A stretch of 34,823 bases of DNA, taken from assembly GCA_944376715.1 (NCBI GenBank), contig CALWDO010000032.1, forward strand, positions 1 through 34,823, in the 5' to 3' direction. Numbering within the stretch: the stretch's first letter is position 1; the number at the start of each line of letters is the position of its first letter. Below, piece after piece: positions 1 through 34,823 of the stretch. The stretch is from an uncultured Lachnoclostridium sp. GTDB taxonomy: Bacteria > Bacillota > Clostridia > Lachnospirales > Lachnospiraceae. Under the pieces are notes generated by a model. The model saw only the letters and a list, made by a program, of their open reading frames with translations, had not been told where the DNA came from and did no database searches. The translations under genes were made by a program, and so were the position numbers.

Positions 1-306
1 GAACAGTCCGAAGCTCTCTGCTCCGCTCTGATCGAGAACCAGTCCCTCTCCTTCCTGAATCCCAACGAGGAAGGCAAGACCGACGCCGTATCCGGAGTCA
101 GCATCTCCGTGGGCGGATTCATGAACCTGGCGCAGCAGTGCCTTGACCAGGCGGCAGGCATCGAAACATCCGAAGCGCCTGCGGAAGAGGCAGCCGCGCC
201 TCAGAACGGAACACAGGTAGACGCAGTCTCCGGAGCTACCAGATCTTCCACCGCCGCGGTCACCGGAATCAATGACGCTTATTATTTCTTGCAGACAGTC
301 AAATAA
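1..306 (+). CDS. FMN-binding (RnfG-like) protein, C-terminal part, cut by left edge
   Basis: This open frame runs in from the window edge and ends with TAA at 304-306, so only the last 101 residues are seen. They contain two copies of the FMN_bind flavinylation signature: DAVSGVSIS at about residues 28-36 and DAVSGATRSS near residue 79. In RnfG/NqrC-type proteins the Thr of SGAT carries FMN covalently, attached by ApbE. The first copy has Ser in the acceptor place and may be degenerate or a second site. An Ala/Glu-rich linker joins the copies. The next gene, 18 bases downstream, is an Rnf-like membrane subunit, and an apbE gene converges on the operon. The role is therefore probably extracytoplasmic electron transfer. 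The RnfG assignment rests on motif and context; other FMN_bind proteins are possible. Confidence 0.75.
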   Translation, partial: EQSEALCSALIENQSLSFLNPNEEGKTDAVSGVSISVGGFMNLAQQCLDQAAGIETSEAPAEEAAAPQNGTQVDAVSGATRSSTAAVTGINDAYYFLQTVK

Positions 307-324
307 GGAAACGGGGGATAAACT

Positions 325-1092
325 ATGAAATTAAAATATCCGGCAGAGGCTTTCGCTCTGGGGATCATCCTGTTTTCCGCCGGAATGAAGGAAGCTTTCG
401 CAGCCGGTATCCTGGTGATTTTATCCGCTGTATTCGCGGAATTTCTGAAAAATCTCCTGGAATCCTCCGTCCCGGAATGGAGCCTCCGGCTCTGTGTGGG
501 GATCGGAACCGGCGCTGTGTGCTCCTCTGTATTTTTGATCGGATTCGCTGCCCTGGGTGCTCCGCTGGAGACAGGCACATGGATCCTGACTTTTGTCATC
601 GGTCTTTTATGCGCTTACTTTTCTCTCACCGGAGGCCTGGGCGCAGAATACGGGGATCTTTTCTGGGAATCTTCCATCGTATGGGGATTCTGGATCCTGC
701 TGGCAATCATACGTGAGTTTTTAAGCGGCGGAGCCATATTTGGAAATACGGTCCTGCAGGCGTCTTTCCAGTCTTCTGCCATAGCCGAACCTGCCTTTGC
801 ATTCCTGGCGGCAGGTCTCGCGCTGGCATTTACCAACGGAATGCTGAAAAAAAGCGGAGCCAAAGGGAACAGCCTCCTGGCGGCGATCCCTGCCTTTTTC
901 CTTCTCCACCCGTTCACCGTACGTATCTTCGGGCAGACGGCAGGCATGCTGATCTCTATAGTCGTACCTGTCCTTATGTTCCTGTCCGTCAAACAGACTT
1001 TAAGGTTTTCGCGGATGGGAAAAGCCTATAAAGGACTTCCGGCAGATATGCTGACGGCAGGATTTATCTATATGATCTTGAGTATTTACTAA
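325..1092 (+). CDS. Rnf/Nqr-family integral membrane subunit (RnfE/RnfA-like)
   Basis: This 255-residue, very hydrophobic protein has about six predicted membrane helices. The stretch IIREFLSGGAIFG (about residues 129-141) resembles the Arg-Glu plus glycine signature of the RnfA/RnfE (NqrE/NqrD) family, whose members form the membrane electron path of ion-pumping Rnf and Nqr complexes. At 255 residues it is somewhat longer than typical RnfA or RnfE. The ATG at 325 has a GGGGG ribosome binding site and lies 18 bases after the FMN-binding gene, so the two are one operon, ended by the hairpin at 1106-1145. No rnfB or second RnfA/E gene follows, which differs from the standard rnfCDGEAB order. 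The family is fairly likely; the exact subunit is uncertain. Confidence 0.6.
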   Translation: MKLKYPAEAFALGIILFSAGMKEAFAAGILVILSAVFAEFLKNLLESSVPEWSLRLCVGIGTGAVCSSVFLIGFAALGAPLETGTWILTFVIGLLCAYFSLTGGLGAEYGDLFWESSIVWGFWILLAIIREFLSGGAIFGNTVLQASFQSSAIAEPAFAFLAAGLALAFTNGMLKKSGAKGNSLLAAIPAFFLLHPFTVRIFGQTAGMLISIVVPVLMFLSVKQTLRFSRMGKAYKGLPADMLTAGFIYMILSIY

Positions 1093-1105
1093 ATCATTGT
1101 TATGA

Positions 1106-1145
1106 TAGAGGCGCCCCGCTTCGAACAGGTGGGCGCCTCTTTTTC
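1106..1145. terminator. Bidirectional intrinsic terminator
   Basis: GAGGCGCCC and GGGCGCCTC form a GC-rich stem around a loop of about 14 bases, followed by a T-run on the plus strand. It sits between the stops of the convergent Rnf-like operon and apbE and probably ends both. Confidence 0.85.
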
Positions 1146-2185
1146 TAATTCATATTCACCATTTCCACTGTCAGTTCTTTTTCAAATCCCTCGCTGAAAT
1201 GCAGTTCCCCGTCTTCTGTAATAAACACCGCCTGGACGTCCGGCAGGCTGTCAACCAGCTCCATGCCCTTCTCCAGCCCCAGCGCGAAACAGGAAGTACT
1301 GAGTCCGTCTCCATCCACGGATTCATCAGAGATGATTGTCACAGATACCAGGCCGTTGTCATAAGGATAACCCGTCTCCGGATTCAGAATGTGATGATAG
1401 AGCACTCCATTCTCTTCAAAATACCGTTCATAGATCCCGGAAGACACTACGGATTTATCCGTAATCTCCACAGTCGCCACCGTCTCGCTGCGGCTGGCAA
1501 AAGGTCTCTGCAGCCCGATCCGGAACGGATCGCCTCCCGGGCGGCTTCCTACGCACAGAATATTTCCTCCCAGATCAATGATCGCGCTCTCCACACCCTG
1601 GTCCAGAAGATAATCTTTGATCCGGTCCGCGATATACCCTTTCGCCACTGCTCCCAGATCCAGCTGCATTCCTTCTTTCGCAAACCGGATCTCATTCCCC
1701 TCCAGAAACACATCCTGATAATTCACCAGTTCCAGCGCCGCCGCGATCGCGCCGCTGTCCGGAACCGCTCCTTCCCCGGATGTGAAATCCCACAGAGACG
1801 ATACCGGAGCAATAGAGATGTCAAACGCGCCGTCCGATATATCCCCATAATGGAGTCCCGCCGCAATCAACTCCGCCAGGGAATCTGACAACGTATATTT
1901 TCCGTCTTCTTCCGGCAATTCTCCGGTATTTAAACGATACAGCTCGCTCTCTTCCAGGGTCCGGCTGAATATCCGTTCGTATTCGTCGCACAAAGCCAGC
2001 GCTCCGTCCAGAATCTCCTGATCCTGAGAGTCGTAAAGAGTTACCGTCACAACCGTATTCAACTTGAACGCAGTCGCCGACAGGGGATCCGCCTGCTGCC
2101 TCCGTGAATACAATACACCGAAAATACCGAAAATGATGATCAACGCTGCCGCCGCCAACACAGCCGTCTTTTTTCTGCCCGTCAT
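1145..2185 (-). CDS. apbE: FAD:protein FMN transferase
   Basis: The 346-residue ApbE-family enzyme uses FAD to attach FMN covalently to Thr/Ser of SGAT-type motifs, outside the membrane. Visible family features are the start of the catalytic domain (FKLNTVVTVTLYD), LDLGAVAKGYIAD, DLGGNILCVGSRPGG, HHILNPETGYPY and the late DGLSTSCFALG segment that carries metal ligands. An N-terminal helix (residues about 7-24, without a lipobox Cys) should anchor it to the outer face of the membrane. The ATG at 2185 was chosen because AAAGGAG precedes it by 6 bases; a longer frame upstream only translates a hairpin. Its obvious substrate is the FMN-binding protein of the convergent operon. Confidence 0.9.
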   Translation of the reverse strand: MTGRKKTAVLAAAALIIIFGIFGVLYSRRQQADPLSATAFKLNTVVTVTLYDSQDQEILDGALALCDEYERIFSRTLEESELYRLNTGELPEEDGKYTLSDSLAELIAAGLHYGDISDGAFDISIAPVSSLWDFTSGEGAVPDSGAIAAALELVNYQDVFLEGNEIRFAKEGMQLDLGAVAKGYIADRIKDYLLDQGVESAIIDLGGNILCVGSRPGGDPFRIGLQRPFASRSETVATVEITDKSVVSSGIYERYFEENGVLYHHILNPETGYPYDNGLVSVTIISDESVDGDGLSTSCFALGLEKGMELVDSLPDVQAVFITEDGELHFSEGFEKELTVEMVNMN

Positions 2186-2218
2186 AAAATCTCCTTTATC
2201 ATTTACTTTCGCCATATA

Positions 2219-2281
2219 AAAATACTTCCTCCCAGGCGGCAGGTTACGAATCTTCGCCTGTCTGCCCGAAGGAAGTATTTT
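2219..2281 (-). terminator. Long hairpin between the small membrane gene and apbE
   Basis: Perfect 12-base arms (2219-2230 and 2270-2281) enclose a second, imperfect GC-rich stem. On the minus strand the hairpin ends in TATTTTTATA. It fits an intrinsic terminator or attenuator that would lower apbE transcription from the upstream gene. I see no strong separate promoter for apbE after it. Confidence 0.6.
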
Positions 2282-2305
2282 CATGGAACTGTGAATATAC
2301 ACATA

Positions 2306-2545
2306 TTATTCTGCATTCAGAGAAGTCATATAATCATCCAGAGCGGTTACATCCGCCGTCACCGGACGGTTATTGACGCTGTCCCAGTAGCTGTCCCAGG
2401 CCGAATAGCCGATCCAGCATACCAGAGCAAGCACGATGGCACCTGCACAGATCTTCTCAATCAGCACTTTTCTTTTCTTCTTTGCCTGAATAACTTTGCG
2501 GTTCTTCTTCTCTTCTTTATAACGATCTACTTTTTCCTGACTCAT
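2306..2545 (-). CDS. Small single-pass membrane protein of unknown function
   Basis: This 79-residue protein begins with a very basic, charged segment (many Lys/Arg in residues 3-28), then one membrane helix (about 31-50), then a short acidic tail (WDSYWDSVNNRPVTAD). That pattern suggests an inner-membrane protein with the N-terminus inside. I chose the ATG at 2545 because of the AGGA-type site 8 bases upstream; a longer frame from 2584 lacks one. It has its own promoter with a palindrome at the start point and lies just upstream of apbE, separated by a hairpin. I do not recognise a named family. Confidence 0.7.
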   Translation of the reverse strand: MSQEKVDRYKEEKKNRKVIQAKKKRKVLIEKICAGAIVLALVCWIGYSAWDSYWDSVNNRPVTADVTALDDYMTSLNAE

Positions 2546-2575
2546 ATTACTGTCCTGCCTTTTCCATATCCATTG

Positions 2576-2627
2576 TGTAGACATAGTCTACAGAGACAGT
2601 ATACCACATTTCCTCGTAATTTCCACC
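2576..2627 (-). promoter_or_regulatory. Promoter with palindromic operator for the small membrane gene
   Basis: On the minus strand an extended -10 (TGGTATACT, hexamer at 2598-2603) has a weak -35 (GTGGAA, 2621-2626) 17 bases before it. The predicted start point falls in a perfect 7-3-7 palindrome, TGTAGAC-ATA-GTCTACA, at 2576-2592, which looks like a repressor operator. Confidence 0.55.
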
Positions 2628-2723
2628 GGTTTTTTTGAATACACTGTCGTTTTTCGGATCAATGAGGCAAAGAGAACAGTGATTGTTGTAACGATCCGCT
2701 ATTCCCCAAGTGAATTTTAAACC

Positions 2724-3245
2724 TTAATTTAGCACCGCATTCAGCAGCACAAAGAACACTCCGCCCGCCGCGAAAATAACCGCTTCAACCAGGAAAAACC
2801 TGGGAATGATCCTTCTCGCCGCTTCCGCAAAAGAGTTCACGCCAATCTTCCCGGTTTCCCGCATGTCCTGTCTGCACCATGCCTTTTTCCCACATACAGG
2901 GCACCGAAGTCTCCTGGACATGCGAACGGTACCTTGAAGCCCGATTCCCCCGGCTGCTCCCACGGATACAGATTTCTTCGGAATGAACGGGTGCTTCACC
3001 AAATATTCGGCCGGAAGATCGAACGCCGCGCCGCAGGCCACGCAGGTAAAAAGGATTGTTCCCGCCTGCATGACTGCCGTCCGGTTTGCCATAGCCATCA
3101 GTTTCACAAAACAATAAACCAGCCACCCCAACAGGAGCGCCGCCCATATAAGGAGCCCGATCGTATGGATGCGGTTGCGCAGTTCCAGCCTCGCCAGACG
3201 CTGCGCCTGCTCTGCCAGCATCTGTTCTCTCAATTCGTCAATCAT
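2724..3245 (-). CDS. Zinc-ribbon membrane protein of unknown function
   Basis: The 173-residue product has an N-terminal basic helix (QMLAEQAQRLARLELRNR), a membrane helix at about residues 28-48, a pair of Cys motifs (CVAC, then CPVC about 60 residues later) that could bind zinc, and a C-terminal helix (FFLVEAVIFAAGGVFFVLLN). The ATG at 3245 has GGGG 8 bases upstream and sits 5 bases after the stop of the AlkD-like gene, so it is probably the last gene of that run; a start at 3287 would overlap the upstream gene. I do not recognise the family. Confidence 0.65.
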   Translation of the reverse strand: MIDELREQMLAEQAQRLARLELRNRIHTIGLLIWAALLLGWLVYCFVKLMAMANRTAVMQAGTILFTCVACGAAFDLPAEYLVKHPFIPKKSVSVGAAGGIGLQGTVRMSRRLRCPVCGKKAWCRQDMRETGKIGVNSFAEAARRIIPRFFLVEAVIFAAGGVFFVLLNAVLN

Positions 3246-3249
3246 CACT

Positions 3250-3918
3250 TTATCCCCGTGAAATATATTTCCCAGCTTCTCTGACACTCAGTTTTACCAT
3301 TCTGTCCGCATATTTCTCTAAAAATGCCTTTACCCATTCCGGATTTGTTTTGGAATAATCTCTCAGACTCCATCCGATAGCTTTGTTGATGAAAAATTCA
3401 TCGTTTCCAAAGTTATTGACGAGAATCTGCTCTAATAACGCCGTATTGGTCTTTTCCTTCCGGCACAGCTGATGGTCTATCGCCACTCTTCTGACCCAGA
3501 GGTCATCGTCCAGAGACCATTCCAGCATCAGCGCGTCAATTCTGCTGTCCCGCAGCCCGATCTGTCCGATCACCTGATCCAGAGAATCCGTCGTATCCCA
3601 CCATGATTTCCGTTTTATGTATGTTTTTATCCTAGGAATATCATCATAAGTCAGAAAGTCGTTCATGGCGGCCAGATAATCGCAGACCAGATACTGAAAT
3701 TCCCTGTGCTCGTCTTCATAGCATTGATCCAGAAACGCCCAGTCGATCTGCCCCGACTTTTTCTCTTCTTTCAAAAAATCTTTATAAAGAGCCTTCCTTT
3801 TGGGCGTAGGCAGACCATAGAAAGGAAACTTATTCTTCATATATCTCGCCATCTGAGCGGCATTCTCTTTATCTTCTTTTTCTTCAAATCTCTTTTTGAT
3901 ACTTGAATATTTATCCAT
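3250..3918 (-). CDS. DNA alkylation repair protein, AlkD-like HEAT-repeat glycosylase
   Basis: The 222-residue protein matches the AlkD family, which excises N3- and N7-alkylated purines without flipping the base. Visible motifs are SWWDTTDSLDQ (residues 105-114), WVRRVAI (141-147) and FFINKAIGWSLRDYSKTNPEWV (175-196). W107 and D111 have the same spacing as the catalytic Trp/Asp pair of Bacillus cereus AlkD, and W183 probably matches its second active-site Trp. Length is typical. The gene starts 3 bases after the GNAT-ACT gene stops and is followed closely by the zinc-ribbon gene, so all three may be one transcript. Residue equivalences are from memory and approximate. Confidence 0.88.
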   Translation of the reverse strand: MDKYSSIKKRFEEKEDKENAAQMARYMKNKFPFYGLPTPKRKALYKDFLKEEKKSGQIDWAFLDQCYEDEHREFQYLVCDYLAAMNDFLTYDDIPRIKTYIKRKSWWDTTDSLDQVIGQIGLRDSRIDALMLEWSLDDDLWVRRVAIDHQLCRKEKTNTALLEQILVNNFGNDEFFINKAIGWSLRDYSKTNPEWVKAFLEKYADRMVKLSVREAGKYISRG

Positions 3919-3921
3919 TTA

Positions 3922-4800
3922 TTATCCCCTGGTTATTACATAGCCTTCCTTCGCCAGCCGTTTTAACGCCCTTTCTTCATACTCGCTTTTTACCAGGACA
4001 TAGTCTGTGTTAAAAGTGGACACCACAAATATGCCTATTTTTTCTTCCGCAAGAATAGAAGAGATTCTCGCCAATATTCCTATCAGTGAAAAATCAAGCA
4101 CTCCCCTGATGCGAAATGCTTTCCATCCGTCTTCATGTTCATCCGCATTTTCAGGCATGTCTTCCGTCAGGCACACCAGTGATTTTTCCTCATCGGTCTT
4201 TCCGATAAAGCAATATTCCGAATCCAGATTCACTTTTGAGTAATCCGGCACCTTGCAGACCGAAAAATCTCCCGGGATGGCCTGAATCTCCATTTCACGT
4301 GTCTCAACCTTTTCGTACGCAATCCGCGGCGACCCGTCCGCAATATGTATGATCCCGCACTTTTGGAAGCCGTTCTTGCAGATTGCCCTCTGCATTACCT
4401 TGTTATCCTCGTGGGTATCGATCCTCAGATGGGCGATCTTCCGGCTGCAGAATTCCACAATCATCTCCAGAACGCCGTGCAGCGTTCCGTCGCCTGCTAC
4501 CCGGTGTATGGTTCCATATTCCGTATCGGACAGCCACTCGCCCTGTTCTATCTCCGCATAGGTGGGATCCGGTCCGATCACGAAGAAAAAGACTGCATGT
4601 ATGCCGTCCGCGCCCTTTATCACATACAGATTCCCTTTTTCTATATCCTCTGCCAGCAGCGTTTCCGGAGGGAAATTATCCTTCCACTGGTCCGGATTTC
4701 CTGTCTCCTTCATAAAATTCCGGGCGTATGCGTAGATTTCCAGTATTCTCGGCAGATCTTTCCTCTCTGCTTTTTCTACAGCGTATGTTTCTGTATTCAT
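3922..4800 (-). CDS. GNAT acetyltransferase fused to an ACT-type regulatory domain
   Basis: This 292-residue protein has two parts. Residues about 5-165 look like a GNAT N-acetyltransferase: IYAYARNFMKETGNPDQW near the start and a late segment LRIDTHEDNKVMQRAICKNGFQKCGI typical of the acetyl-CoA fold. Residues about 170-290 look like a stand-alone ACT-domain protein of the COG3603 type (GVLDFSLIGILARISSILAEEKIGIFVVSTFNTDYVLVK), a fold that often senses amino acids. The ATG at 4800 has AAGGAG 7 bases upstream; the longer frame from 4878 crosses the promoter. The substrate is unknown. I infer that a small ligand, perhaps an amino acid, controls acetylation. Confidence 0.8.
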   Translation of the reverse strand: MNTETYAVEKAERKDLPRILEIYAYARNFMKETGNPDQWKDNFPPETLLAEDIEKGNLYVIKGADGIHAVFFFVIGPDPTYAEIEQGEWLSDTEYGTIHRVAGDGTLHGVLEMIVEFCSRKIAHLRIDTHEDNKVMQRAICKNGFQKCGIIHIADGSPRIAYEKVETREMEIQAIPGDFSVCKVPDYSKVNLDSEYCFIGKTDEEKSLVCLTEDMPENADEHEDGWKAFRIRGVLDFSLIGILARISSILAEEKIGIFVVSTFNTDYVLVKSEYEERALKRLAKEGYVITRG

Positions 4801-4889
4801 TGACGTTCTCCTTCCGTTTCTTCTTCGTACATGCAATCCCTTTTCGCATTCATTATCATGCGCGATGGTATAATTCACGCCATGCGCTC

Positions 4890-4918
4890 ATTATACCGTA
4901 CTTTCCCTTCATTGTCAG
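4890..4918 (-). promoter_or_regulatory. Promoter of the GNAT-ACT gene
   Basis: On the minus strand CTGACA (4913-4918), a 17-base spacer and TATAAT (4890-4895) form a good vegetative promoter about 90 bases before the start codon at 4800. Confidence 0.75.
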
Positions 4919-5006
4919 CCATCATTGCAGAGAATCGCAGACACTCCTGCGTCCCGGCCGCCATTTATTTATGCAAGCCGGTCTATGAGAAACGGAAGCG
5001 ATCTGA

Positions 5007-5012
5007 TATAAT
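5007..5012 (+). promoter_or_regulatory. Probable -10 element of the two-component operon
   Basis: A consensus TATAAT lies 34 bases before the response-regulator ATG. No clear -35 hexamer is seen at the right distance, so the promoter may need an activator. Confidence 0.5.
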
Positions 5013-5045
5013 AGCCTTTAGCAACGACTGTTTGAGGTACAAAAA

Positions 5046-5738
5046 ATGGAACGAATCTTAGTAGTAGAAGACGACCTGGCGCTGAGCACGGGTCTTTGTT
5101 TTGAACTGGACAATGCCGGATATCTGTCAGTGGCGGCATACAACTGCGCAAAAGCGCGGTATCTGCTGGAGCACGAATCCTTTTCTCTGGTGCTTCTGGA
5201 TGTAAATCTGCCGGATGGCAATGGCTTTGATTTGTGCCGGGAAATCAAAGCTGCCAGACCGGAGCTCCCGGTGATCTTCCTGACCGCCAATGATCTGGAA
5301 ACAGATGTGTTGAACGGATTCGATATGGGAGCCGAAGACTATGTGACCAAACCTTTTCACATGCAGATCCTGCTGCGCCGCGTGGAAGTTGCCCTGCGCC
5401 GAAGCAGCGGTCAGGCCGCCGCTCCTCAGACCGACCGGTGGACAGACGGATGGCTGACACTGGATTTCTCCGCCCTCTCCGCTCTGCGGGGACAGGAAAA
5501 GCTGGCTATCACTCCAAACGAATATAAGCTGCTCAAGACACTCACCGAGCACGCCGGTCAGATCCTGACCCGGCAGCAGCTTCTGGAACGTCTGTGGGAC
5601 AGCGCCGGCAACTTTATCGACGACCACACGCTTACCGTCACCATGAACCGGCTTCGTTCCAAAATCGAAGACGGCGGCCATAGTTATATCAAAACTGTGC
5701 GGGGCATGGGTTACATATGGACAGGAGGCAGGCTATGA
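5046..5738 (+). CDS. OmpR-family response regulator
   Basis: This 230-residue regulator has a receiver domain (residues 1-115) with the acidic pair E8/D9/D10, the phosphorylation site D52 in LVLLDVNLPDG, T80 and K102, followed by a winged-helix DNA-binding domain (about 130-228) with ITPNEYKLLKTL and the YIKTVRGMGYIW wing. The kinase gene overlaps its stop by four bases (ATGA), so the two are translationally coupled. OmpR-family proteins bind direct repeats about one helical turn apart. Such repeats occur at 10542-10570 before the second ABC module, which I infer to be the target. Confidence 0.95.
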   Translation: MERILVVEDDLALSTGLCFELDNAGYLSVAAYNCAKARYLLEHESFSLVLLDVNLPDGNGFDLCREIKAARPELPVIFLTANDLETDVLNGFDMGAEDYVTKPFHMQILLRRVEVALRRSSGQAAAPQTDRWTDGWLTLDFSALSALRGQEKLAITPNEYKLLKTLTEHAGQILTRQQLLERLWDSAGNFIDDHTLTVTMNRLRSKIEDGGHSYIKTVRGMGYIWTGGRL

Positions 5739-6757
5739 AACATCGGGATATAACCGTTTTGCGCCTGGGAATGCTCCTGCTCTCGGCGGCACTTTTTATA
5801 AGCCTTGCCTGGCTGTTGTGGGAGACGGTACCCCAGGCTTTTGTCCGGCGCGGCATTCTGGCGCTGTGCGCGGCCATCTATGCAGTCGTCGGCCTGTGGG
5901 CATGGTATCAGAGACGGCAGGTGAATCTGTTTGCCGACGACCTGTGCGAGACGCTGGACGCCCTCATGTCCGGCCGTGAGATAGAAGAATATCATCCCTA
6001 TGAAGACAGTCTGACCGCCAAAATACAGGGAAAACTGATGCAGTATTTTGATATTATGACCGAGGGCAGACGCCAGAGCCAGCAGGACAAAGAAACGATC
6101 CAGGGCCTGGTCAGCGACATTTCCCATCAAGTCAAGACTCCGGTCGCCAACATTCGGATGTTTGCCGGCATCCTGCGGCAGCATGCCTTGCCGCCGGAAA
6201 AACAGGCGGAATTTCTTGCCACCATGGAAGGACAGATCGACAAACTGGATTTTCTGATGCAGTCGCTGATCAAGATGTCCCGTCTGGAGACCGGCACCTT
6301 CACTCTTCATATGGAAGAGGCCCGTCTTTCCGACACTATAGCACGGGCCATGAGCACGGTATGGGGCAAAGCAGAGACAAAAAACATCCAGCTTTCCGCC
6401 TCCTGCGACGACTCCATCACCGTCCGGCACGATCCAAGATGGACTTCGGAGGCGCTGGGCAATATCCTGGACAACGCCGTCAAGTACACGCCTTCCGGCG
6501 GCAGCGTCTCCGTGTCCGTACGTCCCTGGCAGTTTTATACCCGGGTGGACATCACCGATACAGGCATGGGAATTCCGGAAGAACATTACAACGATGTATT
6601 TCAGAGATTCTACCGTGCCCAGGAAGCAGCCGGGCAGGAAGGCGTAGGACTGGGCCTGTACCTCGCGAACGGTATCGTCACCCGCCAGAAAGGCTACATC
6701 AGCGTCCGGTCCCAGGTGGGAAAAGGCACGACCTTTTCCGTTTATCTGCTGAGCTGA
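5735..6757 (+). CDS. Sensor histidine kinase, intramembrane-sensing type
   Basis: The 340-residue kinase has two membrane helices (about residues 11-30 and 39-58) joined by a loop of only about 8 residues, so it has essentially no outside sensor domain. This is the layout of BceS-like kinases that are signalled through a partner ABC transporter. H131 in SDISHQVKTPVANI is the phosphorylation site. The N box is LGNILDNAVKY (241-251), the G1 box DTGMGIP and the G2 box GVGLGLYL. The ATG at 5735 overlaps the regulator's stop and has AGGAGG upstream; a start at 5717 is less likely. Downstream ABC modules fit a sensing and detoxification unit. Confidence 0.93.
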   Translation: MKHRDITVLRLGMLLLSAALFISLAWLLWETVPQAFVRRGILALCAAIYAVVGLWAWYQRRQVNLFADDLCETLDALMSGREIEEYHPYEDSLTAKIQGKLMQYFDIMTEGRRQSQQDKETIQGLVSDISHQVKTPVANIRMFAGILRQHALPPEKQAEFLATMEGQIDKLDFLMQSLIKMSRLETGTFTLHMEEARLSDTIARAMSTVWGKAETKNIQLSASCDDSITVRHDPRWTSEALGNILDNAVKYTPSGGSVSVSVRPWQFYTRVDITDTGMGIPEEHYNDVFQRFYRAQEAAGQEGVGLGLYLANGIVTRQKGYISVRSQVGKGTTFSVYLLS

Positions 6758-6800
6758 GCGCCGTTATCCGGCAAAATCTTTTATTTCAAGGAGATCATAT

Positions 6801-7310
6801 ATGCTTATTTCTAAAATCATCGAAAAAATGATCCGCTATTCCGGCGGAAATCTGCACGACATCAATCATTTTATGAAAGTCTACGCTTACGCCCGATCAA
6901 TCGGTGTCCTCGAAGGACTGTCTCCCGACGAACAGACTGTTCTGGAGGCCGCCGCCGTCGTCCATGACATCGCCTGTCCTCTGTGCCGGGAAAAATACGG
7001 CAATACCAACGGGAAATACCAGGAACAGGAAGGGATGCCTCTGGCAGAAGCGTTTCTCCAGGACACCGGACTGTCAGGAGAAATGATCGACCGGGTCGTC
7101 TATCTGGTGGGACACCATCACACCCCCGGAGGCATAGACGGCCCCGATTACCAGATTCTGCTGGAAGCGGACTATCTGGTCAATGCGGACGAGAGCCATT
7201 ATTCCAAAGAAAACATCCGGCATACCATGGATCTGCTTTTCCGCACCCCCACCGGTATCTCACTTTTAAAATCCATGTACCTTACCGAAGAAGAAACTGC
7301 TGCCATATAG
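6801..7310 (+). CDS. HD-domain phosphohydrolase-like protein
   Basis: This 169-residue protein has the metal-binding HD pattern: H in NLHDINHFMKV near residue 19-23, the HD pair in AAVVHDIACP (about 54-55), GHHHT (about 104-108), and the late Asp in LEADYLVNAD. HD proteins hydrolyse phosphate esters of nucleotides or related molecules. The substrate here is unknown. AAGGAG lies 7 bases before the ATG. The gene sits between the kinase (43 bases away) and the first ABC ATPase (14 bases), so it is in the operon. An HD protein is not a standard part of two-component/FtsX-transporter loci, which makes it a candidate extra effector or a passenger. Confidence 0.85.
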   Translation: MLISKIIEKMIRYSGGNLHDINHFMKVYAYARSIGVLEGLSPDEQTVLEAAAVVHDIACPLCREKYGNTNGKYQEQEGMPLAEAFLQDTGLSGEMIDRVVYLVGHHHTPGGIDGPDYQILLEADYLVNADESHYSKENIRHTMDLLFRTPTGISLLKSMYLTEEETAAI

Positions 7311-7324
7311 AAAGGATCTCTCCC

Positions 7325-7990
7325 ATGGACATCGTGACCATACATAACCTGAAAAAGTATTTTGGCAAAGGCGAAAGCCAGGTCAAAGCTCTGGACGGCA
7401 TCAACCTTGCGATTGAAAAAGGAAAATTTACCGCCATCATCGGAGCGTCCGGCTCCGGCAAGACAACTCTGCTCAACATGATCGGCGGCATAGACACTCC
7501 CGATGAAGGAGAGGTCATCGTAGATGGAATCAGCCTTCGGGGAATGAAAGAAAAAGAATTGGCGGTATTCCGCCGCGGCAAAGTAGGATTCGTATATCAG
7601 AATTTCAATCTGGTTCCTACTCTGACCGTGAAAGAAAATATCTTATTCCCCCTGAGTCTGGCAGGCAGTACGCCTGATCCGGTATTTTTTAACGAAATCA
7701 CGGAACTGCTTCATCTGGCGGACAGGCTGAACGCTTATCCGGGAGAACTTTCCGGCGGCGGCCGCCAGCGGACCGCCATCGCCCGGGCTCTGATCTCCAA
7801 ACCCTCCATCCTGCTGGCAGACGAACCTACCGGCAGTCTGGACAGCAAAACCGGTCAGAATGTGCTGGGACTTTTGAAGCTCTCTGTGGAAACCTATCAT
7901 CAGACTCTTGTGATGATTACACACAATCTGGAACTGGCCCAGATGGCCGACCGGGTCGTCCGCATCGAAGACGGACGTATTCACGAATAA
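7325..7990 (+). CDS. ABC transporter ATP-binding protein (MacB/BceA-like), first module
   Basis: The 221-residue ATPase has Walker A GASGSGKT (residues 40-47), Q92 in the Q loop, Walker B ILLADE (162-167), the D loop SLD, and the switch His H200. The signature reads LSGGGRQR (142-149) rather than the usual LSGGQQQR, a local deviation next to the catalytic interface. The ATG at 7325 has AAAGGA upstream; the open frame runs further up but only as a shadow of the HD gene. It precedes an FtsX-type permease by 13 bases. Together they form a transporter of the family that exports or disengages peptides, or drives mechanical work across the membrane. Confidence 0.93.
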   Translation: MDIVTIHNLKKYFGKGESQVKALDGINLAIEKGKFTAIIGASGSGKTTLLNMIGGIDTPDEGEVIVDGISLRGMKEKELAVFRRGKVGFVYQNFNLVPTLTVKENILFPLSLAGSTPDPVFFNEITELLHLADRLNAYPGELSGGGRQRTAIARALISKPSILLADEPTGSLDSKTGQNVLGLLKLSVETYHQTLVMITHNLELAQMADRVVRIEDGRIHE

Positions 7991-8003
7991 GGGGGATCCG
8001 CTC

Positions 8004-10541
8004 ATGCTGGCAAATAACAACCTGAAAATCTGCCGGACCCTGGTCCGGAGAGACTTTCATTTTCATCCGGCAAAGAATGCCGTCCTGGCGCTGGCCGCGG
8101 CGCTGGTCACCGGCCTGTACGTCTTTGTATTCCTGCTGGGCGGGGCGGTAAAAGGCGCTTTCCTGCTTAACTACCAATATTCCTATGGCTCTACCAGTCA
8201 TATCCTCTACACCGGCCTTACGGAACACCAGGCCGACGTACTTTCCCAGCACCCGGGTATCAAAAACACCGTCCGTCTGAATACGGTGGGTACTCTCACG
8301 GATCCCATGATAGGGCAGCGGTCCGTCAAGCTGGCTGTCACTGACCGCGCCTATGCGGATACGGTACTGTCGGTTCCCTCCACCGGCCGTCTTCCGGAAC
8401 AGCCTGGAGAGATCGCCCTGGATGAATTTACCATGGGCTCCCTGGGCGTACTGTATGAAGTCGGCGCTCCGGTCACTCTCCATTGGACGGACGCCGCCGG
8501 ACAAGCCCACACAGATTCCTTTACCCTGTGCGGCTGGTGGGCAAGCCCAACTAATTTCTCCGAGGCGTGCGCCTGGATCACTGCGGACACGGCCAGAGTG
8601 CTGATCCCTGATTATGACAGCGAAGACGCCGCCGGTATTACTTTGGGTGTGAACTTGTACCAGCCCCGCGATCTGGAACATCAGGCCGTGCAGATATTAA
8701 AGGATCAGGGTCTTCCGGAACTCGCCCATACTACCAATCTGGCCTACGATGAAGCATGGATCCAGACAGCCGGAAAACAGGCGCAGCCCTATTATACTCC
8801 GGCTGTACTGGTACTGGTATGCGGATTTCTGATGATCTTCGCGATCGTCCAGGTGACGTCGGACCGGGACCGCGCCTATTTTGCAGGACTGAAAGCCCAG
8901 GGCATGACGCCCCGGCAAATCAGGAGATATCTGCTGGAAAAAGCGGCTTCAGTCACGCTGTCGGGTCTTTTCCCCGGCATCCTGACCGGATTTTTGCTGA
9001 ATCTGGCCGTCACCGGCCGGGTAGTAGTGGGTATGGAGGAAAATCCTGCTCTCTATTTTCTGAGCTGGCAGCCGTTCGCCGCGGCGGCAGCGTGCTCGTT
9101 CCTGACTGTATCGTTCGCCTATCTGCTGCCCTCCGTACGCCTGTCATACATGACTCCGGCACAGACGCTCCTCCCGGAAATCCCCCGGTCCGGTCATAAT
9201 ACCGGGATCAAAAACGGCATCGTCACCCTTCCCCGGCTGGCTCTTCGCACTCTTAGCCGGAGCAAGGGCCGTACCGCCCTGTCGGCAGGCACCATGCTGG
9301 CGGCCGTACTTCTGCTGACCAGCATATGGATGCAGTACACAAGCCTGCAGGAAGACCTGTATTTATCCGCGCTTTCTCCCTGGGATTATTCTATTGCCGA
9401 CGCCTCCGCCGCCACCTCCTATCAGCGGTACAACGAACGCAACCAGGGTATCACGCAGGATATGGTAAATGAACTGCAAAAACGTCCGGAAGTCCTCTCT
9501 GTGAGCGCTTTAAAGAGCCGGGAAGTATCTCTGACTGCCTCCGACCAGCTGCGAAAACGTGTAGTGGATTACTACAATCAGCCCTTTGACGAAACCATGA
9601 CCCTCAAAGAATCCCAGGCAGAATTTCCTGCCTGGACAGCCGGTCTTGACCGATTTTCCGAGAGCGGAGACTACACTGCCCTCGTGATCGGCCTGGATGG
9701 AGAATATCTGCGCTACATACTGGAAAATTGTCCGTTTACCAGCGGCGGATTTGATGCGGAAGCATTCGCCGGGGGCAGCTATGTGATCGCCGGAGGAGCA
9801 TATCATGAGGGAATCTCCTGCCTCGCCGCAGGCGAAACTCTGGAACTGGAAGGCCGCACCTTCACGGTGCTGGGATCGCTCATGCATGACAATGCTTATT
9901 TAAACGGTTCCGACAGTCCGGAAGCCTCCTTTACCTTCTATTACCTGGTCCCGCTTTCCGTCTTCGACGAACTGTTCCCCGGTCAAGGCTACCGCCAGCT
10001 GGCAGTGAACATCGACCACAGCAGGCAGGACACTTTTGAGGAATATCTCTCCGGATATGAACAGGGGCTCAACCGCGGCGTAAGTATCACTTTAAGAAGC
10101 GATTACCAGGAGAATTTTGAGAACTCCCGCTTAAATATGGTTCTGGTACAGGGTATCATAGGAATCGTGCTTCTGGGCATTGCCGTGCTGAATTTTATCA
10201 ACCTTCTGGTGGCCGGAACGGTGAGCAGGCGACGGGAATTTGCCCTCTACCAGAGTCTGGGTATGACTTCCGCCCAGCTGCGCCGGCTGATGCTTCTGGA
10301 AGGCAGCTTCTATGCGCTGGTGATGGCCGTCATACTGATCCCGGCCACAGTGGCGTTTGCGCTCGGGGTAATGCCGGTTCTGATCAAGAATCTGTCCTGG
10401 GTGGCCGTATATTCCTTTAATATCACGCCCCTGTGGATCGCCCTTCCTGTAATTCTCATCCTTGCCCTGACCGCGCCTCTCCTCTGCCTGCGCTTCGTCA
10501 CCCGCGGAACCATACAGGAACGCCTCGGAATCCCCGAATAA
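8004..10541 (+). CDS. FtsX-like ABC permease, first module
   Basis: This 845-residue protein has one N-terminal helix (about residues 26-48), an outside domain, three helices (about 260-385), a helix at about 425-442, a second large outside domain, and three C-terminal helices (about 715-830). That 1+3+1+3 layout means two FtsX domains. The cytoplasmic loop YFAGLKAQGMTPRQIRR and its repeat LYQSLGMTSAQLRR are the coupling segments that contact the ATPase. It is a paralog of the permease at 11320, sharing for example FTLCGWW/FTLCGFW and EIALD. The large outside domains could bind a peptide or envelope ligand. GGGGG precedes the ATG. The substrate is unknown. Confidence 0.92.
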   Translation: MLANNNLKICRTLVRRDFHFHPAKNAVLALAAALVTGLYVFVFLLGGAVKGAFLLNYQYSYGSTSHILYTGLTEHQADVLSQHPGIKNTVRLNTVGTLTDPMIGQRSVKLAVTDRAYADTVLSVPSTGRLPEQPGEIALDEFTMGSLGVLYEVGAPVTLHWTDAAGQAHTDSFTLCGWWASPTNFSEACAWITADTARVLIPDYDSEDAAGITLGVNLYQPRDLEHQAVQILKDQGLPELAHTTNLAYDEAWIQTAGKQAQPYYTPAVLVLVCGFLMIFAIVQVTSDRDRAYFAGLKAQGMTPRQIRRYLLEKAASVTLSGLFPGILTGFLLNLAVTGRVVVGMEENPALYFLSWQPFAAAAACSFLTVSFAYLLPSVRLSYMTPAQTLLPEIPRSGHNTGIKNGIVTLPRLALRTLSRSKGRTALSAGTMLAAVLLLTSIWMQYTSLQEDLYLSALSPWDYSIADASAATSYQRYNERNQGITQDMVNELQKRPEVLSVSALKSREVSLTASDQLRKRVVDYYNQPFDETMTLKESQAEFPAWTAGLDRFSESGDYTALVIGLDGEYLRYILENCPFTSGGFDAEAFAGGSYVIAGGAYHEGISCLAAGETLELEGRTFTVLGSLMHDNAYLNGSDSPEASFTFYYLVPLSVFDELFPGQGYRQLAVNIDHSRQDTFEEYLSGYEQGLNRGVSITLRSDYQENFENSRLNMVLVQGIIGIVLLGIAVLNFINLLVAGTVSRRREFALYQSLGMTSAQLRRLMLLEGSFYALVMAVILIPATVAFALGVMPVLIKNLSWVAVYSFNITPLWIALPVILILALTAPLLCLRFVTRGTIQERLGIPE

Positions 10542-10596
10542 TGTTACAAAAATGTACCTTTCCTGTACCTGAAATGAGACATTGGTCTGTTATGCT
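10542..10596 (+). promoter_or_regulatory. Promoter with three 11-bp-spaced direct repeats
   Basis: TGTTACA (10542-10548), TGTACCT (10553-10559) and TGTACCT (10564-10570) lie exactly 11 bases apart. A likely -10, TATGCT, is at 10591-10596; its -35 region overlaps the last repeat and does not match consensus. This is the layout of an activator-dependent promoter for an OmpR-family regulator, and the regulator at 5046 is the obvious candidate. It would drive the second ABC module separately. Confidence 0.65.
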
Positions 10597-10627
10597 TTTT
10601 TCAGAAACGGAAAGGAGACATCTTAGA

Positions 10628-11323
10628 ATGGGAGAAATGATTCTTAAGACCCGGGGTCTGAAAAAATATTACGGAACAGGAGAGACCCAGGTACGCGCTC
10701 TGGACGGCGTGGACCTGGATATTGAAAGGGGGAAATTCACCGCGATCATAGGTACATCCGGCTCTGGAAAGTCTACTCTGCTGAATATGCTGGGCGGGCT
10801 GGATACCCCCACCTCCGGCAGCGTCCAGGTGGGAAAGACCGAACTTGGCAGCCTGAACAGCGAGGAAGCTACCATCTTCCGCCGGAAACAGATCGGATTT
10901 ATCTTTCAAAATTATAACTTAATTCCTGTCTTAAGCGTATGGGAAAATATTATCTTTCCCATTTCTCTTGACGGACGCAGGCCTGACAAAAAATTCATCA
11001 TGCAGATCGTCAGACTGCTGGGGCTTGAGAAAAAGCTGAACAGCCTGCCGAACAATCTCTCCGGCGGCCAGCAGCAGCGGGTGGCCATAGCCAGAGCCCT
11101 GGCCAGCAAACCCTCCATTATCCTGGCTGACGAACCCACCGGAAACCTGGATACCAAGACCAGCGACGACGTCATCGGACTTCTGAAGATGACCAGCAAA
11201 GAATTTCATCAGACCATCGTCATGATCACCCATAACCCGGAGATCGCCCGTATGGCAGACCGGGTGGTCCACATCGAGGACGGACGTATCGTATCCCGGC
11301 AGACAGGAGGATTCACATCATGA
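10628..11323 (+). CDS. ABC transporter ATP-binding protein (MacB/BceA-like), second module
   Basis: The 231-residue ATPase is closely related to the one at 7325 but has fully standard motifs: Walker [10 protein letters not shown] (42-50), LSGGQQQR (144-151), Walker B IILADE (164-169), D loop NLD and H202. AAAGGAG lies about 10 bases before the ATG at 10628; an alternative ATG at 10637 would lose three residues. Its stop overlaps the next gene's start (ATGA at 11320), so the pair is translationally coupled. It has its own promoter region with operator-like repeats, suggesting it is the inducible module of the locus. Confidence 0.94.
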
Positions 11324-13851
11324 AACAGACCTTTCAACCGATCAGGACTTTAAACCGGCGCATATTCCGTCAGCAAAAAGGAAGAAATCTGGTAGCGGTT
11401 CTCGCTATCCTGATGACTACTCTTATGTTTACCACTTTATTTACCCTTGCACAGAGCATGAGCCGTAATCTGGTGGAAATGGCGTTCCGCCAGACAGGCA
11501 GCGACGCCCAGGTTTCTTTCCGGGATATCACGGAAGAGCAGGCTGCCCTGATCGCCGGCCATCCGGATGCAGCGGAAGTCGGCAGCAGCATTGTCCTGGG
11601 AATCGCCGAAAACCGGGCACTGGCCGGACGGCAGGTAGAGATCCGCTGGGCAGACGAGACTTATGCCTCTCATTCTTTCTCGGTTCCCACTGACGGCCGC
11701 ATGCCTCAGTCTGAAGATGAGATCGCCCTGGACACCATCACTCTGGACTATCTGGGCGTTCCCCACGAGCTGGGCCGGCAGATTACATTAGAATGGCAGG
11801 GCGCCGGACAGTCCACATTTACCCTCTGCGGTTTCTGGACAGGCAATGAATCCAGCTATGCCAGCATGGCGTGGGTCAGCCGTACATTCGCGGATCAGGC
11901 GCTTGCCGGGCAGGCTGAAGACAGCAGCGGCGTATCCGGAACCTATACGGCGATCGTCAGCCTGTACAGTGACAATCGAATTGAAGATACCATGAACAAT
12001 ATTCTGGCAGATACCGGATTGTCCGGTCTGGAATACAGCGTCAACCTGGCATATTCTCCGGAGATGGGCGCTATGGCGCGCCAGGAAAGTCTCCCCATGT
12101 ATCTGAGCATGCTCCTGGTATTTGCAGCCGGATATCTGATCATCTATAATATTTTCCAGATCGGCGTCTCCGCGGATATCCAGTTCTACGGCAGACTTAA
12201 GACGCTGGGCGCTTCCCGGCGGCAGATCCGGCGGCTGATCTACGGACAGGCCAACCGCCTCTGCGCCGCCGGTATCCCTCTGGGCCTGATCCTGGGATGG
12301 CTGTTGGGCCTGGTGCTGGTTCCGGTGTTGATGGGGACGGCCAGAGACAATACCATCGTGTCCGCCAATCCCGTCATTTTCCTGGGATCCGCGCTTTTCG
12401 CGTGGGCAACAGTCGTCATCTCCTGCATGCGTCCCGCGAGACTTGCCGGAAAAGTATCTCCCATCGAAGCGCTGAGAGTGAGCGACGTCACCGTCAACAG
12501 CAAACGGACTTTCAAACGCAGATCCGGCAGCGCCTCTCTGGCGTCCATGGCCTGGAGCAATCTGGGCCGCAATAAGAAAAGGACGGTTACTGTAGTCTGC
12601 TCTCTGACCCTGGGACTGGTACTTTTGAGCTGTTTTTACGCCAAAAACGCTTCTTTCGACATGGAAAAATATCTGGCGGACCTGACCATCGCGGATTTCC
12701 AGCTTTCCGATCTGACCAGCGAAGATTATATGGGACGCTACAATCCTCAGGGAACCACACTGACCCCGGAGCTGACCGAACAGATGGAATACCTGGAAGG
12801 CGTCGAAGCCACCGGACATCTCTATTCCAAACGCCTGGACTGGCAGATGGATGACCAGACTACAGAAAATCTGGCTTCCTTTTATACGGAAGACCGCCTG
12901 GCAGACTGGGAGACCTATGATTCTGCAGGCGCCTCAGAACTTCGGGAAGCCCTGAAGACCAGACAGGTATCCGCGACCATACTGGGAGTAGACGGTATTC
13001 CTCTGGACGCCGTCACGCAGGATCCCTACATCCTGGATGGAAGTTACGACGCGGAAGCTTTCTCTTCCGGCAACTATCTTCTGGCAGTAGGACCTTCCCT
13101 GGAGCTGGGGACAGAATATCCGGTACTTCCCACTGCCCCCGTCGGCAGCGACATCGAACTGGACGGCCGGACCTATACGGTGATGGCCATTGTCTACCCA
13201 TTGAACCCTGTCACCGACGGAGCCCTGGAGATAGACGCGCCGGAGAAACCGAATCTGCAGTTTCTCCTTCCAGCCGATACCTTCCGCAGCCTGTGGCCGG
13301 AAAATACGCTGCGTAAACTCTATGTCAATGTGGACGACGCGCATATAGAGGAGGCTCAGGCATTTCTGGACGAATACACCATCGCCGTGGATACTGCGCT
13401 TCCTGTCACATCCAGACAGACTATGGCAGAGCAGTATGAGTCCCAGACCCGTTCTTCCGCTGTCATGGGCAACGCGGTCAGCGTCGTCATCGCCCTGGTG
13501 GGCGTACTCAACTTCGTCAACTCCATGGTGACGGCCATCGTCTCCCGCAAGAGAGAATTTGCCATGATCCAAAGCATCGGCATGACCCGGAAGCAGCTCT
13601 GCCGGATGCTGGTAGATGAGGGACTGTATTACGCGGGGATCACGCTGATGGCTTCCTACCTGATCAGCGCTCTGGCAGTAGGGATCGTGATCCGGGCCAT
13701 GGTGGCAGGCGGTTTCAGCACATTCCGCTTCACGCTGTTTCCGCTGATCGTCTGCACTCCCTTCCTGATCCTGTTTGCCGTGCTGATTCCGTATCTGTGT
13801 TTCCGAAATCTGGAAAAACAGAGTATCGTGGAGAGGCTGCGGATGGAATAA
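11320..13851 (+). CDS. FtsX-like ABC permease, second module
   Basis: This 843-residue paralog of the permease at 8004 has the same plan: helix at about residues 23-45, an outside domain (FTLCGFWTGN), three helices (about 265-375), a central helix (about 425-440), a second outside domain and three C-terminal helices. Coupling loops are YGRLKTLGASRRQIRR and MIQSIGMTRKQLCR. The two modules probably arose by duplication and then diverged in the outside domains, which may mean different ligands or a split between sensing and export. The gene ends 9 bases before a strong terminator, closing the locus. Confidence 0.92.
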   Translation: MKQTFQPIRTLNRRIFRQQKGRNLVAVLAILMTTLMFTTLFTLAQSMSRNLVEMAFRQTGSDAQVSFRDITEEQAALIAGHPDAAEVGSSIVLGIAENRALAGRQVEIRWADETYASHSFSVPTDGRMPQSEDEIALDTITLDYLGVPHELGRQITLEWQGAGQSTFTLCGFWTGNESSYASMAWVSRTFADQALAGQAEDSSGVSGTYTAIVSLYSDNRIEDTMNNILADTGLSGLEYSVNLAYSPEMGAMARQESLPMYLSMLLVFAAGYLIIYNIFQIGVSADIQFYGRLKTLGASRRQIRRLIYGQANRLCAAGIPLGLILGWLLGLVLVPVLMGTARDNTIVSANPVIFLGSALFAWATVVISCMRPARLAGKVSPIEALRVSDVTVNSKRTFKRRSGSASLASMAWSNLGRNKKRTVTVVCSLTLGLVLLSCFYAKNASFDMEKYLADLTIADFQLSDLTSEDYMGRYNPQGTTLTPELTEQMEYLEGVEATGHLYSKRLDWQMDDQTTENLASFYTEDRLADWETYDSAGASELREALKTRQVSATILGVDGIPLDAVTQDPYILDGSYDAEAFSSGNYLLAVGPSLELGTEYPVLPTAPVGSDIELDGRTYTVMAIVYPLNPVTDGALEIDAPEKPNLQFLLPADTFRSLWPENTLRKLYVNVDDAHIEEAQAFLDEYTIAVDTALPVTSRQTMAEQYESQTRSSAVMGNAVSVVIALVGVLNFVNSMVTAIVSRKREFAMIQSIGMTRKQLCRMLVDEGLYYAGITLMASYLISALAVGIVIRAMVAGGFSTFRFTLFPLIVCTPFLILFAVLIPYLCFRNLEKQSIVERLRME

Positions 13852-13860
13852 AAAGCATAC

Positions 13861-13904
13861 AAAAAGACGGATAGAACTTATCGCGGCTCTGTCCGTCTTT
13901 TTTC
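13861..13904. terminator. Bidirectional intrinsic terminator
   Basis: AAAAGACGGATAGA pairs with TCTGTCCGTCTTTT (one G-T pair) around a short loop, with T-runs on both strands. It separates the ABC locus from the convergent degV gene. Confidence 0.9.
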
Positions 13905-13912
13905 TTATCGCT

Positions 13913-14752
13913 TTATATCACCATGATAATCCCGCCCTGGGCCGCATACAGCGTGCTGACGCCCGACGTCTCCAGGATTATGATATCTTTCACCTTAACC
14001 AGCTTCTGTATCTCTTCTTTTACGTACTCCGCCCGCTCCCGGTTGTTGCAGTGTACCAGGCCCAGAACCTTTTCTTCCGGATTTTTCACTTCCTCGGCCA
14101 TCACTTCAACCATCTTGCGCAGGGCTTTCTGTATTCCTCTTGCCTGGCCCAGCTGGATGATCACACCCTGGTCTGTGGCTCCCATGACCGGCTTGATATT
14201 CAGCGCAGAAGCCACAAACGCCTTAACCGCGCTCAGCCGTCCGTTCTTTCTGAGATTCTCCAGCGTTTCCAGCACAAAATAGGTGTGCATATCTAATATG
14301 AAACGATTCACTTCCTCCACGGTATCTTCGAAGCTCATACCAGCCTCTTCGCACTCCTGGATCTTCAAAGCAATCTTCGTCTCTCCCACGGACGCGGAGC
14401 AGGAGTTGAACACCTGCACTTTTGCATCCGGGTGCTCCTCCAGATACAGACTCTTTCCCAGTACAGCGCTGTTATAAGAACCGCTCAGTTCCGCGGAAAG
14501 CGTCACCGCGTACAGATGATCGGCTCCACAGCCAAACGCTTCCATATATACTTCCGGTGAAGGGCAGCTGGACTTCGGGCAATTCGGACTTGCCGCCATC
14601 TTTTTCAGAAAACTCAAACGGTCAAAACTGTCGTCGTCTACAAACTCTTCTCCGTCGATATCCAGATGAAGCGCCGCATGTACAAAATGCGGATCTTTTT
14701 TCATCTCTTCTGTAAATTCTCCGCAGCTGTCTACCACAATCCGATAACTCAT
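13913..14752 (-). CDS. DegV-family fatty-acid-binding protein
   Basis: The 279-residue product matches the DegV/FakB family: IVVDSCGEF at the N-terminus, the SCPSPEVYMEAF lid region, the core SAELSGSYNSAVLGK, and the lipid-pocket region NGRLSAVKAFVASALNIKPVM. FakB-type proteins carry a fatty acid for phosphorylation by a FakA kinase, feeding phospholipid synthesis. No fakA is in this window. Length is typical if the ATG at 14752 is used, with AAGGG just upstream. Starts at 14764 or 14806 are possible but give extra residues not expected in the family. Confidence 0.9.
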   Translation of the reverse strand: MSYRIVVDSCGEFTEEMKKDPHFVHAALHLDIDGEEFVDDDSFDRLSFLKKMAASPNCPKSSCPSPEVYMEAFGCGADHLYAVTLSAELSGSYNSAVLGKSLYLEEHPDAKVQVFNSCSASVGETKIALKIQECEEAGMSFEDTVEEVNRFILDMHTYFVLETLENLRKNGRLSAVKAFVASALNIKPVMGATDQGVIIQLGQARGIQKALRKMVEVMAEEVKNPEEKVLGLVHCNNRERAEYVKEEIQKLVKVKDIIILETSGVSTLYAAQGGIIMVI

Positions 14753-14809
14753 ATCCCTTACCATCCTTAAAATACTTTTCTTACAAGATGTAGTTTTCAA
14801 TACCACATT

Positions 14810-14838
14810 ATATTATCATAAGATGAATTATTATTCAA
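14810..14838 (-). promoter_or_regulatory. Promoter of the degV-like gene
   Basis: On the minus strand TTGAAT (14833-14838), a 17-base spacer and TAATAT (14810-14815) form a plausible promoter about 60 bases upstream of the start. Confidence 0.6.
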
Positions 14839-14860
14839 TAGTCCGGAAACGGGTTTTCTA

Positions 14861-14889
14861 TGGAAAAGCTCTATTTTTTCCTTTATAAT
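14861..14889 (+). promoter_or_regulatory. Promoter of the DUF5721-like gene
   Basis: TGGAAA (14861-14866), a 17-base spacer and a consensus TATAAT (14884-14889) lie 34 bases before the ATG at 14924, divergent from the degV promoter. Confidence 0.7.
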
Positions 14890-14923
14890 AGATCTATCAA
14901 TTTGTCTTACAGGAGGCGCGGCC

Positions 14924-15421
14924 ATGATTGCATTACAGATCGCCGATATCAAAACCTTTATGAAACAATTTCTTTTAAGCGGAACCTTCGACCATTTTCT
15001 GCTGCTGGAAGGGAATGTCACCACCTTTGCCGCATTCCATATCGACGGAACTCTTCATCCGTCTTATTTTAATACGCAGGAACAGGAGCTTCTGGAGAAC
15101 CGCAGCCTGTCTTTCTGGGGCGAGGTGCGTCCTTTCTGCCTGGAGCTGATCAAAGGGAAACGGACGCCCCTTTCTTTTCGTTTCACGCTCCAACTGTCCC
15201 ACAGCAATACAGAAAAGTTTCTGGCGCAGACGCACAGCTCCATTCCCTCCGATCAGGTACGCGCCCTGCTTATGAATCTCCGCTACGACGGTCATACTCT
15301 TCTGTGCACCACAGGCACTTCCCTCTCTGTTTTTACCATGGATAAAGAGCTGGACCATGCCTGGGATGACATGGTCCAGAAATTCTTCCGCCGCCAGGAG
15401 ATTCCTTTTCAGGCGGTATAG
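14924..15421 (+). CDS. DUF5721-like protein of unknown function
   Basis: The 165-residue soluble protein begins MIALQIADIKTFMKQFLLSGTFDHFLLLEG, an opening I associate with the clostridial DUF5721 family. The middle (FHIDGTLHPSYF, SFWGEVRPFCLELIKGKRTPLSF) looks like a mixed alpha/beta fold without membrane segments or obvious catalytic motif. AGGAGG lies 8 bases before the ATG. It is a single-gene unit between divergent degV and convergent htpG. Function is unknown and the family call is from memory. Confidence 0.7.
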   Translation: MIALQIADIKTFMKQFLLSGTFDHFLLLEGNVTTFAAFHIDGTLHPSYFNTQEQELLENRSLSFWGEVRPFCLELIKGKRTPLSFRFTLQLSHSNTEKFLAQTHSSIPSDQVRALLMNLRYDGHTLLCTTGTSLSVFTMDKELDHAWDDMVQKFFRRQEIPFQAV

Positions 15422-15433
15422 TCTATATATCGT

Positions 15434-17521
15434 TTATTTTGCCAGAAGCATCATGATATCGTTGCTTCTCTGGATGAATTTGGTCATCTCATCCGGATTC
15501 AGCGGCTGCTGGCTGATCATAGCCAGATCATAGAGCTGCTCGCAGATCATGTTCGTATGCTCTCCTTCCGGATGCTCGAACAGGTATTTCACCAGAGCGT
15601 TGTTGGCGTTCAGTACCAGCGTGGAGTTGGTGCCGAACATGGACGGATCCATTCCGTACATGTTGTACATCTTCATCATTTCCTGCATCCTGCGGCTCTC
15701 TTCGGAGAGAATCATCATGGAAGAAACTTTCTCGCTCTTCAGCTTCTCCACTTTTACTTCCAGCTTGTCATTGTTCAGAGCCTTGCGGAACAGAGCCGTC
15801 AATGCGTCGGTCTCCTCCTTCAGCTCGTCTTCGGAAACCTCTTCCTTCATGGTGTCGGTCACATCCGCGTCGATGCGCTGGAACTTGATATTCTCATTCT
15901 TCGCCTCCAGATGGCTGATAAACGGAGCGTCGATATTATGTTTCAGGATCACAGCATTCATACCCTGCTCACGGAACATATTGATGTACTGGCTCTGCTG
16001 AATCTCGTCGGTTACATAATAGATCGTGGTCTTCTTCTCTTCTTTTTCTTCCTCGTCGGACGGCTGCTCTTTCTTCTCTTCCGTCTCCTCAGACGCGCCT
16101 TCCTCCGGCTTCTTCTCCTCGGAATCCGCTTCCTTCTTCGGCTCCTCTCCCACATATTCTTTCAGGGTCTTATATTTGCCGTCCAGGTCTTTGAAGAGGA
16201 TGTAATCGCTCATGCGTTCGCAGAACTTCTCATCCTTAATGCAGCCGAATTTAATAAACGGACTGATATCGTCCCAGTACTTCTCATAGTTTTCACGGTC
16301 TGTCTTGCACATACCGCTCAGCTTGTCCGCTACCTTCTTCGTAATATAATCCGCGATCTTCTTTACGAAGCCGTCGTTCTGCAGAGCGCTTCTGGACACG
16401 TTCAGCGGAAGGTCCGGACAGTCGATGACGCCTTTCAGCAGAAGCAGGAACTCCGGAATGACTTCCTTAATATTATCCGCGATAAATACCTGATTGTTGT
16501 ACAGCTTGATCGTACCTTCAATGGACTCATATTCCATGTTGATCTTCGGGAAATACAGGATTCCTTTCAGATTAAACGGATAATCCATATTCAGGTGGAT
16601 CCAGAACAGCGGCTCTTTATAATCATGGAATACTTTTCTGTAAAATTCCTTATATTCTTCGTCAGTGCATTCGTTCGGATGCTTTGCCCAGAGCGGATGC
16701 GTATCGCTTAAGGAGACCGGACGCTTGTTGATCTTTACACGGTCTCTTGCCGGAGATACCTCCTGCACCTCTTTGGTGCCGTCCTCCTTCTCGATCTCTT
16801 CCGTCTTCGCCTCTTCATGAATACGCTCTACGACCACATCGTCGTCTCTCAGCTCGCTCTCGTCGATCGTCTCATATTCCTGCTCCGCGTTGGCTTTTGA
16901 CAGGAAGATCTCCACCGGCATGAAGGAACAGTATTTTTCGATCACTTCTCTTGCCCGGTATTCATTGGCAAATTCAGTGCTGTCTTCATTCAGGAACAGA
17001 GTGATCTCCGTACCGACTTCCGTACGGTCTCCATCCTTCATCTGGAACTCTGTGCCGCCGTCGCACTCCCAGTGCACTGCCTGCGCTCCTTCTTTGCAGG
17101 AAAGCGTATCGATATGCACCTCGTCTGCCACCATAAACGCGGAATAGAATCCGAGACCGAAATGTCCGATGATCTGGTCTTCATTCGCCTTATCCTTGTA
17201 CTTCGCCAGGAAATCCGTAGCGCCGGAGAAAGCGATCTGGTTAATGTACTCCTCCACCTCGTCGGCGGTCATGCCAAGACCATTATCGATGAATTTCATC
17301 GTCTTCTCTTCCGGATTCACGATCACCTGGATCTGCGGCTTGTAATCATCCGGAAGCGCGCACTCGCCCATCATATCCAGTTTTTTCCGCTTTGTGATGG
17401 CGTCACAGCCATTGGAGATCAGTTCACGGATAAAAATATCATGATCCGAATACAGCCATTTCTTAATAATCGGGAAAATATTATCGCTGTTAATGGAAAG
17501 ATTACCATGTTTTTCGCTCAT
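15434..17521 (-). CDS. htpG: Molecular chaperone HtpG (Hsp90)
   Basis: The 695-residue protein has the GHKL ATPase features of Hsp90: IRELISNGCDAI (31-42, catalytic Glu in the first helix), FIDNGLGMT (77-85), GHFGLGFYSAFMVAD (119-133) and GTEITLFL (170-177). The middle domain contains LPLNVSRSALQ (371-381), whose Arg contacts ATP. Two charged insertions make it longer than the roughly 620-residue E. coli protein: about 217-262 at the N/middle junction, and a Glu/Lys-only tract at about 459-497. The ATG at 17521 (MSEKHGNL) has AAAGG about 11 bases upstream. A CIRCE element lies just upstream of its promoter, so HrcA probably represses it. Confidence 0.96.
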   Translation of the reverse strand: MSEKHGNLSINSDNIFPIIKKWLYSDHDIFIRELISNGCDAITKRKKLDMMGECALPDDYKPQIQVIVNPEEKTMKFIDNGLGMTADEVEEYINQIAFSGATDFLAKYKDKANEDQIIGHFGLGFYSAFMVADEVHIDTLSCKEGAQAVHWECDGGTEFQMKDGDRTEVGTEITLFLNEDSTEFANEYRAREVIEKYCSFMPVEIFLSKANAEQEYETIDESELRDDDVVVERIHEEAKTEEIEKEDGTKEVQEVSPARDRVKINKRPVSLSDTHPLWAKHPNECTDEEYKEFYRKVFHDYKEPLFWIHLNMDYPFNLKGILYFPKINMEYESIEGTIKLYNNQVFIADNIKEVIPEFLLLLKGVIDCPDLPLNVSRSALQNDGFVKKIADYITKKVADKLSGMCKTDRENYEKYWDDISPFIKFGCIKDEKFCERMSDYILFKDLDGKYKTLKEYVGEEPKKEADSEEKKPEEGASEETEEKKEQPSDEEEKEEKKTTIYYVTDEIQQSQYINMFREQGMNAVILKHNIDAPFISHLEAKNENIKFQRIDADVTDTMKEEVSEDELKEETDALTALFRKALNNDKLEVKVEKLKSEKVSSMMILSEESRRMQEMMKMYNMYGMDPSMFGTNSTLVLNANNALVKYLFEHPEGEHTNMICEQLYDLAMISQQPLNPDEMTKFIQRSNDIMMLLAK

Positions 17522-17575
17522 ATTATACACTGCCTTTCTTTCATAAAATATATCATTCAAAATTCTCTATACAGT

Positions 17576-17604
17576 AATATAACCCTGCGTTCCGGAAAAG
17601 TCAA
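17576..17604 (-). promoter_or_regulatory. htpG promoter
   Basis: On the minus strand TTGACT (17599-17604), 17 bases and TATATT (17576-17581) form a near-consensus promoter about 55 bases before the start codon. Confidence 0.85.
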
Positions 17605-17611
17605 GGATTTT

Positions 17612-17638
17612 TTAGCACTCATTTGAGTTGAGTGCTAA
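17612..17638. promoter_or_regulatory. CIRCE element (HrcA operator)
   Basis: TTAGCACTC, nine bases, GAGTGCTAA: a perfect match to the CIRCE consensus. It lies 8 bases upstream of the htpG -35 and between htpG and the divergent kinase-like gene, so it could act on either. Confidence 0.95.
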
Positions 17639-17672
17639 TAACACAGAAAAATTTTCAAACCCGATTTCTTTT

Positions 17673-17701
17673 GTTGTTTTTGCCTATTTTGTGTGATACA
17701 A
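17673..17701 (+). promoter_or_regulatory. Promoter of the cytidylate-kinase-like gene
   Basis: TTGTTT, a 17-base spacer and an extended -10 (TGATACAAT) lie about 42 bases before the ATG at 17743, downstream of the CIRCE element. Confidence 0.55.
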
Positions 17702-17742
17702 TAAAGAAAAAGTTATCACGATTTCACAAAGGGGTGATGTTT

Positions 17743-18375
17743 ATGTCAGAAAAATTTACGATTACACTGGGGCGTGAATGCGGCGCCGGTGCGACTAATA
17801 TCGCGCAGGTCCTGTCCAAAAGGTTAGGCATCCCCTACTACGACAAAGATATTTTCCGCATGGTCTCCGACAAAAGCGGCGTCCTGGAAGAATTTTTCCA
17901 TGTGAACAATGAAAGGCCCGGCAACAATCTTCTCTACAAGATTATCAAAGATCTTTATCCAAAGGACCGGAAGCCTTCGCTGGGGAAAGATATCGCTTCC
18001 CCGGACAATCTCTTCCGTTTCCAGTCGGAGCTGATCCGTGAGCTTGCTGAGAACGAATCCTGCATGATCATCGGACGGTGCGCCGACTATGTACTGAGAG
18101 ATTACGACCATGTAGTCAATGTATTTCTCTGCGGGGATGAAGAGAGCAAGATCCGCCGGATGATGCGCATGTTCTCCCTGGAACGGGAAGCTGCCATTGA
18201 GCGCATCCATGAGACAGATAAGCAGCGCCGGAAATATTACAATTATTATACCGGAAAAGACTGGGAGGACGCCAAGAACTACGATCTGTGCCTGAACACC
18301 GGGAATATGACCATCGAAGAAGCGGCTGATATCATCTATTTCTATCTGCAGAAAAAAGGATATGTGGACGCGTAA
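17743..18375 (+). CDS. Cytidylate-kinase-like P-loop protein
   Basis: The 210-residue protein belongs to the cytidylate-kinase-like family (COG1102 type): a P-loop-like GRECGAGATNIAQVLSKRLGIPYYDKDI (residues about 11-38), a second conserved block CMIIGRCADYVLRD (about 107-120) and a lid with R-x(2)-R residues (ESKIRRMMRMF). The P-loop lacks the usual Lys (GAGAT in place of GxGKS/T), as is common in this family, so true CMP kinase activity is doubtful. The ATG at 17743 has AAGGGG 8 bases upstream; a longer frame from 17632 has none. It is a single-gene unit ended by the hairpin at 18398-18427, divergent from htpG. Confidence 0.85.
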   Translation: MSEKFTITLGRECGAGATNIAQVLSKRLGIPYYDKDIFRMVSDKSGVLEEFFHVNNERPGNNLLYKIIKDLYPKDRKPSLGKDIASPDNLFRFQSELIRELAENESCMIIGRCADYVLRDYDHVVNVFLCGDEESKIRRMMRMFSLEREAAIERIHETDKQRRKYYNYYTGKDWEDAKNYDLCLNTGNMTIEEAADIIYFYLQKKGYVDA

Positions 18376-18397
18376 AAGTGTATATGTTTTTCATGCG

Positions 18398-18427
18398 GGA
18401 CCGGCGCGGCGGAAGCTGCGCCGGTCC
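18398..18427 (+). terminator. GC-rich hairpin terminator
   Basis: GGACCGGCGC-GC and GC-GCGCCGGTCC form a stem with a GGAA loop, followed only by a weak T-rich stretch. It follows the kinase-like gene by about 22 bases. Confidence 0.7.
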
Positions 18428-18490
18428 TGATTTGTTTAAGAATTTTTCTTGTCTTCAATCTTTTTTTCTGTTTTCACAACAAATCGAAAA

Positions 18491-18519
18491 TGGACTGAAT
18501 TTTATAAATGAGCTATAAT
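18491..18519 (+). promoter_or_regulatory. Promoter of the AlbA_2 ATP-binding gene
   Basis: TGGACT (18491-18496), 17 bases and TATAAT (18514-18519) lie about 46 bases before the GTG start. Confidence 0.7.
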
Positions 18520-18565
18520 TAAGAAACAGAAATGAAATAATAGTCAAAAATCAGGGAGTAGAATA

Positions 18566-20305
18566 GTGGATAGCAAAACGATAATTGAAATGTTGAAATT
18601 CGGTGAACATATTAATTTGGAATGCAAGAAAGCAGAATCGAAATTGCCAAACTCCGTGTGGGAAACATATTCTTCTTTCGCAAATACTGACGGTGGTACT
18701 ATTTTGTTCGGCGTTGAGGAACATATACGGGAAACGGATTTTGAAAAACGCTTCACATTTGTTTCCATTAAAAACCCAGATCAAAGACTGAAAGATTTTT
18801 GGAATACTATTAACAGCGAAAAAGTAAGTAGTAATATCCTAGTTGACGCAGATATAGGGTTCTGTGACATAAAGGGTGAAACTATTATGTGGATACATGT
18901 TCCACAAGCAGATTACCGCAGTAAGCCAGTTTTCATTAATGGCAATCCGATGAAAGGAACTTTTAAACGTAACCACGAAGGAGATTATCACTGTACAGAA
19001 GATGAGATCAAGGCAATGTTACGCGATGCCAGTGATTCAGGAAATGATGGCGGTTTGTTGAATGGTTATACTATGAACGACATAGATTTAAATTCGTTAC
19101 GTTCTTATCGAATAGAATTTGAGCATCGAAATCCAGACCATATTTGGAATGGAGAAAGTGACCAAACTTTTTTAAAAAACATGGGTGGATATGCGATTGA
19201 CAGAGCTACAGGAAAAGGATGGCTTACTTCAGCTGGATTACTTATGTTTGGAAAAGGGTTAGCCGTACGAGAAAGATTTGACAATATACGTATGGATTAT
19301 ATTGACGAAAGTAATCTTTTACCAGGAAGTCGCTGGAGTGACCGTCTTACCTATGATGGTATGTGGGAAAATAATCTTTATAATTTTGTGCGTCAGGTGA
19401 CGCCAAAACTTGTCAGTGGTATTAAGCGGCCGTTTCGTTTGGAAGGGATGACAAGAGTTGATGATACTCCGGTTCATAAGGCTATACGAGAAGCAGTGAT
19501 AAATATGATTATTCATAGTGATTATCTTATAACAGGTGTTTTGAAAATTATCAAAGGAGATAAGGGGTTTCTATTTTCAAATCCAGGAAATTTAAAACTT
19601 CCAGTGTCATCAATCTATGAAGGTGGTCATTCAGTAGCGAGAAATCCGCGCATTCAGCAAATGTTCAGAATGATTGGCCTTGGAGATAATATAGGTTCAG
19701 GTTTTCCAACGATTTTAAAGGCCTGGGGAGAAGAACAGTGGCGAAAACCGGATTTAAGCCAGAATGAAGATCTTCATCAGGTAGAACTGAAATTATGGAT
19801 GATTTCTCTTATGCCTTCAGAGTGTACAGAATATTTACAGAAACTTTTTGGCATTAAATATGATCATTTGGATAATAATTCTCAAATCATTCTCGGAACG
19901 GCATATCTGGAAAATGGTGTCAGCAATGTCAGAATGCAATCTGTTTTGGAATTACATAGTACAGAAATTAGTCATATTTTATCTGAACTTGTAAACCCAA
20001 AAATGCTCATTGCAGACAAAAAAGGACGATGGACAAAATATTATTTAAATCAGGAATACAAGATTGAACCTGAGCAATATCAGATCTCTGATTTTGTGAA
20101 AATAGAACGGAAATTCAAAAATGAGACAGATAAAATTATTTTTGAGTATATTAAAGTAAATGGGTTTATCACTGTACATCAAGTTCTTGAAATAACAAAA
20201 ATCACTACCAAACAGGGAGCAAATGTAGCGTTAGGACGTTTAATCAATGCAGGAATAATCAAAAAAGTTCGTCAAGGTAAACATTTTATATACCAATTAA
20301 AATAA
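18566..20305 (+). CDS. AlbA_2/Schlafen-type ATP-binding regulator (COG2865-like)
   Basis: The 579-residue protein starts with an AlbA_2 DNA-binding domain (residues about 15-130: HINLECKKAESKLPNSVWETYSSFANTDGG, ILFGVEE). It continues with an HATPase_c-like domain whose N box is HKAIREAVINMIIHSDY (about 302-318), followed by FSNPGNLKLP and GLGDNIGSGFPTI, and ends in a winged-helix region (about 450-579). Proteins of this type are putative transcriptional regulators, some tied to mobile elements or defence. The GTG start has GGGAG 7 bases upstream. The gene is clearly richer in A+T than its neighbours and has different codon use, which suggests acquisition by transfer. A repeat-built hairpin follows the stop directly. 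Confidence 0.85.
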   Translation: MDSKTIIEMLKFGEHINLECKKAESKLPNSVWETYSSFANTDGGTILFGVEEHIRETDFEKRFTFVSIKNPDQRLKDFWNTINSEKVSSNILVDADIGFCDIKGETIMWIHVPQADYRSKPVFINGNPMKGTFKRNHEGDYHCTEDEIKAMLRDASDSGNDGGLLNGYTMNDIDLNSLRSYRIEFEHRNPDHIWNGESDQTFLKNMGGYAIDRATGKGWLTSAGLLMFGKGLAVRERFDNIRMDYIDESNLLPGSRWSDRLTYDGMWENNLYNFVRQVTPKLVSGIKRPFRLEGMTRVDDTPVHKAIREAVINMIIHSDYLITGVLKIIKGDKGFLFSNPGNLKLPVSSIYEGGHSVARNPRIQQMFRMIGLGDNIGSGFPTILKAWGEEQWRKPDLSQNEDLHQVELKLWMISLMPSECTEYLQKLFGIKYDHLDNNSQIILGTAYLENGVSNVRMQSVLELHSTEISHILSELVNPKMLIADKKGRWTKYYLNQEYKIEPEQYQISDFVKIERKFKNETDKIIFEYIKVNGFITVHQVLEITKITTKQGANVALGRLINAGIIKKVRQGKHFIYQLK

Positions 20306-20306
20306 T

Positions 20307-20367
20307 GATACACCAACTGATACACCAACTGAAATATTTCCATTTAGTTGGTGTATCGGTTGGTGTT
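20307..20367. repeat. Two 12-bp tandem repeats facing inverted copies (large hairpin)
   Basis: GATACACCAACT occurs twice in tandem (20307-20318, 20319-20330). After about 15 bases the inverse AGTTGGTGTATC (20346-20357) and a partly matching second inverse unit (GGTTGGTGT) follow. The result is a stem of more than 20 pairs starting one base after the AlbA_2 stop. There is no long T-run, so it may be a terminator, an RNA-stability hairpin, or a binding site for the adjacent regulator. Confidence 0.85.
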
Positions 20368-20394
20368 TACTTATTATTAACAAATTTTTATATC
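20366..20394 (+). promoter_or_regulatory. Promoter of the ZIP transporter gene
   Basis: TTTACT (20366-20371), 17 bases and TATATC (20389-20394) predict a start near 20401, which would put the RBS-masking hairpin at the very 5' end of the mRNA. Confidence 0.5.
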
Positions 20395-20401
20395 AAGGCC
20401 T

Positions 20402-20439
20402 CTCCTCCTGCATACGATAAATATGTATACCAGGAGGAG
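20402..20439 (+). promoter_or_regulatory. Hairpin masking the ribosome binding site of the ZIP gene
   Basis: CTCCTCCTG (20402-20410) is an exact complement of CAGGAGGAG (20431-20439), which is the Shine-Dalgarno of the ATG at 20445. Further pairing of ATAC with GTAT extends the stem. Folding would hide the ribosome binding site, so translation may be controlled by temperature, a ligand, or an upstream event. Confidence 0.65.
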
Positions 20440-20444
20440 TAATT

Positions 20445-21221
20445 ATGTTCAACAGTATTTCCCGGGCTTTTGCCCTCACTCTGGCCGCCGGTCTAAGTAC
20501 GGGGATCGGCAGCGGCGCTGCTTTCCTCTCCAAAAAGGAAAACCGCCTTTTTCTGTCTGTCAGCCTGGGCTTCTCGGCGGGCGTCATGATCTATGTCTCC
20601 ATGATCGAAATATTCCCCAAGGCGCAGGAAGATCTCTGCAATGTATACGGACAGTCTATGGGCGGCGCGCTCACGGCACTTTCCTTTTTCGCAGGCATGG
20701 TCCTCATCGCCGTTCTGGACCGGATCCTCCCCTTGGAGGAAACTCCATCTGAGCCGCAGTCTTCCGGCCTGATGAAAACCGGGATCTATACCGCCCTTGC
20801 CATCTCTATCCACAACTTTCCCGAAGGGATCGCCACCTTTGTCTCCGCGCTTCAGGAACCCGGCGTCGCCATCCCTGTCGTGGCGGCGATCGCCATCCAC
20901 AATATCCCGGAGGGGATCGCCGTATCCGTTCCCATCTATCAGGCCACCGGATCCCGCGCCAGGGCTTTCTTCTATTCTTTTTTATCCGGCATGGCGGAAC
21001 CTGTGGGCGCGTTTCTGGGATGGCTGCTGCTGCGCCCTCTGCTGGCCGGACCGGCGCTGGGATATCTCTTTGCGGCCGTAGCAGGGATCATGGTATTTCT
21101 CTCCTTCGATGAACTCCTGCCGGCAGCCGGAGCATACGGAAGCCGGAACAGTTCCGCCTGCGGCATGACCGCAGGAATGGCGGTGATGGCTGTGAGCCTG
21201 CTGCTTCTGGCTGCTCCCTAG
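20445..21221 (+). CDS. ZIP-family metal transporter (ZupT-like)
   Basis: The 258-residue membrane protein has about eight helices and the two hallmark ZIP metal motifs: SIHNFPEGIATF (helix IV, about residues 120-131) and AIHNIPEGIAVS (helix V, about 150-161). His, Asn, Pro and Glu of these motifs line the binuclear metal site. ZupT-type proteins import zinc, iron or other divalent metals down their gradient. Length matches ZupT (about 257). A strong AGGAGGAG lies 5 bases before the ATG but is paired in a hairpin. The gene stands alone. Two COG0523-type GTPases about 6 kb away point to the same metal theme. Confidence 0.9.
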   Translation: MFNSISRAFALTLAAGLSTGIGSGAAFLSKKENRLFLSVSLGFSAGVMIYVSMIEIFPKAQEDLCNVYGQSMGGALTALSFFAGMVLIAVLDRILPLEETPSEPQSSGLMKTGIYTALAISIHNFPEGIATFVSALQEPGVAIPVVAAIAIHNIPEGIAVSVPIYQATGSRARAFFYSFLSGMAEPVGAFLGWLLLRPLLAGPALGYLFAAVAGIMVFLSFDELLPAAGAYGSRNSSACGMTAGMAVMAVSLLLLAAP

Positions 21222-21251
21222 CTTTCTCCAAAATTTGCCTTAAGACGCAGA

Positions 21252-21279
21252 AATCCCAGAGGCAAATACCTCTGGGATC
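21252..21279 (-). terminator. Hairpin ending the tRNA-Leu pair
   Basis: ATCCCAGAGG and CCTCTGGGAT form a 10-pair stem with a 6-base loop just after tRNA-Leu(CAG) on the minus strand, ending in a short T-run. It could also end the convergent ZIP gene. Confidence 0.7.
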
Positions 21280-21283
21280 CACA

Positions 21284-21368
21284 TGCGGAAGAAGGGACTT
21301 GAACCCTCACGAGCGTAACGCTCACAAGAACCTGAATCTTGCTCGTCTGCCAATTCCGACACTTCCGC
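21284..21368 (-). tRNA. tRNA-Leu (anticodon CAG), copy 1
   Basis: The 85-nt class II tRNA has acceptor arms GCGGAAG/CTTCCGC with discriminator A, the D-loop AATTGGCAGAC, an anticodon stem CAAGA/TCTTG around TTCAGGT (CAG at 34-36), a long variable arm GAGCGTTACGCTC and the TTCAAGT T-loop. No CCA is encoded. The sequence is identical to the tRNA at 24606. Confidence 0.97.
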
Positions 21369-21407
21369 AAACCATATGAATTTTTATACAGAGTCCATAT
21401 CCTCTGA

Positions 21408-21491
21408 TGCGGAAGATGGGACTTGAACCCACACGGTGTGACCACCACAAGATCCTTAGTCTTGCTCGTCTGCCAATTCCGACACTTCCGC
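21408..21491 (-). tRNA. tRNA-Leu (anticodon AAG)
   Basis: The 84-nt class II tRNA shares acceptor and D-arm sequence with its Leu(CAG) neighbour. Its anticodon loop is CTAAGGA between CAAGA and TCTTG, giving AAG at 34-36. A34 in a bacterial leucine tRNA is uncommon and suggests editing to inosine by TadA. It lies 39 bases upstream of tRNA-Leu(CAG) in the same transcript. Confidence 0.95.
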
Positions 21492-21524
21492 GAACCATTG
21501 AGTTTCAGCGACTCAACGGTGATT

Positions 21525-21553
21525 ATTATAGCACCCCGGATGCTGTTCGTCAA
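21525..21553 (-). promoter_or_regulatory. Promoter of the tRNA-Leu pair
   Basis: On the minus strand TTGACG (21548-21553), 17 bases and TATAAT (21525-21530) form a near-consensus promoter 33 bases before the tRNA. Confidence 0.9.
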
Positions 21554-21610
21554 TACTAATTTTATTTTTTATTCATCAAATTTTCAAAATTTTGCCTGTC
21601 GTATTTTTGC

Positions 21611-24313
21611 TCACAGCCATTCCCCATATCTGTGAATATACACTTTCTTCATAATCGTCGTGACCGCCATATATCCTGCCACGATAACCGCCAGCCACAC
21701 AAAATATACGGGCGGAAGGGCCGTCAGTCCCAACCCCCGGCTCAGCGGCGTAAACGGAATCAGCGTCACGATTCCTATGCCGGCCAGCGACAGCAGCGTC
21801 ACCGGAAGAGACGCCCGGCTCTGTACAAACGGAATCTTCGCCGTACGCACCATATGAATGACCAGGGTCTGGCTCCACATGGATTCCACAAACCATCCTG
21901 TCTGGAATAAAGCCTCGTACAGTTCCCGGCCCGCGGGATCCATTATGGCAGAATACAGCTGTCCTCCGGTAAATGCAGGGCAGATCACAAAGTACATCAG
22001 CAGATAGGTAATAATATCAAATACCGAGCTTACAGGCCCTATCCACAGCATAAAGCGCCCGATCCCGGAAGCGTCCCATTTACGGGGCACCTTCAGATAG
22101 TCTTCATCCACATGGTCCCAGGAAATAGCCGTGCATGAAATATCATAGACCAGGTTCAGCAGAATCAGATGCAGGGACGCCATGGGCAGGAATGGAAGGA
22201 ACGCGCTCGCCGCCAGCACGGAAAACATATTTCCGAAGTTGGACGACGCCGTCATCTTGATGTATTTAATCATATTGGCGTAGGTTTTTCTCCCTTCCGT
22301 CACACCCTGTTCCAGCACCATCAGGTCTTTCTCCAGAAGCACTACCGAAGCAGATTCTTTGGCGATATCCACGGCGGTATCTACGGAGATTCCCACGTCA
22401 GACGCTTTCATGGCTTCCGCGTCGTTGATGCCGTCTCCCATATAGCCCACGCTGTGCCCGTTTTCTCTCAATACCCGGACAATGCGCGCCTTCTGCGACG
22501 GCGACAGTTTGGCAAAGACGGTCACCTTCTCCGCCTGCGCCTCCAGTTCCCGGTCGCTGAGTCTTTCCAGATCGCTGCCCAGAAGAATTCTCCCCGCATC
22601 CAGCCCCACCTGGGCGCAGATGGCTCCGGTCACCTTTTCATTGTCTCCCGTCAGCACCTTAATTGCCACGCCGTATTCCTGCAGGGCCTGAACCGCCGCA
22701 TGCGTGGTCTCTTTCGGCGGATCCAGAAATGCCAGAAATCCGATCAGTACCATATTCGCTTCATCCTGCACTGAGAACTGCCCTATGGGAGAAGGATTTG
22801 TCTTCTGGGCCACCGCTATGACTCTCATCCCCTTCTCATTCAGCTCGTCGGATTTTCCAAGCACCAGCCGACGCACCTGATCGGTCAGCGGGCGGATCCC
22901 GCCTCCGCACTCCGCAAAGGCGCAGCATTTCAGCATCTCTTCCACCGCGCCTTTGGTGACCAGCTGGGTCTTTCCCTCCGTGTCTTTGACCACTACGCTC
23001 ATCCTGCGGCGTTCAAAGTCAAAGGGGATCTCATCCACCTTTGTATACTTTTGGATCAGCTGCTCTGCTCCCAGTTCTTCCTGTCTGGAGATCACCGCCA
23101 CATCGATGAGATTCTTCAGCCCTGTCTGAAAATAGCTGTTCAGGAACGCATGTCTCAGAACCCGGTCGTCCTCTTCCCCGTCCACATTCAGGTGATATTC
23201 CAGCACTACCTTGTCCTGTGTCAGCGTCCCCGTCTTATCGGTGCAGAGGATATCTATGGAACCGAGATTCTGGATAGAATTCAGGTTCTTGATCACTACT
23301 TTCTTTTTGCTCATGGCCAGAGCGCCTTTGGCAAGAGACGTGGTGACGATCATGGGCAGCATCTCCGGCGTCAGGCCCACGGCGACGGAGATGGCAAACA
23401 GCACCGCCTGCATCCAGTCGCCCTTCGTGAATCCATTGACAAAAAGCACAACCGGAACCATGACCAGCATGAAACGGATCAGGATCCAGGAAACGGCGTT
23501 GACGCCCTTTTCAAACGTAGTCTTCGGGGCTTTCTCATTCAGATTTTTCGCCATGGCGCCGATCACGGTGTCATTCCCCACAGCGATCACGATGGCCCTC
23601 GCGCTGCCGCTGATGACATTGCTCCCCATGAACGCCAGATTCTCCATATCCGTCAATGACTTTCTCTGCGTGACAGGAGATCCGTATTTTTCCACAGGCT
23701 CGCTTTCTCCCGTGAGAGCCGACTGGCTGATAAACAGGTCTTTCGCGTCAAGGATCCTTAAGTCCGCCGGAATCATGTCTCCTGCGCAGAGAAAGACCAG
23801 ATCCCCTGCCGCGATCTCCTCCATGGGAATCTCCGCGCTGACGCCGTCTCTCAGGACGCAGGCCGTCGTATGTATCATACCGCTAAGTCTGGCCGCCACA
23901 TTTCCGCTGCGCGTCTCCTGCACAAAACGCAGGATCCCGGAGATCAGAATCATAACCGTGATAATACTCACTGTAATGTAGTTCTTCTCGCCTGCCTCCG
24001 CGAAAATGATATCTGTAAAAACCGATATACCCGCCAGCGCCATCAGGACCAGGGAAAACGGATTGACAAAGGAATCGAACAGCCGCTTTGCCGCCGGCTC
24101 CTTTTTCCCATAGGTCAGGATATTTTCTCCATACTCCTCTCTCTTTTCCTCCGCCTTTTCCGGCGAAAGCCCACGGGCCGGCGTACCATACTTTTTCAGC
24201 ACTTCCGGCTCCTGGTGCGCGGAAGCCCAGTACAGTCTTTCGTGGGTCTCATTGATTCTGCCGCTTTCTGTTTTTGCCGCTTTCCTGTTAAATAACACAT
24301 TCCATCTCTTCAT
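21611..24313 (-). CDS. mgtA: Magnesium-translocating P-type ATPase (MgtA/MgtB-like, P3B)
   Basis: The 900-residue protein has the full P-type ATPase set: the actuator loop [12 protein letters not shown], the phosphorylation motif [12 protein letters not shown], the nucleotide-binding KGAVEEML region, the hinge TGDNEKV and [18 protein letters not shown]. Gene length, the N-terminal [23 protein letters not shown] block and the tail of membrane helices (about 690-890) fit the MgtA/MgtB magnesium importers rather than calcium pumps. The ATG at 24313 has AAGGAGG 9 bases upstream. The same frame stays open to 24502, but that part is the structured leader RNA and has no ribosome binding site. A terminator/antiterminator leader precedes the gene. 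Confidence 0.93.
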
Positions 24314-24565
24314 CTTTCTGTACCTCCTTAAGCTTTGAATCAACTCCGCTGTCACTGGAAAATACAGTCCATGAAGGCTTTTTCCCCGAAAAAAGGGCGC
24401 AAAAAAGCCATCGTCCGCAAAACTGTTCACAAAACGATGGCTGTAAAAACATACTTTGAAAACCGCTACAGGAAAGCGCGCCTGTACCGGCATAGAATCC
24501 ATCGTTTTGTTATGTACCAGTTACGACTTCGACTGCCATCCACAGCGCGTCACCTGCCTTTCAAA
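24314..24565 (-). ncRNA. Structured mgtA leader with terminator and competing antiterminator
   Basis: On the minus strand a terminator (AGCCATCGT 24406-24414 with ACGATGGCT 24434-24442, then a T-run at 24401-24405) stands about 90 bases before mgtA. The upstream segment at 24499-24510 is a perfect 12-base complement of 24429-24440, the terminator's 5' arm, so the two folds exclude each other. Between them lies another hairpin (24463-24490, 9 of 10 pairs). A further 50 bases of GC-rich sequence precede these. By eye it does not match the M-box core. This is probably a cation-responsive attenuator. Confidence 0.7.
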
Positions 24566-24567
24566 AA

Positions 24568-24599
24568 AATATAATCCCGGAGACATCTGCCTCCGGGAC
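24568..24599 (-). terminator. Terminator after tRNA-Leu copy 2
   Basis: On the minus strand TCCCGGAG and CTCCGGGA form a stem, followed by TTATATTTTTTT. It separates the tRNA from the mgtA leader. Because no convincing promoter is seen between it and mgtA, read-through from the tRNA promoter may supply mgtA. Confidence 0.8.
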
Positions 24600-24605
24600 C
24601 AACCA

Positions 24606-24690
24606 TGCGGAAGAAGGGACTTGAACCCTCACGAGCGTAACGCTCACAAGAACCTGAATCTTGCTCGTCTGCCAATTCCGACACTTCCGC
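24606..24690 (-). tRNA. tRNA-Leu (anticodon CAG), copy 2
   Basis: It is identical over all 85 bases to the tRNA at 21284-21368 and in the same orientation, so the two copies bracket mgtA and tRNA-Leu(AAG) as direct repeats. The anticodon loop TTCAGGT gives CAG. Confidence 0.97.
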
Positions 24691-24702
24691 ATCACGAATG
24701 CT

Positions 24703-24731
24703 ATAATACCTCATTTCTCACAGAATGTCAA
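24703..24731 (-). promoter_or_regulatory. Promoter of tRNA-Leu copy 2
   Basis: On the minus strand TTGACA (24726-24731), 17 bases and TATTAT (24703-24708) form a strong promoter 12 bases before the tRNA. Confidence 0.9.
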
Positions 24732-24758
24732 ACATTTTTATAAAAATATTAAAAAAAA

Positions 24759-24826
24759 TACATTTAGCAGATTCTCTACATACTATATTTCAAAGTATTA
24801 TTTAATAAGACTAAATGTACTATAAT
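24759..24826 (+). promoter_or_regulatory. Promoter and dyad of the XRE regulator gene
   Basis: TATAAT (24821-24826) with a weak TTATTT 17 bases before it lies 18 bases upstream of the ATG. TACATTTAG (24759-24767) and its exact inverse CTAAATGTA (24811-24819) flank the -35 region. The second copy touches the -10, so the XRE protein may repress itself there. Confidence 0.55.
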
Positions 24827-24844
24827 GGATAGGGAGGTACTTAC

Positions 24845-25165
24845 ATGGATTATCGGGCTTTAGGAAAGAGAATTCGGGAAGAACGTCTGAGATTAAATCT
24901 CACCCAGGAAAAACTGGCGGAAGAGGTTGGAGTCTCTACTGCTTATATTGGACAGATCGAGAGAGGAGAACGCAGCCTGACTTTGGACAAGCTGATCAAG
25001 GTGGTAAACCGCCTTGGCGTCACCGTTGATTTTCTTCTGGCTGATTACGTCGTTGCCACCGACGACAACAGCATCAACATTCTGATTCAGCTGATGCATG
25101 ACCGTACGGCAGAGGAAAAGACGCTGGCCATCAATCTGCTCAAAGTCCTGTTCGCGAACAAATAA
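24845..25165 (+). CDS. XRE-family transcriptional regulator
   Basis: The 106-residue protein has a classic helix-turn-helix at residues about 6-62: LGKRIREERLRLNLTQEKLAEEVGVSTAYIGQIERGERSLTLDKLIKVVNRLGV. A helical tail (about 75-105) may serve dimerisation. GGGAGG lies 7 bases before the ATG. The next gene, a sugar-phosphate kinase, starts 5 bases after its stop without its own clear ribosome binding site, so the two are translationally coupled and the regulator probably controls this pair. Confidence 0.92.
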   Translation: MDYRALGKRIREERLRLNLTQEKLAEEVGVSTAYIGQIERGERSLTLDKLIKVVNRLGVTVDFLLADYVVATDDNSINILIQLMHDRTAEEKTLAINLLKVLFANK

Positions 25166-25170
25166 TCACC

Positions 25171-26076
25171 ATGATTTATACCGTTACTTTTAATCCGTCG
25201 CTGGACTATATCGTTTCCATCGATCATTTCCAGCTGGGAAAAACCAACCGCACCGTATCGGAACTCATGCTCCCCGGAGGAAAAGGGATCAATGTGTCCA
25301 TCGTCCTTAAGAATCTGGGGTTTAAGTCCACGGCGCTCGGATTTATCGCCGGCTTTACCGGCCGGGAGATCCAAAAGATGATAACATCCCTGGGAATCCG
25401 GCATGAGTTTATCCACATCCGGAATGGGTTTTCCCGCATTAATGTTAAGATGAGGGATTTCGACGGGACAGAGATCAACGGGCAGGGGCCGGATATGGAC
25501 GCCGCGGCTGTGGATCAGCTGCTGACCCGTCTGAAAAAACTGGAAGAAGGAGACGCGCTGGTTCTTGCGGGGAGCATCCCCCGGTCCATCCCCGACTCCA
25601 TCTACCGGGATATCCTGTCCATGCTTCAGGGACATGGGGTTCTCACCGTCGTGGACGCCACCGGGGAGCTGCTGCTGAACGTGCTGGAATACCATCCGTT
25701 TCTCATAAAACCCAACAATCATGAATTGAGTGAAATCTTTCATACAGAACTTCGCACAAGGGAAGAAGTGATCCCTTATGCCCACCGGCTGCAGGAAATG
25801 GGCGCGAGAAATGTGCTGGTCTCCATGGCCGGTCAAGGCGCCGTACTGGCCGCCGAAGACGGATCTGTCCGGCAGCTTCCGGCGCCGGAGGGGATCCTGG
25901 TCAACGCCGTAGGAGCCGGAGACTCCATGGTAGCCGGGTTCCTCGCCGGATGGATGGAGCAAAGAGATTACGCCCATGCTTTTCGTATGGGAGTAGCGGC
26001 CGGGAGCGCCAGCGCTTTCTCCGAACATCTGGCCACACGCGCGGAAGTCGAAGTCCTTCTGAAAAATATGCACTAA
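25171..26076 (+). CDS. fruK: 1-phosphofructokinase-type PfkB kinase
   Basis: The 301-residue protein matches the 1-phosphofructokinase/tagatose-6-phosphate kinase branch of PfkB kinases: YTVTFNPSLDYIVSIDHFQLGKTNR at the N-terminus, PGGKGINVS (signature 1, about residues 35-43), LAGSIPRSIP (about 130-139) and NAVGAGDSMVAGF (about 248-260), where the Asp is the catalytic base. It phosphorylates a sugar phosphate with ATP. No fruA PTS transporter or fruR is adjacent, so the true substrate could be fructose-1-P or tagatose-6-P. No clear Shine-Dalgarno precedes it; translation probably follows from the XRE gene. It ends at a strong terminator. Confidence 0.82.
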   Translation: MIYTVTFNPSLDYIVSIDHFQLGKTNRTVSELMLPGGKGINVSIVLKNLGFKSTALGFIAGFTGREIQKMITSLGIRHEFIHIRNGFSRINVKMRDFDGTEINGQGPDMDAAAVDQLLTRLKKLEEGDALVLAGSIPRSIPDSIYRDILSMLQGHGVLTVVDATGELLLNVLEYHPFLIKPNNHELSEIFHTELRTREEVIPYAHRLQEMGARNVLVSMAGQGAVLAAEDGSVRQLPAPEGILVNAVGAGDSMVAGFLAGWMEQRDYAHAFRMGVAAGSASAFSEHLATRAEVEVLLKNMH

Positions 26077-26123
26077 AAAACTGCGAGAAGGCAGGGACAT
26101 TTCCTGCTTTCCCGCAGTTTTTC
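26076..26123. terminator. Bidirectional intrinsic terminator
   Basis: AAAAACTGCG-GAA-GCAGG pairs with CCTGC-TTC-CGCAGTTTTT around a short loop, with T-runs on both strands. It separates fruK from the convergent GTPase operon. Confidence 0.9.
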
Positions 26124-26129
26124 TTATCA

Positions 26130-27071
26130 TCAGAAGTACACCAGTTCCTCTTCCGGTTTCTGATCGCTCTTGATATTCGTAGAATGAAGGACGACGCCCG
26201 TTTCTCCGCCGTATTCCTCCCGCTCTTCCACGGTCACTTTCGCCGTCACTGTGATCCACTGCCTGGATTTCAGACGGTCCACATAGAAAGATTTGCAGAG
26301 AAATCCGATAAAAGCGGTATCGTCCGCACAACAGGTCATAGCCATGCGTCCCGGCACAAAATATCCCTTCGGCAGATTCTTGCCCACATATACCATTCCC
26401 TTGAAACGCACGGTCTTCCCGTCGTATTTCTCCGGATGGTCCATGGCGTCGATATACCAGATGCCGTAATCGATATCGGAGATATCAATGATATCCGCAT
26501 TCAGGTCAAAGGGCATCTCCTCTTCAAATTCCAGCTGGGAGCCGTCCTCTTTTTCAAAGACGATCTGCGCTTTCGGGTTCACCGCGCGCATGTTTCTCTT
26601 GTAGCTGGCCGCCGGCGTGTCGTCCGTACTCCGGTTGAAGATGATCAGGTCAGAATCCTTCGCCATCTCCATGAAAAGAGATTTCATATTCTTCAGGTAC
26701 ACATCGAAGGTGGACGCGTCCACAGTCGTGATCACCTGCGCCACAAACCATCCTTTGGGCATATACATATCCCGCAGATAGTCCATGCCCCACATACAGT
26801 TGTATTCCAGAATAATCTGGGAAGGCTTATATTTCTTCTGGCATTCTGTCAGGAACTTTTCGTTGAGCTCGCTTTTATCTTCCAGCATCACCAGAGTCGC
26901 GTTGTGCGCTTTCAGCGTCTCCTCGTCATACTCCTCTATGCCTTCCTCGCAGGCTATGACCAGGTTGCGCTCTCCGCCGGAGAAGTATTCATCTTCCAGC
27001 GTTTCCAGGATAAACCTGGTCTTTCCGCTCTCCAGAAAACCGTGTACTACAAATACAGGTATTTTCGCCAT
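26130..27071 (-). CDS. P-loop GTPase (CobW-like) fused to a TIGR03943-like domain
   Basis: The 313-residue protein starts with a CobW/COG0523-type P-loop, HGFLESGKTRF (residues 10-20), and keeps a later IIFNRSTDD that may serve base recognition, but it lacks the CxCC metal motif of true CobW proteins. From about residue 215 the sequence changes: YDGKTVRFKGMVYVGKNLPKGYFVPGRMAMTCCADDTAFIGFLCKS resembles the C-terminal domain of the TIGR03943 (YcgQ) family, which is linked to metal handling with YcgR permeases. It starts 11 bases after the upstream CobW GTPase gene stops, so the two form one operon. A role in zinc or other metal delivery is inferred. Confidence 0.75.
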   Translation of the reverse strand: MAKIPVFVVHGFLESGKTRFILETLEDEYFSGGERNLVIACEEGIEEYDEETLKAHNATLVMLEDKSELNEKFLTECQKKYKPSQIILEYNCMWGMDYLRDMYMPKGWFVAQVITTVDASTFDVYLKNMKSLFMEMAKDSDLIIFNRSTDDTPAASYKRNMRAVNPKAQIVFEKEDGSQLEFEEEMPFDLNADIIDISDIDYGIWYIDAMDHPEKYDGKTVRFKGMVYVGKNLPKGYFVPGRMAMTCCADDTAFIGFLCKSFYVDRLKSRQWITVTAKVTVEEREEYGGETGVVLHSTNIKSDQKPEEELVYF

Positions 27072-27082
27072 ATGCCCACCTC

Positions 27083-28141
27083 TTAAGCCAGTTCAAATAC
27101 TTTGGTCAGTTCTTCATCGTCCAGATGGGACCCGATCACGCAGAGACGTCCTGTATAATCTGCCGCTCCATGGCGGATCTCGAACTCTTCCGGAACCATG
27201 TCAAAATGCAGCCAGCTGCCGTCCGTGCAGGGAACGATCCCCTTGGCGCGCAGCACAATACCGCAGTCATCGTCCTCGGAGAGCTTCTTCAGGATCGCGC
27301 GCAGCTGCTCTTCGGAATATTTATGCGGCGTCTCTTTACCCCAGCTGGTAAATACTTCATCCGCATGATGGTGATGATGGTCGTGGTCATGGTGATGATC
27401 ATGATCATGGTCGTGGTCATGATCGTGATGGTGATCATGGTCGTGATCGTGATCATGATGATGCTCGTGGTCGTGGTCATGGCAGCCGCAGCCGCATTCC
27501 TCGTCATGGTCATGCTCCGCTTCCAGGTCTTCTTTCATCAGCAGATCCTGATGTTCCATAGCCGCCATGATCTGCTCGCCCTTCAACTCGTCCCAGGGCG
27601 TCGTAATGATCGTTGCAGTCGGGTTCTTTTCCCTGAGCATATCGACGCAGGCTTCTACTTTTTCATCGGACATCTTCTGTGTACGGCTGATCACGATGGT
27701 GCCCGCATGTTCCACCTGATTGTTGAAGAACTCTCCAAAATTCTTCATATACATCCGGCATTTCTGGCCGTCTACCACCGTCACGGAGCTGTTCAGTTCC
27801 ACCGGCTCATGGGCGGCTACGCCCTGGACCGCTCTAGTCACATCGGACAGCTTGCCCACTCCGGAGGGCTCGATCAGGATACGGTCCGGCGCATAGGTCT
27901 CGATCACTTCTTTCAGCGCCGTGCCGAAATCTCCCACCAGGGAGCAGCAAATACAGCCGGAATTCATCTCCGTGATCTGTACCCCGGATTCTTTCAGGAA
28001 ACCGCCGTCGATGCCGATCTCGCCGAACTCATTCTCGATCAGGACGACTTTTTCGCCGGCAAATACCTCTTTCAGCAATTTTTTAATCAACGTTGTCTTT
28101 CCGGCTCCCAGGAAACCGGAGATAATCTCGATTTTTGTCAT
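27083..28141 (-). CDS. CobW/COG0523 GTPase metallochaperone with His-rich loop
   Basis: The 352-residue GTPase has the P-loop GFLGAGKTT (9-17), the Glu-rich switch IENEFGEIGID (35-45), the metal motif CICC (63-66) and EPSGVG (91-96). The base-recognition motif reads SRTQ rather than NKxD. Residues about 210-259 are almost only His and Asp with a CGCGC cluster, a metal-binding store, followed by the CobW C-terminal domain. COG0523 proteins deliver zinc, cobalt or nickel to client enzymes using GTP. GAAGGAAG lies before the ATG. The fused partner GTPase follows in the same operon, and an inverted repeat at 28169-28192 may be its operator. Confidence 0.92.
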   Translation of the reverse strand: MTKIEIISGFLGAGKTTLIKKLLKEVFAGEKVVLIENEFGEIGIDGGFLKESGVQITEMNSGCICCSLVGDFGTALKEVIETYAPDRILIEPSGVGKLSDVTRAVQGVAAHEPVELNSSVTVVDGQKCRMYMKNFGEFFNNQVEHAGTIVISRTQKMSDEKVEACVDMLREKNPTATIITTPWDELKGEQIMAAMEHQDLLMKEDLEAEHDHDEECGCGCHDHDHEHHHDHDHDHDHHHDHDHDHDHDHHHDHDHHHHHADEVFTSWGKETPHKYSEEQLRAILKKLSEDDDCGIVLRAKGIVPCTDGSWLHFDMVPEEFEIRHGAADYTGRLCVIGSHLDDEELTKVFELA

Positions 28142-28168
28142 AATACTTCCTTCTTTCTGTCATATTGG

Positions 28169-28192
28169 GGAAACGCTGATTAAAGCGCTTCC
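28169..28192. promoter_or_regulatory. Inverted repeat upstream of the CobW operon
   Basis: GGAAACGCT and AGCGCTTCC (8 of 9 positions complementary) flank six bases, 27 bases before the CobW start. It could be a metal-regulator operator or a leader hairpin. It does not match the Zur or Fur boxes I know. Confidence 0.5.
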
Positions 28193-28210
28193 TTGGATAT
28201 CTTGACGCAA

Positions 28211-28278
28211 AACCGGCTGCCGAAGCAGCCAACAAAGCCCCTGAGATCTCACCTGCACGGTCGAAGTTCCCAAGGGCT
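28211..28278 (-). terminator. Tandem hairpins after rplT
   Basis: On the minus strand a long-loop hairpin comes first (11 pairs with two G-U, arms 28268-28278 and 28236-28246). A compact GGCTGC-TTCG-GCAGCC hairpin follows (28215-28230), then GGTTTT. The second is the likely terminator of the infC-rpmI-rplT operon. Confidence 0.7.
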
Positions 28279-28299
28279 CTTGCTATGATTCAACGTGAA

Positions 28300-28659
28300 T
28301 TATTTGTTCAGGGCGTTCTTTGCAACTTCTGCCAGTGCAGTGAAAGCCGCTGCGTCATTGACTGCCATATCGGCCAGAATCTTTCTGTTCATCTCAACGC
28401 CTGCAGTCTTCAGGCCATACATAAACTTGCTGTAGGACAGGCCGTTCATGCGGGCTGCAGCGTTGATACGAGCAATCCAGAGCTGTCTGAACTGACGTTT
28501 TCTCTGTTTGCGTCCTGCGTAAGCAGACGCCATTGCTCTCATTACAGACTGTTTTGCGATTCTATACTGCTTGCTTCTGGCTCCTCTGTATCCTTTTGCA
28601 AGCTTCAGTACTCTATTGTGTTTCTTCTTAGCGTTCAATCCGCCTTTTACTCTTGCCAT
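28300..28659 (-). CDS. rplT: 50S ribosomal protein L20
   Basis: The 119-residue protein is a typical L20: [30 protein letters not shown], then [30 protein letters not shown]20 binds 23S rRNA early in 50S assembly, and in Firmicutes it also represses its own operon through the infC leader. It is the last gene of infC-rpmI-rplT, 26 bases after rpmI, with AAGGAGG-type spacing upstream. Confidence 0.98.
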
Positions 28660-28685
28660 CTTTCTTCCTCCTTAACTTCCAAATC

Positions 28686-28883
28686 TTATAAATACGGTAA
28701 AATCTTCTTCATGCTCTTAACATTTGCAGCATCCACAGTGGTGGATTTTCTGAGATTTCTCTTTCTCTTCTGAGATTTTTTGGTTAAGATATGGCTCTTG
28801 TAAGCTTTCATTCTTTTCAGCTGACCGGTTCCGGTCTTTTTAAAACGTTTTGCAGCTGCTCTGCTTGTTTTTACCTTTGGCAT
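28686..28883 (-). CDS. rpmI: 50S ribosomal protein L35
   Basis: The 65-residue basic protein shows the L35 pattern [45 protein letters not shown]. It is a late-assembling 50S protein. It lies between infC (33 bases) and rplT (26 bases) in the standard order. Confidence 0.98.
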
Positions 28884-28916
28884 ATGTGATTCCTCCTATG
28901 AATTGTCTAAATTATT

Positions 28917-29423
28917 TTAACGTTTTTCAGTTAAAAACATCGTCATGCTGCGGCCTTCCATCTTCGGAGCCTTGTCGACCACTGCGATGTCCTGGAGCTT
29001 CTCCGCGAATACATCCAGGATCTGCTTGCTGCTCTGTACATGAGCCATCTCACGTCCACGGAAGCGAAGCGTCACCTTTACCTTGTCACCCTTCTGGATG
29101 AACTTTCTCGCCGCATTCACCTTGGTGTTCAGGTCATTATCATCAATGTTCGGAGACAGACGAACTTCCTTGACTTCGATCGTCTTCTGTTTTTTTCTTG
29201 CTTCTTTCTCTTTTCTGGCCATCTCATAACGGTATTTTCCATAATCGATGATCTTGCAAACCGGCGGTTTCGCGCCCGGAGCAATTTTCACCAGATCCAG
29301 CTCCGCCTCCCTCGCCAACTTCATCGCTTCGCTGATCGGCATAATACCTAACTGTTCTCCATCCTTGCTGACCACACGCACCTCACGGTCACGGATCTGC
29401 TCATTGATCATTAAATCGCTAAT
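28917..29423 (-). CDS. infC: Translation initiation factor IF-3, ATT start
   Basis: The 168-residue factor has the IF-3 N domain (INEQIRDREVRVVSKDGEQLGIMP), the linker helix (YRYEMARKEKEARKKQKTIEVKEVRLSPNID) and the C domain (KGDKVKVTLRFRGREMAH). It checks the start codon and fmet-tRNA in the 30S P-site. GGAGG stands 8-9 bases before an ATT codon at 29421-29423, whereas the first in-frame ATG (29409-29411) is 20 bases away. I therefore choose ATT. Rare starts are a known self-regulatory feature of infC, because IF-3 discriminates against them. Confidence 0.93.
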   Translation of the reverse strand: MSDLMINEQIRDREVRVVSKDGEQLGIMPISEAMKLAREAELDLVKIAPGAKPPVCKIIDYGKYRYEMARKEKEARKKQKTIEVKEVRLSPNIDDNDLNTKVNAARKFIQKGDKVKVTLRFRGREMAHVQSSKQILDVFAEKLQDIAVVDKAPKMEGRSMTMFLTEKR

Positions 29424-29574
29424 AACTGTACACCTCCGCACAAAAAAAGTGGATAGAAAACTATCCACTTCTACTCTACAAAAAACATGCCAAAGCACGC
29501 GTCTGTTTCTGTATTAACCCGGGTCACCGCCTGTGCCAAGGTGAGAGTGGATACTCTTCTTTCATTTCATAACC
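29424..29574 (-). promoter_or_regulatory. infC leader with L20-type transcription attenuator
   Basis: The roughly 150-nt leader ends in a perfect terminator (AAGTGGATAG-TTTT-CTATCCACTT plus T-run, 29442-29470). An upstream TATCCACT can pair with AGTGGATA of the terminator's 5' arm as an antiterminator. The layout matches the L20 leader of Firmicutes, in which excess L20 favours termination. Confidence 0.8.
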
Positions 29575-29580
29575 TCGTTT

Positions 29581-29609
29581 ACTTTAGCACAGACGGAACC
29601 TTTTGTCAA
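29581..29609 (-). promoter_or_regulatory. Promoter of infC-rpmI-rplT
   Basis: On the minus strand TTGACA (29604-29609), 17 bases and TAAAGT (29581-29586) form a strong promoter. Confidence 0.88.
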
Positions 29610-29616
29610 TCATTTT

Positions 29617-30657
29617 TTAGAAAAGAATCTGCCACGGCAGGCGCGCCTCTTCAATTTCCTCGATCTTCAGTCCGAATTTCTCCGCGTTGTACTTGTCGAT
29701 CTCGTCGCAGAGCGCTTTGTAAGCGCCCGGATATACGGAACCCGGTCCGCCCTGGGTGATGCAGGGGATAAAATATTTATTCCCGCATGCTTCGCAGACG
29801 TCCACAGCGGCTTTCCGGCAGTCTTCCGGCGTCCATCCTTCAAAGTCCATCATCTTGTTGTCGATGCCGCCCATGAAGGTGATCTTTCCGCCGTATTTCT
29901 TCACCAGTTCCGGCACATTGTTGGACGCCATGCATCCCTGCCATACGTCGATGCCCATCTCGATCATATACGGTACCAGCGTCGCGCAGTAGCTGTCGCT
30001 GTGATGGAATACCAGCTCCACGCCGTGGTCATGATAGTATCCGTAGATCTGCTTATAGGATTCCACGAAGAAGTCCGCGAACATCTCCGGCCTCAGGAAC
30101 GTATTCTTTTCAGCGCCCCAGTCGTCGTGATGGAAGATCGCGTCCGGGTGCAGATGAGAGCAGATCCCCTCCGCCAGCTTCAGCTCCCACTCAGTCAGAT
30201 ACTTGATCAGGTCGTGCATCTCGTCCGGGTCTGTGATGTAGTTCATCAGTGCCTGGCTGATCTCGCAGAGATGATGGGTCTGTTCAAAAAGTCCCGGCGC
30301 GATGAACGCCGCCTTGTAGGACTTGGTCCCGTCTACCGCGTCGTACTGCGCCTTGAACATATCCCACTCTTCCTGAGAAAAGTCCAATGCAGGCGCGTGC
30401 ACGTACTCTTTCCAGTTCTCAATGTCTTTCACCACAATCTTATCCGGCGTATGTACCGGGAAAGCTCCCGGAGTCCCTGCCGGGAAAGAATTGGTCACTC
30501 CCCATGCGTTCACCACATTCTCCTGTCCCTTGGCGGGAGACGGATTGTGCAGCACATACGGGTGAAACAGTAACTGAACGGCCTCGTACTGGTTCACAAA
30601 ACGATCCGGTTTTCCCCCTCGGATCACCTCACGCAGATTTTCTTTTGCTGTAAGCAT
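29617..30657 (-). CDS. Uroporphyrinogen decarboxylase-family protein
   Basis: The 346-residue protein belongs to the URO-D superfamily: the fold region LTAKENLREVIRGGKPDRFVNQYE, HHDDWGAEKNTFLRPEMFADFF, VELVFHHSDSYCATLVPYMIEMGIDVWQG and ITFMGGIDNKMMD. In anaerobes such proteins without a heme pathway are usually methyltransferases acting on corrinoid proteins, in methanol, methylamine or O-demethylation routes. His and Cys candidates for a zinc site (HHSDSYC) are visible. No corrinoid protein or other methyltransferase gene is adjacent, so the substrate cannot be given. GAGGAGG precedes the ATG. It is a single-gene unit. Confidence 0.85.
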   Translation of the reverse strand: MLTAKENLREVIRGGKPDRFVNQYEAVQLLFHPYVLHNPSPAKGQENVVNAWGVTNSFPAGTPGAFPVHTPDKIVVKDIENWKEYVHAPALDFSQEEWDMFKAQYDAVDGTKSYKAAFIAPGLFEQTHHLCEISQALMNYITDPDEMHDLIKYLTEWELKLAEGICSHLHPDAIFHHDDWGAEKNTFLRPEMFADFFVESYKQIYGYYHDHGVELVFHHSDSYCATLVPYMIEMGIDVWQGCMASNNVPELVKKYGGKITFMGGIDNKMMDFEGWTPEDCRKAAVDVCEACGNKYFIPCITQGGPGSVYPGAYKALCDEIDKYNAEKFGLKIEEIEEARLPWQILF

Positions 30658-30720
30658 CTGTAAACTCCTCCTCTTTTCTATATTCTTCTCTGCAAATCTT
30701 TATCTCCTGTATATTTCTAT

Positions 30721-30749
30721 ATTTTAGTCTTTTTTACATATATAGCCAA
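30721..30749 (-). promoter_or_regulatory. Promoter of the URO-D-family gene
   Basis: On the minus strand TTGGCT (30744-30749), 17 bases and TAAAAT (30721-30726) lie about 65 bases before the start. Confidence 0.6.
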
Positions 30750-30782
30750 TGGACACTTTGTAGAATTTATGCACACCGTACA

Positions 30783-30809
30783 AAAAAGCCGCTGCATCCC
30801 CGCAGCGGC
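30783..30809 (-). terminator. Terminator of the DUF4250-like gene
   Basis: On the minus strand GCCGCTGC and GCAGCGGC form a perfect 8-pair stem, followed by TTTTTT. Confidence 0.92.
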
Positions 30810-30822
30810 CCGATTTTAAAAC

Positions 30823-30993
30823 CTATACAAACTTATTAATCTTTTCATCATAACGATAATCTATCGTCTCCAGCTTCTGACAGATCGATTCCGCGCTGAC
30901 TCCGTTCGCCTCACAGAAACTGTCCAGGCTGGGATAGAAATCCCGAAGCTGAGTGTTTACATAGCTCAAAAGCATTACCGGATCTTTCGGCAT
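30823..30993 (-). CDS. DUF4250-like small protein
   Basis: The 56-residue protein (MPKDPVMLLSYVNTQLRDFYPSLDSFCEANGVSAESICQKL) matches my memory of DUF4250, a small helical family common in clostridia with unknown function. The second half looks like a helix-turn-helix-type fold. AAGGAG lies 8 bases before the ATG at 30993; a longer frame from 31020 has no such site. It is a single-gene unit with its own promoter and terminator. Confidence 0.8.
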   Translation of the reverse strand: MPKDPVMLLSYVNTQLRDFYPSLDSFCEANGVSAESICQKLETIDYRYDEKINKFV

Positions 30994-31043
30994 CACAGAT
31001 ACTCCTTCCTGTACGTCCATAAACCATGACTTTACAAAAAAGC

Positions 31044-31072
31044 ATTATAACATACGCTTCCGCCGTTTACAA
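31044..31072 (-). promoter_or_regulatory. Promoter of the DUF4250-like gene
   Basis: On the minus strand TTGTAA (31067-31072), 17 bases and TATAAT (31044-31049) form a strong promoter about 50 bases before the start. Confidence 0.82.
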
Positions 31073-31078
31073 CCCGGC

Positions 31079-31771
31079 TCAGATCACGCCGGTGCCGCCT
31101 CCTCCAACCACATACAGCCTCAGCAGCCTTGCCGCGCCGTTCCACATCAGATTATAGACCGCGCCGTCGATCGCCGACAGCGGCACGCTCAGCACGCCCA
31201 CAACCAGAAGGAGCAGAAGCCCCCACTGCCAGTACGGTCCCCACTTCCTGTAGAGACGGTTCACAGACGGCGACAACTCTCCCAGGACTTTCGATCCGTC
31301 CAGGGGAGGCACCGGAATCAGGTTGAACACGCCAAGGCCGATATTGATCCGGGCCGAATATTCCGCCAGCTGGATCAGGATAACCACCGGAAGCGAATTA
31401 TAGGAACCGTATTTCACCAGCACGCCTTCCAGCAGCACGGACACAAACGCCACCAGAAAGTTCATGACCGGCCCCGCCAGGGAGACCAGAATAATCCCTT
31501 TCTTACGGTCTTTATAATAATTGGGATTGATGGGCACCGGTTTTGCCCAGCCCACATGGAAAAACAAAAGGCACAGCGTCCCCCACAGATCCAGATGCCG
31601 AAGGGGGTTCAGAGTCAGCCGTCCGGACGCCCTGGGGGTAGGATCCCCCAGGCGGTCCGACATCCAGCCATGAGCGCACTCATGGCAGATGATCGCAATC
31701 AGTATCGCCGGCGCCACAAACAGCAGACTGCCAAGCTGTGCCATTAAATATCTCGAATTATAAAATAACAT
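31079..31771 (-). CDS. Site-2 protease family (M50) membrane metalloprotease
   Basis: The 230-residue protein has the zinc motif HECAHGW (HExxH, about residues 30-36) in its first helix and the second ligand motif [13 protein letters not shown] (about 151-163) in a later helix, as in small S2P/rhomboid-like YwhC-type proteases. It has about five to six helices and no PDZ domain. Such proteases cut membrane-spanning regulators. It starts about 35 bases after clpB stops, with no terminator between, so it may be made with the heat-shock operon. The start is uncertain: ATG at 31771 has only a weak site; a TTG at 31798 is the alternative. Confidence 0.87.
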
Positions 31772-31805
31772 ATACTTTTTCTCATTAAATAAACGCAACT
31801 GTTTA

Positions 31806-34385
31806 TCAGGAAGCGATCGTCAGGTTCTGTCCGTCGCAGTCCACAGTCATCGTGCTTCCTGCCTGTACGTTTCCTGACAGGATATAACGGGCTGCCATGG
31901 TCTCCACATATTTCTGGAGATACCGTTTCAGAGGACGCGCTCCGTATACCGGATCATAACCGTTCTCCACCACGAATGCTTTCGCCTTGTCCGTCAGCCG
32001 CAGATGCAGTTCTTTGTCTGCCAGGCGGCGGTTCAGATCCGTGATCAGCAGATCCACAATATGCCCGATGTTGTCTTTTGTCAACGGCTTAAAGAGAATA
32101 ATCTCATCCAGCCGGTTCAGGAACTCCGGACGGAAGTGGCTGCGCAGGTCTTTCATAACCATCTCTTCACTCTCCGGACGGATGTCGCCTTTTTCATCGA
32201 TGCCATCCAGCAGATAGGAAGATCCGATATTGGAAGTCATGATCAGGATGGTATTCTTAAAGTCTACCGTACGCCCCTGGGAATCCGTGATACGTCCGTC
32301 GTCCAGCACCTGAAGCAGCACGTTGAACACATCCGGATGGGCTTTCTCCACCTCGTCGAACAGCACTACCGAATACGGATGCCTCCGGACTGCCTCCGTC
32401 AGCTGGCCGCCTTCTTCGTAACCTACATATCCGGGCGGCGCTCCGATCAGTCTGGATACCGAATATTTCTCCATGTACTCACTCATATCGATACGGACCA
32501 TATTCTGCTCATCATCGAACAGGCTGGCCGCCAGAGTCTTGGCAAGCTCCGTCTTGCCCACGCCGGTGGGTCCCAGGAACAGGAACGAACCGATGGGTTT
32601 CGTCGGATCTTTGATGCCTGCTTTGGAACGGATGATGGCGTCCGCCACCTTCTGTACCGCTTCATCCTGCCCGATCACCCGTTTATGCAGCTCTTCGTCC
32701 AGATGCAGAGTCTTGTTCCTCTCGCTTTCTGTCAGTTTCGCCACAGGGATACCGGTCCACCGGGAAACGATCCGGGCGATCTCCTCGTCCGTCACGCTCT
32801 CGTGTACCAGCGACAGATCCTGTTTCTTTACCTTCTCTTCTTCCTCTTCCAGCTGTTTCTGCAGCTGCGGCAGTTTGCCGTACTGAAGCTGGGCGGCTTT
32901 CTCCAGGTCGTAATTCCTCTGGGCATTCTGGATCTCTTTGTTTACGCTCTCGATATCCTCTCTGAGTTTGGACAATTTCTCCACTGAATGCTTCTCGTCG
33001 TCCCACTGTGCTTTCTTATTATTAAACTCATCCCGCAGATCCGCCAGCTCTTTCTGCAATGCCGCCAGACGGTCCTGACTCAGACGGTCGGTCTCTTTCT
33101 TCAGAGCAGCCTCCTCGATCTCCAGCTGCAGGACTTTACGCCGCAGTTCATCCAGCTCTGTGGGCATGGAATCCATCTCTGTCTTGATCAAAGCGCACGC
33201 TTCGTCCACCAGGTCAATGGCTTTATCCGGCAGGAACCGGTCGGAAATATAACGATGGGACAGCGTCGCCGCCGCTACCAGCGCGGAGTCTGTGATCTTG
33301 ACTCCATGGTATACCTCATACCGCTCCTTCAGTCCACGCAGGATAGAGATCGTATCCTCCACGGTAGGCTCATCTACCAGTACCTGCTGGAAACGACGCT
33401 CCAGCGCCGCGTCCTTCTCGATATACTGGCGGTACTCGTCCAGCGTCGTTGCACCGATACAGTGCAGTTCGCCTCTGGCCAGCATGGGCTTCAGCATATT
33501 GCCCGCATCCATCGCGCCGTCTGTCTTGCCGGCTCCTACGATCAGATGCAGCTCATCGATAAACAGAATAATCTGCCCCTCGCTCTTTCTCACTTCTTCC
33601 AGAACCGCTTTCAGACGTTCCTCAAATTCGCCCCGGTACTTGGCGCCTGCTACCAGCGCGCCCATATCCAGCGCAAAAATCTTCTTATCCTTCAATCCTT
33701 CCGGCACGTCGCCGCGTACGATACGCTCCGCCAGGCCTTCCACCACGGCGGTCTTGCCGACGCCGGGTTCTCCGATCAGCACCGGATTATTCTTGGTCTT
33801 ACGGGACAGGATCCGGACCACATTCCGGATCTCCGAGTCACGGCCAATGACCGGATCCAGCTTCTGCTCTCTGGCTTTCTCTACCAGATCGTAGCCGTAT
33901 TTATTCAAGGTATCATAAGTAGCTTCCGGATTGTCCGTAGTCACTCTCTGATTTCCGCGGACTGTAGACAGGGCCTGCAGGAATCTCTCCCGGGTAATCC
34001 CGTTCTCCCGGAACAAGGTCTTGATCGTGGGGCTGGGGTTATCCAGCAGAGACAGGAACAGATGTTCCACGGAGACGTATTCGTCTCCCATCCTCTTAGC
34101 TTCGTCCTCGGCGCTGACCAGCGCTTTGTTCAGGTACTGGCCGATATACGGCTGCCCGCCGGACACTTTCACCCTTTTATTCAGGGCTTCTTCCACTCTC
34201 TCTTTAAATAATGTCGAATCTATATCCATCTTGGAGATCAGTCTGGCAATCAGGCTCTCTTCCTGGGTCAAAAGACTGTACAACAAATGCTCCTGTTCAA
34301 TCTCCTGGTTTCCATACTCCAGAGCAACCTTTTCCAGATCATTTACCGCCTGTATGGACTTCTGCGTAAATTTCTGAAAATTCAT
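31806..34385 (-). CDS. clpB: ATP-dependent chaperone ClpB
   Basis: The 859-residue AAA+ disaggregase has an N domain (1-145), a first ATPase domain with [10 protein letters not shown] and [11 protein letters not shown], a coiled-coil M domain (about 405-525, rich in Glu/Lys/Leu), and a second ATPase domain with [22 protein letters not shown] and the arginine-finger region. It solubilises aggregated proteins, normally with DnaK. Length is typical (about 857). GGAGGAG lies 5 bases before the ATG. Its promoter overlaps a CIRCE operator, so HrcA should repress it. An S2P-type protease gene follows closely. Confidence 0.97.
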
Positions 34386-34439
34386 AAAGCTCCTCCTTCT
34401 ACTCTATCTAAATAGGTGTTGTTTTCATGTTCTATTAGA

Positions 34440-34468
34440 ACTATAACACTTGTTGTTAGCAGTGTCAA
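34440..34468 (-). promoter_or_regulatory. clpB promoter
   Basis: On the minus strand TTGACA (34463-34468), 17 bases and TATAGT (34440-34445) form a near-consensus promoter. The -35 lies inside the CIRCE element. Confidence 0.9.
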
Positions 34469-34482
34469 GGGGCGAGTGCTAA
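34456..34482. promoter_or_regulatory. CIRCE element (HrcA operator) at clpB
   Basis: TTAGCAGTG, nine bases, GAGTGCTAA: the right arm is perfect and the left arm differs from consensus at two of nine positions. It covers the clpB -35 hexamer. Confidence 0.88.
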
Positions 34483-34486
34483 TTTT

Positions 34487-34823
34487 CTAAATTTTTTGGT
34501 TCCCCCTTTTTGGCCAATTTTGGTCATTATTCTCAGCAAGAACATTCCACTGTCCTTTCTGGCTGCTGCCAACACGCTCCAGCACACGGTTCTTTTTCAA
34601 CTTTGTAATATAGTATTTCACCTTGCCCAAGCTCCAGCACAGCCGCCTTGCCATTTCCCTCTGTGTAATTTCCGGTTCTTCAACAACTAACTGCACCAGT
34701 TGCCCCTCTTCTTTCCCAAGAAAATCCATTACTTGGTTCACTTGGTCAGCATCTTGGTCTGTTTGGTTCGTACCTTGGTTCGCATCTTGGTTCGTATTCA
34801 GACCAAACTGACTACGATATAAG
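34487..34823 (-). CDS. C-terminal part of a second AlbA_2-type ATP-binding regulator, cut by right edge
   Basis: The frame stays open to the window edge, so about 111 C-terminal residues are seen. It begins LYRSQFGLNTNQDANQGTNQ, a run of four-residue Asn-Gln repeats (period 12 bases), then a winged helix: QLVQLVVEEPEITQREMARRLCWSLGKVKYYITKLKKNRVLERVGSSQKGQWNVL. This tail (tandem repeat, then a winged helix ending in a GSxxKGxWxVL wing) is what I know from COG2865/AlbA_2 regulators like the one at 18566. The N-terminal domains are outside the window, so the assignment is tentative. A GTG at 34741 is only an internal codon. Confidence 0.55.
   Translation of the reverse strand, partial: LYRSQFGLNTNQDANQGTNQTDQDADQVNQVMDFLGKEEGQLVQLVVEEPEITQREMARRLCWSLGKVKYYITKLKKNRVLERVGSSQKGQWNVLAENNDQNWPKRGNQKI

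Follow-up and report, generated by a model that had tools for sequence, protein, structure and literature searches.

A candidate translated attenuator with alternative folds in the mgtA leader of an uncultured Lachnoclostridium sp.

Ribosome-based magnesium sensing has been described for enterobacterial leader open reading frames (ORFs) such as mgtL and mgtQ. According to the available part of PMC11282234, low Mg2+ causes ribosomes to drop off in early acidic codons of MgtL, at an EPDP motif, upstream of enterobacterial mgtA, and transcription then continues. In the MgtQ leader, which precedes Salmonella mgtB, ribosomes are made unstable by the residues Asp2 and Glu5, which tips a choice among the alternative stems 1:2, 2:3 and 3:4 towards 2:3 (PMC8092293, available part). 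In the magnesium leader of Mycobacterium tuberculosis, a conserved small ORF lies downstream of an M-box that governs its translation, and termination is Rho-dependent (PMC12810186, available part). To the extent that this part describes it, the M. tuberculosis leader shows that M-boxes and upstream ORFs can be combined and that their wiring differs. Among the titles and first lines of abstracts of the open-access papers searched, no leader ORF with an intrinsic terminator was found before mgtA in Bacillota, and the available part of PMC6429828 mentions neither mgt nor magnesium.

The leader analysed here precedes mgtA on a 34,823-nt stretch of DNA from an uncultured Lachnoclostridium sp. (GCA_944376715.1, contig CALWDO010000032.1), hereafter the window. 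An earlier note on this DNA had suggested that it may be an unlisted riboswitch or ion-sensing attenuator. The reading as an ion-sensing aptamer is probably wrong, as the folds centre on a short ORF, uORF1, with frame-0 coding-type similarity; we think it likely that the leader is a ribosome-controlled transcription attenuator working like MgtL and MgtQ, and not an aptamer. As with MgtL, a short ORF lies upstream of mgtA. In contrast to MgtL, which combines Rho-dependent termination with the EPDP motif, the window leader has an intrinsic terminator, a different peptide and an additional helix (P1), and the leaders of its relatives sit behind an M-box. Because the EPDP motif is absent from the window peptide, uORF1 is not filed as a member of MgtL. 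As far as the available description of MgtQ goes, both leaders have alternative stems and an acidic second residue, which is all that the two peptides share; MgtQ acts on mgtB translation, whereas the window leader is proposed to act on transcription termination. To judge from the available part of the M. tuberculosis account, the window leader differs from that one in that the M-box is missing and the switch to its own intrinsic terminator lies across uORF1.

In attenuators of the trp and his type, a leader ORF overlaps an antiterminator and an intrinsic terminator, and a helix restores termination when the ORF is not translated. The window leader has several hallmarks of such an attenuator, namely an ORF with a ribosome-binding site that overlaps the switch, a conserved and mutually exclusive pair of antiterminator and intrinsic terminator, and a helix that would restore termination without translation. 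It differs in that no run of control codons was seen in uORF1, in that the gene under control encodes an ion pump, and in that P1 and the antiterminator cross in topology.

The mgtA locus and the elements of its leader

On the minus strand, a promoter-like match is followed by tRNA-Leu(CAG), a terminator with a 13-bp stem, the leader and mgtA. The gene downstream of the leader (21611..24313, minus strand, ATG start at 24313) encodes a Mg2+-importing P-type ATPase of 900 aa and was correctly named mgtA in the earlier note (TIGR01524 match, 1166 bits, profile search); its Shine-Dalgarno sequence is AAGGAGGT (24329-24322, minus strand). Directly upstream of the leader, cmscan places tRNA-Leu(CAG) (24605..24691, minus strand), which is followed by its own terminator and T-run (24563..24601, minus strand, stem 24601-24572, pattern scan). 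This tRNA gene and its terminator, absent from the earlier note, sit where relatives carry an M-box. The sole promoter-like match on the minus strand in 24300-24900, TTGACA-17-TATTAT (24703..24731, pattern scan), would serve tRNA-Leu and possibly mgtA. The mgtA gene lies between two directly repeated tRNA-Leu(CAG) genes (21283-21369 and 24605-24691), which are 92% alike over 119 nt including flanks, an arrangement also present in the nearest relative, G001; a third tRNA-Leu, with anticodon AAG, lies at 21408-21491. Elsewhere in the window, a putative CobW-type GTPase gene with a long His/Asp-rich stretch (27083-28141, minus strand) adjoins a second related-looking gene (26130-27071), both named by eye.

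uORF1 (24466..24543, minus strand) has 25 codons and a TAG stop, starts with GTG and was recognised by reading the sequence and by coding-type similarity. Its Shine-Dalgarno sequence AAGGCAGGTG (24551..24560, minus strand) lies 7 nt before the start codon, and by eye this spacing is 7-8 nt in relatives too. Together they span the switch, and neither appears in the earlier note. Asp2 is the only acidic residue of the window peptide. The leader most likely harbours, on this reading of the sequence, a small hidden gene, uORF1, which is putatively translated.

The intrinsic terminator that the earlier note had placed at 24401-24442 is present (T2, 24401..24442, minus strand, T-run 24406-24401); its stem AGCCATCG...CGATGGCT (24442-24406, minus strand) has a dG of -17.0. 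A simple pattern scan for terminators listed the tRNA terminator and missed T2, the stem of which has a bulge. A second stretch, GCGCCC-TTTTTT, follows T2 at 24400-24389 (minus strand), as it does in L003, L005, L006 and L011. The antiterminator 5' strand ACAAAACGATGG (24499..24510, minus strand) coincides with uORF1 codons 12-15, and the strand CCATCGTTTTGT (24429..24440, minus strand) is both the antiterminator 3' strand and the T2 5' arm; both assignments draw on shuffles, covariation and folds. The perfect 12-base complement reported earlier holds at 12/12 positions (24510-24499 with 24440-24429), and the duplex comes to -18.3 kcal/mol, a value that 0/200 mononucleotide-shuffled ORF segments attained (their mean was -10.2). 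P1 joins the spacer between the Shine-Dalgarno sequence and the start codon (24544..24550, of which 24544-24549 pair) to a loop segment in the 3' part of uORF1 (24476..24482, of which 24477-24482 pair), both on the minus strand; 24549-24545 pair with 24481-24477, with a U.G pair at 24544/24482. P1 (ACGCGC/GCGCGC) is thus the pairing between a CGCGC loop and an upstream ACGCGC that the note had suggested, and it is real. Around the uORF1 stop codon lies the proposed hairpin (24463..24490, minus strand), with a TACAGG/CCTGTA stem within 24490-24463. The 287-nt leader as a whole folds at z -4.2, equalled by 0/200 shuffles.

At E<=10, the leader matched neither the M-box (RF00380), NiCo or yybP-ykoY nor any other of the 4227 families of Rfam 15, so it is unlisted, as the note had supposed. 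At gathering scores, cmscan found two tRNAs in the whole window; within 24250-24900 at E<=10 it returned a third tRNA and three matches with E 1.5-4.5, far under their cut-offs. The M-box model scored 97.5 bits in G001 and 95.8 bits at C12 in the organism's own genome, the latter before a frame that by eye resembles mgtE. With these positive controls found, the absence of any M-box match in 24250-24900 at E<=10 agrees with the earlier failure to see an M-box core, and a variant or shortened M-box in the leader, suspected by eye, was rejected.

Relatives of the leader and the missing upstream segment

MgtA loci were drawn from the best 80 of 582 genome contigs and from genus, family, order and class samples, in which 4/17, 32/299, 41/392 and 19/391 genomes, respectively, had an MgtA match (E-value limits differed among samples). 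After orientation and removal of duplicates and very short sequences, 143/158 upstream regions were kept, and in many of these we recognised a leader of this type. We picked 31 uORF1 anchors by eye and tested the 23 leaders with a clear T2; L119, L124, L104, L066, L097, L121, L122 and L024, which had no convincing pair of T2 and antiterminator, were dropped before counting, while the weak leaders L009, L014, L016, L028 and L040 were retained.

Among homologous mgtA leaders, covariation is clear for both T2 and the antiterminator. In an alignment of 10 leaders (A1), cells with double changes were counted against 500 shuffles: the antiterminator had 93.3% of cells paired and 10 double-change cells (4.1 in shuffles, 0/500), and T2 had 94.5% paired and 13 double-change cells (4.7 in shuffles, 0/500). 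For P1, 78.6% of cells were paired (0/500), with 8 double-change cells against 3.8 in shuffles (6/500), while pairs with double changes and further pair types stayed at shuffle level (93/500 and 251/500); when the P1 partner was slid by +2 columns, double-change cells rose to 9, yet pairing fell from 78.6% to 60%. The hairpin at 24463-24490 was 81.5% paired in A1, no better than shuffles, and was rejected as a conserved element; pairing is present there, with covariation no higher than in shuffles.

We also compared each leader's own two strands with strands swapped in from different leaders, using 21 non-redundant leaders (L021 and L085 were excluded as near-duplicates) divided into nine window-like ones (group A) and 12 divergent ones (group B), none of the latter being in A1. 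The antiterminator averaged -16.31 kcal/mol matched versus -13.46 swapped (0/20000 permutations; group A 153/20000, group B 2/20000). P1 stood out in the pooled set (4/20000) and in group A (122/20000), two control stretches being flat, and was unsupported in the 12 leaders of group B alone (3147/20000). Measured against its own shuffles, the antiterminator beat 95% of them in 16/23 leaders; those of L010 and L013 were reached by about 6% of shuffles, and those of the five weak leaders lay amid them (26-73 of 200, 13-37%). The mutually exclusive folds proposed in the earlier note are therefore confirmed, and the alternative stems are kept in homologs. That note had named a match to a known riboswitch, or a lack of conservation of these stems, as what would speak against it: no such match was found, and the stems are conserved, P1 in the window's own subgroup only. 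This alternative-fold mgtA leader is outside Rfam and conserved in homologs.

In frame 0, the similarity among uORF1s exceeded that of a stop-free null matched for nucleotide differences (z 6.0 over codons 2-9 and 5.3 over complete ORFs), compared with z 2.1 and 1.5 in frame 1 and -2.2 and -3.3 in frame 2; these pooled values are built on overlapping leader pairs (22 leaders and 316 ordered pairs within identity limits for codons 2-9; seven leaders and 42 ordered pairs, with one codon removed from two leaders, for whole ORFs). Three independent pairs taken singly gave 153, 155 and 139 of 1000 against the null. Codon 2 encodes Asp or Glu in 18/22 leaders, Tyr in 3/22 and Ser in 1/22. In codons 3-8 of these 22 leaders, serine was encoded 38 times by AGY and once by TCN among the codons listed (at most 12 per position), and CGA AGT recurs; this preference could reflect a codon-specific or an RNA-level constraint. 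Eight leader peptides, including that of the window, gave zero NCBIfam matches at E<=10, and the sole Pfam match at this limit, to a peptide other than the window's, scored 11.9 bits, below its cut-off of 23.9. Known leader-peptide families in Pfam and NCBIfam were thus rejected as the identity of uORF1.

In most relatives, uORF1 is not the only element before mgtA. An M-box scoring above its gathering threshold lies upstream in 18 of the 20 uORF1-type loci scanned (20 of the 23; the M-box of L018, one of the 18, is truncated by the contig end), the two without being L020, whose contig starts nearby, and L032. uORF1/T2 is therefore usually a second gate behind an M-box, from whose expression platform it is possibly derived, since both use AACGATGG-like strands. 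In G001, whose MgtA is 91% identical to that of the window, a canonical M-box lies upstream of the leader, and tRNA-Leu is followed by a promoter (by eye), the M-box, the M-box terminator, uORF1, T2 and mgtA. The window and G001 align on either side of 24572/24573, and 241 nt (L162 7026-7266), which in G001 comprise the promoter, the M-box and a terminator stem, have no counterpart in the window. Because CGGG is common to both edges (by eye), a deletion between the two terminators would be the simplest account, with an assembly error as a possible alternative. With M-box and promoter missing, uORF1/T2 would be the remaining control in the window, and mgtA would have to be transcribed by way of the tRNA-Leu unit; behind the strong tRNA terminator, the leader may be weakly transcribed or decaying.

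Candidate mechanism and alternative explanations

The helices, their covariation, the coding-type similarity, the order of elements and the missing segment can be read from the sequences themselves; we infer translation of uORF1, the logic of read-through, a role of Mg2+ as signal and a true deletion behind the missing segment. RNA polymerase would make the uORF1 start region, then codons 12-15, then the 3' part of uORF1 with the P1 partner, and finally T2. If no ribosome is present, P1 would shut the start region and trap the antiterminator strand, acting as an anti-antiterminator, and T2 would form and leave mgtA off. A ribosome passing through would cover codons 12-15 while T2 is made, with the same outcome. 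If instead a ribosome stalls on the first codons or drops off there, P1 would be open and codons 12-15 free, and these could pair with the T2 5' arm before the T2 3' arm exists, giving read-through and turning mgtA on. A ribosome that keeps P1 open and codons 12-15 free would stand on the N-terminal codons of uORF1. The signal would be low Mg2+, with ribosomes destabilised early in Met-Asp/Glu leader ORFs as described for mgtL and mgtQ; judged from gene context, the neighbouring M-box and the acidic second residue, Mg2+ has about an even chance, or a little better, of being the signal. In relatives, uORF1/T2 would form a second gate after the M-box and its terminator.

Folds were predicted along the growing transcript. 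With the RNA end at 24460-24435, the predicted probability of P1 is 0.87-0.92; at 24430 the antiterminator is at 0.99 and P1 below 0.01; an end at 24410 leaves the antiterminator at 0.88; and from 24408 onward T2 is at 0.97-0.99 together with P1 at 0.92. The unforced fold of the leader also closes the uORF1 Shine-Dalgarno sequence. When the start and first codons are covered (24558-24527), P1 is predicted at 0 and the antiterminator at 0.98 for an end at 24410 (0.88 uncovered), and in full-length RNA T2 is at 0.82 versus 0.16 for the antiterminator. Covering 24552-24518 gives a predicted antiterminator of 0.99 at 24410 and, at full length, T2 at 0.91 versus 0.07. T2 alone is predicted to form when codons 12-15 are covered (24522-24490), and covering the uORF1 stop region lets the antiterminator form before T2 finally wins (0.96). 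In all cases tested, covered or uncovered, these predictions end with T2, and an early ribosome does no more than reduce its lead. As the full-length RNA prefers T2 throughout, read-through would need the early-formed antiterminator to last until the polymerase has passed.

Since the folds take in start, coding and stop positions of an ORF with frame-0 coding-type similarity, the ribosome is the likelier sensor. An ion-sensing RNA that needs no translation, in which high Mg2+ stabilises P1 so that the antiterminator strand is trapped and T2 forms, would switch in a direction that fits Mg2+ homeostasis, and the conservation of P1 in the window's subgroup and its company with T2 in predicted folds are consistent with it. 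Such an RNA would need neither a coding signal in frame 0 nor a conserved context around the start, it matches nothing in Rfam, and P1 is unsupported in divergent relatives that retain the antiterminator; we consider it improbable. Equally improbable in our estimate is a leader-peptide attenuator that senses not Mg2+ but an amino acid, the charging of its tRNA or a polyamine. The window peptide is Arg-rich, AGY codons supply nearly all serines at positions 3-8, and a published leader that responds to arginine precedes a polyamine gene (PMC6386406, available part), but there is no run of a single amino acid, the peptides differ among relatives while all strong hits of the leader model R1 precede mgtA, and the usual position behind an M-box points to Mg2+.

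The remaining alternative concerns the window more than its relatives, for which it is compatible with the attenuator reading: having lost M-box and promoter, the leader would hardly be transcribed here, and its structure would be a decaying relic, inherited and not used. The missing 241-nt segment and the tRNA terminator in front argue for this, whereas mgtA retains an uninterrupted frame of 900 aa and P1, the antiterminator and T2 are all intact in the window. We regard it as unlikely, if less so than the two preceding alternatives, and continue to favour a ribosome-controlled attenuator.

Leader ORFs across mgtA loci

The model R1, built from alignment A1, had strong hits in 3/397 family genomes (G000, G001 and G217), each before mgtA, and five weak hits (E 4e-4 to 0.01), about as many as expected by chance. 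In 392 order genomes the window was the only strong match, with three weak ones (E 2e-4 to 8e-4) against roughly 0.4 expected by chance, these E-values being rough. On 96 loci, all of mgtA type except L001, R1 gave 26 matches at E<=1; these include the window and 13 further members of the 23 leaders that were outside the training set, and L014 (one of the 13) and L028 each had a second, weaker match. The uORF1/T2 element is mgtA-linked but patchy.

Short leader ORFs are more widespread. Among the 131 mgtA upstream regions of at least 700 nt, 73 contain a short ORF with a Shine-Dalgarno sequence and the start M[DE]-x(1-3)-[GS], compared with two on the reverse strand and 8.2 in dinucleotide shuffles; as the pattern was picked after viewing the leaders and the loci are related, it is this contrast, and not a p-value, that counts. 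A Met-Asp/Glu short ORF lies within 260 nt of mgtA in 62/131 leaders, and a crude M-box pattern matches 56/131 of the upstream regions. In L005, L006, L011, L013, L026, L037 and others, a second short leader ORF (MDxGSS...) adjoins mgtA at <=260 nt, and some second ORFs carry PDPDGR or PKGRS. The window leader has uORF1 only, with no second Met-Asp/Glu ORF next to mgtA.

We tentatively suggest, at somewhat less than even confidence, that Clostridia-type mgtA leaders stack up to three Mg2+ gates on one transcript: an M-box with its terminator, the uORF1 attenuator with its anti-antiterminator, and a second Met-Asp/Glu ORF by mgtA. If this is true, a translated intrinsic-terminator attenuator behind an M-box in gut Clostridia would combine RNA and ribosome sensing on one leader, and many uncatalogued short leader ORFs would be added (73/131 of the mgtA leaders sampled). 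The window would then be a deletion of natural origin in which the middle gate stands alone, and the ribosome as a Mg2+ sensor would be a general, convergent solution and no enterobacterial peculiarity.
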